Positions 1 to 64,000 of a stretch of 64,000 nucleotides of DNA are shown piece after piece; positions within the stretch are counted from its first letter, which is position 1; every line of letters starts with the position of its first letter. Source of the stretch: Sphingomonas bisphenolicum (GTDB taxonomy: Bacteria; Pseudomonadota; Alphaproteobacteria; Sphingomonadales; Sphingomonadaceae); NCBI RefSeq assembly GCF_024349785.1, contig NZ_AP018817.1:2697501-2761500 (forward strand), read 5' to 3'. The position numbers and the translations under genes are program-made. The notes under the pieces were generated by a model that saw only the letters and a program-made list of their open reading frames with translations, was not told the DNA's origin and searched no databases.

Positions 1-1145
1 ACCAAAACGTCGATCTGGTGCTTGAGCCATTCTATCAGCAGCGGGCGCAAGCCCAGCACGCGCGGAGTCCGGGTAGCGTCGAGAACGTTGAGGTTCAGCG
101 GGAAACGATTTTCCAGATCGGTCAGCCGGAACAGGCTGTCCATCAACATCTGCGGATCGACGGTACGCGCGCGCGGTTCGATGACGATGCGGATTTCCGC
201 GTCGCTCTCGTCCCGAACGTCCGCCAGGATCGGCAGCTTGCGATCGTTGATAAGCGCCGCAATCTGTTCGATCAGCTTGGATTTCTGCACCTGATAGGGA
301 ATTTCGGTGACGACCGCGATCCACGTGCCGCGTCCTCCCTCTTCCTTATGCCAGCGCGCCCGCGTGCGGAAAGCGCCGCGCCCGGTGACATAGGCTTCGG
401 AGATGATCGACGGGCTGTCCACCAGGACACCGCCGGTCGGAAAATCCGGCCCCTTCACCACCGCCATCAAGGCGGCATGATCGGTGTCGGGATCGTCGAT
501 CAGCAGGCCGGCCGCGTCGATCAGTTCGGTGACATTATGCGGCGGGATGCTCGTCGCCATGCCGACCGCGATGCCGGTCGCGCCATTGGCGAGCAGATTG
601 GGGAACAGGCCGGGAAAGACCTCCGGCTCCTCATCCTCGCCATTATAGGTGGGTCGATAATCGACCGTGCCTTCGTCCAGTCCCGCCATCAGATCGGCGG
701 CGGCCTGGGTCAGGCGCGCTTCGGTGTAGCGCATCGCCGCAGCGTTATCGCCGTCGATGTTGCCGAAATTGCCCTGCCCGTCGACCAGCGGCGTGCGCAG
801 CGAGAATTCCTGCGCCAGCCGCACCATGGCGTCATAGACCGACTGGTCGCCATGGGGGTGATATTTGCCGATGACGTCGCCGACGACGCGGGCGCATTTC
901 TTGTAACTTGTGGTGTTCCGCGCCGGGTTGGCGACCAGCACGTCCGGGGACGCGCCGCCCGGCTCCATCTTTAGCAGGCGCATCGCCCAGAGCAGGCGGC
1001 GATGCACCGGTTTCAGGCCATCGCGCAGGTCCGGCAACGACCGGGCGGTGATGGTCGACAACGCATAGACGAGATAGCGCTGCGAAAGCGCATCGTCGAA
1101 CGGGTGATCCTTGATGGCGTCGAACGGGTCGCGAAAATCAGTCAT
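1..1145 (-). CDS. parC: DNA topoisomerase IV subunit A, N-terminal part (cut by window edge)
   Basis: ParC with ParE decatenates and relaxes replicated chromosomes. The visible 381 codons begin at ATG 1145 and cover the 5Y-CAP/breakage-reunion domain. The N-terminus has the [15 protein letters not shown] motif (residues 41-55), [12 protein letters not shown] around 97-107, and RYTEARL with the likely catalytic Tyr140. The Gln-Ser after HPHGD and the short N-terminus fit ParC rather than GyrA. The C-terminal beta-pinwheel lies outside the window. The partner parE is at 21.8 kb, so the two subunits are not in one operon. Family assignment is firm; the ParC rather than GyrA call rests on these motif details. 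Confidence 0.93.
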
Positions 1146-1190
1146 CGCAGGTCGGATAGCAGGACGGGCACGAAACGGAAACGGATTTGG

Positions 1191-1487
1191 TCAGAAGCCG
1201 GCGATCAGCATATCGAGGGCCTTGGATATCTCATAATCCTGATCCCGCAGCGACAGCACGACTTTCCCCAGCGACCGCGCAGGCACCGCGCCGGAAAATT
1301 GCGTCATCATAACCAGTCGATGCCCATCGACATTAAATTGCGGATTGAGGCGCGCCATCGGCGTTCCGACATCGTCGAGCGGGACCAACGGCACTACGAA
1401 GCGGGTCGTCAGATGGTCCAGCAGGTCGGTTTGGCAGTCCAGAACATAGGCACCATCAGGCAGGCGATGGACACAAAAACGCGCCAT
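1191..1487 (-). CDS. ccdB: CcdB-family toxin
   Basis: A 98-residue protein of the usual length for CcdB, the gyrase-poisoning toxin of type II CcdAB modules. It has the family layout: a beta-rich start (MARFCVHRLPDGAYVLDCQ), the QTDLLDHLTTRFVVPL segment, and a C-terminal helix ending DMLIAGF. The F-plasmid toxin ends in Trp-Gly-Ile, which is absent here, so gyrase poisoning is inferred from family only. The ATG overlaps the stop of the upstream antitoxin gene (TAATG), the antitoxin-first coupled arrangement expected for this system. The next gene downstream is parC, which encodes a type II topoisomerase subunit. Confidence 0.85.
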   Translation of the reverse strand: MARFCVHRLPDGAYVLDCQTDLLDHLTTRFVVPLVPLDDVGTPMARLNPQFNVDGHRLVMMTQFSGAVPARSLGKVVLSLRDQDYEISKALDMLIAGF

Positions 1488-1729
1488 TAGAACCGCCGAT
1501 ATTTTTCGAGCGGCAATCCATGTTGTTCGACATAGGCGTTGGAGGCGGCAATGCCGGCCGCGTTGTCTTCTTTCCATTGCCGTCGGCGCGCCGACGCAAT
1601 CTCGCTGCGCAAAGCATCTTCGCACGTGCGGGACAGGTTGATGCCCAGTGCTTTCGCATCGGCTACCAGATCAACGTCCAGTGACAGGTTCGTCGCCTTT
1701 CGCGTGGCGATCCGCTCATGTTTGGTCAC
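1487..1729 (-). CDS. ccdA: CcdA-family antitoxin
   Basis: An 80-residue antitoxin of the CcdA family. The N-terminal part (residues about 10-40, with NLSLDVDLVADAKALGINLSR) matches the ribbon-helix-helix DNA-binding half. The charged C-terminus ending GLPLEKYRRF would wrap the toxin. I chose the GTG at 1729 because AGGAG lies six bases upstream; the frame stays open further upstream but without an ATG/RBS as good. The gene precedes ccdB and overlaps it, so the pair is probably translated from one message and autorepressed, as in known CcdAB systems. Autorepression is inferred from family. Confidence 0.85.
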   Translation of the reverse strand: MTKHERIATRKATNLSLDVDLVADAKALGINLSRTCEDALRSEIASARRRQWKEDNAAGIAASNAYVEQHGLPLEKYRRF

Positions 1730-1775
1730 GACCGACTCCTGTATCTGATATGCGCATGAATATACGCATGACGCG

Positions 1776-2696
1776 TCAATGCGGCAAGTATCGCCCTTCG
1801 GGATCGGCGGCGATCTCGGCCGCAAATTCCGCCACGATCCAGTCGCGGAAGGCCTTCACCTTGGGCGTGTTGCGGGCGTGAGGCGGATAGACCACCCAAT
1901 AGCTGGCGATTTCCCGGACATAGGAGGGCACGGCTTCGACCAGCAGGCCCGACTCGATCTCCATCTTCCACAGGAAATGATTGAGGATGGCGACGCCCTG
2001 CCCGCCGATCGCCGCGCGACCCTCCATCACCTGGCTGTCGAGGGCGATGCCGGGCGGGCCGGCCGCCGGATCGGCCTCCACCGCCATCGCCGCGAACCAT
2101 TCATGCCACCACATGTCATCGGGTGACAGGCGGGGCAAAGCATGGAGCGCTTGCGCATCGGCGATCGGGCCGTGCCGGTCCAGCCAGGCCGGGCTGCACA
2201 TCGGCACCAGCCGGTTGTGGGTCAGCAATGTCGCCTCCAGCCCCGGCCATTGCCCCTTCCCGCCCCGGATCGCCAGGTCCACGCCGTCGCGGGCGAGATC
2301 GACGACACTGTCATCCGCCTGGATGCGCACGGCGAGCTGCGGATGGCGCATCTGGAAGGCGCCGATCTTGGGCGCGAGCCACAGATGCGCGAAGCTGTTG
2401 GTGCAACTGATCGTCAGCACGGCCGAATGATCCTGCGTCAGCGCGGCGAAGCCCTGGCGCATCTGGTCGAAGGCGCGGGTCAGGATCGGCGCGATGTCCC
2501 GCCCCTTGTCGGTCAAGACGACCTTGCGTCCGATGCGCTGGAACAGGCTGAGCCCCATTCGTTCCTCCAACAACTTCACCTGATAGCTGACCGCAGCCTG
2601 GGTCATGCCCAGTTCCAGCGCCGCGGCGGTGAAATTTTCGAGGCGAGCGGCTGCTTCGAACACGCGGATGGCGGACAGGGGCGGCAATGTCGACAT
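1776..2696 (-). CDS. LysR-family transcriptional regulator, GcvA-like
   Basis: A 306-residue LysR-type regulator. Residues 1-65 form the winged helix-turn-helix, opening PPLSAIRVFEAAARLENFTAAA, with MTQAAVSYQVKLLEERMG as recognition segment. The rest is a periplasmic-binding-like effector domain. The opening and the WLAPKIGAFQMRHPQL stretch resemble the GcvA/AmpR group. It lies just upstream of ccdA on the same strand with a 46-base gap, and divergent from a small gene at 2828. No obvious metabolic partner is adjacent, so its target is unknown. Confidence 0.9.
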   Translation of the reverse strand: MSTLPPLSAIRVFEAAARLENFTAAALELGMTQAAVSYQVKLLEERMGLSLFQRIGRKVVLTDKGRDIAPILTRAFDQMRQGFAALTQDHSAVLTISCTNSFAHLWLAPKIGAFQMRHPQLAVRIQADDSVVDLARDGVDLAIRGGKGQWPGLEATLLTHNRLVPMCSPAWLDRHGPIADAQALHALPRLSPDDMWWHEWFAAMAVEADPAAGPPGIALDSQVMEGRAAIGGQGVAILNHFLWKMEIESGLLVEAVPSYVREIASYWVVYPPHARNTPKVKAFRDWIVAEFAAEIAADPEGRYLPH

Positions 2697-2827
2697 GCCG
2701 CCATCAATAAGCTGAGCTTATCTAAAGCGTCCAGCCTTTTGTTGGCGGGCGTAGCGGCAATCGGGCAGAAGCAACGGCGCGGATGGCTTTTCCGATCCGC
2801 CTCCCGCTTCACGAAAAGGACGGCATC

Positions 2828-2989
2828 ATGCGTGACGAATATGACGACCGGCTGCGGCATGACGGTCGCGAGCAGATCAACGACGGCATCGACAGGCTTC
2901 TGGCGAAGATCATGCAGGCGTTTCGCGTCCTGCATGCGATCCATTGGTCTTCACCCTGGGCGGCCAGTGAACGGCGATGCCGCAACTGA
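2828..2989 (+). CDS. Small hypothetical protein
   Basis: A 53-codon reading frame, rich in charged residues at the start (MRDEYDDRLRHDGREQIND) followed by an amphipathic segment IDRLLAKIMQAFRVLHAIHW. A purine-rich AAAAGGA lies eight bases before the ATG. It has its own space between the divergent LysR gene and otsB, and composition similar to its neighbours. I do not recognise the family. It may be a small sphingomonad-specific protein or a chance frame. Confidence 0.45.
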   Translation: MRDEYDDRLRHDGREQINDGIDRLLAKIMQAFRVLHAIHWSSPWAASERRCRN

Positions 2990-3065
2990 GCCGGCCGGCG
3001 GAGAAATCGACGGCCGACACCAAATCGGGGGTTGCGGTTTCGGGCGGGGACGCCACCTTGCGCCC

Positions 3066-3824
3066 GTGTCCGAATCCGCTTTTGCCCCCCTTCCCGCCCT
3101 TCCCCCTCCTCCGACCGCTTTGCTGAACGGCGCGGCGCTGTTCGTCGATTTCGATGGAACGCTGGCGCCGCTGGCCGACACGCCGGATGCGGTGGACGTG
3201 GGCGACGACCTGTTGTCGCTGCTGGCTCGGCTGCGCGATCGACTGGACGGACGGTTGGCGATCGTCAGCGGCCGATCGATCGCGACCCTGCGTGACCTCG
3301 GCTTTGGCGATTTCCTGCTGTCCGGCACCCACGGGCTGGAATTCGCCCGGCCCGGCGCGGCGGTGGACGCCCCGCCCCGCCTGCCTGCGATCGATGCGGT
3401 GGAGGCCGCCTTCAACGCCTTTGTCGAGGGCAAGCCCGGCCTGCTGGTCGAACGCAAGTCCATCAGCGTAGGGCTGCATTTCCGCGGCGCCCCGCAGTGG
3501 GGCGACGAAGCGGGCCGGCTGGCGAAGGCTCTGGCGGATGCACATGGCCTGGCGCTACAACATGGCAAGATGCTGTATGAACTGCGCCCCGGCGGCGCGG
3601 ACAAGGGCAGCGCGCTCCTGACCCTGATGCAAAGCGCGCCGATGGCCGGCGGCGTGCCGGTCTTCATCGGCGACGACGTGACCGACGAGGAAGGCTTTGC
3701 AGCCGCCGCCGAATTGGGTGGCGCGGGCATATTGGTCGGAATGCCGCGCGCGACATTGGCCGCATTCTCTTTGGAACAGGTTGCCGCCGTCAGGCATTAT
3801 CTGGCGGAGGGGGTCGCCGGATAG
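3066..3824 (+). CDS. otsB: Trehalose-6-phosphate phosphatase
   Basis: OtsB removes the phosphate from trehalose 6-phosphate, the last step of the OtsAB route to the compatible solute trehalose. The 252-residue product has HAD motif I (VDFDGTLAP, nucleophile about Asp28), SGR around residue 70, GTHGLE, a Lys in KGSAL, and motif III GDDVTDEEGF near residue 205. The start is a GTG at 3066; the frame is open far upstream, so the exact start is uncertain and the RBS is weak. It leads a block with a GH15 hydrolase and otsA. Confidence 0.9.
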   Translation: MSESAFAPLPALPPPPTALLNGAALFVDFDGTLAPLADTPDAVDVGDDLLSLLARLRDRLDGRLAIVSGRSIATLRDLGFGDFLLSGTHGLEFARPGAAVDAPPRLPAIDAVEAAFNAFVEGKPGLLVERKSISVGLHFRGAPQWGDEAGRLAKALADAHGLALQHGKMLYELRPGGADKGSALLTLMQSAPMAGGVPVFIGDDVTDEEGFAAAAELGGAGILVGMPRATLAAFSLEQVAAVRHYLAEGVAG

Positions 3825-3845
3825 CATATTCGGGCGTCCCTTGTC

Positions 3846-5699
3846 GTGAGCAACGAAAGGGGCAGACCGATCCAAGCACCAATTGACTCCATCCTGGCCG
3901 GTAGCGAGCGCACGCTCGACCTTTGGCCCATCGGCAATTGCCAGGCTTCCGCGCTGATCGATCGCATGGGCCGCATGGTGTGGGCCTGCGTTCCGCGCGT
4001 GGACGGCGACCCGGTCTTTTCCGCCCTGTTGGACGCCAAAGCATGGGACGACCCGCAGGCGCGGGGCTTCTGGGCGATCGAACTGGAAAATTGCGTCGCG
4101 GTCGAGCAGCATTATATCCGCAACACCCCGATTTTGGTGACCCGCCAGAGCGATGCGCAGGGCAATGCGATCGAGATCCTCGATTTCTGCCCGCGGCACA
4201 AGCATAAGGGCCGCATCTACCGCCCGGTCGCCTTCATCCGGATCGTGCGTCCGGTCGCCGGCTCCCCCCGTATCCGCGTCAAGCTGCGTCCCACCACCGC
4301 CTGGAACGCTGAAAAAGTGCCGGTCAGCTATGGGTCCAACCATATTCGCATCGTGTTGTCCTATATGGCGATGCGCATATCGACCAATGCGCCGATCGGC
4401 CTGATCGCGCAGGAAAGCTGGTTCCGGCTGGAGCAGGACGCCCATTTCTTCATGGGGCCGGACGAAGGCTTTTCCGATGCGCTGCGTCCCGCGATCGAAC
4501 GGATGCTGGACGACACCATCCATGAATGGCAACTCTGGGTCCGCGGCCTCGCCATCCCGGCCGAATGGCAAGAAGCGGTAATCCGGTCCGCCATCACGCT
4601 CAAGCTCTGCCAGCATGAGGAAACCGGCGCGATCGTCGCCGCGCTCACTACCTCCATACCCGAACATGCCGACAGCGGGCGGAACTGGGACTATCGCTAC
4701 TGCTGGGTTCGCGACGCCTATTATACGGTCGAGGCATTGAACCGGCTGGGCGCGCTCGACGTGCTGGAATCCTATCTCGTCTATCTGCGCAACATCGTCG
4801 ATGGCGCCAAGGGCGGGCATATCCAGCCGCTCTACGACGTGCGCGGCAACGCGACGTTGACCGAATGGGAGGCCGAGCAACTGCCGGGCTATCGCGGCAT
4901 GGGACCAGTGCGCGTGGGCAACGCCGCCTATGAACAGATACAGCATGACGCCTATGGGCAGATCGTGCTGTCGTCGGTGCAGGGCTTCATCGACCAGCGC
5001 CTGCTGCGCATGGCGGGCCATGCCGATTTCGAGGCGCTGGAGGCAGTCGGCGAACGCGCCTGGGCGGTGTACGACCAGCCCGACGCCGGCCTGTGGGAAC
5101 TCCGCACCCGCGCCCATGTCCACAGCTATAGCGCGGTCATGTGCTGGGCGGCGTGCGATCGGCTGGCCCATGCCGCCACCGCGCTCGACCTGCCGGTGCG
5201 CGCCGGTCATTGGCAGAACCGCGCCGACACGATGAAGGCGCGCATCCTGGAGGCCGCCTGGCGCACCGACAGCAAGGCGATCTCCGCCAATTTCGAGGAT
5301 GATTCGCGCGATGCGTCGCTGCTGCAACTGCTCGACCTGCGCTTCCTGACTGCCGACGATCCGATGTTCATCGGCACGCTGGCGGCGCTGGAAACCGACC
5401 TGCGGCGCGGCAACGACATGCTGCGTTACAGCGCGCCCGACGATTTCGGCGAACCGGTGACGGCATTCAACGTCTGCACATTCTGGCTGATCGAGGCGCT
5501 GCATCGCACCGGCCGGACCGACGAGGCCCGCGCCCTGTTCGAGGAGATGCTGTCCCGCCGCACCGCCGCAGGGCTGCTGTCCGAAGATATCGACCCCATT
5601 AGCGGGGAATTATGGGGCAATTATCCCCAGACCTACTCATTGGTCGGCATCATCAATTGCGCCGTCTTGCTGAGCAAACCGTGGAGCGCGATGCGATGA
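3846..5699 (+). CDS. Glycoside hydrolase family 15 protein (glucoamylase/trehalase-like)
   Basis: A 617-residue GH15 protein starting at GTG 3846. The (alpha/alpha)6-barrel signatures are visible: SGRNWDYRYCWVRDAYY around residue 280, EWEAEQLPGYRGMGPVRVGN near 340 and the catalytic-base region LLSEDIDPISGELWGNYPQ near 580. Family members hydrolyse alpha-linked glucose; some actinobacterial homologues are trehalases. It sits 21 bases after otsB and overlaps otsA by ATGA, so it belongs to the trehalose operon. A hydrolase inside a synthesis operon suggests turnover of trehalose or supply of glucose, but its substrate cannot be read from sequence. No signal peptide is seen, so it is probably cytoplasmic. 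Confidence 0.9.
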   Translation: MSNERGRPIQAPIDSILAGSERTLDLWPIGNCQASALIDRMGRMVWACVPRVDGDPVFSALLDAKAWDDPQARGFWAIELENCVAVEQHYIRNTPILVTRQSDAQGNAIEILDFCPRHKHKGRIYRPVAFIRIVRPVAGSPRIRVKLRPTTAWNAEKVPVSYGSNHIRIVLSYMAMRISTNAPIGLIAQESWFRLEQDAHFFMGPDEGFSDALRPAIERMLDDTIHEWQLWVRGLAIPAEWQEAVIRSAITLKLCQHEETGAIVAALTTSIPEHADSGRNWDYRYCWVRDAYYTVEALNRLGALDVLESYLVYLRNIVDGAKGGHIQPLYDVRGNATLTEWEAEQLPGYRGMGPVRVGNAAYEQIQHDAYGQIVLSSVQGFIDQRLLRMAGHADFEALEAVGERAWAVYDQPDAGLWELRTRAHVHSYSAVMCWAACDRLAHAATALDLPVRAGHWQNRADTMKARILEAAWRTDSKAISANFEDDSRDASLLQLLDLRFLTADDPMFIGTLAALETDLRRGNDMLRYSAPDDFGEPVTAFNVCTFWLIEALHRTGRTDEARALFEEMLSRRTAAGLLSEDIDPISGELWGNYPQTYSLVGIINCAVLLSKPWSAMR

Positions 5700-7102
5700 G
5701 CCGCCTTATCGTCATATCGAACCGGGTCAGTCGGCCCAGCAAGTCGGGCAACCAGGGCGGGCTGGCCGTCGCCCTGTCGCAAGCCTTGCGGGAAAGCCGG
5801 GGCATCTGGGTCGGCTGGTCGGGCGACGTCACCGACAATTTCACCGGCCATATCGGCTTTGCCGAGGATGAGGGGGTCAAGACCGCGACGATCGACCTGG
5901 AAGAACAGGATGTCGACGAATATTATAATGGCTACGCCAACAAGACGCTGTGGCCGCTGTTCCATTTCCGCATCGACCTGGCCGAATATGCCCGCGATTT
6001 CGAGGGTGGCTATAATCGCGTCAACAAGCGCTTCGCGGAGACGGCCAGCCCGCTGATCGAACCCGAAGACGTCATCTGGGTCCATGACTATCATATGATC
6101 CCGCTGGGCCAGATGCTGCGCGACAAGGGGCTGAAGAACCGCATGGGCTTCTTCCTCCACATTCCCTGGCCCCCGACCCGGCTGCTGGTGTCGCTGCCCC
6201 ATCACAGCAAGCTGGTCAGCACGCTGTTCGCCTATGACGTCATCGGTTTCCATACCGAGGAATGGCTCGAATCCTTCCGCCATTATGTCGAGCGCGAGAT
6301 GGGCGGCAGCGTCAATGGCGACTTCGTCACCGTCGGCGATCGCACAATCCAGGCGGTCGCCTGTCCGATCGGCATCAACGCGAAGGAATTTGCCGAGGCC
6401 GCCGAGAGCGACGAGGCGCAGGATATGTTGAGCCTGGTTCGCGCGTCGTTGCAGGACCGGTCGATGATCGTCGGGGTCGATCGGCTGGATTACAGCAAGG
6501 GGCTGGAGGAGCGGTTCAACGGCTATGCCCGTTTCCTGAAGGATCATCCCGAACACCACCGCAAGCTGCTGCTGACCCAGATCGCCCCGCCCTCGCGCGG
6601 GGAAGTGGAAAGCTACCAGCAGATCCGTGCGACGCTCGATTCCCTCGCAGGACGGATCAACGGCGAATATAGCGACGTCGACTGGACCCCGATCCGCTAC
6701 GTCAACCAGGGTTATCCGCGCGACAAGCTGGCCGGCATCTATCGCGCCGCAAAGATCGGGCTGGTGACACCGCTGCGCGACGGCATGAACCTGGTCGCGA
6801 AGGAATATGTCGCGGCCCAGGACCCCGAAGATCCGGGCGTGCTGATCCTGTCCCGCTTCGCCGGGGCGGCGATGCAGCTCAAGGATGCATTGTTGATAAA
6901 TCCCTACAGCCCGGAAGAGATGTCCGACGCGATCCTGCGGGCGCTGGCCATGCCGCTGGACGAGCGCAAGCGGCGCTGGCGCGCGATGATGGACAGCGTG
7001 GAGCAACAGGATATCAGCTGGTGGCGGCAATGTTTCACCGGCCGGCTGATGGCGGTTGAACGCGCCGAAGCGCCGCCGCTGACGGAAGACATGGCGGGAT
7101 GA
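5696..7102 (+). CDS. otsA: Trehalose-6-phosphate synthase (GT20)
   Basis: OtsA joins UDP-glucose and glucose 6-phosphate to give trehalose 6-phosphate, the substrate of OtsB. The 468-residue protein has the GT20 landmarks: SNRVSRP at the start, GWSG near residue 40, WVHDYHM near 125, GVDRLDYSKGLEERF near 262 (Arg/Lys that bind the donor phosphates) and LRDGMNLVAKEY near 360. I use the ATG at 5696 because it overlaps the GH15 stop as ATGA and gives the conserved MSRLIVISNR start. It also overlaps the next gene by ATGA. Confidence 0.95.
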   Translation: MSRLIVISNRVSRPSKSGNQGGLAVALSQALRESRGIWVGWSGDVTDNFTGHIGFAEDEGVKTATIDLEEQDVDEYYNGYANKTLWPLFHFRIDLAEYARDFEGGYNRVNKRFAETASPLIEPEDVIWVHDYHMIPLGQMLRDKGLKNRMGFFLHIPWPPTRLLVSLPHHSKLVSTLFAYDVIGFHTEEWLESFRHYVEREMGGSVNGDFVTVGDRTIQAVACPIGINAKEFAEAAESDEAQDMLSLVRASLQDRSMIVGVDRLDYSKGLEERFNGYARFLKDHPEHHRKLLLTQIAPPSRGEVESYQQIRATLDSLAGRINGEYSDVDWTPIRYVNQGYPRDKLAGIYRAAKIGLVTPLRDGMNLVAKEYVAAQDPEDPGVLILSRFAGAAMQLKDALLINPYSPEEMSDAILRALAMPLDERKRRWRAMMDSVEQQDISWWRQCFTGRLMAVERAEAPPLTEDMAG

Positions 7103-7506
7103 CGGCACAGGTCCGCCACCTGAGCATGGGCATCGCCGTGCCTCTGGCGCGGGCCTATGCCTTCGCACGGCGGCCGGAAAATTTTCCGCGCTGGGCCGCC
7201 GGCCTGTCCGCGACCCTGCATGAAAGCGATGATGGCTGGGTCGCGGATACGCCCGCGGGCGAAGCGCTGGTGCTGTTCACACCGGCCAATGATTTCGGCA
7301 TCCTCGACCATCGCGTGCGGCTGGCGGGCAGGCCGGACATCTATATCCCGCTGCGGATGATCGAACATGGCGCCGGGACCGAGGTAATCTTCACTTTGCT
7401 GCGCCAGCCGGACGTGGACGATGCGGCGTTCGAGGCCGATGCGCAGGCCGTGACGGCGGACCTGCGCACGCTCAAAGCCTTGCTGGAAGCGGCGCCTGCC
7501 GGTTGA
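7099..7506 (+). CDS. SRPBCC-family (START/cyclase-like) protein
   Basis: A 135-residue protein with the pattern of the SRPBCC fold: an amphipathic N-terminal strand (VRHLSMGIAVPLARAYAFA), a helix PENFPRWAAGL, central strands including NDFGILDHRV and TEVIFTLLRQP, and a long C-terminal helix (DLRTLKALLEA). Such proteins bind small hydrophobic ligands, but no ligand can be named. The ATGA overlap with otsA places it in the trehalose operon, which is the only functional hint. Confidence 0.75.
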   Translation: MTAQVRHLSMGIAVPLARAYAFARRPENFPRWAAGLSATLHESDDGWVADTPAGEALVLFTPANDFGILDHRVRLAGRPDIYIPLRMIEHGAGTEVIFTLLRQPDVDDAAFEADAQAVTADLRTLKALLEAAPAG

Positions 7507-7538
7507 GCGGAGCGGCTTCCCTCGCTAAGGCCCGTGTC

Positions 7539-7673
7539 ATGCACAGCGACGATGAAGACGAACCCCGCGGCTTCTGGCCCGCCATTCGAGCCCGATCCGG
7601 CCTGATCCTGGGCGTAATCGGCCTGGTCGGCTGGTGCGCGATGATCTGGTTCATGTTCGGGGATGTGCTGTAA
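7539..7673 (+). CDS. Small single-pass membrane protein
   Basis: A 44-residue frame with an acidic start (MHSDDEDEPRGFWPAI) and one strongly hydrophobic segment (residues about 20-41, LILGVIGLVGWCAMIWFMF). TAAGG lies eight bases before the ATG. It follows the SRPBCC gene by 32 bases on the same strand and is probably the last gene of the trehalose operon. The family is not recognised. Confidence 0.6.
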   Translation: MHSDDEDEPRGFWPAIRARSGLILGVIGLVGWCAMIWFMFGDVL

Positions 7674-7792
7674 CGGGCGCACCAATTGCACGCCCATCCA
7701 CTTTGCTCTATGGGCCGGCCTAGCAGCCCCGGCACCCGCTGATCCTTTCCGATTCGCGTTTGCCGGGGCGCAATCTTTTCTAGATCGGTTTT

Positions 7793-7881
7793 CGATCCGA
7801 TGGCATCGGATCGGCCGATCTGGGGTGTTGGTTTTACGCGATTTCCGAGCCATCAGATGAGTCCATCTGATTAGAAATCGC
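7793..7881. repeat. Cluster of palindromes upstream of purC
   Basis: Two strong palindromic structures sit between the trehalose operon and purC. At 7793-7813, CGATCCGATG and CATCGGATCG flank one base. At 7838-7881, a nested hairpin has outer arms GCGATTTC/GAAATCGC and inner arms ATCAGATG/CATCTGAT around a four-base loop. There is no T-tract after either. They may be a regulatory leader for purC, an operator, or a dispersed intergenic element. Confidence 0.6.
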
Positions 7882-7904
7882 TCTAAGATAAGTCAGGAAC
7901 GCGC

Positions 7905-8687
7905 ATGGCCCGTCGCCGCCAGATTTACGAAGGCAAGGCAAAGATCCTTTACGAAGGCCCCGAGCCCGGCACGATCATTCAATATTTCAAGGATGACGCC
8001 ACTGCCTTCAATGCCCAGAAAAAGGGCACGATTTCGGGCAAGGGCGTGCTGAACAACCGGATTTCCGAGCATATCTTCACCCTGCTCGGCCAGATCGGCG
8101 TGCCGACCCACTTCATCCGCCGCCTCAACATGCGCGAACAACTGGTTCGCCAGGTCGAGATCGTGCCGATCGAGGTCGTGGTGCGCAACGTCGCCGCCGG
8201 GTCGCTCAGCAAGAAGCTGGGCATCGAGGAAGGCACGCAACTCCCCCGCACGCTGATCGAATATTGCTACAAGGACGATGCGCTGGGCGACCCGCTGATC
8301 TCCGAAGAGCATATCGCCTGCTTCGGCTGGGCGACGCAGGACGAGATGCACGACATCGCCGACATGGCGATCCGTATCAACGACTTCATGTGCGGCCTGT
8401 TCGCGGGCATCGGCATCCGCCTGGTCGATTTCAAACTGGAATTCGGTCGCCTCTATGACGGCGAATATAGCCGCGTCATCCTGGCCGACGAGATCAGCCC
8501 GGACGGCTGCCGCCTGTGGGACATGGCGACCAACGAGAAGCTGGACAAGGATCGCTTCCGCCGCGACCTGGGCGGCGAAGTCGAGGCTTATCAGGAGGTT
8601 GCGCGCCGTCTTGGCCTGCTGCCCGAAGGGCTGGACACAACCGTCCTCGACCTCGACACCCATCGCAAGAAGCGCGAAAAGGACTGA
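7905..8687 (+). CDS. purC: Phosphoribosylaminoimidazole-succinocarboxamide synthase
   Basis: PurC makes SAICAR from CAIR, aspartate and ATP in de novo purine synthesis. The 260-residue protein is full length and has the family segments [17 protein letters not shown] at the start, [17 protein letters not shown] near 90, [15 protein letters not shown] near 175 and [14 protein letters not shown] near 195. It is followed by an excellent terminator at 8694. purS and purQ lie 1.8 kb downstream, separated by an opposing permease gene, a loose purine cluster. Confidence 0.96.
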
Positions 8688-8693
8688 AAATAG

Positions 8694-8724
8694 AAAGGCC
8701 GGCCACTAGCGCCGGCCTTTTTTT
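8694..8724 (+). terminator. Rho-independent terminator of purC
   Basis: Perfect ten-base stem AAAGGCCGGC/GCCGGCCTTT with a seven-base loop, continuing into a run of seven Ts, starting six bases after the purC stop. Confidence 0.92.
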
Positions 8725-8748
8725 CGGCTCAATCCCCGCTCCTATGCC

Positions 8749-8860
8749 CGTTCGCCCTGCGTAGGGACTGACCTTGTCGAAGGCCCGTATCGAAGGGGCT
8801 TGCGTGCCCACTCCCTCGATACGCCGCTTCCACTTCGCTCGGCGCTACTCAGGACGAACG
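8749..8860. repeat. REP-like inverted repeat
   Basis: The ends CGTTCGCCCTGCGTAG (8749-8764) and CTACTCAGGACGAACG (8845-8860) are inverted copies with two mismatches, and between them GTATCGA and TCGATAC form an inner pair. The text resembles dispersed 'cttcgcTCggcgctactcaggacgaacgg' intergenic elements known from sphingomonad genomes. It lies between the convergent purC and permease genes. A related fragment occurs at 11488. Confidence 0.65.
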
Positions 8861-8888
8861 GCAGGGGGATAGGACTAGCTGCTGAACG

Positions 8889-9641
8889 CTACGCCATCAG
8901 CGCGTCGGCGATCAGTTTGATGCCCAGCAGCACCATCAGCACGTAGATGAGCGTATAGAAGCGGGCGGGATCGACCCGCCGCACCAGCGCCACCCCGGCG
9001 AAGGTCGACAGGATCGCCACCGGCGCCAGCATCGCCGTCGCCATCAGATTGGCGTGGGTGAACTGTCCGAGCGCGGCATAGGCGGGCAGCTTCATCCAGT
9101 TCATCGCGGCAAAGGCGAGCGCGGTCGTCCCCACCAGCATGTCGCGGGGCAACCGCTTGGGCAGCACCCACATCTGGAAGGGCGGCGACCCGGCATGGGC
9201 GATATGGCTGGTGAAGCCGCTGCCGATGCCGAACAGGAAGCCGATCCAGCCGGGCGAATCCGACGGCAGCACCACGGCCGTGCCGCGTTCGATCCACAGG
9301 CGCTGCAACCCGAACAGCACGGAGATCGCGCCGAGCACACCCAGCACGGCGGTTTCCGGCACCCGCGCCGCGAAGGCATAGCCAAGGCCGATGCCGACCG
9401 CGGCGCCGGGCAGCATGACCTTGAGGATGCCGCCATCCCAACTGTGGCGATAGACCCAGACACTGACGGCATCCTGCAGGATCAGGATCGGCAGCAGGAT
9501 GGCAGCGCCGCGGACCGGATCGACGGCGAGCGCCATCACCGGCATGGCCAGTGCGCCGATGCCGGCAAAACCGCCCTTGGCGAGGCCCGCAAGGGTGACG
9601 GCGATGATGGCGCATATATAATAGAGCGTATCGGGGTTCAT
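8889..9641 (-). CDS. TauE/SafE-family membrane permease
   Basis: A 250-residue polytopic membrane protein with about eight hydrophobic segments and the family's glycine-rich repeats (LAGLAKGGFAGIGALAMP near residue 20; FLFGIGSGFTSHIAHAGSPP near 135). TauE/SafE proteins are proposed exporters or importers of sulfite, sulfonates or other organic anions; the substrate cannot be told here. It stands alone, convergent with purC, with no sulfur genes next to it. Confidence 0.9.
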   Translation of the reverse strand: MNPDTLYYICAIIAVTLAGLAKGGFAGIGALAMPVMALAVDPVRGAAILLPILILQDAVSVWVYRHSWDGGILKVMLPGAAVGIGLGYAFAARVPETAVLGVLGAISVLFGLQRLWIERGTAVVLPSDSPGWIGFLFGIGSGFTSHIAHAGSPPFQMWVLPKRLPRDMLVGTTALAFAAMNWMKLPAYAALGQFTHANLMATAMLAPVAILSTFAGVALVRRVDPARFYTLIYVLMVLLGIKLIADALMA

Positions 9642-9751
9642 GCCCGTCGCTTAGGGGATAGATGGACGGGTGGGAATGGCTTGTATGGGTGGGAAGTGGA
9701 CGGGCAGCTTTCCAAAGAAATGCACATGTCGACTGGCCGTTAGATCGTGCT

Positions 9752-9846
9752 ATGTCGGTGTGTCAGCGTGGGAGAATGGAGAATCCCGTTGCCTTCGGGT
9801 GGCGCTCGTTACGCGGGGTTGTAGGTTCGAATCCTACCTCTGGCTA
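9752..9846 (+). other. tRNA-like sequence, probably a tRNA remnant
   Basis: A perfect T-arm, GTAGG-TTCGAAT-CCTAC (9821-9837), is followed by CTCTGGC. Upstream, GTTGCC-TTCGGGT-GGCGCT could form an anticodon-like arm with a Pro-type CGG triplet and GGGA/TCCC a D-like arm. No clean seven-base partner for the acceptor strand is found (only about four of seven pairs form) and there is no CCA. I read it as a decayed tRNA or an old attachment site, not a working tRNA. Confidence 0.35.
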
Positions 9847-10124
9847 TGTCTACAAATGGTCGCTTCCAGACCATCGTCACCAACGATATTTGATCCTTCC
9901 AATGTTGGATTTTCTCTGATTTATCCTTATGGATGACATGTTTTCCGACAACCCGCTCGGCCAACCGCTCACTCCCAACAGATAAGCCGATGTCCCTGAC
10001 GCGCTGGCGGCGCGCAGGCGTGACCTTGATGACGCGCCCCGGTCAGGCGGGTGGCGCATGCGTGACGCGTCGCGGGCGCGTCGCGAGCGCTTTGGAGGCG
10101 CAATGCTCGAAAAAGGCGGACGAT

Positions 10125-10154
10125 GGTGTGAACTTCGGGGGTGTGAACTTCGGG
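10125..10154. repeat. Tandem 15-base duplication
   Basis: GGTGTGAACTTCGGG occurs twice without a gap (10125-10139 and 10140-10154). It lies in the non-coding stretch before the small membrane gene. Confidence 0.85.
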
Positions 10155-10203
10155 CCGTCGCGTCGGCATGACCGCGACCATGGCCAATAGCAGCCCTCGC
10201 GCC

Positions 10204-10380
10204 TCACCGATTGGCGCGATAGCCGATCAGCAGGCCGAAGCTGAAGGTCGCCAGCAGGGCGAGTTGGACCTTGCCGTGCGGATCGTCATATCCCACGATC
10301 TGCTGTCCCCATGCGAACAACCCGACAAACATCGCCAGCGCCAGTCCGGACATCGCCCCGCACGTCCCCCAAAATCCCAT
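10204..10380 (-). CDS. Small two-helix membrane protein
   Basis: A 58-residue frame starting at ATG 10380 (a GTG two codons earlier is possible). It has two hydrophobic segments, about residues 5-24 (CGAMSGLALAMFVGLFAW) and 38-54 (VQLALLATFSFGLLIGY), separated by a polar loop with DDPHGK. It is divergent from purS. The family is not recognised, but hydropathy and third-position GC look coding. Confidence 0.55.
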   Translation of the reverse strand: MGFWGTCGAMSGLALAMFVGLFAWGQQIVGYDDPHGKVQLALLATFSFGLLIGYRANR

Positions 10381-10514
10381 AGTCACACTAGCGCAATGGT
10401 CGCTAACAAAGTCATAATGGCTTGCCTCCGCGCGCCGCCGCGCCTAGGGGGTGCGGCAAAGTTCGGCCGTGCGGAATCGCGCGGCGTCAGTCGATTCCAA
10501 GGAGTCCGCGTCCC

Positions 10515-10748
10515 ATGAAAGCCCGCATCTTCGTCACTCTCAAGGGCGGCGTCCTCGATCCCCAGGGGCGGGCCATCCATCATGCGCTCGACGGGCTGGG
10601 CTTTGGCGGCGTCAACGACGTGCGCGCGGGCAAGCTGATCGAACTGGACCTGGCCGACGACACCAGCGACGAGGATATCGACGCCATGTGCCGCAAGCTG
10701 CTGGCCAATACGGTGATCGAAAACTATCGCATCGAAAAGGTGGCCTGA
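10515..10748 (+). CDS. purS: Phosphoribosylformylglycinamidine synthase subunit PurS
   Basis: PurS is the small subunit that bridges PurL and PurQ in the three-part FGAM synthase. The 77-residue product has the family pattern: MKARIFVTLKGGVLDPQGRAI at the start, the LGFGGVNDVRAGKLIEL core, and a C-terminal ANTVIENYRIE. CAAGGAG lies about nine bases before the ATG. It is followed three bases later by purQ. Confidence 0.95.
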   Translation: MKARIFVTLKGGVLDPQGRAIHHALDGLGFGGVNDVRAGKLIELDLADDTSDEDIDAMCRKLLANTVIENYRIEKVA

Positions 10749-10751
10749 AGT

Positions 10752-11426
10752 ATGAAAAGCGCCGTCATCGTCTTTCCGGGCAGCAATTGCGACCGCGACC
10801 TGGCGGTGGCGTTCGAGGCTGCGACCGGTAGCAAGCCCGCCATGGTGTGGCACCGCGACACGGAGCTGCCCGACGACATCGACCTGATCGGCGTGCCGGG
10901 CGGCTTTTCCTATGGCGATTATCTACGGTCCGGCGCGATGGCGGCCCGTTCGCCGGTGATGCAGGCGGTGGCGAAGGCGGCGACACGCGGCGCTTTCGTG
11001 CTGGGCATCTGCAACGGCTTCCAGGTGCTGACCGAAAGCGGCCTGCTGCCCGGCGCGCTGCTGCGCAACGCCGGCGGCCATTTCGTGTGCCGCGATGTCG
11101 CCCTGACGGTCGAGAATGCACAGAGCGCCTTCACCAGCCGCTATGCGGCGGGCGAAGCGATCCGCTATCCGGTGGCGCATCATGACGGCAATTATTTCGC
11201 CGACGATGCGACGCTCGACCGGCTGGAAGGCGAAGGGCGCGTGGCGCTGCGCTATGCGGAGAGCGTGAACGGATCGGCCCGCAACATCGCCGGTATCCTG
11301 AACGATGCCGGCAATGTGCTGGGCATGATGCCGCATCCCGAGCGGGTGATCGAACCGGCCCATGGCGCGACCGACGGCAAGCGCCTGTTCCAGGGGCTGG
11401 TCGAAGGGCTGATGGCGCGGGCCTGA
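10752..11426 (+). CDS. purQ: Phosphoribosylformylglycinamidine synthase, glutaminase subunit PurQ
   Basis: PurQ hydrolyses glutamine to supply ammonia to PurL. The 224-residue class I amidotransferase has [12 protein letters not shown] at the start, [10 protein letters not shown] near residue 50, the nucleophile elbow [11 protein letters not shown] (Cys about residue 86) and the His/Glu pair in [10 protein letters not shown] near 200. It forms a purS-purQ operon ended by the hairpin at 11452. purL is not next to it. Confidence 0.96.
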
Positions 11427-11451
11427 GCGCTTCCTCCCTGTTGACGATATG

Positions 11452-11485
11452 AAACAGCGCCTTCCTCGGGGATGGCGCTGTTTTT
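11452..11485 (+). terminator. Rho-independent terminator of purSQ
   Basis: Ten-base stem AAACAGCGCC/GGCGCTGTTT with a twelve-base loop, continuing into Ts, 25 bases after the purQ stop. Confidence 0.85.
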
Positions 11486-11487
11486 GA

Positions 11488-11515
11488 GAGCCTTCGACAG
11501 GCTCAGCCCGAACGG
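11488..11515. repeat. Dispersed sphingomonad-type intergenic repeat fragment
   Basis: The text GAGCCTTCGACAGGCTCAGC followed by CCGAACGG is typical of short dispersed intergenic repeats in sphingomonads and relatives. GAGCC and GGCTC form a small hairpin. It lies directly after the purSQ terminator. Confidence 0.55.
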
Positions 11516-11531
11516 ATGTCAAGAATGGCCT

Positions 11532-13649
11532 TCACCCGCCGCGGTGATAGTCGTAATCCATCGCCCGGCCCTGCTGCTTTGTCAGGATGGCGCCGATGAT
11601 CGCGCCGCCGCTGCGCCGCAAACGCTCCACCGCTGCGCGCAAGCCGCCATGATGGTTGCGGCCCCATTCGACCACCAGCAGGCTGGCCTGCGCCTTGGCC
11701 GCCAGCAAGGGAGCATCGCCGATACCGAGGATCGGCGGGGCATCGATCAACACCGTATCATAACGGTCGCGCACCGCCGTGAGCAGGCCGTCCAGCGCCG
11801 GGGTCGACAGCAGTTCCGACGGATTGGGCGGCAGGGTGCCGCAAGGCAGCAGCGCCACGCCCGCGACGCCGGTGTCCACGATCACATCCTGCGCCATGGC
11901 CTGACCGGTCAGCACTTCGCTGATGCCGCGCGCGGGGGACAGGCAGAACAGGCGATGCTGCACCGGACGGCGCATGTCGCCGTCGATTACCAGCACCGAC
12001 TTACCGAGGCCCGCCAGCGCCAGCGCCAGCGCATGGAGGGTCAGCGACTTGCCCTCCCCCTCCTGCGCGCTGGTGACGAGGATCGATCGCGGCAGGCCAT
12101 CGGCCGACGCGAGCAGCAAAGACGCCGCGATCGGGGTGAATATCTCCGCCGGCTGGGGATTGTCGCCGGTCACCGGCACCGCGCCCAGCAAGGGCAGGCC
12201 GACCCGTTCCGCCAGCGTGTCGGCGGAGGTCACGGCGTCGTCGAACATGTGGCGCGCCGCCACCAGCAGCAGCCCGAGCGCCAGCCCGCCGAGCGATGCC
12301 AACAGGAGGATCACGCCAATGCGCGGCGAAAAGGGCCGCGCCGGCACCGCCGCGCGATCGAGCGGCTGGATGCGACCAGCCTGGAAGCCTGCCTGGGACG
12401 CCATGTCGCGATAGCGCTGGAGCAGGCTGTCGTGCAGCATACGATAGGTATCGACCGAGCGTTCCATGATGCCCATCTGGACATCGCGGCCCTGCTCAAC
12501 CTGCGCCTGTTGTTCGAGCTGCGCGATTTCCCTGGCGATCTGATCCTCGCCGCGCACCGCCACGTCATATTGTTCGCGCAGCGACGCGCGGATGGTGTTG
12601 GCCATGGAATCGGCCTGCTCGTCCAGCGCCGCCAGCTTCGCCCGCGCTTCCCGCATTTCGGGGTGCGCGTCCTTGCGGAACTGCCGTTCTTCGGCGACCG
12701 CCGCGCGGGCCTGGGCGCGATCGGCCATGATCTGCTGCATCGCCCCGTTGCCCAACACTTCAGGCAGCGTATCGGCGCTGGCGCGCCGCGCGCTTTCCCA
12801 GCGTTTCTGCGCCGCGATGCGATCGGCCGCGGCCTGAGCACGAAAGGCGTTAAGTTGGGCCAGGCGCGTCGCGACCGATCCGTCGGGCGCGGCAGGTTTG
12901 ACCGGCTTGCTCTCTTCGCCCGGCTGGACCGGCGTGCCCGTGCGCGCGGCATAGACAGCCATGTCGCGCTCCGCCCGCGCCAGATCGTTGCGCGCGCCAT
13001 CCAGTTCTCCCAGCAGGAAGCGGCGCGCCTGCACGCCGGATTCGAAGCCGCGCTTCAGATCGGCGCGGATCAGGCTGTCGGCATAGCTGTTGGCCACGCG
13101 CGCCGACAGCACCGGATCGGCGCTGACGAAGCTGATCCGCAGCACCCGCGACTTGCCGGGCAGTTCGACCTCCAGATTGTCGCGCAGCAGCCGCACGACC
13201 ATGTCCTGTTCCACCTGGCGCTGCGACAACGTCCCGACGCCCTCGGCCGGCCGGACCTCGTCCATGCCCTTGAAGAAGGTCGGCGTGCCGACCAGCGCCA
13301 GATCGCGCGCAACTTCCTCCGCCAGCGCCCGGCTGCGCAAGACCTCCAATTCGGTCTGCATCAGCGTTTCGGTGTCGTTGGCCGTGCCGGCGCGCTGGGC
13401 GGCGGCGGAACCGGCCGCGCCGGCCGGCACATCCTCCACCTCGACCGAGGCGGTCGCGCGATAATCGGGCGTCGATGTCAGGATGAAGATCGCGCCGGCC
13501 AGCAGGCAGAGCGCCATGGTGACGAACAGGATGATGCGGTGCCGGCGCAAGACCAGCCAGCAGCGCGCGGCGGCGACCGACAGGCGGGCATTGAAACCCT
13601 CGCCGCGGCCATCCGCATCGTCACGCGTCGGGAAAGCAGGAAGACCCAT
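11532..13649 (-). CDS. Wzc/GumC-like chain-length regulator with tyrosine autokinase domain
   Basis: A 705-residue inner-membrane protein controlling polymerisation and export of surface polysaccharide. Order: a TM helix near residues 38-58 (IILFVTMALCLLAGAIF), a periplasmic Wzz-like part with long coiled coil (about 200-410), a second TM near 450-470 (GVILLLASLGGLALGLLLVA), then a BY-kinase domain with Walker A SAQEGEGKSLT near 535, Walker A' VLVIDGDMRRP, and Walker B DTVLIDAPP near 640. The C-terminal tyrosine cluster is short (YDYHRGG). ATGA overlap with the Wza-like gene upstream shows they are made together. Confidence 0.9.
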   Translation of the reverse strand: MGLPAFPTRDDADGRGEGFNARLSVAAARCWLVLRRHRIILFVTMALCLLAGAIFILTSTPDYRATASVEVEDVPAGAAGSAAAQRAGTANDTETLMQTELEVLRSRALAEEVARDLALVGTPTFFKGMDEVRPAEGVGTLSQRQVEQDMVVRLLRDNLEVELPGKSRVLRISFVSADPVLSARVANSYADSLIRADLKRGFESGVQARRFLLGELDGARNDLARAERDMAVYAARTGTPVQPGEESKPVKPAAPDGSVATRLAQLNAFRAQAAADRIAAQKRWESARRASADTLPEVLGNGAMQQIMADRAQARAAVAEERQFRKDAHPEMREARAKLAALDEQADSMANTIRASLREQYDVAVRGEDQIAREIAQLEQQAQVEQGRDVQMGIMERSVDTYRMLHDSLLQRYRDMASQAGFQAGRIQPLDRAAVPARPFSPRIGVILLLASLGGLALGLLLVAARHMFDDAVTSADTLAERVGLPLLGAVPVTGDNPQPAEIFTPIAASLLLASADGLPRSILVTSAQEGEGKSLTLHALALALAGLGKSVLVIDGDMRRPVQHRLFCLSPARGISEVLTGQAMAQDVIVDTGVAGVALLPCGTLPPNPSELLSTPALDGLLTAVRDRYDTVLIDAPPILGIGDAPLLAAKAQASLLVVEWGRNHHGGLRAAVERLRRSGGAIIGAILTKQQGRAMDYDYHRGG

Positions 13650-14356
13650 CAGCGATTTCCGTCCAGCGCAATGAAGCCGGTGGCGAGCGCGGGCACGGCC
13701 AGCAGTGCGCCGCCCACTATCGCCTTGGCGCGCGACAGGCCGACGATGACCATGTCGCCCGGCAGGATTTCAGGATCGGGCGCACGCCCCTTGCGAATGG
13801 CGGCCAGATCGAACAGAGCGGCCTGCCGCTGGCCGTCCAGCTGGCGCACGACGACGACCTGGTTGAGCCCCGCCAGCCGGGTCGGCCCCTTCGCCAGGGC
13901 GATGGCCTGCAACAGGGTCAGCCGCCCTTCGACCGGATAGAGGCCGGGTTCGCGCACTTCGCCGTCCAATGTGACGCGGCGGCCCACCGCCTGCTTCACG
14001 AACAAAGTCACTTGCGGCGAGACCAGATAGCGTTCGCCCAGCCGCCCGGCGATGACGTCGCCCGCTTCGCCGGCGGTCAGTCCCGCGACCGACACGTCGC
14101 CGATCAGCGGCATGCGGATCATGCCCGCCGCCGTAACCTGCGCATCTTCCAATGACAGACCCGGCTCGTGATAGACCTGAATGCGCAGCACATCGTCCGG
14201 CGCAATGCGATAATCCATACCGATCGCCGGCGGCGGCGGAATTGCGGCATAGGCGGCCTCCCCGCGCGGCGCATCCTCTACGGTCGCGCACGCACCCAGC
14301 AACCCGCACGCGATCAGCGCTGCAATCGATCGGTTGATGCTGTTTCCGCGCTTCAT
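13649..14356 (-). CDS. Polysaccharide export outer-membrane lipoprotein (Wza/GumB-like)
   Basis: A 235-residue lipoprotein, with signal peptide and lipobox LLGAC at residues 18-23. The poly-export (PES) domain follows with MDYRIAPDDVLRIQVYHEPGLS near 48 and IRMPLIGDVSVAGLT, then a SLBB-like region (GEVREPGLYPVEGRLTLLQAI near 135). A hydrophobic C-terminal segment (AIVGGALLAVPALATGFIA) could be the membrane-spanning helix of the export pore. It is coupled to the Wzc-like kinase by an ATGA overlap, the usual export pair. Confidence 0.9.
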   Translation of the reverse strand: MKRGNSINRSIAALIACGLLGACATVEDAPRGEAAYAAIPPPPAIGMDYRIAPDDVLRIQVYHEPGLSLEDAQVTAAGMIRMPLIGDVSVAGLTAGEAGDVIAGRLGERYLVSPQVTLFVKQAVGRRVTLDGEVREPGLYPVEGRLTLLQAIALAKGPTRLAGLNQVVVVRQLDGQRQAALFDLAAIRKGRAPDPEILPGDMVIVGLSRAKAIVGGALLAVPALATGFIALDGNR

Positions 14357-14458
14357 CCGCGCTCCCGCCCCGTCTTAACCCAGATGAGGCCGGGGGTTAA
14401 CGGCGCGGCACCGCGATGGCAACCACGGACGGGACGGGTCGAACGAACCCGATGACCG

Positions 14459-15754
14459 TCAGACGGCGAGACGGTCGGGCGCCGGTTCCGCCAGGCGACG
14501 CGGCTGATCGGGCCAGATTCCTCTGGTGTCATAAACAGCCTTGCCGGCGCGTTCATCGACGGGGACAGATTTGAACATGTCATGATCGACAAGAATGACG
14601 AAAACGCCACATTGTTCCAGTGCCGTATCGAGATCGATCAGTTCGGCCCCCGTCCCGGCAAATTCCATCGGCAGCGCCTGCGCATAGGGTTCGACCAGCT
14701 TGACGCGGCGACCATAGCGACGCGCCAGCCGCGCCGCGACCTTCACCGCGGGGCTTTCGCGGAAATCGTCGATATTCGCCTTGAAGGCGAGGCCGAGGCA
14801 GGCGACGTCTTCGCCGGCGAAGACGTCGATCATGTCGGACGCCTTCGCCACGACATAGTCGGTCTTGCCGTCATTCACTTCGCGCGCAGTACGGATGATG
14901 CGGGCATTTTCCGGGTCGCCATGGACGATGAACCAGGGATCGACGGCGATGCAATGACCGCCGACGCCAGGACCGGGCGAGAGGATATTGACGCGCGGAT
15001 GGCGGTTGGCGAGGCGGATCACTTCCCACACGTCGATGTCCATATTCTCCGCGATCACCGACAATTCATTGGCGAAGGCGATATTGACGTCGCGGAAGCT
15101 GTTTTCGACCAGTTTGACCATTTCGGCCGCGCGGGCGGTGGTGGTGATGCAGGCGCCGCGGACGAACTGGCGATAGAAGCCCAGCGCTTTGCGCGCGCAA
15201 CGCGGCGTGATGCCGCCGATGCAGCGGTCGTTGTCGATCAGTTCGACCAGGATGCGGCCAGGCAGCACGCGTTCCGGGCAATAGGCGATGGCGATGTCGC
15301 CGGCCACGCCGGTGCCGGGCATCTTGAGGTCGGGACGGATGGTGCCGATCACGTCGCGCATCGATTCGGTCGTGCCGACGGGAGATGTGGATTCGAGGAT
15401 CACGGTGTCGCCGGCCTTGAGTACCGGAGCGATCGTGCGCGCGGCGTTCAGGACATAGGAGATGTCCGGCGCCCGATCTTCCGACACCGGGGTCGGCACG
15501 GCGATGATGAAGACGTCGCTTTCTTCCACCTCCAGGCTCGCACGGAGCTTGCCGCGTGCGACGACCCCCTGCACCAGGCCGTCCAAGTCGACTTCTTCGA
15601 TATGGACGCGACCGCTATTGACCGTTTCGACCACGTGGGCGCTGACGTCGACACCCACCACCTGCGCGCCGCCACGCGCGATCAACGCGGCGGTCGGCAG
15701 GCCGATATAGCCAAGGCCAATGACGGAAACCTTCTGCTTTGCGTCGACGGGCAT
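14459..15754 (-). CDS. wecC: UDP-N-acetyl-D-mannosamine dehydrogenase
   Basis: WecC oxidises UDP-ManNAc to UDP-ManNAcA, a sugar donor for surface polysaccharide. The 431-residue protein has the Rossmann start VSVIGLGYIGLPTAALIA, the ESTSPVGTT segment near 120, AEMVKLVENSFRDVNIAFANE near 210, the GPGVGGHCIAVDPWF loop near 260 (catalytic Cys) and the UDP-binding LAFKANIDDFRESPA near 325. The VGGHCIAVDPWF wording separates it from UDP-glucose dehydrogenases such as the one at 17563. wecB, which makes its substrate, lies just upstream. Confidence 0.93.
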   Translation of the reverse strand: MPVDAKQKVSVIGLGYIGLPTAALIARGGAQVVGVDVSAHVVETVNSGRVHIEEVDLDGLVQGVVARGKLRASLEVEESDVFIIAVPTPVSEDRAPDISYVLNAARTIAPVLKAGDTVILESTSPVGTTESMRDVIGTIRPDLKMPGTGVAGDIAIAYCPERVLPGRILVELIDNDRCIGGITPRCARKALGFYRQFVRGACITTTARAAEMVKLVENSFRDVNIAFANELSVIAENMDIDVWEVIRLANRHPRVNILSPGPGVGGHCIAVDPWFIVHGDPENARIIRTAREVNDGKTDYVVAKASDMIDVFAGEDVACLGLAFKANIDDFRESPAVKVAARLARRYGRRVKLVEPYAQALPMEFAGTGAELIDLDTALEQCGVFVILVDHDMFKSVPVDERAGKAVYDTRGIWPDQPRRLAEPAPDRLAV

Positions 15755-15859
15755 GAGGCGGACAATCCTTCAAACGGTGAATTTGCCCGCTTTTCTGCCC
15801 GAAAATGCTAAAGATTTCGGTAACGCTGGCGATTCGCAAGCTAACGTACTGGTCAGCTT

Positions 15860-16096
15860 TCAGCGATAACGCGGCAGAGGCTGGCGCGCCATATGCATGG
15901 GCGAGCGAACGACCGGCGTGGTGATGATCTTGGTCTTCATCAGCGTGCGGATACGATCCGCGCCGTCGGGATTGAGCAGGACCACGCGCGTGCCGCCCGA
16001 CGTCAGCGGCTCGATGGTCGAGATGGCGATGGCATGGCGAGCGCACAGCGCCGTGACATCGTCCAGCGGCGCGTTGAGATTGATGGCGCGGCTCAT
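15860..16096 (-). CDS. Small hypothetical protein in the polysaccharide locus
   Basis: A 78-residue soluble protein (MSRAINLNAPLDDVTALCARH at the start; SGGTRVVLLNPDGADRIRTLMK in the middle). The pattern suggests a compact alpha/beta fold, but I do not recognise a named family; similar small proteins appear in sphingomonads. Its ATG overlaps the stop of an 18-codon frame (ATGA), and its own RBS is poor, so it may depend on translation of that leader. It lies between wecB and wecC on the same strand, suggesting a role or co-regulation with UDP-ManNAcA supply. Confidence 0.65.
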   Translation of the reverse strand: MSRAINLNAPLDDVTALCARHAIAISTIEPLTSGGTRVVLLNPDGADRIRTLMKTKIITTPVVRSPMHMARQPLPRYR

Positions 16097-16149
16097 GCGG
16101 ACATATCCATCGTACCGACGGTCGGGTTGAGATGAATCGATAAGGTCAT
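16093..16149 (-). CDS. 18-residue leader peptide coupled to the small protein
   Basis: A short frame, MTLSIHLNPTVGTMDMSA, with a strong AAGGAG eight bases before its ATG. Its stop overlaps the ATG of the downstream 78-residue gene (ATGA). The Shine-Dalgarno here is much better than that of the downstream gene, which supports translational coupling. It could be a regulatory leader or a very small protein in its own right. Protein-level existence is not shown. Confidence 0.5.
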   Translation of the reverse strand: MTLSIHLNPTVGTMDMSA

Positions 16150-16271
16150 GAGGCAGGCTCCTTGCGTGGCAAGCGGGAGCGCGATCTGTCTCTCGGTCGT
16201 GGCGAATGCTTGCGGGCAGGTTTCGCGGCGATGCCGTCCGGTAGCAGATAGCGCCCGCAGCGTCGCCGCTT

Positions 16272-17399
16272 TTATTCCGGCGCTGGGGCATCCGCGCCGA
16301 TCAGCGCGGCGATTCGCGCCGCCGCCCGACCGTCGCCGAAGGGATTGTGCGCCCGCGCCATCGCCTGATAGGCGCCCTCATCATCCAGCAGCGCCAGCAC
16401 CTCGCGCACGATGCGGTCGCGATCCGCGCCGACCAGCCTGGCCGTCCCTGCATCGACGCCTTCGGGCCGCTCGGTCGTCTCGCGCATCACCAGCACCGGC
16501 TTGCCGAGCGACGGCGCCTCCTCCTGCACGCCGCCGCTGTCCGTCAGCACGAGATGGCACAGGTCGAGCAATCGCACGAAATGCGGATAGTCGAGCGGCT
16601 CGATCATCGCGACATTGGGCAGGCCACCCAGCACCGCATCCATCACCGGCCGGACATTGGGATTGGGGTGGACAGGAAAGATCACCGCCACATCGGGTCG
16701 CGCAGCGATGTCCGCGATCGAGCGAGCGATCGCTTCCATGCCGCCGCCGAAATTCTCGCGCCGATGGCTGGTGACGGCAACGATCCGCTTGCCCGCGAAG
16801 CGTGCCGCCAGACCATCCAGGCCACTGGCCAGCGCCGGCTCCTCCAAGAGGCGATCGCGGGTCGCGAGCAGCGCGTCGATCACGGTGTTGCCGGTAATGT
16901 GGATGCTGGCAGCGTCGCGGCTTTCACGCAGCAGCGCATCGGCCGCCGCTTGGGTCGGCGCGAAATTCATGTCGGCGATACAGGCCACGACCCGGCGATT
17001 CACTTCTTCCGGCCAAGGATGGTGGATGTCGCCACTGCGCAGCCCGGCCTCCACATGGGCGACCGGAATCTTGCGATAATAGGCGGCCAGACTTGCGACC
17101 ATCGTAGTGAGCGTGTCGCCATGGACGACGACGCGGTCGGGCTTTTCCGCATCGAAGGCCCTGCCTAGTTCGACGATCAGCTTTGCGGTCAGGCCGTCCA
17201 GCGTCTGGTTTGGCACCATGACGTCCAGATCGATATCGGGTACGATCCCGGCAATCTCCAGCACCTGGTCCAGCAGGCCGCGATGCTGCGCGGTCACGAT
17301 AACGCGTGTCGTCACGCCCGGCTGCGCGCGCAGCGCATGGATCACCGGGAACATCTTGATCGCTTCGGGTCGCGTCCCGAACACCAGCGCTACCTTCAC
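16272..17399 (-). CDS. wecB: UDP-N-acetylglucosamine 2-epimerase (non-hydrolysing)
   Basis: WecB interconverts UDP-GlcNAc and UDP-ManNAc, feeding WecC. The 375-residue protein has MKVALVFGTRPEAIKMFPVI at the start, VHGDTLTTMVASLAAYY near 95, the HVEAGLRSGDIHHPWPEEVNRR signature near 115, TSHRRENFG near 210 and LTDSGGVQEEAPSLGKPVL near 290. The start is GTG 17399 with AAGGAG five bases before it; the frame is open further upstream but that part does not look like the family. Confidence 0.94.
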   Translation of the reverse strand: MKVALVFGTRPEAIKMFPVIHALRAQPGVTTRVIVTAQHRGLLDQVLEIAGIVPDIDLDVMVPNQTLDGLTAKLIVELGRAFDAEKPDRVVVHGDTLTTMVASLAAYYRKIPVAHVEAGLRSGDIHHPWPEEVNRRVVACIADMNFAPTQAAADALLRESRDAASIHITGNTVIDALLATRDRLLEEPALASGLDGLAARFAGKRIVAVTSHRRENFGGGMEAIARSIADIAARPDVAVIFPVHPNPNVRPVMDAVLGGLPNVAMIEPLDYPHFVRLLDLCHLVLTDSGGVQEEAPSLGKPVLVMRETTERPEGVDAGTARLVGADRDRIVREVLALLDDEGAYQAMARAHNPFGDGRAAARIAALIGADAPAPE

Positions 17400-17562
17400 A
17401 TCAACTCCTTTGCCTGCCGCTCCGTTCAGCCTGTCGCAGAAATTGGTAACCAGCGGCTGAACGCCATCGCCAAATTCACCGCTGCAACGCAGCGAATTGA
17501 AATATACGCGGACTATGATAGAGCCGCGCCTAGTCACCACGTCATACGGAGCTGAATAGTCC

Positions 17563-18867
17563 ATGAAAATCACGATGATCGGCACGGGTTATGTTGGACT
17601 TGTGTCAGGAGCCTGTTTTGCGGATTTCGGTCATGACGTGGTGTGCGTGGACAAGGACGCGGGAAAGATCGCGGCGATCGAGTCCGGCCGGATGCCGATT
17701 TTCGAACCGGGGCTGGACAAGCTCGTGGGGGACAACGCCGCATCGGGCCGGCTGACCTTCACCACCGACCTGGCCGCCGGCGTCAAGGGCGCGGACGCGA
17801 TCTTCATCGCGGTGGGCACGCCGTCGCGCCGGGGCGATGGCCATGCGGATCTCAGCTATGTCTATGCTGCGGCGCGGGAAATCGTGGCGGCGCTCGATGC
17901 GCCCGCGGTGATCGTGACCAAGTCAACCGTACCGGTCGGCACCGGCGATGAAGTCGAGCGGATCGCCCGCGAACTCAAGCCCGACCTTGATATTCAGGTC
18001 GTGTCCAACCCCGAATTCCTGCGCGAAGGCGCGGCTATCGGCGACTTCAAGCGGCCCGACCGCGTCGTCGTGGGCACCACCGGATCGGAGCGTGCAATCG
18101 CGGTGATGAGCCAGGTCTATCGCCCGCTCAACCTCAACCAGGCGCCTTTGATGTTCACCGGTCGCCGCACCGCCGAACTCATCAAATATGCCGCCAACGC
18201 CTTCCTGGCGACCAAGATCACCTTCATCAACGAGATGGCCGATCTGTGCGAAGCGGTCGGCGCCGAGGTGCAGGACGTGTCGCGCGGCATCGGGCTGGAC
18301 AACCGTATCGGCTCCAAATTCCTGCACGCCGGGCCGGGCTATGGCGGCTCCTGCTTCCCCAAGGACACGCTGGCGCTGGTCAAGACGGGGCAGGATCATG
18401 ACGCCCCGATCCGCATCGTCGAAACGGTGGTGCAGGTCAACGACCTGCGCAAGCGGGCGATGGGCCGCAAGATCGTCAAGGCGATGGGCGGCGACGCCCG
18501 CGGCAAGACGGTCGCGCTGCTGGGCCTGACCTTCAAGCCCAATACCGACGACATGCGCGACGCGCCCAGCCTCGCCATCGTCCAGGCTCTGGAGGATGCC
18601 GGTGCGAAGATCGTCGCCTATGATCCCGAAGGCATGGATGTCGCCGCGCCGATGATGCCCACCGTGACCATGGCCAAGGACGCCTATGAAGCAGCCGATG
18701 GCGCCGACGCCGTCGTGCTCGTCACCGAATGGGACATTTTCCGCGCACTCGATTTGAAGCGCCTCGCCGACACCATGACCGGCAAAGCGCTCATCGACCT
18801 GCGCAACATCTATCCCGCCAATGAGATCGCTGCTGCGGGACTCGCGCTCTCCCGCGTCGGTGGATAA
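17563..18867 (+). CDS. ugd: UDP-glucose 6-dehydrogenase
   Basis: Makes UDP-glucuronate for exopolysaccharide. The 434-residue protein has the NAD-binding start MKITMIGTGYVGLVSGACFADFGH, TKSTVPVGTGDEV near 120, the RTAELIKYAANAFLATKITFINE helix near 205, the catalytic loop GPGYGGSCFPKDTLAL near 258 (Cys about 264) and LGLTFKPNTDDMRDAPS near 325. The GYGGSCFPKD wording is that of UDP-glucose/GDP-mannose dehydrogenases, unlike WecC. It is divergent from wecB with 163 bases between, probably sharing a promoter region. Confidence 0.95.
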   Translation: MKITMIGTGYVGLVSGACFADFGHDVVCVDKDAGKIAAIESGRMPIFEPGLDKLVGDNAASGRLTFTTDLAAGVKGADAIFIAVGTPSRRGDGHADLSYVYAAAREIVAALDAPAVIVTKSTVPVGTGDEVERIARELKPDLDIQVVSNPEFLREGAAIGDFKRPDRVVVGTTGSERAIAVMSQVYRPLNLNQAPLMFTGRRTAELIKYAANAFLATKITFINEMADLCEAVGAEVQDVSRGIGLDNRIGSKFLHAGPGYGGSCFPKDTLALVKTGQDHDAPIRIVETVVQVNDLRKRAMGRKIVKAMGGDARGKTVALLGLTFKPNTDDMRDAPSLAIVQALEDAGAKIVAYDPEGMDVAAPMMPTVTMAKDAYEAADGADAVVLVTEWDIFRALDLKRLADTMTGKALIDLRNIYPANEIAAAGLALSRVGG

Positions 18868-19000
18868 GCAGAAGGCGGGGCGTCCCGGTGACGCCCCGCC
18901 TTCTCTGCACCCATGGCCCCGCCTGCATCACTGGCTGATCGCGGCGGCGATGCTGTTCGCGATGGGCATCGCCGTACCACTCTTCGCCGCCTTCATCTGA
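18860..19000 (+). CDS. Possible small membrane protein overlapping the ugd terminator
   Basis: A 46-codon frame from GTG 18860 that overlaps the end of ugd by eight bases and reads through the hairpin. Its second half is a clean hydrophobic helix ending in a stop: HHWLIAAAMLFAMGIAVPLF then AAFI. The helix could be the end of a real small protein made by coupling to ugd, or chance. No good RBS is seen. Confidence 0.3.
   Translation: MDKQKAGRPGDAPPSLHPWPRLHHWLIAAAMLFAMGIAVPLFAAFI
18870..18904 (+). terminator. Long hairpin after ugd
   Basis: Perfect 15-base stem AGAAGGCGGGGCGTC/GACGCCCCGCCTTCT with a five-base loop, three bases after the ugd stop. No T-run follows, so it may act with Rho or protect the 3' end. 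Confidence 0.7.
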
Positions 19001-19015
19001 AGCGGCGCTGGTGGG

Positions 19016-19876
19016 TCAGGCCTTGATCTTCCAGCCGCGCTTGAGCAGCGCGTAGCATAGTCCGCCCAGCACCAGATTGAGCGCCAGCAACACGCTGCTG
19101 CCGACCACGACATTGGTGTCCGCCGCCGCTACGAAGCCGTAGCGGAAGCCGGAAATGATATAGAAGAAGGGATTGGCGTGGCTGATCGCCTGGAAGACCG
19201 GCGGCAACCGGTCGATTGAATAGAAGGTGCCCGACAACAGGGCGAGCGGGCCGATCACGAAATTGGTGATCGCCGCGCCATGATCGAATTTTTCCGCCCA
19301 GATCGATGTCAGTACGCCCAGAAAGGCAATGAAGCTGGTGCCGAGCAGGCCAAACCAGGCGACCGCCCACAGATGCGCGGGCGTGACATGGACGCCGGGC
19401 CACAAGGCCATGGCCAGCCACAGGGCGAAGCCGACGAACATCGCGCGCGTCACCGAGGATGCGACCAGCGCGAACAGCAATTCACCCACCGCGATCGGCG
19501 GCATCAGATAATCGACCAGCGTGCCCTGCACCTTGCCCACCATCAGCGCGAAGCTGGCATTGGCGAAACAGGCGTTGATCATACCCATGATGATGAGGCC
19601 CGGCGCGATGAAATCGGCGAAGGGCACCGCTTCGCCGCGCAGCAGCACGGTTCGCCCGCTGCCGCCCAGGGCCACGATGAAGATCACCAGGAACATCAGC
19701 GTCGTGATCGCCGGCGCCCAGACGGTCTGGAGTTGCACCTTCAGGAAGCGGCGTACTTCCTTGGCGTAGAGCGCCCAGGTGCCCGCCCAGTTGATGTTGC
19801 GGATCTGCGGGACGCCAGGCTCGGGGAAAGGCGGCTGGGCCGCAGGCGCGGCGTGAATTTTGGGCTGGTCGTTCAT
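19016..19876 (-). CDS. ABC-2 type transporter permease
   Basis: A 286-residue inner-membrane permease of the ABC-2 (NodJ/DrrB-like) type: a cytosolic start then about six TM helices, including PAITTLMFLVIFIVAL near 55, FIAPGLIIMGMINACFANASF near 90 and the FGLLGTSFIAFLG segment near 175. The conserved GTFYSIDRLPPVFQAISHANPFFYIISGFRYG stretch near 220 (positions 19131-19226) is diagnostic. No ATPase gene is adjacent, so substrate is unknown; the polysaccharide locus next door makes glycan export one possibility. The ATG at 19876 is the most likely start, though its RBS is weak. Confidence 0.88.
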   Translation of the reverse strand: MNDQPKIHAAPAAQPPFPEPGVPQIRNINWAGTWALYAKEVRRFLKVQLQTVWAPAITTLMFLVIFIVALGGSGRTVLLRGEAVPFADFIAPGLIIMGMINACFANASFALMVGKVQGTLVDYLMPPIAVGELLFALVASSVTRAMFVGFALWLAMALWPGVHVTPAHLWAVAWFGLLGTSFIAFLGVLTSIWAEKFDHGAAITNFVIGPLALLSGTFYSIDRLPPVFQAISHANPFFYIISGFRYGFVAAADTNVVVGSSVLLALNLVLGGLCYALLKRGWKIKA

Positions 19877-19993
19877 GGTGGGATCGACTATCGGCTGGTC
19901 CGTTATGCCGCAAGGGGGAAGGTCCAAGGATTTGAACCTGCGGCGTGGCTTCCCATATAGGGTGCCATAGAAGATTTGTGAGGAGTTTTTTCA

Positions 19994-20689
19994 TTGTCCT
20001 GGACCGACGAGCGTATCGACCAGCTCAAGGGGATGTGGGAGCGCGGCCTGACCGCCAGCCAGATCGCCGATGAACTCGGCGGGGTCAGCCGCAATGCGGT
20101 GATCGGCAAGGCGCATCGCTTGGGCCTGCAATCCCGTCCTTCGCCGGTGAAGGCGAACGAGACGCCCAAGAAAGCGGCCGCCCCTGCCCAGCGCAAGCCC
20201 GCCGCCGCCCCGGACGTGGAAGCGCCCCGCGCCGCGGCGCCGGTCACCTCGCCCCCGGCTCCCGTGCGTGCGCCGGTCGCCCCGCCGCCAGCGCCTGCGA
20301 TACCGGCCCCCGCGGCGGCGGCCGCCACGGACGCGCCGCCCCCGCCGCCGCAGCCCCGCATCATTTCGGTCGGGCCCGGCGGCTTCCTGCGCCAGGGTCC
20401 GGGCGACCAGCAGGCGCCGATTCCGCCCGCGCCGCCGCGCCGCCTGGTGCCGGCCAAGCCGAGCGCCGAGATTGCGGACAAGACGACGCTGCTCGACCTG
20501 ACCGAACGGATCTGCAAATGGCCGATGGGGCATCCGGGTGAACCCGATTTCCATTTCTGCGGTGAGCAGGTGAATCCCGGATTTCCCTATTGCGTCGAAC
20601 ATTGCGGCCGCGCCTATCAGGCGCAACTGCCGCGCGGCACGCGCCGCCCGCCTCCACCCCTGCCCTTCGGCGGTCCGCGGGTGCGCTGA
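19994..20689 (+). CDS. gcrA: GcrA cell-cycle regulator
   Basis: GcrA is an alphaproteobacterial factor that binds methylated GANTC sites and the housekeeping sigma factor to drive cell-cycle genes. The 231-residue protein starts at TTG 19994 (GTGAGGAG about nine bases upstream). Residues 1-45 are the helix-turn-helix domain (SWTDERIDQLKGMWERGLTA, then VSRNAVIGKAHRLGL). Residues about 50-145 are a long Pro/Ala-rich linker. The C-terminal sigma-interacting part has CKWPMGHPGEPDFHFCG and YCVEHCGRAYQ with conserved Cys/His. The linker is longer than in Caulobacter. Confidence 0.93.
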   Translation: MSWTDERIDQLKGMWERGLTASQIADELGGVSRNAVIGKAHRLGLQSRPSPVKANETPKKAAAPAQRKPAAAPDVEAPRAAAPVTSPPAPVRAPVAPPPAPAIPAPAAAAATDAPPPPPQPRIISVGPGGFLRQGPGDQQAPIPPAPPRRLVPAKPSAEIADKTTLLDLTERICKWPMGHPGEPDFHFCGEQVNPGFPYCVEHCGRAYQAQLPRGTRRPPPPLPFGGPRVR

Positions 20690-20706
20690 TCCTTCACGCC
20701 AGACAC

Positions 20707-20746
20707 AAGAAAGGCCCGGCTTCCATCTGGAAACCGGGCCTTTCTT
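20707..20746. terminator. Bidirectional terminator between gcrA and the outer-membrane protein gene
   Basis: Arms AAGAAAGGCCCGG and CCGGGCCTTTCTT pair perfectly over 13 bases, with an inner TTCC/GGAA stem. It is T-rich on the right and A-rich on the left, so it can stop both convergent genes. Confidence 0.88.
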
Positions 20747-20758
20747 TATTGAATATAT

Positions 20759-21598
20759 TCAGAAGCGGAAGCTGGTGGTCACCATCACGCTCTGCGTGTC
20801 GAACTTGTCGCCACGATTGATGCTGGCGCCGCCCGACGGGGTGATGCGGAACGGATTGGTAGCCGGGGCCGTGCCCGCGCCGACATCTACGCGATAGTCG
20901 CCGACATTGTAGCGGGTCCACAGATAACGCGCGCCGATGGAGAAGTTGTTCGACACCTTGGCCTCGATACCACCACCCATGGTGTAGCCCCAGCCATCTT
21001 CCTTCCGATCAACTTCGGTGAAGCTGTTGGCGCCGTTGCTGGTGCTGAAGCTGTTCTTCACCTTCGCATAGGCAAGACCGCCGGTGATATAGGGCATGAT
21101 GCCGCCGGGAGTCGTGTAACCCAGACGGGCACGCAGATTGGCGTTATAATCGATCCGGCGGGTCATGGTGTAGAAGGCCGGCGTGGTCGAATATTCGGTC
21201 ACGCTGTCGCTGATATAAGCCTTGCCGGCTTCGGCAACGACGCCCGCAACGATGCTGCCGAACTGTCGGTCATAACCGACATGGCCCATCCAGCCGATTG
21301 CGTCCTTGTCGCTGGAGCAACCGCTGGCCGGAGTCGACCCCCGCGCCGCGCCGCCGCATGTGCCGGGCGAGAAGGCGTTGGCGCCCGTGCCGGTTCTTAT
21401 AACGTCGTCATAATCGCCGTCAGCATCGGAATCGAAGCGCAGATGTTCGGCGCCATCCTTCTTCTGCCAGTTATAACCGAAAGAGCCACCGACATACGGT
21501 CCCGTCCAGTCCACCGGTGCGCTGTCCTGGGCAACCGCAGGCATCGCCAGGACGAGCGCCAGGGTGGCGCCAAGCGGCGCAATAAAGTTGGTCTTCAT
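20759..21598 (-). CDS. Outer-membrane beta-barrel protein (Omp25/RopB-like)
   Basis: A 279-residue secreted protein: signal peptide ending AVAQ at residue 24, then WTGPYVGGSFGYNW, the usual first strand of Omp25/RopB-type small barrels. Alternating aromatic strands run through the rest (NLRARLGYTT, YITGGLAYAKV, FSIGARYLWTRYNVGDY) and it ends in Phe (TTSFRF), the barrel-assembly signal. A small extracellular insertion has two cysteines (GTCGG...SGCSSD near residues 80-95). Its function is probably structural or porin-like. Single gene, convergent with gcrA. Confidence 0.88.
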   Translation of the reverse strand: MKTNFIAPLGATLALVLAMPAVAQDSAPVDWTGPYVGGSFGYNWQKKDGAEHLRFDSDADGDYDDVIRTGTGANAFSPGTCGGAARGSTPASGCSSDKDAIGWMGHVGYDRQFGSIVAGVVAEAGKAYISDSVTEYSTTPAFYTMTRRIDYNANLRARLGYTTPGGIMPYITGGLAYAKVKNSFSTSNGANSFTEVDRKEDGWGYTMGGGIEAKVSNNFSIGARYLWTRYNVGDYRVDVGAGTAPATNPFRITPSGGASINRGDKFDTQSVMVTTSFRF

Positions 21599-21755
21599 TT
21601 ATTAGTCTCCTCGCCGGACCGGCCGTTTTCTGCCCGTCTTCTCCCCGCTAACGAGCCCGCCATGCTTTTTGTTTCAATTCCCTTTGTGACATATCGTTTC
21701 TGCCCGACATGGCTCGACGCTTGCGCCCGCCGCGCGCCCGCTTATAGCTTGTCGC

Positions 21756-23732
21756 ATGTCCGAAGACCTGTTCGCCGCCAACACTCCCGCCACGCCGCAA
21801 TATGACGCTTCCACCATCGAGGTGCTGGAGGGACTGGAGCCGGTGCGTCGCCGCCCCGGCATGTATATCGGCGGCACCGACGAGCGTGCGCTGCACCATC
21901 TGGCGTCCGAAGTGCTGGACAACAGCATGGACGAAGCGGTGGCCGGTCACGCCACCCGGATCGAGGTGACGCTGGAGGCCGGCAACAAGCTGACCATCAC
22001 CGACAATGGCCGCGGCATCCCGGTGGACGCACATCCCAAATTTCCCGGCAAATCGGCGCTGGAGGTGATCCTGACCACGCTCCATTCGGGCGGCAAATTC
22101 GAGGGCAAGGCCTATGCCACCTCAGGCGGCCTGCATGGCGTGGGCATTTCCGTGGTCAATGCGCTGTCGACCGATACGGTGGTCGAAGTGGCGCGCAACA
22201 AGGAATTGTTCCGCCAGAAATTTGCGCGAGGCTTGCCCGTCACGACGCTGGAAAAGGTCGGCGCGGCGCCCAACCGGCGCGGCACGCTGGTCAGTTTCGT
22301 GCCGGACACCGAGATTTTCGGCGAACAGAAGTTCAAGCCGGCCCGGCTGCATCGGCTTGCCCGGTCCAAGGCCTATCTGTTTGCGGGCGTCGAAATCCGC
22401 TGGAAATGCGATCCGTCGCTGATCAGCGACGATACGCCGGCCGAAGCCGTGTTCCAGTTTCCCGGCGGCCTGGCCGACCATCTGAAGGAACAGGTGGGCG
22501 ACCGCGATTGCGCGACCAGTGTCTTCTTTTCGGGCAATCAGGATTTCCCCGGCACCGCGGGCCGGGTCGAATGGGCGGTCGCCTGGCCGCTCTGGTCGGA
22601 CGGCAGCTATAGCTGGTATTGCAACACCATTCCGACACCCGACGGCGGCACCCACGAAGCGGGACTGCGCGCCGCGCTGGTCAAGGGCATCCGCGCCTTT
22701 GCCGAACTGATCGGACAGAAGAAGGGCAAGGACATCACCGCCGATGACATCATGACGTCATCGGAAATCATGCTGTCCGTCTTCATCCGCGATCCGCAGT
22801 TTCAGAGTCAGACCAAGGATCGGCTGACCAGCCCCGACGCCGCGCGACTGGTAGAAAATGCGGTGCGCGACCATTTCGACCATTATCTGACCGACCATAT
22901 GGATCGGGGCAAGGCGCTGCTCGCCTATGTGCTCGACCGCATGGACGAGCGCCTCAAGCGCAAGCAGGAGAAAGAGGTCAAGCGCAAGACCGCGACCAAT
23001 AGCCGCAAGCTCCGCCTACCCGGCAAGCTGACGGATTGTTCGAACGATGACCCGGAAGGCGCTGAAATCTTTTTGGTCGAAGGCGATAGCGCCGGCGGTT
23101 CCGCCAAGCAGGCGCGCGATCGCAAGACCCAGGCGATCCTGCCCCTGCGCGGCAAGATATTGAACGTCGCGTCCGCCAATAACGCCAAGATCCTGGCCAA
23201 TCAGGAAATCGCCGACATGATCCTGGCGCTGGGCTGCGGCACGCGCAAGGACTGCAACCCGGACAATCTGCGCTACGAGCGCATCGTCATCATGACCGAC
23301 GCCGACGTGGACGGCGCGCATATCGCGACGCTCCTGATGACCTTCTTCTTCCAGGAAATGCCTGAACTGGTACGGCGCGGCCATCTCTATCTCGCCCAGC
23401 CGCCGCTCTATCGGCTGGTGGCGGGCGGCAAGAGCCTCTACGCCAAGGACGACGCCCATCGCGAACAGCTCATGGCCAAGGAGTTCAAGGGCAAGAAGGT
23501 GGAGGTCAGCCGCTTCAAGGGGCTGGGCGAAATGAACCCGATGCAGTTGCGCGAAACCACCATGGACCCCAAGACCCGAATGCTGATCCGCATCACCCTG
23601 CCCGACGATATCGAGGATCGGCAGCAGGTGCGCGATCTGGTCGACCGGCTGATGGGCACCAACCCCGCGCATCGCTTCGCCTTCATCCAGGAAAATGCCG
23701 CCGCGGTGGACGAGGAAGCGATCGACGCTTGA
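21756..23732 (+). CDS. parE: DNA topoisomerase IV subunit B
   Basis: The ATPase subunit of topoisomerase IV, partner of ParC at the window start. The 658-residue protein has the GHKL ATPase start (EVLEGLEPVRRRPGMYIGG near 24; VLDNSMDEAVAGHA near 53; the ITDNGRGIPVDAHPK loop near 80), GGLHGVGISVVNALS near 125, the TOPRIM motif VEGDSAGGSAKQARDRKTQA near 440 and MTDADVDGAHIATLL near 515. SAGGSAKQARDRKTQAILPLRGKILNV (positions 23086-23166) is typical of ParE. It overlaps the following serine-hydrolase frame. Confidence 0.95.
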   Translation: MSEDLFAANTPATPQYDASTIEVLEGLEPVRRRPGMYIGGTDERALHHLASEVLDNSMDEAVAGHATRIEVTLEAGNKLTITDNGRGIPVDAHPKFPGKSALEVILTTLHSGGKFEGKAYATSGGLHGVGISVVNALSTDTVVEVARNKELFRQKFARGLPVTTLEKVGAAPNRRGTLVSFVPDTEIFGEQKFKPARLHRLARSKAYLFAGVEIRWKCDPSLISDDTPAEAVFQFPGGLADHLKEQVGDRDCATSVFFSGNQDFPGTAGRVEWAVAWPLWSDGSYSWYCNTIPTPDGGTHEAGLRAALVKGIRAFAELIGQKKGKDITADDIMTSSEIMLSVFIRDPQFQSQTKDRLTSPDAARLVENAVRDHFDHYLTDHMDRGKALLAYVLDRMDERLKRKQEKEVKRKTATNSRKLRLPGKLTDCSNDDPEGAEIFLVEGDSAGGSAKQARDRKTQAILPLRGKILNVASANNAKILANQEIADMILALGCGTRKDCNPDNLRYERIVIMTDADVDGAHIATLLMTFFFQEMPELVRRGHLYLAQPPLYRLVAGGKSLYAKDDAHREQLMAKEFKGKKVEVSRFKGLGEMNPMQLRETTMDPKTRMLIRITLPDDIEDRQQVRDLVDRLMGTNPAHRFAFIQENAAAVDEEAIDA

Positions 23733-25048
23733 AGGACGGGCGCACCTCTGCCCTGAAGTCGGTGCGCCTGGCCATGCTGCCTCGCCTTATCGCTGGCTTA
23801 TGGATGCTGATCGCCATGTTCGTGTCCCCTGCACAGGCAGCCCCCTCCCCGGCCTATCAGGCTCGCGCGGAACAGTTGCTCGCCATCCTCGGCGCTACGG
23901 GCGGCGAGGAGGCCTATTTCTCCACGCTCTTTCTGGAAGCCGTGCCGGTCGACCGCTGGCGCGCCATCGCCGCCGACCTGCGCGCCCAGCATGGCAAACC
24001 GCTGGCGCTGGGCGCGGTGCGGACCGACAGCGCCACCGCGGGTCAGGTCGAAATTCGCTATGAGCGCGCGACCGTGGGCTTCACCCTGGTCGTCGCGCCG
24101 CAAGCGCCCAATCTGGTCGTCGGCCTGCATATCGTCGGTGCCCGTACCGCCAATGACAGCCTGGACAAGGTGATGGCGGAGATCGCCGCCCTGCCCGGCA
24201 CCACCGCCTTCGCGATCGCGCAACTGACCGATATGGGTCCGCAGTCGCTGCGCACCCATCGCGCCGACGCGCAGATGGCGACAGGCTCCAGCTTCAAACT
24301 CTATATTCTCGCCGAACTGGCGCGCGCGGCGGCGGGCGAGCGGCGCTGGAGCGACGTCATTCCGCTCGGCCCGAAAAGCTTCTCCGGGCGGCTGCTGAAC
24401 TGGCCCGACCGCGCGCCGATGACGCTGCACAGCCTCGCCACAGCGATGATCGCCGAAAGCGACAATAGCGCGAGCGATACGCTGCTGCGCGCGCTGGGGC
24501 GGGATCGGGTAGACGCCATGCTGGCCACGACCGGCCATGCCGATGCGGCCAAGGTGCTGCCGATCCTGAGCACCGCCGAAGCCTTCGCGCTCAAAATGCC
24601 GGCCAATGCCGATCTGCGCCGCCGCTACGAAGCGGGATCGCTCGCTGACCGTCGCGGGCTGCTGCACGATGCGGCTCCCCGTCTGACTGCCGACAAGGTG
24701 GACGTAGGCAGCGTGGCTGAAATTCCCACAGCGATCGACAGCATCGAATGGTTCGCATCATCAAGGGACATGATCGGCCTGCTCGACTGGCTGCGCCTGC
24801 ATGGCGGCGACGCGCTGTCGGTCCTGGCCGTCAACCCCGGCATCGCGCCCGCCGATGCGAAACGCTGGCGCTATCTGGGCTATAAGGGCGGCAGCGAACC
24901 CGGCGTGATGGCGATGAACGTGCTGGCGCAGGCGCGCAACGGCCGCTGGTATGCGGCCAGCGCCAGTTGGAACAACCCCGCCGCGCGGCTGGACGAACCA
25001 AAGCTGGTAGCGCTGATGACGAGGGCGCTTAACCTGCTGGCGGAATAG
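23729..25048 (+). CDS. Serine hydrolase, class A beta-lactamase-like
   Basis: A 439-residue exported protein. A signal peptide (MLPRLIAGLWMLIAMFVSP, then AQA) is followed by a DUF-like N-terminal part and a beta-lactamase/transpeptidase domain with SSFK (SxxK motif, near residue 190), SDN (in AESDNSASD near 250) and KGG (in GYKGGSEPG near 392). All three catalytic motifs are present. It may be a beta-lactamase, a DD-peptidase or an esterase; the long N-terminal extension argues against a simple lactamase. I give the TTG at 23729 (GAGGAAG upstream, TTGA overlap with parE); GTG 23762 or ATG 23774 are alternatives. Confidence 0.82.
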   Translation: MKDGRTSALKSVRLAMLPRLIAGLWMLIAMFVSPAQAAPSPAYQARAEQLLAILGATGGEEAYFSTLFLEAVPVDRWRAIAADLRAQHGKPLALGAVRTDSATAGQVEIRYERATVGFTLVVAPQAPNLVVGLHIVGARTANDSLDKVMAEIAALPGTTAFAIAQLTDMGPQSLRTHRADAQMATGSSFKLYILAELARAAAGERRWSDVIPLGPKSFSGRLLNWPDRAPMTLHSLATAMIAESDNSASDTLLRALGRDRVDAMLATTGHADAAKVLPILSTAEAFALKMPANADLRRRYEAGSLADRRGLLHDAAPRLTADKVDVGSVAEIPTAIDSIEWFASSRDMIGLLDWLRLHGGDALSVLAVNPGIAPADAKRWRYLGYKGGSEPGVMAMNVLAQARNGRWYAASASWNNPAARLDEPKLVALMTRALNLLAE

Positions 25049-25439
25049 GGCCTACCTGCTCCGCCGACGCGAGATCGGCTTCTTCCGCCACCCAGGCCTG
25101 CGCCTCCTCCATGGTCAGGAAGACACGCACCCTGGGATGGACCAGGGTGCGTTCCGCTTGCGCTCTGTTCAACTGGCTGCCGACGACCACCGCCGTGCGT
25201 CCGCTGGTAAGCGTCATGCCCCCGCGCATGATGCCGGCGAGCAGATCGGCGACGTCGTTCGCCTGCACCGGGAATTCGAAGGATTCGACGATGACGTTGA
25301 AATCGTCACGGATCGCCTTGGCCTGATTGGCCTTCGCTCCCACTTCCTTGGCGAGGGCCACCACATTGTCCGCATTCCAGAAGCCTTCGACCTTCATCAT
25401 CAGGCAATTGGCGCGGGGGTCATATTCTACATGAAACAT
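25029..25439 (-). CDS. Hypothetical protein, STAS/SpoIIAA-like
   Basis: A 136-residue soluble protein. The pattern MFHVEYDPRANCLMMKVEGFW, a helix NVVALAKEVGAKANQA, then DDFNVIVESFEFPV and a strand TAVVVGSQLNR resembles the SpoIIAA/STAS-like fold seen in many sphingomonad hypothetical proteins. Function unknown. Its 3' end overlaps the 3' end of the serine-hydrolase gene by 20 bases on the opposite strand. Confidence 0.7.
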   Translation of the reverse strand: MFHVEYDPRANCLMMKVEGFWNADNVVALAKEVGAKANQAKAIRDDFNVIVESFEFPVQANDVADLLAGIMRGGMTLTSGRTAVVVGSQLNRAQAERTLVHPRVRVFLTMEEAQAWVAEEADLASAEQVGPIPPAG

Positions 25440-25543
25440 CGGCGCCTCGGTCTGTGGCCAGGCACGACCTTAAAAGCCGTAACATATTGGTCCATGGCCG
25501 CTTTTCACGGACATTGCCAATCATCATCGCCCAATGGAGCGAC

Positions 25544-26335
25544 TTAGCTCGTCAGCGCCTCGACCAGCGCCTTGACCTTCTTCTGCCGCCACTGCGGCAG
25601 CGGCGCGATCAGCCAGTAAGCGAGCAAGGTCGGCGTCGTATCGCCCACCTGCCGCACCCGGCCGGCCACCAGGTCCGCCTGCGCCAGCAACAGCGGCACC
25701 CGCGCCCGGCCAAAGCCGCTGACCGCCGCCTCGATCGCCAGGCCGCCGTCGGCGACGCGGATGATCGCGGGCTTGTCGCCCGCCGGGCAACCGGGCCAGT
25801 CGATGCGATGGTCGGGGCCACCGGCCGCCGCCTCGACCGTGACATAGGCAGCTTCGCCGATCTTGACGCCTTCATGCTCGCCTGCACCGTCGGCCAGACG
25901 TATGGCGATGTCGAGATTGGCTTCGGTAAAGTCGAGCGCCTCGTCTGCGGCGATCAATTGGAAAGTCAGGTCGGACTGGCCGGCGGCATAGGCGGCCAGT
26001 CGCGGCTGGAGCCATTTTCCGGTGATGTCGCGCGGCGCGGCGATGGTCAGCGCATGGCTGGACTGGCCCGCCTGCATCGCCCGCACCGCTTCCTCAAACT
26101 CCAGGAAACCGGCGCGCAGCGCGTCGAGCCCCGCCTCCGTCTCCGGCGTCAGTTCCAGCCCCTTGGGCGTGCGGCGAAACAGGACGACGCCCAGCATGTC
26201 CTCCAGTGCGCGAATCTGCTGCCCCACGGCGGCCGGCGTTACCGCCAGTTCGTCCGCGGCGCGGGTGAAGGACAGGTGCCGCGCGGCGGCATCCAGCACG
26301 CGCAGGCCGTTGAGCGGCAAATGGGTCCGCTTCAT
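25544..26335 (-). CDS. LysR-family transcriptional regulator, GcvA-like
   Basis: A 263-residue LysR protein with the HTH at residues 1-65 (LPLNGLRVLDAAARHLSFTR, VTPAAVGQQIRALEDMLG). The effector domain is shorter than the usual 200 residues, and the protein ends at ALVEALTS. I start it at ATG 26335, which overlaps the apaG stop as ATGA; the frame is open upstream but that part lies inside apaG. Cotranscription with apaG and metZ is likely. Target unknown. Confidence 0.85.
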   Translation of the reverse strand: MKRTHLPLNGLRVLDAAARHLSFTRAADELAVTPAAVGQQIRALEDMLGVVLFRRTPKGLELTPETEAGLDALRAGFLEFEEAVRAMQAGQSSHALTIAAPRDITGKWLQPRLAAYAAGQSDLTFQLIAADEALDFTEANLDIAIRLADGAGEHEGVKIGEAAYVTVEAAAGGPDHRIDWPGCPAGDKPAIIRVADGGLAIEAAVSGFGRARVPLLLAQADLVAGRVRQVGDTTPTLLAYWLIAPLPQWRQKKVKALVEALTS

Positions 26336-26730
26336 TCGGCCACCGCCGGCGCGATGAGCGCGAAATGCGGGATCGCCACGTCGAACGTCTCGCCGCCGAC
26401 GCCTATCATGCGATAGCTGCCCTTCATCGACCCGGTCGGCGTATTGAGAGGGCAAACCGATACATAGTCATAACTTTTCCCCGGCTGCACCACCGGCTGT
26501 TCACCGACCACACCATCGCCATCGACCATATGCTGCGCGCCGCGCCCGTCGGTGATGATCCAGTGGCGGGTCAGGAGCTGTACCGGCTGGTCACCCTGAT
26601 TTTCGATACGGATATGATAGGCCCAGAACCAGCGGCCCCGGTCCGGCTCCGACTGTTCGGGCAGGAAGGTGACCGCGACATGGACGATGATGTCCCGCGT
26701 GGTGGCGTGGAAGGGGAAGAGCGCGTTCAC
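26332..26730 (-). CDS. apaG: ApaG (DUF525) protein
   Basis: A 132-residue single-domain protein with the fibronectin-like ApaG fold. The signature segments WFWAYHIRIENQGDQPVQLL (near 35), RHWIITDGRGA and the glycine-rich GSMKGSYRMIG (near 105) are clear. ApaG is linked to Co/Mg resistance phenotypes in enterobacteria and to pyrophosphate binding; its role is unsettled. Starts at GTG 26730. It lies between metZ and a LysR gene on the minus strand, overlapping the latter. Confidence 0.93.
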   Translation of the reverse strand: MNALFPFHATTRDIIVHVAVTFLPEQSEPDRGRWFWAYHIRIENQGDQPVQLLTRHWIITDGRGAQHMVDGDGVVGEQPVVQPGKSYDYVSVCPLNTPTGSMKGSYRMIGVGGETFDVAIPHFALIAPAVAE

Positions 26731-26762
26731 GTCTCAGAAATGCGCCCTAACCCCCTCATTCG

Positions 26763-27971
26763 TCAACGCCCTATCGACCGCAGCGCCTGATCGAGGTCGG
26801 CGATGACGTCGTCTGCATCCTCCAGCCCGACATTAAGGCGCAGCATGTCTTCGGTGATGCCGACTTCCAGCCGCGCCGCTTCGGCCATGCCGAAATGGGT
26901 GGTCGATGCCGGATGAGTCATCAGCGAACGCGAATCGCCGATATTGTTGCTGATATCGACCAGTTCCAGGCCATTGAGCAGGCCATGCGCCTCCGCCCGG
27001 CCACCGCCGACATAAAGCGAGAAGATCGGGCCGGCCATGGCCATCTGACTCATGGCGAGCGCGTGCTGGGGATGGCTTTCGAGGCCGGGATACAGAACCT
27101 TGGCGACGCGCCCTTCCAGAAAGGCGGCGACCTTGAGCGCGTTTTCGCTCTGGCGGCGGATGCGCAGGTCGAGCGTTTCCAGCCCCTTGAGCACCACCCA
27201 CGCGTTGAACGCGGCCAGCGTCGGCCCGGTATTGCGATGGAAGGGCAGCAGGACATTGTCGATCCAGTCGCGCGAGCCGCAAATGGCGCCGGCGAGGACG
27301 CGGCCCTGCCCGTCCATCATCTTGGTCGCGCTATAGGCGACGACATCCGCACCGAAGTCCATCGGCCGTTGCAGCGCGGGCGTCGCGAAAGCGTTGTCGA
27401 CGACGCTGGTGATGCCATGCGCCTTGGCGATGGCGCAGACCGCCGCCAGATCGACCACGTCCATCGTCGGATTGGCCGGGGTTTCGAAGAAGAAGACCTT
27501 GGTATTGGGCCGGATCGCCGCTTCCCAGGCCGCGGTGTCGCTGCCATCGATCGTCGTCGTTTCGATGCCGAACTTGGGCAGCAGCGTATCGGTCAGCCAG
27601 CGGCACGAGCCGAAGGCCGCCTTGGCGCCGACGACATGGTCGCCCGCGGACAATTGGCACAGCAAAGCCGCGGTCATCGCTGCCATGCCGGTGGCGGTGG
27701 CGCGGCAGGCTTCTGCCCCTTCGAGCAGGGCGATCCGCTGTTCCAGCATCTCCACGGTCGGGTTCTGGAGGCGGCTATAGGTCATGCCGACCTGTTCGCC
27801 GGCGAACCGCGCGGCGGCGTCTTCCGCCCGGTCGTAGCTGTAGCCGCTGGTCAGGAACAGGGCTTCGGACGTCTCGCCATATTCGCTGCGCGCCGTGCCG
27901 CCGCGGATCGCCAGCGTCGCGGGCTTCCAGTTCCTGGTGATGTCGGGATTTTGTCCGCTCTTGCGCTTCAT
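26763..27971 (-). CDS. metZ: O-succinylhomoserine sulfhydrylase
   Basis: MetZ makes homocysteine directly from O-succinylhomoserine and sulfide, bypassing cystathionine. The 402-residue PLP enzyme has the Cys/Met-metabolism fold: SEALFLTSGYSYDRAEDAAARF near 35, YSRLQNPTVEMLE near 65, the PLP-lysine segment AYSATKMMDGQGR near 212, and NIGDSRSLMTHPASTTH near 340. The alignable start WKPATLAIRGGTARSEYGETSEA is that of MetZ rather than MetY. It overlaps the dehydratase gene upstream by four bases (ATGA). Confidence 0.93.
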   Translation of the reverse strand: MKRKSGQNPDITRNWKPATLAIRGGTARSEYGETSEALFLTSGYSYDRAEDAAARFAGEQVGMTYSRLQNPTVEMLEQRIALLEGAEACRATATGMAAMTAALLCQLSAGDHVVGAKAAFGSCRWLTDTLLPKFGIETTTIDGSDTAAWEAAIRPNTKVFFFETPANPTMDVVDLAAVCAIAKAHGITSVVDNAFATPALQRPMDFGADVVAYSATKMMDGQGRVLAGAICGSRDWIDNVLLPFHRNTGPTLAAFNAWVVLKGLETLDLRIRRQSENALKVAAFLEGRVAKVLYPGLESHPQHALAMSQMAMAGPIFSLYVGGGRAEAHGLLNGLELVDISNNIGDSRSLMTHPASTTHFGMAEAARLEVGITEDMLRLNVGLEDADDVIADLDQALRSIGR

Positions 27972-28966
27972 ATCGCTTTCCGCATGTCCTGATTCACTTG
28001 CGGCGTGGCGCCGCCCAATATCTCGGCCATCTGGCTCATGTCGCCATTACCGCCCGAGAGGATAACCGCAACCTTCTTGCCGCGCATTCGGTCCTTTTCC
28101 TGCAAGAGCGCGGCCAGAGCGACGGCGCCCGCCCCTTCGGCGAGGTTATGCGTATCCTGCCAGTAGATACGGATCGCCTGCGCCACCTCATCGTCGGTGA
28201 CGTCCACGAAACGGTCGGCGCGCGACCCGAAATAGTCAAGCGCCGCCTGGACGGGGGTGCAGACCGCGACGCCGTCGGCAAAGGTATAGGCGGTTGGGCT
28301 GGAGATCAGCCGTCCGGCTTCGAAGCTACGCTTTGCCGCATCGACATGGGCGGACACCACGCCGACGACCCTAGTCTTGAGGCCCAATGCGTCGCGCGCA
28401 GCGATCGTGCCGCACAGGCCCGATCCGCAACCGACCGGGACATAGACGGTGTCGAGGTCGGGCACCGCGTCGAACAGTTCCAGCCCGTAGCTGGCGACGC
28501 CGCGCACCAGTTCGTCATGATAGGCCGGGACCATGAACAGGCCCTGCTGCGCCGACAGACGGATCGCTTCGGCTTTGGCGCTGTCGAAATCATGTCCATG
28601 TTCGATCAATGTCGCGCCGAATGCGCGCATCGCCGCGTTCTTTTCAAGCGCATTGCCGTGCGGCACGACGATGGTGGCGGAGATGCCGGCGGCGGTGGCG
28701 GCGCGCACCTGCGCCTGTCCGTGATTGCCGCGGGTCGCGGTGATGATGCCCTTCACTTCCGGATGGGTACGCCGCAGCCAGTCGATATAGGTGATCGCGC
28801 CCCGCGCCTTGAACGCGCCGGTAGGGGTGTGATTCTCATGCTTGACCCAAAGGTCGCAGCCGGACCGCTGGCCCAGCAGCGGCCAGGCGTATTGCGGGGT
28901 GGGCGGCACTTGCGCATGTACCATCTGGGCGGCGGCGCGGAGGCTGGACAGGGGAAAATCGGTCAT
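27968..28966 (-). CDS. Threonine dehydratase-like PLP enzyme
   Basis: A 332-residue fold-type II PLP enzyme. The cofactor lysine is in TPTGAFKARGA near residue 52, the substrate loop is ATRGNHGQA near 78, and the phosphate loop is PVGCGSGLCGT near 178. Length and lack of a C-terminal ACT domain fit catabolic threonine/serine dehydratases and related 3-hydroxyaspartate dehydratases. It overlaps metZ by ATGA, which suggests a link to the homoserine/threonine branch of amino-acid metabolism. Exact substrate is not determined. Confidence 0.85.
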   Translation of the reverse strand: MTDFPLSSLRAAAQMVHAQVPPTPQYAWPLLGQRSGCDLWVKHENHTPTGAFKARGAITYIDWLRRTHPEVKGIITATRGNHGQAQVRAATAAGISATIVVPHGNALEKNAAMRAFGATLIEHGHDFDSAKAEAIRLSAQQGLFMVPAYHDELVRGVASYGLELFDAVPDLDTVYVPVGCGSGLCGTIAARDALGLKTRVVGVVSAHVDAAKRSFEAGRLISSPTAYTFADGVAVCTPVQAALDYFGSRADRFVDVTDDEVAQAIRIYWQDTHNLAEGAGAVALAALLQEKDRMRGKKVAVILSGGNGDMSQMAEILGGATPQVNQDMRKAI

Positions 28967-29053
28967 CGCAACGCCCTATCGATCGCGCAGGCGCGACGAC
29001 AGGACCGATGCTGCGCAATTGGCCCTGTAACTGGCCCTTCCCGACCAGTCCTG

Positions 29054-29473
29054 TTAAGCGGCCCGGCGCGGCGCCTCGGCCATCAGCGGGTGCAGATGCC
29101 GCTCTTCCCACGCCATGCGGTCGAGCAGGCCCTGCTGCAATTCCAGCACGGAGTCACGATAGCCCGACCAGTCCCGTTCGATCCGGGCGGGTGTCCAGCT
29201 CTTGATATGGTCGCTGTAGCGCAGGAACAGCGCGACCATGGCGCGGCTATGGTCGCGCGCGACCGGATCGGACTGCACCGCCGTCCGCCCGGTGCGCAAG
29301 GCGACGACCAAGGCGTCCTCGCGGCCCATATGATCGCGGAACAGCTGGGAAAAGGCGATGCGTCTGCGGGTGATGTCCGGCAGCGCCTCGGGCCCCTGCG
29401 TGCGCATGACATGCGCAAATTCCCGCATCATGCCCCGCAAGGCATCATGATCCTGTCTCAATTCCGTCGGCAT
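29054..29473 (-). CDS. Hemerythrin HHE-domain protein
   Basis: A 139-residue all-helical protein with iron-ligand candidates spaced as in hemerythrin-like domains: His in LRQDHDALRGMM (near 8), His/Glu in FRDHMGREDALVV (near 48), His in RDHSRAM and SDHIKSW (70-85), and EERHLHPLM near the C-terminus (about 130). Such proteins bind di-iron and may sense oxygen, NO or iron. It stands alone between the dehydratase gene and leuB. The ATG at 29473 is used. Confidence 0.8.
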   Translation of the reverse strand: MPTELRQDHDALRGMMREFAHVMRTQGPEALPDITRRRIAFSQLFRDHMGREDALVVALRTGRTAVQSDPVARDHSRAMVALFLRYSDHIKSWTPARIERDWSGYRDSVLELQQGLLDRMAWEERHLHPLMAEAPRRAA

Positions 29474-29555
29474 TATGCGTCCCCATTTTCCGATTAGATC
29501 GGACCGGGGACGCAAAGATTAAGTCCATCCGAGACTTATGCGACGAACCGAGCGG

Positions 29556-30599
29556 TCAGAGCACAGCCAGAACCGCGTCGCCCATCTCCACGGTCGACAT
29601 GGTCCCGCCCAGATCGGGCGAGCGCGCGCCGTCGGCCAGCGCCTTGGCCACAGCGGTTTCGATCCGGTCGGCCTGTTCGGGCAGGTTCAGCGAATAGCGC
29701 AGCATCATCGCCGCCGACAGGATCGTCGCGAGCGGATTGGCCTTGCCGGTGCCGGCGATATCGGGGGCGGAGCCATGGATCGGCTCGTAAAGGCCCTGGC
29801 CGCCGCCGTTCAGCGTGGCCGAGGCCAGCATCCCGATGGAGCCGACGCACATGCTGGCCTGGTCGGAGAGGATATCGCCGAACAGATTGCCGGTGACGAT
29901 GACGTCGAACTGGCCGGGGTTGCGGACCAGCTGCATCGCGGCATTGTCCACATACATGTGGCTCAGCGCCACGTCGGGATAGTCGGCCGACACGGCGATC
30001 ACCACGTCGCGCCAGAGCTGGCTGGTTTCCAGTACATTGGCCTTGTCCACCGAGCAGAGCTTGCCGCGACGGGCGCGGGCCGCTTCGAAGCCCGCAATGG
30101 CGATGCGGCGCACTTCGGCTTCGTTGTACGACATCACGTCATAGCCTTCGCGCAGGCCGTCGGCGGTGGTGCGGAAGCCCTTTTCGCCGAAATAGACGTC
30201 GCCATTGGTTTCGCGGACGATCAGCAGGTCAATGGCGCTGGCGACTTCGGGGCGCAGCGCGGATTCGTCGGCCAGTTCGGGGAAGACCTTGGCCGGGCGC
30301 AGGTTGGAGAAGAGGCCCAATTCCTTGCGCAAGCCCAATATCGCCTGTTCGGGGCGCAGGTGGCGGTCCAGCGAATCGCAGTCGGGATCGCCGACCGCGC
30401 CGAACAATATGGCGTCTGCGCGCCTGGCGATCTCCAGCGTTTCGGGCGGCAGCGGATGACCGACCGCCTTATAGGCCGCGCCGCCGACCAGTCCGTCCTC
30501 ATAGGTCAGGCCATCGATCGCCAGCGCATCGAGCACGCGGGTTGCCTGTGCGACGATTTCGGGACCGATGCCGTCTCCGGGGAACAGGGCGATCAACAT
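29556..30599 (-). CDS. leuB: 3-isopropylmalate dehydrogenase
   Basis: LeuB oxidatively decarboxylates 3-isopropylmalate in leucine synthesis. The 347-residue protein has [17 protein letters not shown] at the start, the [13 protein letters not shown] segment near 135, [13 protein letters not shown] near 190, [20 protein letters not shown] near 235 and [20 protein letters not shown] near 268. The start is ATG 30599 with TAAGGAG nine bases upstream. recO lies 49 bases upstream on the same strand. Confidence 0.95.
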
Positions 30600-30648
30600 G
30601 GCGAGACTCCTTATATTGCGTGGCTGCCCCTTATGGAGACAGGAGGTT

Positions 30649-31383
30649 TCACGCAACCGCCCTTTTCAGCCGGTCGACCAGTCTTTCGCGCGCAGCGAGG
30701 ATGTCGGCGCGCCGATCGATCAGGATGGAGCGTTCGAGGAAGAAGCCGGTGAGGCGCAGCCCGTCCAATATCTGCGTCCAGTCGCCCATGCCGCCTTTGA
30801 TCAGGAAGGGGGGCAGCGGCAGCAACCGGGCTTCATAGCCGACCGCCGCCGCGCGGCTGACCGCTGCGGCGCTGCGCGGGCTGACATAGGCCAGGTCGTG
30901 CACGTCGCCCCCGACAGCGCAGCGCGTCAGGTCGAGTCCGAAGCCCAGTTCGGCAAGCAGCAGCAATTCGTAGCGCACCAGCGCCACCGCCCAGCCGCGC
31001 GCCGCCGGGGCCGCCTCCACCGCGCCCAGCACGCCGTCGAGCGCCTGATGCAAGGCGGGATAGGGCGTACCTTCCGGCAGCGCCGCGGCAGTCAGGGCGC
31101 AGCTCCAGTCGATCGCCACCGCCGGCAGCGGTTCAGCCAGCAGCGGCGCGCGGCTCTGCGCCAGTTCGACAGTCAGGCCAGCCAGTTGATCCTCGGTGCG
31201 GGCGCGGAAATCGGCCTTCACGATATTGCCGGGAAGCAGCACCGGGCGCAAAGCCCGCGACCGACCGCCACGGACATAGCCCGGCAGCAGGCCATGATCG
31301 GGCGTCAGCAACCGCACGATCGCACCATGTTCGCCATGATGGCGCACGGCGCAAACGATCGCGGTGGTGCTGAGGCTGGGCAT
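30649..31383 (-). CDS. recO: DNA repair protein RecO
   Basis: RecO loads RecA with RecR in gap repair. The 244-residue protein has the OB-fold start ([35 protein letters not shown] near 30, [14 protein letters not shown] near 50) and the helical C-terminal part ([20 protein letters not shown] near 150). The zinc-finger cysteines found in some RecO proteins are reduced to one here, as in many alphaproteobacteria. Confidence 0.92.
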
Positions 31384-31432
31384 GGCGCCTGTCTGTACGT
31401 TCTAGCATCCCGATAGGAAAGCGGTTCGCCGA

Positions 31433-32794
31433 TCATCCGCTCCGATAGACGCTCTTCAAATTCATGAATTCGTGCAGCCCGAACGGGCCGAGTTCGCGGC
31501 CATGGCCCGAGCGTTTGACGCCGCCGAAAGGGGCTTCGGGGGCGGAGGCCAGCATCTGGTTCACCGCCGTCATACCGGCCTGGATGTCGCGGATGAAGCG
31601 CGCCTCTTCCGTCGCGTCCGTGGTCCAGACCGACGAACCGAGGCCGAAGGGGATGCCATTGGCGATGGCAATCGCGTCGTCGATGTCCGCGGCCCGGAAC
31701 AGCATGGCGATGGGGCCGAAAATCTCTTCCCCCATCAAGGCGGGGTCGGTGGGCACATCGGTCAATATGCCGGCGGTCATGTAGGCGCCGGGACCGGGCA
31801 GCGTTTCACCACCGATCAGGGTCGCGCCGGCGGCCTGCATCTTCCGGACCTGTTCCTGCACGGTGCGGCGCTGTTCTTCGCTGGACAGTGGACCCATGTC
31901 GCTGTCCGGGTCGAAAGGATCGCCGGCCTTTACCGCTGCCATCGCGGCCGAGAAGCGGTCCAGAAAGGCGTCATAGATATCGGTATGGACGATCATCCGC
32001 TTGCCGCAGATGCAGGACTGGCCGCTATTCTGGACCCGCGCCGTTACCGCCTGCTTGACCGCCGCGTCGAGATCGGCCGAGGGCATGACGATGAACGGGT
32101 CCGCGCCGCCCAGTTCCAGCACCACCTTCTTGAGCGCCCTGCCCGCCTGTTCCGCCACGGCGCGGCCCGCGCCCTCGCTGCCGGTCAGGGTGACGGCGGC
32201 GACGCGATCGTCGGCGATGATCGCCGCCACCGCGTCCGAGCGGATCGGCAGGTTCTGGAACAGGCCATCGGGCGCGCCAGCCACGCCCATCATCTCCTGC
32301 ATCAGCGCGGCGACGCCCTGTACATTGCTGGCATGTTTGAGCAGGCCGACATTGCCGGCGAGGATGCAAGGGGCAAGGAAGCGGGCGACCTGCCAATAGG
32401 GGAAATTCCACGGCATCACCGCCAGCACGGGGCCGATCGGCAGCCAGACATAATCGGCCTTGCCGCCAGCGGCCAGCGGGATGCTGCCGCCATCCAGCAT
32501 GGCGGTGCCGGCTTGCGCATAATGGCGGAAGGCGGCGACGCATTTGTCGACCTCCGCCAGCGCGGATTTCAGCGTCTTGCCCATTTCCAGAGTCGCCATG
32601 CGGGCGAGGCGGTCACGGTTATCGTGATAGGAGTCGGCCAATGCGGTGAGAAGCGCGACGCGATCCGCGATGGGGGTGGTCCGCCATGTCGCGAAGGTCG
32701 CGGTCGCTTGGTCGAGCGCGGCGTCGATCTGCGCTTCGGTGAATTGTTCGTGAGTGGCGATCTCTTCTCCGGTGGCGGGGTTGATGCTTTTCAT
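31433..32794 (-). CDS. NAD(P)-dependent aldehyde dehydrogenase, succinate-semialdehyde type
   Basis: A 453-residue aldehyde dehydrogenase. PWNFPYWQ is near residue 130, the catalytic Glu lies in LELGGADPFIV near 230, and the Cys in NSGQSCICGKR near 262. The C-terminal EEIFGPIAMLF and PFGGVKRSGHGRELGPFGLHEF segments resemble the GabD/Sad group of succinate-semialdehyde dehydrogenases. The start MKSINPATGEEIA fits that group. No GABA genes are adjacent, so substrate is inferred from family only. Confidence 0.88.
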   Translation of the reverse strand: MKSINPATGEEIATHEQFTEAQIDAALDQATATFATWRTTPIADRVALLTALADSYHDNRDRLARMATLEMGKTLKSALAEVDKCVAAFRHYAQAGTAMLDGGSIPLAAGGKADYVWLPIGPVLAVMPWNFPYWQVARFLAPCILAGNVGLLKHASNVQGVAALMQEMMGVAGAPDGLFQNLPIRSDAVAAIIADDRVAAVTLTGSEGAGRAVAEQAGRALKKVVLELGGADPFIVMPSADLDAAVKQAVTARVQNSGQSCICGKRMIVHTDIYDAFLDRFSAAMAAVKAGDPFDPDSDMGPLSSEEQRRTVQEQVRKMQAAGATLIGGETLPGPGAYMTAGILTDVPTDPALMGEEIFGPIAMLFRAADIDDAIAIANGIPFGLGSSVWTTDATEEARFIRDIQAGMTAVNQMLASAPEAPFGGVKRSGHGRELGPFGLHEFMNLKSVYRSG

Positions 32795-32994
32795 GATCGG
32801 CTCCGGGGTGATTCGGGTGGGGGAAGGCGATGCGGGCCGCCTTTGCAGGGTCACAACGCGGTCATGGTGCCGAAGTTCACACCGTTCTGGATATGGAAAA
32901 CGCGAGAAAATGGGGCGAATTGTAACGGCGACGCGATCGCCGCGCGACTGGCGCGCGCCGCCTACGCGCCGGTCAGGTCATAGGCACGCGCCCA

Positions 32995-33035
32995 TGACGC
33001 GCCGGGTGGGTCATTGTGACGCGCCAATTGGGTCA
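32995..33035. repeat. Two-unit repeat TGACGCGCC-n4-GGGTCA, 22-base period
   Basis: TGACGCGCC-gggt-GGGTCA at 32995-33013 is followed by TGACGCGCC-aatt-GGGTCA at 33017-33035. Each unit has inverted TGAC/GTCA ends and looks like a dimer-binding site. A closely related TGACGCGCC-cc-GGTCA occurs near 10030. A degenerate third unit (GGTCATAGGCACGCGCC) lies just to the left. Confidence 0.7.
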
Positions 33036-33159
33036 CAAATTTTTCGGTGTAGGCGAGTGGGGCCAAGGGGCGCGCGCGGATCATCCGACAGGTTAGATCA
33101 GAGAAAATCCTACATTGTTAGCCCGTGTAGCCGGTTGTCTGCGGGGGGAATGTAACGGG

Positions 33160-33315
33160 ATGCCGGGTCAAGCCCGGCATCACGGGAGCGGCGTTACTGC
33201 AAACGACCAGAGGCAAATATATAAGCATCGTCACCCAGAACTTGTTTAAGGGTCCATTCCTCCGGATGGAGCAATGGTTTATTCGGCCTGATGGATGCTG
33301 AAACAAGTTCAGCAT
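33160..33315. repeat. Two short dispersed hairpin repeats
   Basis: ATGCCGGG-tcaag-CCCGGCAT (33160-33180) and ATGCTGAA-acaag-TTCAGCAT (33295-33315) have the same architecture: eight-base arms and a five-base loop ending CAAG. Both are of the kind dispersed in sphingomonad intergenic regions. There is no T-tract. Confidence 0.7.
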
Positions 33316-33371
33316 GACGCCGTGGAAATCTCGCCACCCCCAAAGCTGCCTTAACCACTCCGCCCGCCCCA

Positions 33372-35285
33372 TCATCCATGAAAATAATCATAGACCTGTT
33401 GCGCCACCGCTTTTGACACGCCCGGCACGCGCGCAAGGTCGTCCAGCGCGGCGTCGCGGACGGCGCGGGCGGTGCCGAAATGCATCAGCAGGGCCTTCTT
33501 GCGCGCGGGACCGATGCCGGGCACTTCGTCCAGCGACGACACGGTGATCGCCTTGCTGCGCTTGGCGCGATGGGCGCCGATGGCGAAGCGGTGCGCCTCG
33601 TCGCGCAGGCGCTGGAGGTAGAAGAGGACGGGATGGTTGACGGGGAAATTGATTTCGCGCCCGTCGAGCATGTGGAAGATTTCGCGCCCGTCGCGGCCAT
33701 GATGCGGCCCCTTGGCGACGCCGATCATGCAGACATCCTCGATGCCCATTTCCTCCAGCATCGTGCGGGCCGCCGATAGCTGACCCTTGCCGCCGTCGAT
33801 CAGCACCAGGTCGGGCCATTCGCCGCTGTCGCGATCCGGGTCTTCCTTTTGCGCGCGCCCAAAGCGCCGCTCGAACATCTCGCGCATCATCGCGAAATCA
33901 TCGTTGCTGGTTTCGGGGTTCTTCATGTTGAACTTGCGATAGGCGTTCTTGCGGAACCCCTCTGGCCCCGCGACGACCATCGCGCCCAGGGCATGCGCGC
34001 CCTGAATATGGCTGTTATCGTAGATTTCGATGCGGTCGGGCACGCCCTCCAGCCCGAACGCCTCGACCAGTTCGTCCAGGATCTTGCCCTGGCTGGTCGT
34101 TTCGGCAAGGCGGCGGTCGAGCGCCTCCACGGCGTTGCGCTGCGCCTGTTTGATGAGGCGGGTGCGGTCGCCGCGCTGGGGCACTTCGATGCGGACCTTG
34201 CCCCCCGCCCGTTCGCTGAGCGCCAGCGCCATCAGTTCGCATTCGGCGGGCTGACGATCGGCCAGTATCAGGCGCGGTGGCGGCACTTCCTCGTAAAATT
34301 GCGCCATGAAGCTTTCCAGCACCTCATCCTCCGCCACGTCCGCGGTGTGGACGGGGAAGAAGCTGCGATGGCCCCAATTCTGGCCGCCTCGGATGAAGAA
34401 AGCCTGGATGCACATCGCCCCGCCCTTTGCCGCCAGCGCGAAGATGTCGGCATCGCCCAGCCCTTCGGCATTGATCGCCTGCGACCCCTGAATGAAGGTC
34501 AGCGCCTTCAGCCGGTCACGGATGACCGCCGCCTGCTCGAAATCGAGCGATTCCGCCGCCTGCTCCATCGCAACGCCGAGCTTCTTTTGCACCGCGGTCG
34601 ATTTGCCGCCGAGGAAATCCTGTGCATCATTGACCAGTTCGGCATAGCCATCGGCATCGATCCGGTCGACGCAGGGGGCCGAGCAGCGCTTGATTTGATA
34701 GAGGAGGCAGGGGCGCGAGCGGTTGGCGAAGAAGCTGTCGGTGCAGGAGCGGAGCAGGAACAGCTTTTGCAGCGCGTTGATGGTGCGCGTGACCGATCCG
34801 GCGCTGGCGAAGGGGCCATAATAGCAGCCCTTATATTTGCGTGCGCCGCGATGCTTCTGGACGCGGGGGAAGGCGTGGTCCTCGCGCAGCAGGATGAAAG
34901 GGAAGCTTTTGTCGTCGCGCAGCAGGACATTGTAGGGCGGGCGATAGCGCTTGATCAGTTGCGCCTCCAGCAGCAGGGCCTCGGCTTCGCTGTTGGTGGT
35001 GACGATGGTCATGCTGCGCGTCTGGGCGACCATGCGCTGGAGCCGGCGCGGCAGGCGATCGACCTGGGTGTAATTGGCGACGCGATTCTTGAGCGCGCGG
35101 GCCTTTCCCACATACAGTATGTCGCCGCGCGCATCATGCATCCGATAGACGCCTGGCCGGATCGGCAGCGTCTTGAGCGTGGTGCGGATTGCCTCCACCC
35201 CCATGTCGATATCCGGCTGGCTGCCGGTGACGGTGAAGCTTGCCTTGTCTTCGTTGAAGCGGTCGGGAGATTGTGGGCCGGACAT
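33372..35285 (-). CDS. uvrC: Excinuclease ABC subunit C
   Basis: UvrC makes both incisions in nucleotide excision repair. The 637-residue protein has the GIY-YIG nuclease at about 42-120 (RPGVYRMHDARGDILYVGKA), the Cys cluster around 180 (RSCTDSFFANRSRPCLLYQI), the UVR motif near 230 (EQAAESLDFEQAAVIRDRL), the endonuclease V-like domain (RIEIYDNSHIQGAHALGAMV near 400; DLVLIDGGKGQL near 475) and C-terminal helix-hairpin-helix motifs (LDEVPGIGPARKKALL and LARVPGVSKAVAQQVYDYF). ATG 35285 is used; an in-frame extension upstream is poor. Confidence 0.95.
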   Translation of the reverse strand: MSGPQSPDRFNEDKASFTVTGSQPDIDMGVEAIRTTLKTLPIRPGVYRMHDARGDILYVGKARALKNRVANYTQVDRLPRRLQRMVAQTRSMTIVTTNSEAEALLLEAQLIKRYRPPYNVLLRDDKSFPFILLREDHAFPRVQKHRGARKYKGCYYGPFASAGSVTRTINALQKLFLLRSCTDSFFANRSRPCLLYQIKRCSAPCVDRIDADGYAELVNDAQDFLGGKSTAVQKKLGVAMEQAAESLDFEQAAVIRDRLKALTFIQGSQAINAEGLGDADIFALAAKGGAMCIQAFFIRGGQNWGHRSFFPVHTADVAEDEVLESFMAQFYEEVPPPRLILADRQPAECELMALALSERAGGKVRIEVPQRGDRTRLIKQAQRNAVEALDRRLAETTSQGKILDELVEAFGLEGVPDRIEIYDNSHIQGAHALGAMVVAGPEGFRKNAYRKFNMKNPETSNDDFAMMREMFERRFGRAQKEDPDRDSGEWPDLVLIDGGKGQLSAARTMLEEMGIEDVCMIGVAKGPHHGRDGREIFHMLDGREINFPVNHPVLFYLQRLRDEAHRFAIGAHRAKRSKAITVSSLDEVPGIGPARKKALLMHFGTARAVRDAALDDLARVPGVSKAVAQQVYDYFHG

Positions 35286-35425
35286 GCGGGCAGAGATAGC
35301 GCCCCCCGCGTCTTTCGCAATGGCAGGGTTGATAGGAGGCGAAGGCGTTCTATCTATACCGCACCGTACAAAAGACTGCGGCCTATCCACAGATCAACAA
35401 CCACCAGCATCAGAGGGACCACCCA

Positions 35426-36478
35426 ATGAGCGTAAAAGCCTATGGCGCTTATGCGGCCGACAAGCCGTTGGAAGCCATCGATATCGAGCGCCGCCCGGTC
35501 GGCGCGCATGACGTGCAGATCGCCATCGCCTATTGCGGCGTGTGCCATTCCGACCTGCATCAGGTTCGGTCCGAATGGGACGGCACGCTGTACCCCTGCG
35601 TTCCCGGGCATGAAATCGTCGGCCATGTAACCGCGGTCGGCGACCATGTCGCCAAGTTCAAGGTCGGCGACGCGGTCGGCGTCGGCTGCATGGTCGACAG
35701 TTGCCAGAGTTGCGCCGCCTGCGACGAAGGGCTGGAGCAATATTGCGAGACCGGCTTCACCGGCACCTATAACGGCCCGACCGCCGATGCCCCCGGCCAT
35801 ACGCTGGGCGGCTATTCGCAGAGCATCACGGTAAAAGACGATTTCGTCCTGGAGATCAGCCATGCGCCGGAGCAACTGGCGGCGGTCGCGCCGCTGCTGT
35901 GCGCGGGCATCACCACCTGGTCGCCGCTGCGCCACTGGAAGGTCGGGCCGGGCATGAAGGTCGGTATCGTCGGGATAGGCGGCCTGGGCCATATGGGCGT
36001 GAAGCTGGCCCATGCGCTGGGCGCGCATGTCGTCGCCTTTACGACATCAGAGAGCAAACGGCAGGACGCGTTGGCGCTGGGCGCGCACGAAGTGATCGTC
36101 TCGCGCAACGCGGACGAGATGGCAGCGCATGCAGGCAGCTTCGACTTCATCCTGAATACGGTGGCGGCCAGCCACGATCTGGATGCCTTCACCGCGCTGT
36201 TGAAGCGGGACGGCACGCTGACGCTGGTCGGCGTCCCCGAACATGCCCACCCCTCGCCCAATGTCGCGGCGCTGATCTTCAAGCGACGGGCGATCGCGGG
36301 ATCGCTGATCGGCGGCATCGCCGAAACGCAGGAGATGCTCGACTTCTGCGCGGAGAAGGGCATCACGTCCGAGATCGAGATGATCGCGATCCAGGATATC
36401 GAAGCGGCTTATGCGCGGATGCAGAAGAGCGACGTCAAATATCGCTTCGTGATCGACAACGCCACGCTGGCGAGGTGA
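35426..36478 (+). CDS. Zinc-dependent NAD(P) alcohol dehydrogenase (CAD/YahK-like)
   Basis: A 350-residue medium-chain dehydrogenase. The catalytic zinc ligands are in CGVCHSDLH near 38 and GHEIVG near 60. The structural zinc cysteines are in CQSCAACDEGLEQYC near 93-107, and the nucleotide loop is GIGGLGHMGVK near 180. The arrangement matches the cinnamyl-alcohol dehydrogenase/YahK group that reduces a broad range of aldehydes, usually with NADPH. Starts at ATG 35426 after CAGAGGGA. Single gene, divergent from uvrC. Confidence 0.9.
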   Translation: MSVKAYGAYAADKPLEAIDIERRPVGAHDVQIAIAYCGVCHSDLHQVRSEWDGTLYPCVPGHEIVGHVTAVGDHVAKFKVGDAVGVGCMVDSCQSCAACDEGLEQYCETGFTGTYNGPTADAPGHTLGGYSQSITVKDDFVLEISHAPEQLAAVAPLLCAGITTWSPLRHWKVGPGMKVGIVGIGGLGHMGVKLAHALGAHVVAFTTSESKRQDALALGAHEVIVSRNADEMAAHAGSFDFILNTVAASHDLDAFTALLKRDGTLTLVGVPEHAHPSPNVAALIFKRRAIAGSLIGGIAETQEMLDFCAEKGITSEIEMIAIQDIEAAYARMQKSDVKYRFVIDNATLAR

Positions 36479-36619
36479 CGGGCAGCAGGCGGTTCCGACT
36501 GAGCCGCCTGCTCAAGGCCTGATGACCTTAGACGGACTTTGGCAACATCCGAGGTACGGTCGCCATGTCCCAACAATCCACCCAGTCGGCGATTCACATC
36601 GCAAGACGGGATAGTTGGA

Positions 36620-36661
36620 AACGAAAAGGGCCGGCGCGTTACCGCACCGGCCCTTTTCGTT
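36620..36661. terminator. Bidirectional terminator between the alcohol dehydrogenase and atpF
   Basis: A perfect 15-base stem AACGAAAAGGGCCGG/CCGGCCCTTTTCGTT with a 12-base loop. A/T-rich stem ends on both sides allow termination of both convergent units. It ends the F0 ATP synthase operon. Confidence 0.9.
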
Positions 36662-36678
36662 CAGTCCGTTCGAACCGA

Positions 36679-37290
36679 TCAGTTGATCGTGCCGAGCCCG
36701 CCGATGGCGCTATCCACCAGCGCCTTGTCCGCCTTGGCGTCATGGCCCTGGGCGATCAGCACCGCGGCGGCGGCGGTTGCCGCGTTCACGGCCTTGGCGC
36801 GGATGGCGGTGATCGCGGCGCGTTCGGCTGCGCCGATCTTGTCTTCCGCCATCTTCTGACGACGGGCGACCAGATCCTCCGCGCTGACCTTCGCGTCGGC
36901 GATCAGCCCTTCGGCCTCATGCTCGGCCGCCTTGCGCATGGCGTCGGCTTCGCCAGCCGCGGCGGCCAGCCTAGCTTCATATTCGCCCTTGAGCGCTTCG
37001 GCTTCAGCGCGCAGGCGCGAGGCTTCCGCCAGTTGTCCCTTGATCTGGGCGATCCGACCGTCCAGCGCGCCGCCGATCAGGGCGGGCACCTTCTTGACCA
37101 GCAGGATGACGATGAAGGCCGCCATCGCCAGGCTGACCCAGGCCGTGGCATCCATGCCGACCGCCTTGGGATCGGTATGGGGTGCGACGCCTTCATGGGC
37201 GACGGTGCCGACCGGTTCCATGCCTTCGCTGTGGATCGCCTGGTTCAAGTGCGGAACCTCCGATGCGCTATGGGATGCTGCCTCAGCCAT
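36679..37290 (-). CDS. atpF: F0F1 ATP synthase subunit b
   Basis: One of the two peripheral-stalk subunits. The 203-residue protein has a poorly conserved 45-residue N-terminal extension, one TM helix (about 48-66, AWVSLAMAAFIVILLV), then a long Ala/Glu/Lys-rich coiled coil (about 80-190). It overlaps the b' gene by eight bases and is the last gene of the F0 operon, before a strong terminator. The separate b and b' genes are typical of alphaproteobacteria. Confidence 0.9.
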   Translation of the reverse strand: MAEAASHSASEVPHLNQAIHSEGMEPVGTVAHEGVAPHTDPKAVGMDATAWVSLAMAAFIVILLVKKVPALIGGALDGRIAQIKGQLAEASRLRAEAEALKGEYEARLAAAAGEADAMRKAAEHEAEGLIADAKVSAEDLVARRQKMAEDKIGAAERAAITAIRAKAVNAATAAAAVLIAQGHDAKADKALVDSAIGGLGTIN

Positions 37291-37777
37291 GGGCCAGTGC
37301 CGCCTTTACTGCGTTGCGGGCCGCTTCGTCCGACGCTTCCACGCCGGAAATACGCGCCACCATGTCGCGCGCCGCATCGGCCGCGACGGTTTCGATTTCT
37401 GCCATCGCGGCTTCGCTGGCGCCCTTGATCCGGGCTTCGGCGGCGGCGATCTTCGTCGCGACGTCCGCATCGGCGGCGGCGAGACGGACTTCCGAAGCCT
37501 TGGCGGCTTCGCTCTTGGCCTTGGCCAAAGTCGCCTGGGCCGCGGTGCGGTTGCCGGCGTCACGAACGCGATAGTCCGCTTCCGCTTCGTCGGCCCGCGC
37601 GAAGGCGGCCTTGGCGGCATCCAGGTCGCCACTGATCTTCGCGTCGCGCGCGTCCGCCGTGCCCTGCACCTTGGGCACCATGCCGAGGCCAATGACGAAG
37701 AAGACGAGGCCGAAGGTCAGCAGCAACCAGAAAATCTGGCTGGAGTAGGTATCGGCAATTTGCGCGATTTGAGGCAT
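37283..37777 (-). CDS. atpX: F0F1 ATP synthase subunit b'
   Basis: The second peripheral-stalk subunit. The 164-residue protein starts MPQIAQIADTYSSQIFWLLL, with one TM helix (about 11-32, ending FGLVFFVIGLGMVP), followed by a long helical stalk rich in Ala, Lys and Glu. It precedes atpF and overlaps it, so the two are made in step as the heterodimeric stalk. Confidence 0.92.
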   Translation of the reverse strand: MPQIAQIADTYSSQIFWLLLTFGLVFFVIGLGMVPKVQGTADARDAKISGDLDAAKAAFARADEAEADYRVRDAGNRTAAQATLAKAKSEAAKASEVRLAAADADVATKIAAAEARIKGASEAAMAEIETVAADAARDMVARISGVEASDEAARNAVKAALAHG

Positions 37778-37866
37778 TTTACGGTCCGTCCGATCAGAGG
37801 GCGGTCAATAAGGGAAGCGGGCAGGATATGGCACGAAGCCGCCCTGCCCGCTCCTAATTTCGTGTG

Positions 37867-38094
37867 TTAGGCCACGAACACCAGGATCATGGCGATAACG
37901 AACGCCAGCAGACCCAGAAGTTCCGCCGCGGCGAAACCGATGAACAGGCGGCCCTGCTGGCCATCAGCAGCGCCCGGATTGCGCAGCGCGCCTTCGAGGA
38001 ATGCGCTGAACACGTTGCCCACACCGAGGGCGGCGATGCCCGCACCGATTGCGGCCAGGCCAGCACCGAGCAGCTTTGCGGCTTCTGCGTCCAT
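37867..38094 (-). CDS. atpE: F0F1 ATP synthase subunit c
   Basis: The proton-carrying ring subunit, 75 residues. Two TM hairpin helices: residues about 8-32 (LGAGLAAIGAGIAALGVGNV, a GxGxGxG-type packing motif) and 50-75. The ion-binding carboxylate is the Glu in FAAAELLGLLAF near residue 58. The polar loop ALRNPGAADGQQGR is conserved. No extra sodium-type polar residues are evident next to the Glu, so proton use is expected. Confidence 0.95.
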   Translation of the reverse strand: MDAEAAKLLGAGLAAIGAGIAALGVGNVFSAFLEGALRNPGAADGQQGRLFIGFAAAELLGLLAFVIAMILVFVA

Positions 38095-38149
38095 GTCGTA
38101 AACTCCCTTGTTAAATCACTAAAAAGTTGAGGAAAATTCCAGGTGAAAC

Positions 38150-38935
38150 TTAGTGCAGATTCTCGGCGTCATTGAGATAGACCGAGGTCAGCAGCGCGAA
38201 CACATAGGCCTGGATGACCGCGACCAGCATTTCCAGCGCGCTGATGCCGATCATCAGGATGAAGCTGGCGGTGCCGACGGTCAGGCCCAAGGCCGGCGAG
38301 GCGTTGGCGCTGTTGATGACGAAGCCTGCGAGCACCTTCAGCAGCACGTGGCCAGCGGTCATCGCGACGAACAGTCGCAGGCCAAGGCTGAACGGACGCA
38401 CCATGAAGGAGACGAGTTCGATGAAGAAGAGCGGCACCACCATCGCGATCGGCGTGCCGTGCGGCACGAACAGCGAGAAGAAGTGGAAGCCATGCTTCCA
38501 GAAACCGACGATCAGCACGATCGAGAAGCTCATGATGGCGAGCACGCCGGTCGCCGTGAAGTGGCTGGTGAAGGTGAAGGGGTGCATCCCGATCAGGCCC
38601 AGCGGCAGCAGACCCAGCAGGTTCGCCAGCAGGATGAACATGAAGAGCGAGAAGACGTAGGGAATATATTTCTTGCCGCCTTCGCCTATGTTGGCGACCA
38701 GCAGGTTTTTGATGAAGCCGGTCATATATTCGACCGCCATCTGCCAGCGACCGGGGACCAGTTCACGCTTCATCCCGCCGATAACGAAGATCCACAGCAC
38801 CACAGCGGCGAGCACCATATAGAGCGCGCTGTTGGTGAAGGCGATGTTGAAGCCGCCCAGCGACCAATGATCCGTACCGAACAGGGGTTCGATAGCGAAT
38901 TGGTGCATCGGATCGATCTTGCCGGATTCTGCCAC
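38150..38935 (-). CDS. atpB: F0F1 ATP synthase subunit a
   Basis: The stator channel subunit, 261 residues. I use GTG 38935, with AGGGG six bases upstream, giving the alphaproteobacterial N-terminus AESGKIDPMHQFAIEPLF. About six TM helices follow; the essential arginine is in RPFSLGLRLFVAMTAGHVLL near residue 180, and the C-terminal helix EMLVAVIQAYVFALLTSVYL carries the conserved Glu and Gln. The frame is open upstream through the atpI region but that is not coding. Confidence 0.94.
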   Translation of the reverse strand: MAESGKIDPMHQFAIEPLFGTDHWSLGGFNIAFTNSALYMVLAAVVLWIFVIGGMKRELVPGRWQMAVEYMTGFIKNLLVANIGEGGKKYIPYVFSLFMFILLANLLGLLPLGLIGMHPFTFTSHFTATGVLAIMSFSIVLIVGFWKHGFHFFSLFVPHGTPIAMVVPLFFIELVSFMVRPFSLGLRLFVAMTAGHVLLKVLAGFVINSANASPALGLTVGTASFILMIGISALEMLVAVIQAYVFALLTSVYLNDAENLH

Positions 38936-38982
38936 GTTGACCCCTGTAACGCCTAATGTCTTCGGACCAGGACGAAACTGCC

Positions 38983-39306
38983 TTATTCTTTGGGCGGCTT
39001 CGTCGTCGTCAATCTGATGATGTTCCTGAACGCCGCCACGATCCCGAGACCGAGGAAGATGAGCAGGAGCCAGGGTGTCGTGCCAAGCAGCCGGTCGAGA
39101 ACCCAGCCGATCAACGCACCACCGACAAGACCGCCGATCAGTTCCGCTAGCACCCGGTTCCCAAGCCGCGAACCATCGTCCGCGGCCTGTTCCGTGGCGC
39201 CCTGCCTGACCTTCTCGACATGCTCGGCCTGCGCGATCCGCTCCTCCAAGGAAGCGATCCGCGAGTCCTCGCCCGCCTGGTCCTGTCCGGGTGTGTCCGC
39301 TGCCAT
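38983..39306 (-). CDS. atpI: AtpZ/AtpI-family ATP synthase accessory protein
   Basis: A 107-residue protein heading the F0 operon. An acidic coiled N-terminus (IASLEERIAQAEHVEKVR) is followed by two TM helices (about 50-70, LAELIGGLVGGALIGWVLDR, and 75-95, PWLLLIFLGLGIVAAFRNI). The glycine-rich first helix is typical of AtpI/AtpZ proteins, which help assemble the c-ring or carry Mg/Ca. Operon order atpI-atpB-atpE-b'-b is the alphaproteobacterial arrangement with F1 genes elsewhere. Confidence 0.9.
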   Translation of the reverse strand: MAADTPGQDQAGEDSRIASLEERIAQAEHVEKVRQGATEQAADDGSRLGNRVLAELIGGLVGGALIGWVLDRLLGTTPWLLLIFLGLGIVAAFRNIIRLTTTKPPKE

Positions 39307-39383
39307 ACATCGTCTCCATCAGGCTTTACAGCCCGTGGCGTTCGGCATGGCGCTTGCGGCTGCACCCGTCAAGGCGAGGCTCC

Positions 39384-39410
39384 TCTAGAAAGGGTTGGCA
39401 GGAGTGTCAA
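39384..39410 (-). promoter_or_regulatory. Possible promoter of the F0 ATP synthase operon
   Basis: On the minus strand, TTGACA (39410-39405) and TCTAGA (39389-39384) are separated by 15 bases, about 78 bases upstream of the atpI start. The -35 is perfect; the spacer is shorter than ideal, so the exact -10 is uncertain. Confidence 0.4.
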
Positions 39411-39481
39411 CCCCGCGCAAAAGCCGGGAAATCAGCCTTTCGGACTATGATGGGCGACAGACTTGCATTTAGTCATTTTCC

Positions 39482-39495
39482 TATTTAGCTAAATA
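39482..39495. promoter_or_regulatory. Perfect palindrome, probable ArsR operator
   Basis: TATTTAGCTAAATA, a perfect 14-base palindrome, ends three bases before the ATG of the ArsR-family gene. It is AT-rich in a GC-rich region and well placed for autoregulation. Confidence 0.65.
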
Positions 39496-39498
39496 AGA

Positions 39499-39804
39499 AT
39501 GGACAAGATCTTCAAGGCCCTGGCGTCCGAACCGCGCCGCCGCATCCTGGAATATCTGGCGGTCGAGCCGATGACCGTGGGCGAGATCGCCGACAATTTC
39601 GAGATGGCGATGCCGTCCATTTCGCGGCATTTGGCGGTGCTGAAAGAGGCCGGCGTGGTGCGCGAACAGAAGCGCGGGCAATATGTGCTCTATACGCTGG
39701 TGGTGGAGGCGTTGACGGGGCAGTTGTATGATTTTTTGGCGCCCTTTTGCGAGCAGGCGCGCGGGATTGTCGAGGCGAGGCCGAAGCGGCGTGGGCGGGA
39801 TTGA
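39499..39804 (+). CDS. ArsR-family winged-helix regulator (SdpR-like)
   Basis: A 101-residue single-domain repressor. The winged helix covers residues 5-80: KALASEPRRRILEYLAVEPM, EIADNFEMAMPSISRHLAVL (recognition helix) and the wing REQKRGQYVLYTL. The ELCVC metal-binding motif of ArsR/SmtB sensors is absent, and the wording resembles SdpR/YczG-type regulators that are not metal-responsive. It stands alone, divergent from the ATP synthase operon, with a perfect palindrome just before its start. Confidence 0.9.
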   Translation: MDKIFKALASEPRRRILEYLAVEPMTVGEIADNFEMAMPSISRHLAVLKEAGVVREQKRGQYVLYTLVVEALTGQLYDFLAPFCEQARGIVEARPKRRGRD

Positions 39805-39832
39805 GAGGTCGCAGCGGGCCAAAATAGAAACA

Positions 39833-39864
39833 GCGCGGTGACCATCGCCACCGCGCCTTTTCTT
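39833..39864 (+). terminator. Terminator of the ArsR-family gene
   Basis: Eight-base stem GCGCGGTG/CACCGCGC with an eight-base loop, then CTTTTCTT, 29 bases after the stop. It faces the convergent ydbL gene. Confidence 0.75.
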
Positions 39865-39884
39865 CATTCTCTAACCCGCTGCAA

Positions 39885-40286
39885 TCAACCAGCCGTCGCG
39901 CAATAGCCGGGCAGCGCGATCGCGCCTGCGCCCTTGGTCTGCCAGGCGCCGGCGCCGATGCGATAGGCCTGGCCTTGTTTCACCCGGCTGCTGAGCGTCT
40001 GGCAACCGGTGGCGGCCGCGACGTCCTGTACCGTGACGCCGCGCTGGCCCGCCAACTGGGTGTAGGCGGCACGGCGCTTGATGTTGATCGATTCGACTTC
40101 GGAGCGAACATCCGCGCCGACCGTCCCGGCGATGCCGAGATAGCCGTCCGCCTGCTCGCCCACCGTGCCGGCCGCCATGGCGGCGGCTACGGGGCCGGAC
40201 TGGGCGCGCGCGGGCGCGGTCATGATGAAACCGCTGGCCAGCGCAACTGCGGCGCCGGCGGCCAAGATCAGTAGCTTGCGTGTCAT
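39885..40286 (-). CDS. ydbL: YdbL-family (DUF1318) periplasmic protein
   Basis: A 133-residue exported protein: signal peptide to about residue 28 (LASGFIMTAPARAQ), then the DUF1318 region with EQADGYLGIAGTVGADVRSE, INIKRRAAYTQLAGQRGVTV and the Cys in ATGCQTLSSRVKQGQAYR. In enterobacteria YdbL acts with YdbH and YnbE in phospholipid transport between the membranes; it has been proposed to chaperone the complex. It is the last gene of the ydbH-ynbE-ydbL operon, coupled by an ATGA overlap. Confidence 0.9.
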   Translation of the reverse strand: MTRKLLILAAGAAVALASGFIMTAPARAQSGPVAAAMAAGTVGEQADGYLGIAGTVGADVRSEVESINIKRRAAYTQLAGQRGVTVQDVAAATGCQTLSSRVKQGQAYRIGAGAWQTKGAGAIALPGYCATAG

Positions 40287-40471
40287 TGCGGGAACAACTC
40301 CGGATTATTCTGGATAAGATCCTGCGCGTCGCGTTGCAGCTTGACGACGACCTCCTGCTGCACCTTGACGTTCAGGTTGATTTCGATCGGCTTGTCGGGC
40401 GCCTTCACCTGAATGCAGCCCCCCAGCGCGGAAGCGGTCAAAGCCGCTGTCATGATTGCCTGTATCTTCAT
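40283..40471 (-). CDS. ynbE: YnbE-family lipoprotein
   Basis: A 62-residue outer-membrane lipoprotein: signal peptide with lipobox ALGGC at residues 15-19, then IQVKAPDKPIEINLNVKVQQ and a short helix. The IEINLNVK strand is the family's signature and is proposed to extend the YdbH beta-groove by multimerising. It overlaps both ydbH and ydbL by ATGA, so the three proteins are produced in fixed order. Confidence 0.92.
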   Translation of the reverse strand: MKIQAIMTAALTASALGGCIQVKAPDKPIEINLNVKVQQEVVVKLQRDAQDLIQNNPELFPQ

Positions 40472-43400
40472 TTCTGCTCCCCGTTTGGCACAGTTTCGCT
40501 TTCCGCAGGCTGAACCGCAAGGCCGTTGTTGCTGTTCGCCTTCATCTCCTGCTGCACCTTGTCGCCGATGCTGTTCTGAATGAGCTGCGACGGGTCGATG
40601 AAGGATTGGGCGGTGCCGAGCAAGCCGCGGAAGGGCGCCGACACGCGAACGTTGAAGATGAAGGGCAGGCCGATGAAGCTGCGGCTGATGCCCGACGGCG
40701 CATCGCCCAACTTGCCGCGATTGACGCCGTTGAATACGACGTTGGTGACCATTTCGCCGTCCAATGCGCCGTCCATCAGGATCGTCAGGCATTTATATTG
40801 GAGATCCTTGAGCGCGTCGAACGCCATCTTGCCCATGACGCCAAGCTGTTCGTTGGACACCGGGCCGACATAGGACAGCACGCCGGACTGGCGCGTGGGG
40901 TCGCAGGGGATGGTCGGCAGCACGCCTTCGGGCATGATGAGCGGCGGCATACCCTGTTGCCGCGCGACCAGCACGCCGCCGGCCACGCGCCCGCCCTGCG
41001 CGTTGAAGATCAGCGGCATGATGCCGTCGAACGTGCCGGTGGCGGAGATATTATCCAACTCCATCGCCTGGATGAAGGCGCCCGCGTCCAGCCCGACCAC
41101 CCGGAAAGTCAGGTAGCGGTCGACATTGGCGCTGAAATCCATGGTGGTGGGCAGCAGCGTGAGTTCGCCGCCGGAGAAGGGCCAGCCGCCGCCCTCTATC
41201 CGCACCTTCTGCCCGGCCTCCAGCCGATAGCGCACGACGCCGTCGCGCACTTCGACGCCCGGATTGACCGACTTGATCCGCACTTCCTGCCCCGGCGCAG
41301 TGACCAGACCGATCAGGTCGGTGAAATGGATTTCGCCCGACAACCCCTCCACCGGGCCGAAGGCGGCGGCGAGATTGGCATTGTCGGTGCGGAAGGTGCC
41401 GGTCGATGTCACGGCCGACCCGGTCCAGTCGATACGCCCCTGCCCCGCCACGGTCGCGTTCACATTGGCGACGACGCCGAGTGCGAGCGGGGTCACATCC
41501 TCTGGCTGTAAACCGGGACCGAAGACAAGGTTGGAGACGATCAGGTCGGCATGGCCCTTCCCGCTCGACAGGTCGTGCGCGATATCGGTGCGGGCGACTG
41601 TCGCGCCATTGCGCGGCGCATGGAGCGTGCCGGTCGCGGCGATGCGGCCGTCCTTGAGGCTGAGCCTGAAGTCGGGAACCGAGAGCGGGGTGAAGCGCGC
41701 AGGCGCCTGCGAATCGCGCATGGTCATGGCGGCGCTGAAAGCCAGCACGCCCTTGGCAAAGTGCCAGTCGCCCGCGCCCTGTTCGAGGATCAACGGCACG
41801 CTGCCGATCTGGCCGCCCGCGCCCGTCACCTTGCCGCCGAAACCGTCTTTGGTCAGCGCGCCGTCCAGAGCCGCGGCGGACAGGCGCACCGGCGCGTCCT
41901 GCGGTCCGATCGTGAGGGCCGGATTGGCGAGCGCGAATCCGGTGCGGCCCAGCACGACCCGCGCCTGATCGGCGGTCAGGCGCATCGGGCTGTCCCCGCT
42001 GCGGCCGTTCAAGTCGAGGTTGCGGATTTCCGCGCCGCCACTGGTGCCGCCCGACCCAGTCGCGAACATCGCGCCGCCGCCGACCGGACAGAGGGTCTGG
42101 CGGGTCTGGCCCAGCGCGAAATTGCCGTAACGCGCCTCGACCAGCGAAACGGGGACGCAAGCGGAGTTGACGGTCAGCGCGCCATTAGCGGCCATGCGCC
42201 CTTCGACCGGCAGGCTGAGGCCGCGCAGGCGTCCGTCGGGCAAGGGACCGTCGAGCCGGATTGCGGTGGAAAAGCGGGTCGCGCCACTGGCGTCGGCAGT
42301 GAAGCGCACCCGGTCGAGCGCCAGGCGGGCGTCGCCGGCGGCATAGGGATCGACGAATAATTCGCCGCCGAAACCGCCGCCCGGTCGCCGCGCCAGGCGC
42401 AGTGCGCCTCTGGGCAAGCCGCCGCCGTCCGTGGTCAGCGCGCCGTCCAGCGACCAGTCGAGCCCGCCCATCTTGCCCGGCCAGGCCAAAGTGGCGAGTG
42501 CCCCCGATGCGAGGCCGACGCGCGCGCCGCTACGCGCGTCGAAACCGGCATCGGTAATGACGACGCTGCCCCTGCCCTGTTTCTGCACCAGCGCAAAACG
42601 GGTGTGGAGGCGATTGGCGACGCCGGCCTGTTCGACCGCGTCAGCCAGACGCGCAGCGAGCGGACCCAAAGGCGTTCCGACGGCAGCGGCGCGTAAACCG
42701 GCCAGGGGATCGCGCCCGGCGAGATGGATATCCTGCCCCGACAGCGCGCCCTTCAGGCTCGTCCCTTCCGCGCCGACGACCCAATCGCCGGTCAACAACG
42801 CGTCGCGCAGCAATGTCCCGCGTCCCGTGACCGCCTTCGCGCCCAGACGAACCTTGCCGCCCGTGCGTGCGGCGGTGCCGTTGAAATCGATGCGGCCATC
42901 GGGCGACGCCAGGACGAGGCCATTGCCCTTGAACGCTTCGCCCGAAAGGTCGACATGACCGCTCCAGCGGTCGAGCGCCTGCCCAAGGCTGAGGTCGATG
43001 GCCGCGACGGGCCGGGCGATCGCCGCCCCCGCGCCTCGACACGCAACGGCGTCGGCGCGCAGCGGACCGGACAGACGGGGCTGCCCCTGCCGCATCGCGA
43101 CATCGAGCATGGCCGTCGCCTGCGTCAGGCCACAGCCCGCCAGCGACGCGCGGGGCATCGCCGCGGCCAGCTTGCCGCGGAAGCCCGACTGGAGATTGCC
43201 GTTGCCGTCAATCTGCATACCCACGCGCCCAGCGTCGGTATCCAGTGTCAGGCGCGCGTCGGCGAGCGCCACGATGATGTCGGGCAGACTGAAGGGCGCA
43301 GTCGAATCGGGGTCGCGGAACTTGTCGAGTTCGCCCAGACGCAGGACGCCGTCATGCAGGGAGCCGCGCATCCGCACGCCCCCTGCCCGCACCGCCGCGA

Positions 43401-43698
43401 CCTGCGGCGTCAGGCCGACAAAGGCGATGTCGACCTCCACCCAGCGTGCCGTCAGATCCGGCCTGGCCGGATTGCCCAGCACGATATTCTCGATCCGCTG
43501 GGTGCGCAGGCCCACGTCGACCAGATCATAATTGGCCTGCACCCCGCGCCGGTTGAGTTCGCGACTGACGAAATTCTCCGCAATCGGCGCGCGCTGCGTC
43601 CACAGCGCCACCAGCACCAGCGCCAGCGACCCGGTGCCAACGCCGAGCCAGCGCAGCCATGCCCGGCGAACCGTCTCTTCGCCGTTCTGTTCTTCCAT
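40468..43698 (-). CDS. ydbH: YdbH-family AsmA-like intermembrane lipid transport protein
   Basis: A 1076-residue protein of the AsmA-like superfamily (dicarboxylate-transport/YdbH). One N-terminal TM helix (about 18-38, WLGVGTGSLALVLVALW) anchors it in the inner membrane; the rest is repetitive beta-strand sequence, expected to form a long periplasmic groove for phospholipids. The C-terminal part (GNMGK-like VMGKMAFDALKDLQY and VFNGVNRGKLGDAPSG) is characteristic. Downstream ynbE and ydbL are overlapped. I prefer ATG 43698 over a TTG four codons earlier. Confidence 0.9.
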   Translation of the reverse strand: MEEQNGEETVRRAWLRWLGVGTGSLALVLVALWTQRAPIAENFVSRELNRRGVQANYDLVDVGLRTQRIENIVLGNPARPDLTARWVEVDIAFVGLTPQVAAVRAGGVRMRGSLHDGVLRLGELDKFRDPDSTAPFSLPDIIVALADARLTLDTDAGRVGMQIDGNGNLQSGFRGKLAAAMPRASLAGCGLTQATAMLDVAMRQGQPRLSGPLRADAVACRGAGAAIARPVAAIDLSLGQALDRWSGHVDLSGEAFKGNGLVLASPDGRIDFNGTAARTGGKVRLGAKAVTGRGTLLRDALLTGDWVVGAEGTSLKGALSGQDIHLAGRDPLAGLRAAAVGTPLGPLAARLADAVEQAGVANRLHTRFALVQKQGRGSVVITDAGFDARSGARVGLASGALATLAWPGKMGGLDWSLDGALTTDGGGLPRGALRLARRPGGGFGGELFVDPYAAGDARLALDRVRFTADASGATRFSTAIRLDGPLPDGRLRGLSLPVEGRMAANGALTVNSACVPVSLVEARYGNFALGQTRQTLCPVGGGAMFATGSGGTSGGAEIRNLDLNGRSGDSPMRLTADQARVVLGRTGFALANPALTIGPQDAPVRLSAAALDGALTKDGFGGKVTGAGGQIGSVPLILEQGAGDWHFAKGVLAFSAAMTMRDSQAPARFTPLSVPDFRLSLKDGRIAATGTLHAPRNGATVARTDIAHDLSSGKGHADLIVSNLVFGPGLQPEDVTPLALGVVANVNATVAGQGRIDWTGSAVTSTGTFRTDNANLAAAFGPVEGLSGEIHFTDLIGLVTAPGQEVRIKSVNPGVEVRDGVVRYRLEAGQKVRIEGGGWPFSGGELTLLPTTMDFSANVDRYLTFRVVGLDAGAFIQAMELDNISATGTFDGIMPLIFNAQGGRVAGGVLVARQQGMPPLIMPEGVLPTIPCDPTRQSGVLSYVGPVSNEQLGVMGKMAFDALKDLQYKCLTILMDGALDGEMVTNVVFNGVNRGKLGDAPSGISRSFIGLPFIFNVRVSAPFRGLLGTAQSFIDPSQLIQNSIGDKVQQEMKANSNNGLAVQPAESETVPNGEQK

Positions 43699-43832
43699 GC
43701 TTATGGCCAACCCCGGCTTGCTGCGACACTGATGGTCCGTAACGGGACCATAACGTCTTCAGCCTCTTAAATATCCTTGCTCCACGATTCCGCAACGCAT
43801 AGCGTCGCAAAGCCGGTGAAGGGGATGAATGT

Positions 43833-44528
43833 TTGTCGGAACAGGACGAAAAAGCCCCGCATGACGGCGCCGGCCATCGCGCCCGGTTACGACAGAAGCT
43901 GGCGGACGGCGGCGGCGAGGCGCTGCACGATCACGAGCTGATCGAATATCTGCTGGCGCTCGCCATACCCCGGCGCGATACCAAGCCGCTGGCCAAGGCG
44001 CTGTTGCGCGAATTTGGCGGGATCGGCGGACTGATGAGCGCGGACTGGCAGGCGATCGCCCGCGTGCCCGGCATGGGCGACACCAGCGTCGCCGCAATCA
44101 AGATCGTGCAGGCGAGCGCGCTGCGGATGCTGCGCAACGACGTGGCGGCGCGGCCGGTACTGGCAAGCTGGCAGGCGCTGCTCGACTATCTGCGCGCCGA
44201 CATGGCGCATCTGCGTGTCGAGCGGGTGCGGGTATTGCACCTCAACAGCCGCAACATGCTGATCCGCGACGATCATATGGGTGACGGATCGATCGATCAG
44301 GCGGCCATTTATGTGCGCGAGGTCATCAAGCGGGCGATGGAACTGGGGTCGGCAGCGCTGATCCTGGTGCATAACCACCCGTCGGGCGATCCGTCGCCCA
44401 GTCGGCAGGATATCGACATCACGCGGCAGATCGTGGAGGCGGGCAAGCGGCTGGGCATCAGCGTGCACGACCATATCATCATGGCGGCGAGCGGTCACGC
44501 CAGTCTACGGGCGCAAGGCTTGTTATAG
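43833..44528 (+). CDS. radC: RadC/JAB-domain protein
   Basis: A 231-residue RadC. N-terminal helix-hairpin-helix region (about 10-85, with ELIEYLLALAIPRRDTKPLA and ARVPGMGDTSVAAIK) and C-terminal JAB/MPN metalloprotease-like domain with the zinc-binding motif LVHNHPSGDPSPSRQDID near residue 180. Start is TTG 43833 with AAGGGG about nine bases upstream; two nearby ATGs are out of frame. Despite the name, its role in repair is unproven. Confidence 0.9.
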   Translation: MSEQDEKAPHDGAGHRARLRQKLADGGGEALHDHELIEYLLALAIPRRDTKPLAKALLREFGGIGGLMSADWQAIARVPGMGDTSVAAIKIVQASALRMLRNDVAARPVLASWQALLDYLRADMAHLRVERVRVLHLNSRNMLIRDDHMGDGSIDQAAIYVREVIKRAMELGSAALILVHNHPSGDPSPSRQDIDITRQIVEAGKRLGISVHDHIIMAASGHASLRAQGLL

Positions 44529-44564
44529 AGCGCGTAATAGCCACGCGGCGCGACCAAGCAGGCG

Positions 44565-44589
44565 GCAGCGGAAATAGGATTTCCGCTGC
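44565..44589 (+). terminator. Hairpin after radC
   Basis: Perfect ten-base stem GCAGCGGAAA/TTTCCGCTGC with a five-base loop, 37 bases after the radC stop. Only a short T-containing stretch follows, so termination is likely but not certain. Confidence 0.6.
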
Positions 44590-44739
44590 TTAACTTCGCA
44601 CATTTCCCGCTCATCTTGTCATTTCGTTGCGCGATCGCGATCCTATCGGAAAGCCATGCGCCCAGAGAATGACAGGCACATCATGCCATGACGCGGGAGA
44701 ATAGGACAGACTTTGATGTCCGTCCCATTCCAGACGACC

Positions 44740-46182
44740 TCAGCCGTCGAAGCCAAAATTGAGGAATTCCGGGACCGGGCCGTTCCAGCCGTCGTCCGGG
44801 CCGTCATCGGCCTGTTCGTTGCGGCGGCGCGGCGGCGGGGCGGATGCGGCGCGATCGGGCCGCAAACCGCGCGAACGATCATCACGAGGCCTGTCTTCCC
44901 GCGGCGCTTCGTCGCGGGGGCGCTCTTCGCCGGCGCGATCTTGCCGGGGCCTCTTTTCGTTTGGCCCATCTTCGCGCTGCCTGTCTTCGCGCGGTTTGCG
45001 CTCCGAACGGGCGCCGCGGCCTTCGCTGCGCTTCTCTTCGCGCGCAGGTTCGGGGCGCTCTTCGACGGTCGGCGCGTTGATATATTCGATCTTCGTGCCG
45101 ATCAGCTTCTGGATATTGTCGATCGCCTCGGCATCCTCCGTCGTGACGAACGTATAGGCGGTGCCGGTCGCGCCTGCACGGCCGGTGCGGCCGATGCGAT
45201 GCACATAATCGTCCGGGTGCCAGGGGGCGTCATAGTTGAAGACGTGACTGACGCCCTTGATGTCCAGTCCGCGCGCGGCGACATCCGACGCGACGAGGAT
45301 GTTCACGGTGCCGTCGCGGAACCGCTCCAGTTCAGCGATGCGCGAGCCCTGGTCGATATCGCCATGAATCTCGCCCGACTTGAAGCCCGCACGCTGCAGG
45401 CTCTTGTTCAGGTCGCGCACGGTCGTCTTGCGATTGCAGAAGATGACCGCGCTGGTCACGTCCTCGGCTTCCAGCATGTCGCGCAGCGCATCGCGCTTCT
45501 TGCGCGAATCGACCTTCACCAGCCGCTGGGTGATGTTGGTCGATGCGGTGGCTGGGCGCGCCACTTCGATCGACTTGGGGTTGGACAGGAATTTGTCGGC
45601 CAGCTTCTTGATGACCGGCGGCATGGTTGCGGAAAAGAGCAAAGTCTGGCGCTGCACGGGCAGCTTGGTGCAGATTTCCTCGATATCCGGGATGAAGCCC
45701 ATGTCGAGCATCCGGTCGGCCTCGTCAATCACCAGCAGCGAACAGCCGTTGAGCATGATCTTGCCGCGACCGAACAGGTCCATCAGGCGGCCCGGCGTCG
45801 CGATCAACACGTCGACGCCCTTTTCGAGCGCGGCCAACTGGTCCCCCATCGACACGCCGCCGATCAGCAGCGCCATCGAAAGCTTGTGATATTTGCCGTA
45901 TTTCTCGAAATTTTCCGCGACCTGCGCGGCAAGTTCGCGCGTCGGCTCCAGGATCAGCGAACGCGGCATCCGCGCGCGGCTGCGGCCATGGGCGAGGATG
46001 TCGATCATCGGCAGCACGAAGCTGGCGGTCTTTCCCGTCCCCGTCTGGGCGATACCGATAATGTCGCGCATCATCAGGACGGAGGGAATCGCCTGCGCCT
46101 GAATGGGGGTGGGCGTGTCGTAACCGGATTCGGTTACGGCCCTGAGCAATTCGTCGGAAAGGCCGAGATCGGCAAAAGTCAT
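44740..46182 (-). CDS. DEAD-box ATP-dependent RNA helicase (RhlE-like)
   Basis: A 480-residue DEAD-box helicase. Motifs in order: Q-motif YDTPTPIQAQAIP near 20, AQTGTGKT near 45, PTRELA near 80, ATPGRL near 128, DEAD near 152, SAT near 184, then VASDVAARGLD near 297 and HRIGRTGR near 325. From about residue 375 the tail is low-complexity Arg/Glu/Asp/Pro (EKRSEGRGARSERKPRED), expected to bind RNA. It unwinds short duplexes during ribosome assembly or RNA decay. Confidence 0.92.
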   Translation of the reverse strand: MTFADLGLSDELLRAVTESGYDTPTPIQAQAIPSVLMMRDIIGIAQTGTGKTASFVLPMIDILAHGRSRARMPRSLILEPTRELAAQVAENFEKYGKYHKLSMALLIGGVSMGDQLAALEKGVDVLIATPGRLMDLFGRGKIMLNGCSLLVIDEADRMLDMGFIPDIEEICTKLPVQRQTLLFSATMPPVIKKLADKFLSNPKSIEVARPATASTNITQRLVKVDSRKKRDALRDMLEAEDVTSAVIFCNRKTTVRDLNKSLQRAGFKSGEIHGDIDQGSRIAELERFRDGTVNILVASDVAARGLDIKGVSHVFNYDAPWHPDDYVHRIGRTGRAGATGTAYTFVTTEDAEAIDNIQKLIGTKIEYINAPTVEERPEPAREEKRSEGRGARSERKPREDRQREDGPNEKRPRQDRAGEERPRDEAPREDRPRDDRSRGLRPDRAASAPPPRRRNEQADDGPDDGWNGPVPEFLNFGFDG

Positions 46183-46307
46183 TCAATGGTCCGGGAACAG
46201 GAGGCTTATCCGTCCTGCGCGGATGCGAGACGGAAATCGGCCGCGCATTGCGGAAATATCGGCCTCTTGTCAAGAAAATCGCGCGGTTGCCGGGCTGTGG
46301 CGACCGA

Positions 46308-46742
46308 TCAATCTTCTTCTTCGACCGGGATCAGGCGACGAAAACTGTCGATTGCGCAGCTCAGGCCGCTGCGCGCCTGCAATTCGTCGCGGCCCGAACA
46401 TAGCGATCCATCCTCGTCCGGTTCGACATAGAAGCCGGAATAGAAGCCGATTGAGTCGCAGCCTTTTTCCAGCCGCGCCCGATAGCGATGATTGTCGGCG
46501 AGAATCAGGTCCACGCCATTGTCCACAACGATGTTGGCGCCCCGTATCGAACGCAAGGCGACACAGCGCGGCCCCTTCTTTTCCTGCCATGCATCGCGCG
46601 CATCGGGCGCGATCCGGGCGGGCGCGCGCCCCTTGCGCACCATCGGCACGCGAATGATGACGCGCTGCTGGATAGACAATTGCGCCCATTGGACCGGATC
46701 GCCGGTCGATGCGGAAAGCAGCAGCAAAATGGAATGAACCAA
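46308..46742 (-). CDS. Hypothetical secreted or membrane-anchored protein
   Basis: A 144-residue frame from TTG 46742 (AGGGG about seven bases upstream). The start MVHSILLLLSASTGDPVQWA is hydrophobic enough for a signal or anchor. It contains three to four cysteines (GPRCVAL, EKGCDSIGFY, GSLCSGRDELQARSG, LSCAIDSF) and ends in acidic EEED. The paired Cys and the word 'CVALRSIRGANIVVDNGVDL' suggest a small beta-rich periplasmic protein; no family recognised. It is divergent from the FAD oxidoreductase gene. Confidence 0.65.
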   Translation of the reverse strand: MVHSILLLLSASTGDPVQWAQLSIQQRVIIRVPMVRKGRAPARIAPDARDAWQEKKGPRCVALRSIRGANIVVDNGVDLILADNHRYRARLEKGCDSIGFYSGFYVEPDEDGSLCSGRDELQARSGLSCAIDSFRRLIPVEEED

Positions 46743-46821
46743 GACGGACCCCTTTATGGGATGCGGATGCTATCGAGCGATGGTTGAACCGTCGATGAAT
46801 TCCGGGGCATAAGCCCGTCCC

Positions 46822-48261
46822 ATGATTGGACAAGATAGCATCGACCGCTTCATCGCCCTGCTCGGCCCCAAGGGGGTCGTCACCGATCCCGACGACATCG
46901 CTCCCTGGGTGAGCGACTGGCGCGGCCGTTATCATGGCGCGGCCGCCGCCATCCTGTCGCCCGCCTCCACGCAGGAGGTCGCCGCGACCGTAGCGCTGGC
47001 CGCGGAACTGGGCGTGGCGCTGGTGCCGCAGGGCGGCAATACGTCGATGGTGGGCGGCGCGACGCCACCGGCGGACGGGTCGGCGCTGATCCTGTCGCTG
47101 CGGCGGATGAACCACATTCGCATCCTGTCGCCGGACGACAATCTGGCGGTATGCGAGGCGGGCGTAATCTTGAGCGTGTTGCACGACGCGGCCGAGGAAC
47201 AGGGCCGGCGCTTTCCGCTGAGCCTGGGCGCCAAGGGGTCCGCGACGATAGGCGGGCTGGTGTCCACCAATGCCGGCGGCACGCAGGTCTTGCGCCACGG
47301 GACGATGCGCGCGCTGGTCGAAGGGATCGAGGCGGTGCTGCCCGACGGCAGCATATTCGACGGACTCGACGCGCTCAAGAAGGACAATCGCGGCTACGAC
47401 ATCAAACAGTTGCTGATCGGCGCGGAGGGGACGCTGGGCGTCGTCACCGCCGCAGCGCTGCGGCTGGCGCCCGCCATCGCCGCGCGGGCGGTGGGCTGGG
47501 TCGGGGTGCAGACGCCCGCGGACGCGCTGGCGCTGCTGCGGCTGGCCGAAACCATGCTGGGCGACAGCGTGGAGGGGTTCGAGGTGATCGCCGACGAGAC
47601 GCTGGGCTTCGTGCTGGGGCATATCCCCGGCACCCGATCGCCGATCGAGACGCGCACGCCCTGGCATGTGCTGATCGAGGTCGACCATGCCGACCTGTCC
47701 GAACCGGGACCGTCAGAGCGGCTTGAGGCTGCGCTGGCCGAGGCGTTCGAGCGGGGCATTGCGATCGACGCGGCGCTCGCCACCAACGAAGCACAGGCCG
47801 ACGCCTTCTGGCGCATCCGCGAGGCGCTGTCGGAATCGGAAAAGGCGCAGGGTCCGGCGCTGCAATATGACATCAGCGTGCCGGTGGCGAAGATGCCCGC
47901 CTTCATGATCGACGCGGCGGCGGCGGCCAAAGCGCGCTTCCCCGGCACCACCGCCTCTTCCTTCGGCCATCTGGGCGATGGCAACGTCCATTTCCACGTG
48001 CGCGCGCCCAAGGGGACCAGCGACGGGCCGGCCTGGATTGCCGCGCAGGGCCAGGCGATCAACGCCTTCGTCCATGATGCGGTGGTCGCCGCGGGCGGCT
48101 CCATCTCCGCCGAACATGGCATCGGCCAGATGAAGCGCGCTGAACTGGGGCGCCTCGCCAGCCCGGCGCGGATCGGCGCGTTGCGCGCGATCAAGGCGGC
48201 GTTCGATCCCCGCGGGCTTTTCAATCCGGGCAAGCTCATTCCGCTGCCCGACGAAGGTTGA
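46822..48261 (+). CDS. FAD-binding oxidoreductase, D-2-hydroxyacid (D-2-hydroxyglutarate/lactate) dehydrogenase-like
   Basis: A 479-residue protein of the PCMH-type FAD family (GlcD/D2HGDH). The FAD segment is VALVPQGGNTSMVGGATPPAD near 70, then SLGAKGSATIGGLVSTNAGGTQ near 135 and LLIGAEGTLGVVTAA near 195. The C-terminal FAD-oxidase part has FGHLGDGNVHFHV near 380 (metal/substrate His) and SAEHGIGQMKRAEL near 430. Substrate among 2-hydroxyacids is not settled. Single gene, with sapC 134 bases downstream. Confidence 0.9.
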   Translation: MIGQDSIDRFIALLGPKGVVTDPDDIAPWVSDWRGRYHGAAAAILSPASTQEVAATVALAAELGVALVPQGGNTSMVGGATPPADGSALILSLRRMNHIRILSPDDNLAVCEAGVILSVLHDAAEEQGRRFPLSLGAKGSATIGGLVSTNAGGTQVLRHGTMRALVEGIEAVLPDGSIFDGLDALKKDNRGYDIKQLLIGAEGTLGVVTAAALRLAPAIAARAVGWVGVQTPADALALLRLAETMLGDSVEGFEVIADETLGFVLGHIPGTRSPIETRTPWHVLIEVDHADLSEPGPSERLEAALAEAFERGIAIDAALATNEAQADAFWRIREALSESEKAQGPALQYDISVPVAKMPAFMIDAAAAAKARFPGTTASSFGHLGDGNVHFHVRAPKGTSDGPAWIAAQGQAINAFVHDAVVAAGGSISAEHGIGQMKRAELGRLASPARIGALRAIKAAFDPRGLFNPGKLIPLPDEG

Positions 48262-48395
48262 GGACTTCAGGCTGAAGACCGCCCGCCGACAAACCGATTG
48301 CCTCCGACCGACAAGGCCATTATCGCCCTGCCCCAATATTCAGCCCGCGGTGCGCAGGTAAAGGCGGCCGCAAATTGACAGAATGGACCCGGACC

Positions 48396-49199
48396 ATGGC
48401 CAGCGCGCCCGCCAACAACCTGCCGATCTTCTACAATGATCTCCTTCCGCTGAGCAGCGTGGACCATGTCGATTATCGCACCCGTCAGGTCGAATCGGCG
48501 CCGTTCCTGACGACGCAGCACGCCATTCCGCTGACGATCGACGAATTCGTCCCGGCCCAGCGCTTCGCCCCGATCATCTTTTCGGCCGGTGGCGATCCCG
48601 TGCCGCTGCTGCTGATGGGCCTCAACGAAGGCGTCAACACCTTCGTCGATGACGAAGGCAAGCTGCGCGGCCCGGCCTATGTCCCGGCCTATGTCCGCCG
48701 CTATCCCTGGATGCTGGCCAAGCTGCGCCCCGACAGCGAGGATCTGTCGCTCTGCTTCGACCCCACCAGCCCGGCGATCGGCGCGTTCGACGACGGCCAG
48801 CCGCTGTTCGAAGACGGCAAGCCCAGCGAACTGACGCAGGGGGTGATGAAGTTCTGCGAGGATTTCGAGCAGGCCGCGGCGCGCACCGGCCAGTTCGTCC
48901 GCGACCTGCAGGACATGGACCTGCTGATGGACGGTGAAGTCGCGATCCAGACCCCGGTCGCCGAACAGCCCTTCGTCTATCGCGGCTTCCGCATGATCAA
49001 CGAGGAAAAGCTGCGCGACCTGCGCGGCGACCAACTGCGCAAGATCAACCAGAACGGTATGCTGCCTTTGATCCACGCGCATCTTTTCTCGCTGCAGTTG
49101 ATGCGCGACATCTTCGAGGCGCAGGTCGGCCAGGGCAAAGGTCCGATAGCCCTTCCCGCCGCCGCGGCCGAGCCGGCATCGGAAGTGGCCGGCGCCTGA
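48396..49199 (+). CDS. SapC-family protein
   Basis: A 267-residue protein of the SapC family, named after an S-layer-associated protein but of uncertain function. Characteristic segments: LPLSSVDHVDYRTRQVESAP near 18, PIIFSAGGDPVPLLLMGLNE near 58, YVPAYVRRYPWML near 95 and FVYRGFRMINEEKLRDLRGD near 198. SapC genes often sit next to TonB-receptor/tryptophan-halogenase clusters in sphingomonads; none is visible here. I choose ATG 48396; a TTG seven codons earlier is possible. Confidence 0.85.
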   Translation: MASAPANNLPIFYNDLLPLSSVDHVDYRTRQVESAPFLTTQHAIPLTIDEFVPAQRFAPIIFSAGGDPVPLLLMGLNEGVNTFVDDEGKLRGPAYVPAYVRRYPWMLAKLRPDSEDLSLCFDPTSPAIGAFDDGQPLFEDGKPSELTQGVMKFCEDFEQAAARTGQFVRDLQDMDLLMDGEVAIQTPVAEQPFVYRGFRMINEEKLRDLRGDQLRKINQNGMLPLIHAHLFSLQLMRDIFEAQVGQGKGPIALPAAAAEPASEVAGA

Positions 49200-49256
49200 A
49201 CGAGAAATTAACCCGAAAGGGTTTGAAAAATTGATGGAAAGGGCATCGCATCCCCC

Positions 49257-49285
49257 TTGTAAGGCGATGCGACCTGCCCTATCTA
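49257..49285 (+). promoter_or_regulatory. Promoter of the small RNA candidate
   Basis: TTGTAA (49257-49262), a 17-base spacer, then TATCTA (49280-49285). Transcription is expected to start near 49291, exactly where the first stem of the RNA begins. Confidence 0.65.
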
Positions 49286-49290
49286 TCAAT

Positions 49291-49401
49291 CATGCGATGC
49301 ACCTGCCCCCCTTTCGGGTGTGTCGTATGGGCGCCTCCCCCTTTGGAGGCGTCTCCTCCCTGAACCTTGGCCACCCCATGCATCGCATGGGGTGGTTTTT
49401 T
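49291..49401 (+). ncRNA. Candidate small regulatory RNA with C-rich loops
   Basis: About 111 nt between sapC and tRNA-Glu. Stem 1 pairs 49291-49305 with 49315-49329 (15 base pairs including G-U) and shows loop CCCCCCTTT. Stem 2 pairs 49329/49331-49337 with 49346-49353 and has loop CCCCTTTG. An unpaired CTCCTCCC follows at 49353-49360, then a terminator with perfect ten-base arms CCACCCCATG/CATGGGGTGG and six Ts. C-rich loops and CUCCUCCC are anti-Shine-Dalgarno motifs, as in CcsR and related alphaproteobacterial trans-acting RNAs. No open frame fits. Family membership is inference; the structure is seen. Confidence 0.75.
49371..49401 (+). terminator. Terminator of the small RNA candidate
   Basis: CCACCCCATG-catcg-CATGGGGTGG followed by TTTTTT: a perfect ten-base stem with a five-base loop and six Ts. 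Confidence 0.92.
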
Positions 49402-49532
49402 ATGTGGGAAACCGGCGCATGTTCTGCATGAAATGGTTTTACAGGCCCCGGCGCAGACACGCCAGTTTCGCTTGACGCAGCCGGCAGCCATGCCTAAAGG
49501 CCACCCCCTGCCGACCGCCTAACGCGGTCCAT

Positions 49533-49607
49533 GGCCCCTTCGTCTAGCGGTTAGGACGCGGCCCTCTCACGGCTGAAACACGGGTTCGATTCCCGTAGGG
49601 GTCACCA
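49533..49607 (+). tRNA. tRNA-Glu (anticodon CTC)
   Basis: Complete cloverleaf of 75 nt including an encoded CCA. Acceptor GGCCCCT pairs with AGGGGTC (one G-U). D-arm region TCTAGCGGTTAGGA, anticodon loop CTCTCAC reading GAG, T-arm ACGGG-TTCGATT-CCCGT, discriminator A. Confidence 0.97.
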
Positions 49608-50137
49608 ATCAAGCGATTTGTCGCTTTGATATTCTTTGATTTTCAGAAATCGCTGCCACGGCCATTCCACATGCTGATCGGGACGTTCCGGTAGGACCGC
49701 GCGATATGAACCTGCCTATCTTACGTCCAGGATGCACAATAAAACATCCCGTATATGGCACGAACTTCATTCCACTTATCGTTGACCGAACGACCTTTTT
49801 TCGGCTCGAATAAGCGCATAGCGTCGCCGTCTAGCCAGCGCACCCCATCAGCAACGGCGAGCGCTGGCTTGGAATGAAGGCCAGGGCATAACACTCCAAT
49901 CATGTCCGCGACGGCGGCAAGTCGCCTTTCCGCCTTCGGCCGACATCCGAAGCGCGGCGGCGCTTGCCACTGCCCCCCTCCCCCGCCAGCCCCGGCGCGA
50001 CGCCAAAATCCAGCTCCCGATCTTCCGCCATCATCGCCGCTGAAAGGTTGGTGACAGCTTGCGTCCCTAACTGCACCGACAAAGCCGGTGCTCATCTGGC
50101 GCAGGACAATGGCCCGTCTGGACAGGCAAGAGACAGC
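49608..50137. other. 530-base region after tRNA-Glu, no certain gene
   Basis: It begins with an AT-richer stretch (AAGCGATTTG...GAAATCGCT, a loose inverted repeat) directly after the tRNA and contains one weak minus-strand frame (49721-49903). The rest is GC-rich with short repeats of GGCGG. The position just 3' of a tRNA makes it a plausible scar of past integration. I see no riboswitch before terC. Confidence 0.5.
49721..49903 (-). CDS. Possible small protein or gene remnant
   Basis: A 60-codon frame, MIGVLCPGLHSKPALAVADG onward, ending AIYGMFYCASWT. The composition (aromatic C-terminus, KKGRSVNDKWNEVRAIYG) looks more coding than shadow. The frame is open upstream, so it may be the tail of a truncated gene. 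No family recognised. Confidence 0.35.
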   Translation of the reverse strand: MIGVLCPGLHSKPALAVADGVRWLDGDAMRLFEPKKGRSVNDKWNEVRAIYGMFYCASWT

Positions 50138-50791
50138 ATGAACGACATCTGGCAGCATATCGTCGCCGACTTTTCCAATATCGGATCGCCGTCCGCGCTC
50201 GCCGCCTTCGGTCAGGTGGTGCTGATCGACATCATGCTCGCGGCCGACAACGCCATCGTCGTCGGCGCGCTGGCAGCCGGCCTTCCGCCCGCATCGCGGC
50301 GCAAAGTGATCGCGATTGGCGTCATCGCTGCATTGGTGCTGCGCATCGCCTTCGCCCTGCTGGTCACCCAGTTGATGCAACTGGTCGGCCTCGTCTTCGC
50401 GGGTGGCCTGCTGCTCGTCTGGGTCGCGTGGAAGATGTGGCGCGAACTACGCTCGGGCGGCGCGGCAGAAGAAGGCGATGACGTCGCCGGCAAGGCCGCG
50501 CCCAAAGGCTTCGCGCAGGCCGCCTGGGCTGTCGCCATCGCCGACGTCTCCATGAGCCTGGACAATGTGCTGGCCGTCGCCGGCGCCGCCCGCGAGCATC
50601 CCGGCATTCTGGTGATCGGACTGGTCCTGTCGGTCGCACTGATGGGCATCGCCGCCAACTTCCTGGCCCGCGTCATCGAACGCTATCGCGCCATCGCCTA
50701 TGTCGGTCTTCTCGTCATCCTCTATGTAGCCGGCAAGATGATCCATGAAGGCTTCATCGATCCCGCGACGGGATTGATGACGCTCTTGTAG
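50138..50791 (+). CDS. TerC/YjbE-family integral membrane protein
   Basis: A 217-residue polytopic membrane protein with about seven TM helices. The two acidic TerC motifs are present: LIDIMLAADNAIVVGALAAG near residue 30 and IADVSMSLDNVLAVAGAA near 135. These Asp/Asn residues are thought to bind metal; family members export Mn2+ or couple to secretion. I start at ATG 50138 (MNDIWQHIVADF), though the frame is open upstream. It stands alone. Confidence 0.9.
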   Translation: MNDIWQHIVADFSNIGSPSALAAFGQVVLIDIMLAADNAIVVGALAAGLPPASRRKVIAIGVIAALVLRIAFALLVTQLMQLVGLVFAGGLLLVWVAWKMWRELRSGGAAEEGDDVAGKAAPKGFAQAAWAVAIADVSMSLDNVLAVAGAAREHPGILVIGLVLSVALMGIAANFLARVIERYRAIAYVGLLVILYVAGKMIHEGFIDPATGLMTLL

Positions 50792-51158
50792 GGCCGCGTC
50801 ACTGCGCGGGTTGCTCCAGCGCCACCCCACGACCGCGATCGGCGATGTTCACGATCCGGCGCAGCAGGGCCGGTGCGTCGGCCTGCGTGCGGATGCCGTT
50901 GCGGTCGCCCGCGGCCACCAATGTCGGCGCGGCGATAGCGCCCGGCAGGTCATCTGTCGCCAGAATCGGAAGGCTTTCAGTCCCCGCCGCGCGACGCTGC
51001 ATTCTGCCCTTGAGTGGCGGTCATAGCCACTATGCGGCCATTGCCAATGCCGGTCCCTCGCCGCCGCCCCAGAGTGAGTGGACCAGAACGATATGTCGTG
51101 AGGTAATGGGACGCAGCCGGGTGCGTCATGAGCTCAAATGAAAGTCGTGATTATGAAA
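50792..51158. other. Intergenic region with a possible gene remnant
   Basis: A 67-codon minus-strand frame (50799-51002) contains IAAPTLVAAGDRNGIRT, which is reminiscent of the acid-residue loop of alpha/beta hydrolases, and another minus frame upstream reads LVHSLWGGGEG, like a damaged nucleophile elbow. Taken together this may be a decayed hydrolase gene, but the case is weak. The right part becomes AT-rich and leads into the direct repeat at 51159. Confidence 0.3.
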
Positions 51159-51184
51159 TTTGGCGGGCCCGGCAGCTCCCAAAA
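51159..51184. repeat. Left copy of a 26-base direct repeat, possible attachment site
   Basis: TTTGGCGGGCCCGGCAGC followed by two variable bases, CC, one variable base and AAA. The same text with four differences occurs at 61183-61208 in the same orientation. The reverse complement (CTGCCGGGCCCGCC) resembles the 3' end of a tRNA (T-stem, acceptor, CCA), as in many recombinase attachment sites. It lies at the edge of a truncated oxygenase gene. Confidence 0.55.
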
Positions 51185-51251
51185 AAGTGGTGCTAAACAC
51201 CTGACTTTAGTAAGAATTTCTGCTTTCTCGTTGTTGTCACCGTATGCGTTT

Positions 51252-51806
51252 CTGACCCATGACGAGACGCCCGGTCCGGAGATGCGGTTCGAGTTTTCCG
51301 TCGAGCAGGACGGCACGACGATCACCACCACCAGCAATCATATCAACGGCAAGAAGACGGGCTTCACCCAGTTTGTCTGGCCCGAGGCGCCGGATAGGTT
51401 CGACGGCTATGGCGGCGTCCGTTGGGAAGCGCCCGCCAATATGCGTCTCAAGATCATAATGACCACGGCTGGCGGCACGCCGGCCGAAGGGATCGCCGCC
51501 TGGGGCGCGGAACTCGTCACGCCGGAGACGGAGACCAGCTGTCACTATTTCTGGTCGTTCGCGCGCAATTTTCGCCTGGATGAACCTGGATTTGACGAAA
51601 TCCTGAGCAGTGCGATCGGCGGCGTGTTCGAAAATGAAGACGGCACCATGATCGCGAAGGTACAGGCCAATATGGGATCGGAGACCGATCTGATCGCGCT
51701 TCGCCCCGTAGTGCTGCCGACCGACAATGCCGCGATCCGTGCGAGGCGGGTGATGCAGGCATTGTTGAAGAAGGAAGAGCTTGAAGGGACCGGGCCGGAG
51801 TCCTGA
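51252..51806 (+). pseudogene. C-terminal remnant of a VanA-like Rieske oxygenase
   Basis: About 185 residues matching the C-terminal, substrate-side part of vanillate O-demethylase-type oxygenase subunits: FEFSVEQDGTTITTTSNHIN, QFVWPEAPDRFDGYGGVRWE, then PETETSCHYFWSFARNFRLD, and ending with the helix AIRARRVMQALLKKEELEG. The Rieske domain and the iron-ligand His-His-Asp upstream are missing; before 51250 the sequence turns AT-rich and unrelated. So the gene was cut, probably by the recombination that left the repeat at 51159. The exact junction is uncertain by a few codons. Confidence 0.75.
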
Positions 51807-51912
51807 CCGGCGCTTTCATGCAAACATGCTCGCGCCAGCGCCAGCCGGGTATGGCCGACAGACGGTGGAGTCTGCCGGCCATCGGAGCGTCTATCTTTGT
51901 TCGCCCCTGAAA

Positions 51913-52548
51913 TCAGACCGAATAGGCTGCGGTGGTCCTGGCGGCGATGTCCTCGGCGGTGACGCCGGGGGCGAGTTCAACCAGCTTGAACGGGCTGTCA
52001 TGGTCCGAACGCTGGAAGACGCACAGATCGGTAATAATCATATCCACGACATTCTTGCCGGTCAGCGGCAGGGTGCAGGCCGGGATGAACTTGGGATCGC
52101 CATTCTTGGACGTGTGCTCCATCACGACGATGATCTTCTTGACGCCTGCGACCAGATCCATCGCGCCGCCCATGCCCTTGATCATCCTGCCGGGGATCAT
52201 CCAGTTGGCGATGTCGCCATTTTCGGCGATCTCCATCGCGCCCAGCACGGTCAGGTCGATATGCCCGCCGCGGATCATCGCGAAACTGTCGGCCGAACTG
52301 AAATAGGCGGTCTGAGGCAGTTCGCTGATCGTCTGCTTGCCCGCATTGATAAGGTCCGCATCCTCCTCGCCCTCAAACGGGAAGGGGCCGATGCCCAACA
52401 TCCCGTTTTCCGACTGGAGCGTAACCTCGACGCCGGCGGGGATATGATTCGCAACCAGCGTCGGAATCCCGATGCCCAGGTTCACATAGAAACCATCCTT
52501 GAGTTCCTTCGCCGCACGCGCGGCCATTTCATCACGTGTCCATGCCAT
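51913..52548 (-). CDS. scoB: 3-oxoacid CoA-transferase subunit B
   Basis: The beta subunit of a class I CoA-transferase that moves CoA from succinyl-CoA to acetoacetate or another 3-oxoacid. The 211-residue protein has [16 protein letters not shown] near 22, the catalytic glutamate in [11 protein letters not shown] (Glu47), and [20 protein letters not shown] near 105. It is the last gene of the operon, two bases after scoA. Acetoacetate is the expected end product of the leucine pathway encoded upstream. Confidence 0.93.
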
Positions 52549-52550
52549 GA

Positions 52551-53258
52551 TTATGCGGCCTCCCTCTGGCGAACGGTGCGGAATTCGATTTTCTTCTCAT
52601 AGGGCGCGCCGAGGATCATGCGCTTCACATAGATGCCGGGCAGATGGATGCTGTCGGGATCGAGGCTCCCGACCGGTACGATCTCCTCCACTTCCGCGAC
52701 GCAGATCTTGGCGGCGGTCGCCATCGGCTGATTGAAGTTGCGAGCGGTTTTGCGGAAGATGAGGTTGCCGCTCTCGTCAGCCTTCCAGCCCTTGATGATG
52801 GCGAGATCGGCGAAGATGCCGCGCTCGAGGATATAGTCCTGCCCGTCGAACGTCTTCACTTCCTTGCCCTGCGCCACCTCCGTGCCGACCCCTGTCTTGG
52901 TGTAGAATCCGGGTATGCCTGCACCGCCAGCGCGGCAGCGCTCAGCCAGCGTGCCCTGCGGACAGAATTCGACTTCCAGTTCGCCGGACAAATATTGCCG
53001 CTCAAATTCCTTGTTCTCGCCGACATAGGACGAAATCATCTTCTTCACCTGCCGCGTCCGCAGCAGCTTGCCCAGGCCTTCGCCGTCGATCCCGGCATTG
53101 TTCGATGCGATCGTCAGCTTCTGGACACCATTGTCACGGATCGCATCGATCAGCCGTTCGGGAATGCCGCACAGGCCAAAACCGCCCGCGCAGATCTGCA
53201 TGCCGTCAAAAAGCAGGCCCTCCAAGGCCGTGGCCGCATCGGGGTATATCTTTTTCAT
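52551..53258 (-). CDS. scoA: 3-oxoacid CoA-transferase subunit A
   Basis: The alpha subunit, 235 residues: [22 protein letters not shown] near 20 holds the conserved glycine-rich CoA loop, then [15 protein letters not shown] near 50 and [19 protein letters not shown] near 118. scoB follows after two bases. Seven bases upstream is the CitE-like lyase gene, so the transferase belongs to the same transcription unit. Confidence 0.93.
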
Positions 53259-53265
53259 CTATGGG

Positions 53266-54102
53266 CTACCTCGCTTGATTGAGAATGCGTTCTGCCAGCA
53301 CGAGATGCGGCCGGTCGATCATCTTGCCGTCGAGCTTGAGCGCCCCTGCGCCGGGATTGGCGGCGAACGCGTCCACGACCGCACGCGCATGGTCCAGTTC
53401 GGCTTCCGTCGGTGCAAAACCGCTGTTGATCGCCGCCACCTGCGCGGGATGGATCGCCATCATGCCGGTGAACCCGTCCCCCCTGCCCCGCGCGATGTAG
53501 ACGGCAAGGCCATCGGGATCGTCGATCCGGGGATAGACGGTCTCGACCGCGGAAACGCCCGCGGCGTGCGCGGCGAAGAGCGTGAGGCTGCGCACCATCT
53601 CCAGCGGCTGGGTGTAACGTCCGTCCGCCTCGCGCGAACGCGATGCGCCGATCGCGGCGGGCAGGTCTTCGGCCCCCCATGTCACGCCGCAAAGATGGTC
53701 GCTGACGGCGCGGTAGCTGCCTAGCTCGAAGATGGCGGCCGCCGTCTCCGTAGCGATCGGCAGGATAGGCGGAACCGGCGCGCCACCCGCCATGGCCAGC
53801 AGTGCTTCGATGCTGGCCGCGCCTTCCGCCTTGGGCAGCAGCAATCCATCGGGCCGGGCCGGCAACACGGCATCCAGGTCTTCACGCGTCAGACCGCCGT
53901 CCAGAGGATTGACGCGCACGAAGGCGGTGCCGGTGCGTGGTTGGCCGAGCCAGTCGCGGATCGCGTCGCGGCCGAAGCCCTTGCGTTCCGGCGCGACCGA
54001 ATCCTCCAGGTCGAGGATGATCGCGTCGGCTCCGCTGGCGGCCGCCGTCTCGAAGCGTTCGGGCCTGTCCGCGGGAACGAAGAGGAGCGAGCGCAATCTC
54101 AT
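53266..54102 (-). CDS. HpcH/HpaI-family CoA-ester lyase (CitE-like)
   Basis: A 278-residue TIM-barrel lyase of the CitE/malyl-CoA lyase group: RSLLFVPADRPERFETAAAS at the start, the metal-binding LDLEDSVAPERK near 40, VRVNPLDGG near 70, PKAEGAASIEALL near 100, ATETAAAIFELG near 125 and WGAEDLPAAIG near 150. Such enzymes split 3-hydroxyacyl-CoA esters (citramalyl-, malyl-, methylmalyl-CoA). ATG 54102 overlaps the MaoC stop (ATGA). In this operon it takes the place where HMG-CoA lyase would be expected. Confidence 0.88.
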   Translation of the reverse strand: MRLRSLLFVPADRPERFETAAASGADAIILDLEDSVAPERKGFGRDAIRDWLGQPRTGTAFVRVNPLDGGLTREDLDAVLPARPDGLLLPKAEGAASIEALLAMAGGAPVPPILPIATETAAAIFELGSYRAVSDHLCGVTWGAEDLPAAIGASRSREADGRYTQPLEMVRSLTLFAAHAAGVSAVETVYPRIDDPDGLAVYIARGRGDGFTGMMAIHPAQVAAINSGFAPTEAELDHARAVVDAFAANPGAGALKLDGKMIDRPHLVLAERILNQAR

Positions 54103-54551
54103 GCCCCGGCTCCCTTCAGCAAGGCCATGCGCAGGCATTGGCAGACGATTTCGTCGCGCTGGTTGATCAGGCGATGGGTGAAGGTGACGATGCCCGCACC
54201 CGGCCGTGATTTGCTGGGCTTGAGTTCGGTGATCTCGGTTTCCGCGCGCATCGTGTCGCCGAGAAATACGGGTTTGGGATGGACGAGCTTATCATAGCCA
54301 AGGTTCGCGATGAGCGTACCCAATGTTGTGTCCCCCACCGACAGGCCGATCATCAATGCGAAGGTGAAGGTACCGTTGACGAGGATCTGGCCGAATTCCG
54401 ACGCCCTCGCCGCCTCTGCGTCGATGTGCAGCGGTTGCGGGTTATGGGTCATCGTCGAGAAGAGAAGATTGTCGGTTTCGGTGACGGTGCGGCGAACCTC
54501 GTGGACGATGCGGTCGCCAACCTGCCATTCGTCGAAATGCCGTCCTGCCAT
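54099..54551 (-). CDS. MaoC-family (R)-hydratase-like protein
   Basis: A 150-residue hot-dog-fold hydratase: FDEWQVGDRIVHEVRRTVTE at the start, the active-site Asp/His pair is represented by NPQPLHIDAEAA near 38, and the GTFTFALMIGLSVGDTT helix near 60. Family members hydrate enoyl-CoA, mesaconyl-CoA or itaconyl-CoA. It overlaps the CitE-like lyase gene, suggesting a hydratase-then-lyase pair. Enoyl-CoA hydratase LiuC, which normally acts on methylglutaconyl-CoA, is not seen in the window. Confidence 0.88.
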   Translation of the reverse strand: MAGRHFDEWQVGDRIVHEVRRTVTETDNLLFSTMTHNPQPLHIDAEAARASEFGQILVNGTFTFALMIGLSVGDTTLGTLIANLGYDKLVHPKPVFLGDTMRAETEITELKPSKSRPGAGIVTFTHRLINQRDEIVCQCLRMALLKGAGA

Positions 54552-54697
54552 GTCAGTTCTTCCTTAACTTCGCACTATTCCCGTCGATTTCGAATTTCTG
54601 ATCGGGACTTGGGAATGTAATTATTTGGCCGATAGCCCACGCGTGGGCGCGCCATAGGACCATGCCATATCGGCGATGGTGTAGGACAAGATGTTTG

Positions 54698-56548
54698 CTA
54701 GTCGGCCTTGTCTATCTTCACCAGCAGCGTGCCCTCGCTCACCTGCCCGCCTTCGGCGGCGTTGAGTTCGGCCACGGTGCCATCGAAGGGCGCAGTCAGG
54801 CTATGTTCCATCTTCATGGCTTCGAGCGTCACCAGCTTCTGGCCTTTCGTGACGCTGTCGCCCGCCACAACGGCTACGGCGATGATGCGGCCGGGCATGG
54901 GAGAGAGGATCGCGCCGTCCGACGCGCCGCCCCCTGACACGCCTGCCACGCGCCAGGGCGCCAGGCGCCAGACCTGGCCGCCCTGCGCGACCAGCACATC
55001 GTCCTTGTCGTCTTGGGCCTCGCCCTGCCGCGGATCGAACGTGACCGTGATCGCCGCGCCGTCGAGGAGGAAGCGCGCCTCCCGCTTCAGCGGCGCATTG
55101 AGGCGGAAGCCGGAAAGCCCATCGGCCTCCACCAACGCGATCGCGGCGTCGGCCAGCGCTTCGTCGTCGGGACGAGCAGGCGGCATCAGCGCATCGCCTT
55201 CGCGGCCGATCAGTCCGGTGTCGAGCCGCGCCGCGACGAAATCAGGGTGCTCCAGCGCCTTGACGAGGAAGCCTGCATTGGTGCGGAGCGGCCAGATCGC
55301 CGTGTCGTCGAGCGCGGCTGTCAGGGTTTCGCGCGCAGCATCGCGCGTTGGACCGTGTGCAATCACCTTGGCGATCATCGGATCGTAAAAGGGCGAAATG
55401 ACGGCCCCCTGTTGCACGCCCGTGTCGATGCGACAGCCTTCGCCCAGTTCGAAGGTTTCCAGCGTGCCGATGGACGGGAGGAACCCCCTGATCGGATCCT
55501 CGGCATAGAGCCGCGCTTCCATCGCCCAGCCGTTGATCGACAAATCCTCCTGGCGCCTGGGCAGTGGCTCCCCCGACGCTACGCGAAGCTGCCATTCGAC
55601 CAGATCCTGGCCGGTAATCTCTTCCGTCACCGGATGTTCGACCTGGAGCCGGGTGTTCATCTCCATGAACCAGATGCGGTCGGCGCGCAGCCCTTCCGAT
55701 CCATCGGCGATGAACTCGATCGTACCGGCGCCGACATAGTCGACCGCCTTGGCCGCCCGCACCGCCGCCTGGCAGATGGCAGTCCGGGTATCTTCGTCCA
55801 TTCCCGGCGCGGGGGCTTCCTCGATCACCTTCTGGTGGCGGCGCTGGAGCGAGCAGTCGCGTTCGAACAGGTGAACGACATTGCCGTGGCTGTCGCCGAA
55901 CACCTGCACCTCGATATGGCGCGGATTGGTGACCCATTTTTCGAGCAGCACCTGATCGTTGCCGAAGCTGGACGCCGCCTCGCGCTGGCAGGAGAGAAGC
56001 GCGTCGGCGAAGTCGGCCGCGGCGTCTACCTTGCGCATCCCCTTGCCGCCGCCGCCGGCGACCGCCTTGATGAGGACGGGATAGCCGATCGCGTCAGCCT
56101 CCGCCTTCAGCCGTTCGGACGCCTGGTCATCGCCCAGATAGCCGGGCGTGGTGGGAACGCCCGCCGCCTGCATCAGCGTCTTGGCGGCGTCCTTGAGGCC
56201 CATGGCGGTGATCGAGGACGGGTTGGGTCCGACCCAGATCAGCCCGGCGTCGATCACCGCCTGCGCGAATTGCGCATTTTCGGAAAGGAAGCCGTAGCCG
56301 GGATGGATCGCCTGCGCGCCCGTCGATTTCGCGGCAGCGATGATCCGGTCGCCCAGCAGATAGGATTCGCGCACGGGCGACGGGCCGATATGCACGGCTT
56401 CGTCGGCCGAGCGGACATGCAGCGCGTCAGCGTCCGCGTCCGAATAGACGGCCACGGTACGGATACCCAGACGGCGGGCGGTCCGGATGATCCGGCAAGC
56501 GATTTCGCCGCGATTGGCGATGAGAAGGGATTGCAGCATCGACATCAC
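54698..56548 (-). CDS. liuD: Methylcrotonyl-CoA carboxylase, biotin-carrying alpha subunit
   Basis: Biotin carboxylase plus carrier, 616 residues. Start [23 protein letters not shown]-grasp with [14 protein letters not shown] near 160; [19 protein letters not shown] near 230; [20 protein letters not shown] near 285. The C-terminal biotinyl domain carries the lysine in [10 protein letters not shown] near 582. With the beta subunit downstream of isovaleryl-CoA dehydrogenase, this is the leucine-pathway carboxylase rather than acetyl- or propionyl-CoA carboxylase. Overlaps liuB by ATGA. Several near-by in-frame Met codons make the start uncertain by three residues. Confidence 0.92.
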
Positions 56549-58146
56549 ATCCTGAAGATGCCGAACTGCGCGCGGTCGGGGACCGGGGCGTTCAGCGTTG
56601 CGGCGAAGGCGAGGCCCAGAACATCGCGGGTCTGGGCGGGATCGATGATGCCATCATCCCATAGCCGTGCGGTGGCGTAATAGGGATTGCCTTCGTCTTC
56701 ATATTTCTGGCGCACGGGGGCCTTGAAGGCTTCGGCTTCCGCCGGCGACCATTTGGCGGCGTCGCGATGGACGGTCGCCAGCACGCTGGCCGCCTGTTCG
56801 CCGCCCATCACGCTGATGCGGGCGTTGGGCCAGGTGAAAAGAAAGCGAGGATCATAGGCCCGGCCGCACATGCCGTAATTGCCCGCGCCAAAGCTGCCGC
56901 CGATCAGGACGGTGATCTTGGGCACCTGGGCGGTGGCGACCGCCGTGACCAGCTTGGCGCCGTTCTTGGCGATCCCCTCCGCCTCATATTTGCCGCCGAC
57001 CATGAAGCCGGAGATGTTCTGGAGAAACAGCAAGGGTATGCGGCGCTGGCAGGCGAGTTCGATGAAATGCGCGCCCTTGACCGCACTTTCGCTGAAGAGG
57101 ACGCCATTGTTGGCCAGGATCGCGACCGGCATGCCCCAGATATGGGCGAAACCGCACACCAGCGTCGTGCCATAGAGCGGCTTGAACTCGTGAAACTCGC
57201 TGCCGTCGACGATCCGGGCAATGACTTCGCGCACGTCATAGGGCGCACGCACATCCTGCGGCACGATGCCGTAGAGGTCCGTCGCGTCATATTTGGGCGG
57301 GCGCGGATCGCGCAGGTTGAGGTCGGGCGTCAGGTCCGGCTGAAGCGTCGAGACGATATCGCGCACGATGGTCAGCGCATGTTCGTCATTTTCCGCCAGA
57401 TGATCGACGACGCCGGACTTCCGGGCGTGGAGATCGCCGCCGCCCAGATCCTCGGCGGTGATGACTTCGCCCGTCGCCGCCTGCACTAGCGGCGGGCCGG
57501 CGAGGAAGATCGTGCCCTGGTTACGCACGATGATGGTTTCGTCCGACATGGCGGGGACATAGGCGCCGCCGGCGGTGCAACTGCCCATGACGCACGCGAT
57601 CTGCGGAATGCCGCGCGCCGACAGATTGGCCTGGTTGTAGAAGATGCGGCCGAAATGCTCCTTGTCGGGAAACACCTCCGCCTGGTTGGGCAGGTTCGCG
57701 CCGCCGCTGTCGACCAGATAGATGCTGGGCAGGCGGTTTTCGAGCGCGATCTCCTGCGCACGCAGATGCTTCTTGACCGTGACGGGATAGTAGGTGCCGC
57801 CTTTCACGGTGGCGTCGTTGCAGCCGATCATCACCTGCCGCCCGGACACGCGGCCGATGCCGGCGATGAGGCCCGCGCCGGGCACTTCGTCACCGTACAG
57901 CCCATTAGCAGCGAGCTGGCCGATTTCGAGGAAGGGGCTACCGGGATCGAGCAGCCGCTCGACGCGCTCGCGGGGCAGGAGCTTGCCGCGGGATGTGTGC
58001 TTGTCGCGCGCGGATTGCGAGCCGCCCTGCGCGGCGGCCGCGACCTTCGCACGCAGCTCTGCGGCGAGGGCCAGATTATGCGCGGCGTTGGCGCGAAATC
58101 CCTCGCTATCCGCAGAGAGCTTCGTATCGAGAACAGGCGCGCTCAT
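56545..58146 (-). CDS. liuB: Methylcrotonyl-CoA carboxylase, carboxyltransferase beta subunit
   Basis: A 533-residue carboxyltransferase. [20 protein letters not shown] near 45, [20 protein letters not shown] near 105, [20 protein letters not shown] near 140 and [15 protein letters not shown] near 180 mark the crotonase-fold N domain; [20 protein letters not shown] near 440 marks the C domain. The wording [14 protein letters not shown] is that of methylcrotonyl- or geranyl-CoA carboxylases. ATG 58146 overlaps the liuA stop (ATGA); the frame is open upstream inside liuA. Confidence 0.93.
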
Positions 58147-59288
58147 GCCCCGATCAACTCCCGGCCGATCAGCATGCGGCGGATTTCGTTGGTCCCGGCA
58201 CCGATGTCGAGCAGCTTCGCGTCGCGCATATAGCGTTCGACCGGCCAGTCCTTGGTATAGCCCGCGCCGCCCAGAGCTTGTACCGCCTCCAGCGCGGTCG
58301 TCATCGCATTCTCGCTGGCCAGCAGGATGGCCCCGGCCGCGTCGAAACGGGTGGTGCGGCCCGCGTCGCAAGCGCGCGCGACGGCGTAGACATAGGCGCG
58401 CGCGGAGTTGAGCGCGACATACATGTCGGCGACCTTGGCCTGCATCAACTGAAAGGCGCCGATGGGCTTTCCGAACTGCTTGCGCTCGCGGATATAGGGC
58501 AGGACCACATCGAGGCAGGCCTGCATGATGCCGAGCTGGATGCCCGACAGCACGGTCCGCTCATAATCCAGGCCTGACATCAGAATGCCGACGCCGCCGT
58601 TGAGCGGCCCCATGACATTCTCCTCCGGCACCTCGCAATCGTCGAACACCAGTTCGGCGGTCGGCGATCCGCGCATGCCCATCTTGTCGATCTTCTGGCC
58701 GATCGAGAAACCCTTCATATCCTTTTCGATGATGAAGGTCGTGATGCCCTTCGACCCCTCGCCCGTCTTGGCATAGACGATCAGCGTGTCGGCATAGGCC
58801 GCATTGGTGATCCAAAATTTCGTGCCATTGAGGACATAGCGATCGCCGCGCTTCTCTGCCTTCAGCTTCATCGACACCACATCCGACCCCGCGCCCGCTT
58901 CGGACATGGCGAGGCTGCCGACATGGTCGCCCGAAACCAGCCTGGGAAGATATTTCGCCTTCTGGGCGTCATTGCCCCAACGCCGGAGCTGGTTGACGCA
59001 GAGATTGGAATGCGCGCCGTAGGACAGGCCGATCGACGCGGAGGCGCGGGCCACTTCTTCCTGTGCAACAACATGCTCCAGATAGCCGAGGCCAAGGCCG
59101 CCCCATTCCTCCTCCACAGTGATGCCGTGCAGGCCGAGTGCGCCCATTTCGGGCCACAGCTCGACAGGGAACCAGTCCTTGGCGTCGATCTCGGCGGCCA
59201 GCGGCGCGATCCGGTCGGTCGAATAGCGGGCGGCGCTCTCGCGGATCATGTCCGCATTCTCACCGAGTGCGAAATCGAAATCTGTCAT
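58143..59288 (-). CDS. liuA: Isovaleryl-CoA dehydrogenase
   Basis: An acyl-CoA dehydrogenase of 381 residues that oxidises isovaleryl-CoA to 3-methylcrotonyl-Co[18 protein letters not shown] near 130 and [18 protein letters not shown] near 158 bind FAD. The [14 protein letters not shown] helix near 243 holds the catalytic glutamate at the isovaleryl-CoA-dehydrogenase position, unlike most acyl-CoA dehydrogenases. The C-terminus has [20 protein letters not shown]. It leads the operon; a LysR gene is divergent, 85 bases away. Confidence 0.93.
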
Positions 59289-59359
59289 GAGCCTCTCCTT
59301 TGCCGCGAGTGCTATCTTATTATCGCAACAATCGAAAATTGATATTTTTAGCTACACAT

Positions 59360-59376
59360 CATAGACTAAATCTATG
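59360..59376. promoter_or_regulatory. Inverted repeat over the LysR start, possible operator
   Basis: CATAGA-ctaaa-TCTATG, where the right arm contains the ATG of the LysR gene (59374). It lies in the AT-rich 85-base gap between the divergent regulator and liuA, where a LysR protein would bind to control both. Confidence 0.5.
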
Positions 59377-60249
59377 ATCGACCGCTACCAGCTCCGCTAT
59401 TTCCTCGCTGTCATCGACAATGGTAATTTCTCCCGCGCTGCCGCGCAATGCAACGTTTCCCAGCCGACATTGTCGGTCGGCATATCGAAGCTGGAACGGA
59501 CGATCGGAACGCCGTTGTTCCTGCGGACGAACCGGCGCGTACAGTTGACCCAAGCGGGCGCCCGGTTCCTCATCCATGCCCGCAAGATCGAGAGCGAATT
59601 CAACCTCATCTCGCAGGAGATGGCGGATGCGAACGGCGCGGCGCTGGTGCGCGTCGGGATGTTGAAGAGCATTCCGGGCGATGTCCTCGCGCAGATCGTC
59701 GCCACATTGCACGTGATCGATCCCCTGAGCCAGATCGAGTTTGTCGAAGGGACCGAACGCGAACTGACAGGCCATCTGGCCCGCGGGCGCGTCGACTGTG
59801 CCCTGACATTGGTCGGGAGGGGCGCGGACCGTTTCCTGGAGGAACCGCTTCTCAACGAAGGCTACAGTCTGGCCATGGCTCTGACGCATCCCCACGCGGA
59901 CCAGTCCGTCATCCGGGCTGAGGCGCTCAACAATGACGTGATGATCGTCAGGCGGCACTGCGAAGCGCTTTCCGAAACGAGCCGCCACTTTACCGAGCGC
60001 GGAGTCAGGCCGCATTTCGCCTATAAGGCTACGAATGACGAGCGCGTGATGCAGCTTGTTGCGGCGGGCCTGGGCCTCACTGTGATGCCCGACAGCTATC
60101 GCGCGGACAATGTCGCCCGGCCACGCCTTGAAGGCTTTACCCTCAGGCGCACGATCGGACTGGTCTATGAAGCCTCAGCCGAGTCCTACGCCGCGTCCCC
60201 GCCGCCAATTATCCAATCCATCCGGCGCGTTTTTCAGTCGCCGCGCTGA
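59374..60249 (+). CDS. LysR-family regulator, probable controller of the acyl-CoA operon
   Basis: A 291-residue LysR protein: HTH at 1-65 (YQLRYFLAVIDNGNFSRAAA, VSQPTLSVGISKLERTIG), then an effector domain with VRVGMLKSIPGDVLAQIVAT near 100 and VAAGLGLTVMPDSY near 230. It is divergent from liuA, the classic place for a pathway regulator. In pseudomonads the liu operon is run by a MerR protein, so this would be a different solution. The last 16 bases overlap the remnant of the recombinase gene on the other strand. Confidence 0.9.
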   Translation: MIDRYQLRYFLAVIDNGNFSRAAAQCNVSQPTLSVGISKLERTIGTPLFLRTNRRVQLTQAGARFLIHARKIESEFNLISQEMADANGAALVRVGMLKSIPGDVLAQIVATLHVIDPLSQIEFVEGTERELTGHLARGRVDCALTLVGRGADRFLEEPLLNEGYSLAMALTHPHADQSVIRAEALNNDVMIVRRHCEALSETSRHFTERGVRPHFAYKATNDERVMQLVAAGLGLTVMPDSYRADNVARPRLEGFTLRRTIGLVYEASAESYAASPPPIIQSIRRVFQSPR

Positions 60250-61022
60250 CCGATGCCTCGGGGATCGATGCAAAGCCATTTTGCACCCTGCCCCAAGGTC
60301 AGGCCCAAAAGCCGGGATGCCAGTTTCGTGAGAAGATTGGAGGTTGATCGATCGACACAGCGCTGGAACTCGATGATATCAGCGATCTCGGTTAGCGCGG
60401 GCTGACGTCGCCCCCGCCGCGCGGGCTTCAATACGCTTTTGATCTCATCGATTTCCATGAGATGGGAAGGTCGACGAGCCGTTCCACCTTTGCCCGTTTG
60501 AAGATGCTATGGACATAGCCGCGCACCCGCTTGGCGGTCTCGATCGATCCTCTTGCCTCGATCCTTCGCAGCGCGCGCAGGATCGCCTCGCTTCCTATGT
60601 CGCCGACCGGCATGGTTCCAAATTGCGGATAAAGATCGCGTTCCAGGCGATTTCTGACGCGTTTGTAATTCGCGATTGACCAGGCCGGCTCCATGTCAGC
60701 CAGCCACTCCTCGCCGAGTTTGCGGAAGGTCGCCTCCGCCGCTGCACTGCGTTGCAACTTCACCTTCTTTTTCTCGATGGCAGGGTTTTTGCCCTGTGCG
60801 AGAAGTTCGGCGGCCTTTGTGCGAGCCTCCCGCACGGCGACCAAACCGAGCTCAGGAAACTTACCCAGGGTCAAAAGGCGCTCGCGCTCGCCGAAGCGAT
60901 ATTTGAAGCGCCATGACTTTCCTCCCGCTGGCGAGACGATCAGGAACAAGCCTTTCGAATCAAACAATTTATAATCCGCGATGCGGGCTTGGCGTTTGCA
61001 ACTTATTGTGTGTGAGTGCCAT
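60234..61022 (-). pseudogene. Frameshifted, truncated tyrosine recombinase (P4-type integrase)
   Basis: Reading on the minus strand from ATG 61022, MALTHNKLQ is followed by AKPASR in a second frame and then YKLFDSKGLFLIVSPAGGKS in a third, together giving the standard P4-integrase N-terminus (DUF4102). The core-binding domain follows (EEWLADMEPAWSIANYKRVR) until a stop at 60428. The sequence then continues in another frame with EIKSVLKPARRGRRQPALTE and LLTKLASRLLGLT, the start of the catalytic domain. The R...HxxR...Y catalytic residues are missing. At least three frame changes and the truncation make it inactive. Confidence 0.85.
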
Positions 61023-61182
61023 CGGAAAAATACCCCAAAATCGGAGCTCCGATACCCCCAAATCTACCCCTCGATTCGCGAACAGTTTCAAACTGCTACG
61101 GACTATTCTGAACGCTCATGGCTGTATAATCCTTTGTTTTACAAGGGATTATTGATAGCATGGAATAGTGCTGGATGGTAGT

Positions 61183-61208
61183 TTTGGTGGGCCCGGCAGC
61201 AACCGAAA
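61183..61208. repeat. Right copy of the 26-base direct repeat, possible attachment site
   Basis: TTTGGTGGGCCCGGCAGC, then AA, CC, G and AAA: 22 of 26 positions match 51159-51184. It lies about 160 bases upstream of the recombinase remnant, the usual place of an attachment site relative to a P4-type integrase. Its reverse complement, GCTGCCGGGCCCACCA, reads like the 3' end of a tRNA with CCA. Confidence 0.6.
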
Positions 61209-61574
61209 TTGCCTATTAAGTTGTTGAAAATAAACACATTTTTTGAACACACTGCGATCGTGCCCGCAATTATGCCCGCAGCTAAAATCCGGTCCGCAAA
61301 AGGCAACTTTCTCCTTATTTAACAATATTTTACCTCTACAACCACCCTTCCTCCCCTTCTTGTCTGGCGGTATTCAGCTAGGTTGCGAAATTGGTTGGCC
61401 CGAGCCTTGACAATACCAAGTGATTATCTCTGGCTCTTTGCGGAACATCGCGCAGGTATCGGATCAGCGCAAGTGGACGTTTTCATGTCAGGATCAGCCC
61501 GATCAGCGTTCCGCTTGACCGCACTTGGCGGCTTGCAGTATCTTGATTTTTATCGGAAAATATGCTACGCGCGT

Positions 61575-61652
61575 TCGCTGTCCGCTGAGGACAGAGCGAC
61601 TTCGCAGAAGTTCGCCGCAAAGCGGCTTCGCTCTGTCCTCAGCGGACAGCGA
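61575..61652. repeat. Perfect 25-base inverted repeat followed by a T-run
   Basis: The 25-base arms 61575-61599 and 61628-61652 are exact reverse complements (left arm begins TCGCTGTCCGCTGAGG). The 28 bases between them contain two small hairpins, CTTC-gca-GAAG and GCCGC-aaa-GCGGC, so a branched structure can form. Seven Ts follow at 61658-61664. It may be a very strong terminator, a cruciform, or the paired ends of a small mobile element. Confidence 0.85.
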
Positions 61653-61745
61653 GGCGATTTTTTTCGATCATTATTTCAATGGTATAGATTGCTGTCACCT
61701 GCACGTTCATTGACCGGAAACCGTTACGCACGTATCTGAGGAAGC

Positions 61746-61934
61746 ATGATCCAGATTGGCCATTATGATGTTCTGGAGCGGCAGCGCGAAAAGCAGCGCT
61801 CGCGCGACCAGGATGATCGCGACCTGCGCAGTGGCGCAGTGTCGATGGACCAACTCGCGCATCAGAACGGCTTCTTCGACGGCCTGCCGATCCGCCGCGC
61901 CCGGATAGGTCGGCGAGGTTCTGTCGCTATTTGA
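61746..61934 (+). CDS. Small charged protein coupled to the nucleotidyltransferase (possible antitoxin)
   Basis: A 62-residue protein starting at ATG 61746 with GAGGAAG just before it. The first half is hydrophilic and helical (DVLERQREKQRSRDQDDRDL), the C-terminus basic (RRARIGRRG). Its stop overlaps the TTG start of the next gene (TTGA), a tight coupling typical of toxin-antitoxin pairs. No known antitoxin family is recognised; AbiEi, the usual partner of AbiEii, is much larger. Function is inferred from context only. Confidence 0.6.
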   Translation: MIQIGHYDVLERQREKQRSRDQDDRDLRSGAVSMDQLAHQNGFFDGLPIRRARIGRRGSVAI

Positions 61935-62752
61935 CGGACGGCCATCTCCCGCCTCGGGCGGTACTCGACATAGCAAAAATCCTCGGCGACGATGACCGTG
62001 CATTTGTCGTAGGCGGTCAGGCGCTGAACCTTTGGGCAGAATATTATTCGGAAGGCGCAGCCGAACTTCTGGAATTCAGACCCTACACGTCGAAGGACAT
62101 CGACTATTTCGGGCAGCGGGTCGTTGCGGAAAAGCTGGCGGCAGGCCTGGGCGGGAGCATAGACGTGCCCTCCCCCGATGACACCACGTTCCAGACGGCC
62201 ATCGTGCATGCGACGGTACAGGGCATCGATATCGATATCGACTTCCTCTCCCACGTCAAAGGCGTCCAGCGCGGCCTTGAGGCGGGCGTCGTGGATCTCC
62301 TCCTGCCCTACGATCATGAAGGTAAGGAAGCGGAGCTGGCCATCCGGCTCATGCACCCCCTCCATTGCCTGCAAAGCCGTGTGGCTAACGTGATCGATCT
62401 TGGACGCAATGACGGCACTTCACGCCGCCAGCTTGCAGCGGCACCGATCGTACTGCGGGAGTATATCGCGCAAAGCCTCACTGACGGGGAGGAACGCGAG
62501 GCGATCGACATCCTGCGAGCATTGTTCGAATATCTTCGATCGGATATCAACGGACGCAAGGCGCATCGGATCCTCCGTTACGATCCAATCGACATATTGC
62601 GTCATTTCCTTGCCGACGAGCGGCTTGATGCACGCTGGCGGGAAAAGAGCCTTGCAGGCATGATCGCGCAGCTCGAAGGGAAGCGCACATTCCTCGGACG
62701 CATGCTGACTGCACTGGGGCGACCGGACAGCGAATTATCCACGCCTGATTAA
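61931..62752 (+). CDS. Nucleotidyltransferase-fold protein, AbiEii-like
   Basis: A 273-residue protein with the DNA-polymerase-beta-like nucleotidyltransferase pattern: AFVVGGQALNLW (GG at residues 28-29) then SKDIDYFG (Asp56 and Asp58), and a third acidic strand in GIDIDIDFL near 100. Downstream helices follow (AIDILRALFEYLRSDIN near 195). This G-G...DxD layout fits the AbiEii/AbiGii toxin group, which blocks translation by modifying tRNA. The start is TTG 61931, overlapping the small gene upstream. Toxicity and target are not shown; it could also be an antibiotic or tRNA nucleotidyltransferase. Confidence 0.7.
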   Translation: MTDGHLPPRAVLDIAKILGDDDRAFVVGGQALNLWAEYYSEGAAELLEFRPYTSKDIDYFGQRVVAEKLAAGLGGSIDVPSPDDTTFQTAIVHATVQGIDIDIDFLSHVKGVQRGLEAGVVDLLLPYDHEGKEAELAIRLMHPLHCLQSRVANVIDLGRNDGTSRRQLAAAPIVLREYIAQSLTDGEEREAIDILRALFEYLRSDINGRKAHRILRYDPIDILRHFLADERLDARWREKSLAGMIAQLEGKRTFLGRMLTALGRPDSELSTPD

Positions 62753-62858
62753 TCGGCGAGTCGCCACATCCCTTGGCTTCGGCGTCCGATCCCACTGAGA
62801 CTGGCTTTAGATCCAATAGCCTCTTGCCGACGGAACAGATTGGCAACATAAACTTCCG

Positions 62859-64000
62859 ATGCCCGGAGAGAATATAGACATCGCATCCTTAGAGGCCATG
62901 CTCGCGGCGACCGCCCCGCCCCGAACGCCGGCCCAGATCTTCGAAGCCTGCCCCGGCATCGTGCAGCGCATCGAAAGCCTTGAGCCTCTCCAGGCAATCG
63001 CGACCTTCTCAGCCCTATCCACTGAACCAGGCTTTGGATCGAACCTTGTCCGACTGGACATGGCCACACGCCTCGCGCTTGCCAGAGCACAAGGAGACAA
63101 CAGTCCCAGCCGCTCCAGCCTTTTTCGTCTATTGAACAGTGACTTGGCCGATTGCGGGGTCAGCCTGCTAGAAGACCCGCCGGAACATTTCTTCATGTCG
63201 ACGATCGCCACGCGCCGGGGCCCCTATCGGCTGTTTCAGGGCATATGGGAAAAGGCTGCGGCGTTCAGCGAAGACATGCTGGAAGCCTTTGGACAGTTGC
63301 CGCCGTCGCGCTGGGGGGCGGCTGCGTTCGACAGCGCCTACGCCTTGCTCACGCTTTCGGACCTCCTGGCCCATCGGGCAGGGCTGAAACACAATATCGT
63401 CGCTGAGGATAAGTCCGCGCAGAAACTCGAATTGCCCAAGGAGCGTCAACTTTCGCCCCTCGCGACCAGGGTACTCATCAGCTGGGCTGACCTCGAACGA
63501 CTGGAGCTGACGGAAAACGATCTGGCGCCCTTTTTTCTTGACCCCGAGCTTAGCGATGATTTTCTCCATGCAGAGCCGGGCGACAGCGAACTGGAGCGCC
63601 AGCCACTCATCGCCTTTGCAGAAGGCATATTGGTTGTTGCCCCCCATAATCTCTCCACGGCGCTTCGCGCCCACCTTATCGAAACGGCTGTCGCAAATGG
63701 CGCGAGCGAGCAACTTCGCATGCTCCTGCTCGATGCACAAAGCGAGCGAATCGCTCTCTCGGGCTTCGCGCAGCTGTGGAAACAGCCCGTCGAAATCGTC
63801 GACGGACATCCCATCCGGCAGCTTCTATTCGAAAGCGCGGCAGGCTGCCCGCTGCACATCCTGCAGATCGTCGACGGATTCGATGGTGTACCTCCTGCGC
63901 GGTTTGGTCCGACGAGCGCATCCCAATCCATGGAAGCCATGATCGGCGACTCGGTCGCCTTCGCCCATGAGATGATGGCGAAGCGCGCCGAGTTTCGCAA
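62859..64000 (+). CDS. Large unrecognised protein, runs off the window
   Basis: At least 380 codons from ATG 62859, open to the window end. It begins MPGENIDIASLEAMLAATAP and appears mostly alpha-helical and acidic, with few transmembrane or repeat features. Segments such as PPEHFFMSTIATRRGPYRLF near 112 and YALLTLSDLLAHRAGLKHNI near 165 suggest a soluble helical domain, but I recognise no family. It lies 106 bases after the nucleotidyltransferase on the same strand and may belong to the same module. RBS is weak and ATG 62898 is an alternative start. Confidence 0.65.
   Translation, partial: MPGENIDIASLEAMLAATAPPRTPAQIFEACPGIVQRIESLEPLQAIATFSALSTEPGFGSNLVRLDMATRLALARAQGDNSPSRSSLFRLLNSDLADCGVSLLEDPPEHFFMSTIATRRGPYRLFQGIWEKAAAFSEDMLEAFGQLPPSRWGAAAFDSAYALLTLSDLLAHRAGLKHNIVAEDKSAQKLELPKERQLSPLATRVLISWADLERLELTENDLAPFFLDPELSDDFLHAEPGDSELERQPLIAFAEGILVVAPHNLSTALRAHLIETAVANGASEQLRMLLLDAQSERIALSGFAQLWKQPVEIVDGHPIRQLLFESAAGCPLHILQIVDGFDGVPPARFGPTSASQSMEAMIGDSVAFAHEMMAKRAEFR

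Follow-up and report, generated by a model that had tools for sequence, protein, structure and literature searches.

A Conserved Small RNA Gene beside sapC in Sphingomonads, Very Probably a Diverged Relative of the SuhB/MmgR/SisA (Alpha-R8) RNAs

What kind of gene lies between sapC and tRNA-Glu in Sphingomonas bisphenolicum is the question raised by this locus. The window, which is the whole stretch of 64,000 nucleotides of contig NZ_AP018817.1 that was analyzed, was initially annotated from its sequence alone as containing a stand-alone small RNA gene with its own promoter, C-rich loops fit to pair with Shine-Dalgarno sequences, and a terminator. Our analysis supports that claim, and we conclude that the small RNA gene beside sapC is very probably real, deeply conserved in sphingomonads, and a diverged relative of the SuhB/MmgR/SisA (alpha-R8) RNAs. 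In all genus-level counts given here, the genus of the window copy is taken as Sphingobium. The gene and its neighbors are the following.

48396..49199, plus strand: sapC (PF07277), the upstream neighbor; Pfam score of 227 bits
49291..49401, plus strand: predicted 111-nt small RNA; fold z score of -7.17; ends inferred
49533..49607, plus strand: tRNA-Glu(CTC), the downstream neighbor; Rfam and ARAGORN; arrangement read as derived

Results

The interval from 49291 to 49401 is predicted to be strongly structured. Its fold energy was -62.7 kcal/mol, compared with -36.4 ± 3.7 kcal/mol for shuffled sequences (z score of -7.17), and none of 200 shuffles folded as low. A covariance model built from the genus-level copies (R1), the training set of which includes the window sequence, matched positions 49289 to 49404 with 141 bits. 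That no protein frame fits, as first proposed, holds only in part, as open reading frames of 51 to 70 amino acids overlap the RNA. Across 54 distinct copies from the genus, however, the RNA stretch is 111 or 114 to 119 nt long and varies in one-base steps, and thus a coding frame is an unlikely fit. At gathering thresholds, the sole Rfam match in the window was the tRNA. Elsewhere in the window, ARAGORN called a tRNA-Pro at 9762-9845 that was unreported by Rfam at its cutoff and is probably spurious.

The predicted RNA consists of two hairpins, an open linker, and an intrinsic terminator. The elements below were assigned by folding and by comparison with A3, a mixed alignment of 41 sequences.

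49291..49329, plus strand: SL1, a 15-bp hairpin with loop CCCCCCUUU, candidate anti-Shine-Dalgarno element 1; RNA fold and A3 covariation
49330..49353, plus strand: SL2, a 9-bp hairpin with loop CCCUUU; RNA fold and A3 covariation
49352..49361, plus strand: UCUCCUCCCU, counterpart of the alpha-R8 10-mer UUUCCUCCCU with one change; sequence comparison, with the 10-mer taken from the available text of PMC12559287
49354..49368, plus strand: open linker UCCUCCCUGAACCUU, anti-Shine-Dalgarno element 2; predicted unpaired and conserved in A3
49369..49401, plus strand: intrinsic terminator, a 13-pair stem followed by a T-run; RNA fold and terminator scan

SL1 pairs positions 49291-49305 with 49315-49329, which confirms a 15-bp first stem and loop that start at the expected +1 (49291). 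SL2 pairs 49330-49338 with 49345-49353; its loop is CCCUUU, and the loop originally given, CCCCTTTG, leaves the stem with one pair less. The 15-nt linker (49354-49368) has a predicted probability of being open of at least 0.88, and thus the unpaired CTCCTCCC of the initial annotation is right except for its first C (49353), which is paired in the fold model. The terminator stem was read as 13 pairs, including G-U (49369-49381 with 49385-49397), and the six Ts previously noted are present at 49396-49401. Within A3, all 41 sequences have CCC or more in the SL1 loop and UCCUCCCU in the linker, and 40 of them have UCCUCCCUGAACC there.

The RNA appears to be preceded by a promoter of its own, and in the genus that promoter is embedded in an inverted repeat.

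49257..49262, plus strand: -35 element TTGTAA; read directly, conserved in genus copies
49280..49285, plus strand: -10 element TATCTA; read directly, conserved in genus copies
49240-49254 and 49263-49280, no strand assigned: arms of an imperfect inverted repeat around the -35 box, a genus feature; fold and bridging pairs

The boxes and spacer of the proposed promoter, TTGTAA-17-TATCTA, were read directly, and their geometry recurs in 53 of the 54 distinct genus copies as TTG[A/T/C]AA with a spacer that is always 17 bases; the upstream DNA of the 54th copy (L097) was too short for the check. A promoter box was also found at the right distance in 49 of 54 further loci (L137-L190), of which 52 come from other genera and two (L139 and L140) from the same genus. 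The -35 element was TTGAAA in 42 of the 53 genus copies and in 25 of those 49 loci. Only agreement beyond TTG and TA is informative, because the search pattern, TTGNNN-(16-18)-TA, itself demanded both. A generic sigma-70 scan of the region returned no promoters, as TTGTAA and TATCTA match TTGACA and TATAAT weakly, and the putative promoter is called on the basis of its conservation.

The inverted repeat around the -35 box folds with a mean z score of -3.2 in the genus (below -2 in 42 of 53 copies) and -0.6 among L137-L190 (below -2 in 5 of 49). At least 8 pairs bridge the -35 box in 47 of 51 distinct genus segments, and the mean number of bridging pairs was 13.8, versus 10.9 (maximum 11.7 of 100) when halves were swapped between species. 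Single column pairs give little; three are listed, and one of these is near chance. The repeat may be a 3' hairpin of the sapC mRNA or a control element of the small RNA promoter.

Conservation of the element was determined first within the genus and then beyond it. By DNA search, the element was present in 35 of 37 genus genomes, and no match better than an E value of 0.007 was found in the other two (G002 and G026). The exact genus-type SL1 loop pattern occurred at 42 places in the genome collection, 40 in Sphingobium records and two in metagenome-assembled genomes (bacterium/Proteobacteria), which is why the genus was taken as Sphingobium. Thirty of the 35 genomes from the DNA search and the 42 loop-pattern places make up 72 genus loci, which are partly from the same species (L030 and L103 are the same record) and contain 54 distinct sequences. 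When these 54 were aligned with MAFFT, 98.3% of cells paired, and two-sided changes occurred at 10 of 37 pairs, in 43 cells compared with 8.9 in shuffles and 4 or fewer when partners were slid. Further pair types in that alignment (28) were not significant, being reached by 66 of 500 shuffles. Across the family, R1 matched 131 of 149 Sphingomonadaceae genomes, representing 87 of 96 genera and mostly with one match per genome, and 18 of the 149 had no match.

A3 combines the window sequence, 11 genus loci, and 29 loci (L137-L165, including the same-genus L139 and L140). Two-sided changes were found in A3 at 32 of 37 pairs, and in 281 cells compared with 78.8 in shuffles and only 59 in slid versions, in an alignment that was fitted to the covariance model, and is therefore biased towards it, and that draws on top-scoring R1 matches, such that weaker members may be less regular. 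Changes were two-sided at all 15 pairs of SL1, all 9 pairs of SL2, and 8 of the 13 terminator pairs. Covariation in other sphingomonads had been set beforehand as the check that could refute the RNA, and it was found both within the genus and in A3.

How the RNA is related to known families is indicated by Rfam model RF00519 (suhB). At a loose threshold, RF00519 matched positions 49332-49409 with 38.8 bits and an E value of 8.9e-7 for 301 bases, a score below the Rfam 15 gathering cutoff of 41 bits. None of 20 relatives scanned with RF00519 reached the cutoff; 15 gave no row at an E value of 0.001, and five scored 36 to 39 bits. Of the 131 R1-positive Sphingomonadaceae genomes, 37 were checked (two of them from the same genus), and all 37 had accepted RF00519 matches elsewhere while the R1 locus itself was below the cutoff or unlisted. 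The window genome has ten RF00519 matches at an E value of 1e-5 or better, seven of which are above the cutoff; the window copy shares eighth place. Apart from it, all nine matches are to short RNAs, and most of these contain the core GCCUUUCAGGCAUCCUCUCC.

A model built from A3 (R2) matched none of these nine short copies when searched at an E value of 1. It did match all 14 tested RF00519 loci of other families in the order (31 to 51 bits) and 123 of 147 genomes of the order with the family included. At the level of the class, it matched 46 of 190 genomes, including two from the family. Moreover, each of the eight new class-level R2 loci that were scanned carries RF00519 at or above the cutoff at the same place. 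The single-stranded alpha-R8 10-mer UUUCCUCCCU is replaced in the window by UCUCCUCCCU, the first two bases of which are paired in the fold, and the exact 10-mer occurs in 8 of 41 A3 sequences. The alpha-R8 hairpin upstream of the 10-mer is present as SL2, which covaries, and so is the Rho-independent terminator. As the Rfam cutoff and the exact 10-mer both failed, we call the RNA a variant that would work like alpha-R8 and that is putatively orthologous by locus.

The locus itself has changed neighbors. Alpha-R8 RNAs are mostly found once per species and adjoin the gene for N-formylglutamate amidohydrolase (FGase; PF05013), according to the available text of PMC12559287, and an early description found that suhB was not bound to fixed neighbor genes (PMC1273637). 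Here, FGase was sought by tblastn on the fetched loci, and two of the proteins were Pfam checked. At 52 of the 54 loci L137-L190 (50 of the 52 from other genera), the RNA and FGase are no more than about 1.5 kb apart. In examined flanks, it was present at 10 and absent from 4 of 14 order loci, and present at 4 and absent from 4 of 8 class loci; it was beside none of 24 short SuhB-type copies. No FGase gene is found in the window, and tRNA-Glu is in its place. Among the 72 genus loci, for which flank lengths differ, the 66 with tRNA-Glu show no FGase in the fetched stretches and the six without tRNA-Glu have FGase, a mutual exclusion that points to replacement within the genus. From this comparison of loci, the window order sapC-RNA-tRNA-Glu looks derived from sapC-RNA-FGase, and the window RNA is best read as an orthologue of the FGase-locus alpha-R8 RNA.

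The RNA and sapC are often, but not always, linked. The sapC gene is upstream at 70 of the 72 genus loci; at the other two, L097 and L119, hardly any upstream sequence is available. It is also no more than about 1.5 kb away at 47 of the 54 loci L137-L190, but the examined flanks of all 14 order loci, all 8 class loci, and all 24 short SuhB-type copies are without it. In genomes G061 and G221, sapC is elsewhere than the RNA, and in four genomes of g99 it is about 3 kb off. Conversely, a sapC homologue is kept in 17 of the 18 R1-negative Sphingomonadaceae genomes, the sapC loci of which gave no convincing RNA (best E value of 0.013). Thus, a function confined to sapC is unlikely, given that the RNA is kept where the linkage is lost and that sapC is kept where the RNA is missing. 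A literature search with the term SapC, largely without subscription papers, gave no sapC-linked small RNA among the matches listed. The sapC match of G061 (L226) carries one in-frame TGA.

The short SuhB-type paralogues of the window genome have upstream sequences of another kind. When 85 bases upstream were examined, eight of nine (L042, L061-L066, and L068) shared TTCGCANTTG[C/T], which precedes the Rfam match by about 35 bases (by 34 in one copy), and TTGCA/TGCAA elements were further up in seven of those eight. The motif is missing from the ninth (L069), and the promoter of the window copy is of another type. The motif was also in 12 of 15 short copies from other genus genomes. It looks like the mark of a common regulator or promoter class. 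Two weak R1/R2 matches of 26 to 30 bits in the window genome, G000 (L133, C1:1736813-1736915, minus strand; L134, C1:2811645-2811784, plus strand) contain CCTCCC(C)TGAA and C-rich stretches, L133 folds to a hairpin with a CCCCCC stretch, and both are possibly further small RNAs of this general kind.

The linker and both loops are predicted to be unpaired, and their sequences complement purine-rich Shine-Dalgarno sites. With a generic site of this type, the linker gave the strongest predicted duplex (-10.6 kcal/mol), ahead of the loops of SL2 (-8.1 kcal/mol) and SL1 (-6.7 kcal/mol). When targets with long complementarity were sought with GTTCAGGGAGG and a nearby ATG, seven sites turned up in 6 of 37 genomes; the window genome had no such site, and the reversed-pattern control gave more. 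Two of the seven (L211, at an RF00519 locus in G048, and L212, at a weak R2 match in G041) fall on the opposite strand of such RNAs, and we therefore claim no target.

Discussion

How the RNA would act can be proposed from its relatives. We estimate at roughly 77% the probability that it is the Sphingomonadaceae counterpart of alpha-R8, that is, a trans-acting small RNA with its own promoter that represses translation by pairing of its linker or loop with Shine-Dalgarno sequences, probably with help from Hfq. What we observe of the RNA is its structure, its conservation, the geometry of its promoter, the history of its locus, and its relation to RF00519. Its transcription, its dealings with Hfq, its targets, and its physiology are inferred. 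Standing at what would be the ancestral place beside the FGase gene, the RNA would be transcribed from its own sigma-70-like promoter and would end at the intrinsic terminator. The open linker UCCUCCCUGAACC would then block the translation of several mRNAs by pairing at their Shine-Dalgarno regions, and the extra 5' hairpin would probably pair with such regions too through its C-rich loop. Hfq most likely assists repression. SisA, with Hfq, uses the 10-mer to repress a TonB-receptor mRNA and other targets (PMC12559287), and in Sphingopyxis thnR is repressed by SuhB with Hfq (PMC6563040). Judged from SisA and SuhB, plausible targets are genes of nutrient uptake and carbon use. AbcR1/2 are described in PMC8844928 as having two seeds, one in a loop and one in a linker, that are used independently of each other. 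By such analogies, our RNA would repress translation through one or two seeds.

Perhaps the sapC transcript runs into the RNA, the terminator of which would serve sapC as well, and the structured part is mainly the end of that mRNA or is processed out of it. The frequent presence of sapC upstream fits, as does the appearance, by eye, of a plain terminator-like hairpin after sapC in many R1-negative Sphingomonadaceae that have a sapC homologue. Moreover, three genomes without a sapC match (G002, G026, and G094, of which G026 is only 60% complete) are also without the RNA. A conserved promoter, however, separates sapC from the RNA, the RNA persists beside FGase in the genomes in which sapC is unlinked or 3 kb away, and sapC is missing from the examined flanks of related RNAs outside the family. 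We consider a sapC 3' untranslated region an improbable explanation. The downstream neighbor offers another, namely, that the RNA is a leader or attenuator of tRNA-Glu, which adjoins it on the same strand. We give this hardly any credence, as a terminator lies between the two, tRNA-Glu is missing at 6 of 72 genus loci that have FGase instead, and a motif search found no tRNA-Glu downstream in the 29 loci L137-L165.

Two other families of anti-Shine-Dalgarno RNAs were weighed. The initial annotation invoked CcsR-type RNAs, and C-rich anti-Shine-Dalgarno loops and a linker, CUCCUCCC, that resembles CCUCCUCCC would suit a member of the CcsR/cuckoo/alpha-r14 type. No CcsR, cuckoo, or ar14 family, however, is in the Rfam tables for the locus, and CCUCCUCCC, said in the available part of PMC10746234 to be in every hairpin of alpha-r14, is absent from the hairpin loops, which are CCCCCCUUU and CCCUUU. 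Furthermore, CcsR-like loci have a DUF1127 gene as neighbor (accessible text of PMC10253847), whereas the RNA stands alone between sapC and tRNA-Glu. The CcsR link is thus extremely unlikely; the accompanying caveat that the RNA need not be of that family was sound, but the closest relative, alpha-R8 (RF00519), went unnamed. AbcR (alpha-r15) RNAs are very similar in layout and length, with three hairpins and two anti-Shine-Dalgarno motifs, of which the first is in the 5' loop and the second in an open linker. According to the parts at hand of PMC7143759 and PMC8844928, AbcR1 and AbcR2 are 120 and 114 nt long, with aSD1 in the 5' loop and aSD2 between SL1 and SL2, but the linker in the window comes after SL2. 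Moreover, RF02345 (ar15) has no match at the locus, and the best of its three weak matches in the genome, 15.8 bits, is elsewhere, such that an AbcR-type RNA is very unlikely. As membership claims, CcsR/cuckoo, AbcR, and the tRNA leader are rejected on the Rfam, RF02345, and tRNA-Glu/FGase exclusion evidence, respectively.

A more elaborate form of the alpha-R8 reading is possible, and we offer it tentatively. The RNA could be a two-seed alpha-R8, with a near-invariant linker and an always-C-rich loop on a covarying 5' hairpin, that is kept in single copy under a simple promoter while short SuhB-type paralogues multiplied. The family would then be split into a housekeeping regulator missed by the Rfam model and a co-regulated set of paralogues, and in Sphingobium the inverted repeat around the promoter, which is retained in different species, might link transcription of sapC to the start of the small RNA.

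Why the RNA deserves annotation follows from its distribution and its relatives. Sphingomonads are known pollutant degraders. In Sphingopyxis, a small RNA named SuhB controls a degradation pathway, as described in the available text of PMC6563040. The RNA of the window is present at about one copy per genome in 131 of 149 family genomes and yet falls just under the Rfam cutoff, such that the standard model narrowly misses it. Once annotated, it would be a defined regulator with two predicted seeds that, being single copy, can be deleted, and what the ancestral copy does would be separable from what the multiplied paralogues do. The locus may already be in the tables of the alpha-R8 distribution study of Lagares et al. 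2016, which is cited in the accessible portions of PMC7143759 and PMC8401924.

Compared with known systems, the RNA shares anti-Shine-Dalgarno pairing elements in loops with CcsR/cuckoo RNAs (including NfeR1 and alpha-r14) but differs in lacking CCUCCUCCC in every loop, in lacking an Rfam match, and in having sapC and tRNA-Glu rather than a DUF1127 gene as neighbors. Like AbcR1 and AbcR2, it has on paper a 5' loop and a linker with anti-Shine-Dalgarno elements, a length near 114 to 120 nt, and three hairpins, but it has no covariance model match at the locus and its elements are ordered differently. The alpha-R8 systems compared were MmgR of Sinorhizobium, SisA-D of Caulobacter, and SuhB of Sphingopyxis granuli, the last tied to RF00519 by name only. 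Unlike these, the RNA scores below the Rfam cutoff, has UCUCCUCCCU instead of UUUCCUCCCU, extends the linker core to UCCUCCCUGAACC, and carries at its 5' end an additional hairpin of 15 bp, the loop of which is C-rich. Because of that hairpin, the 10-mer begins at nucleotide 62 of the predicted transcript, versus residues G33-C45 that cover the 10-mer in SisA (available text of PMC12559287). The extra hairpin is not unique in kind, as several relatives in the order and class also have one by eye, some with C-rich loops and others without. Like alpha-R8, the RNA runs from a hairpin through an open, CU-rich linker with UCCUCCCU to an intrinsic terminator, and in relatives it has the FGase-side locus. 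Moreover, R2 finds accepted RF00519 RNAs, and RF00519 in turn scores the window RNA significantly.
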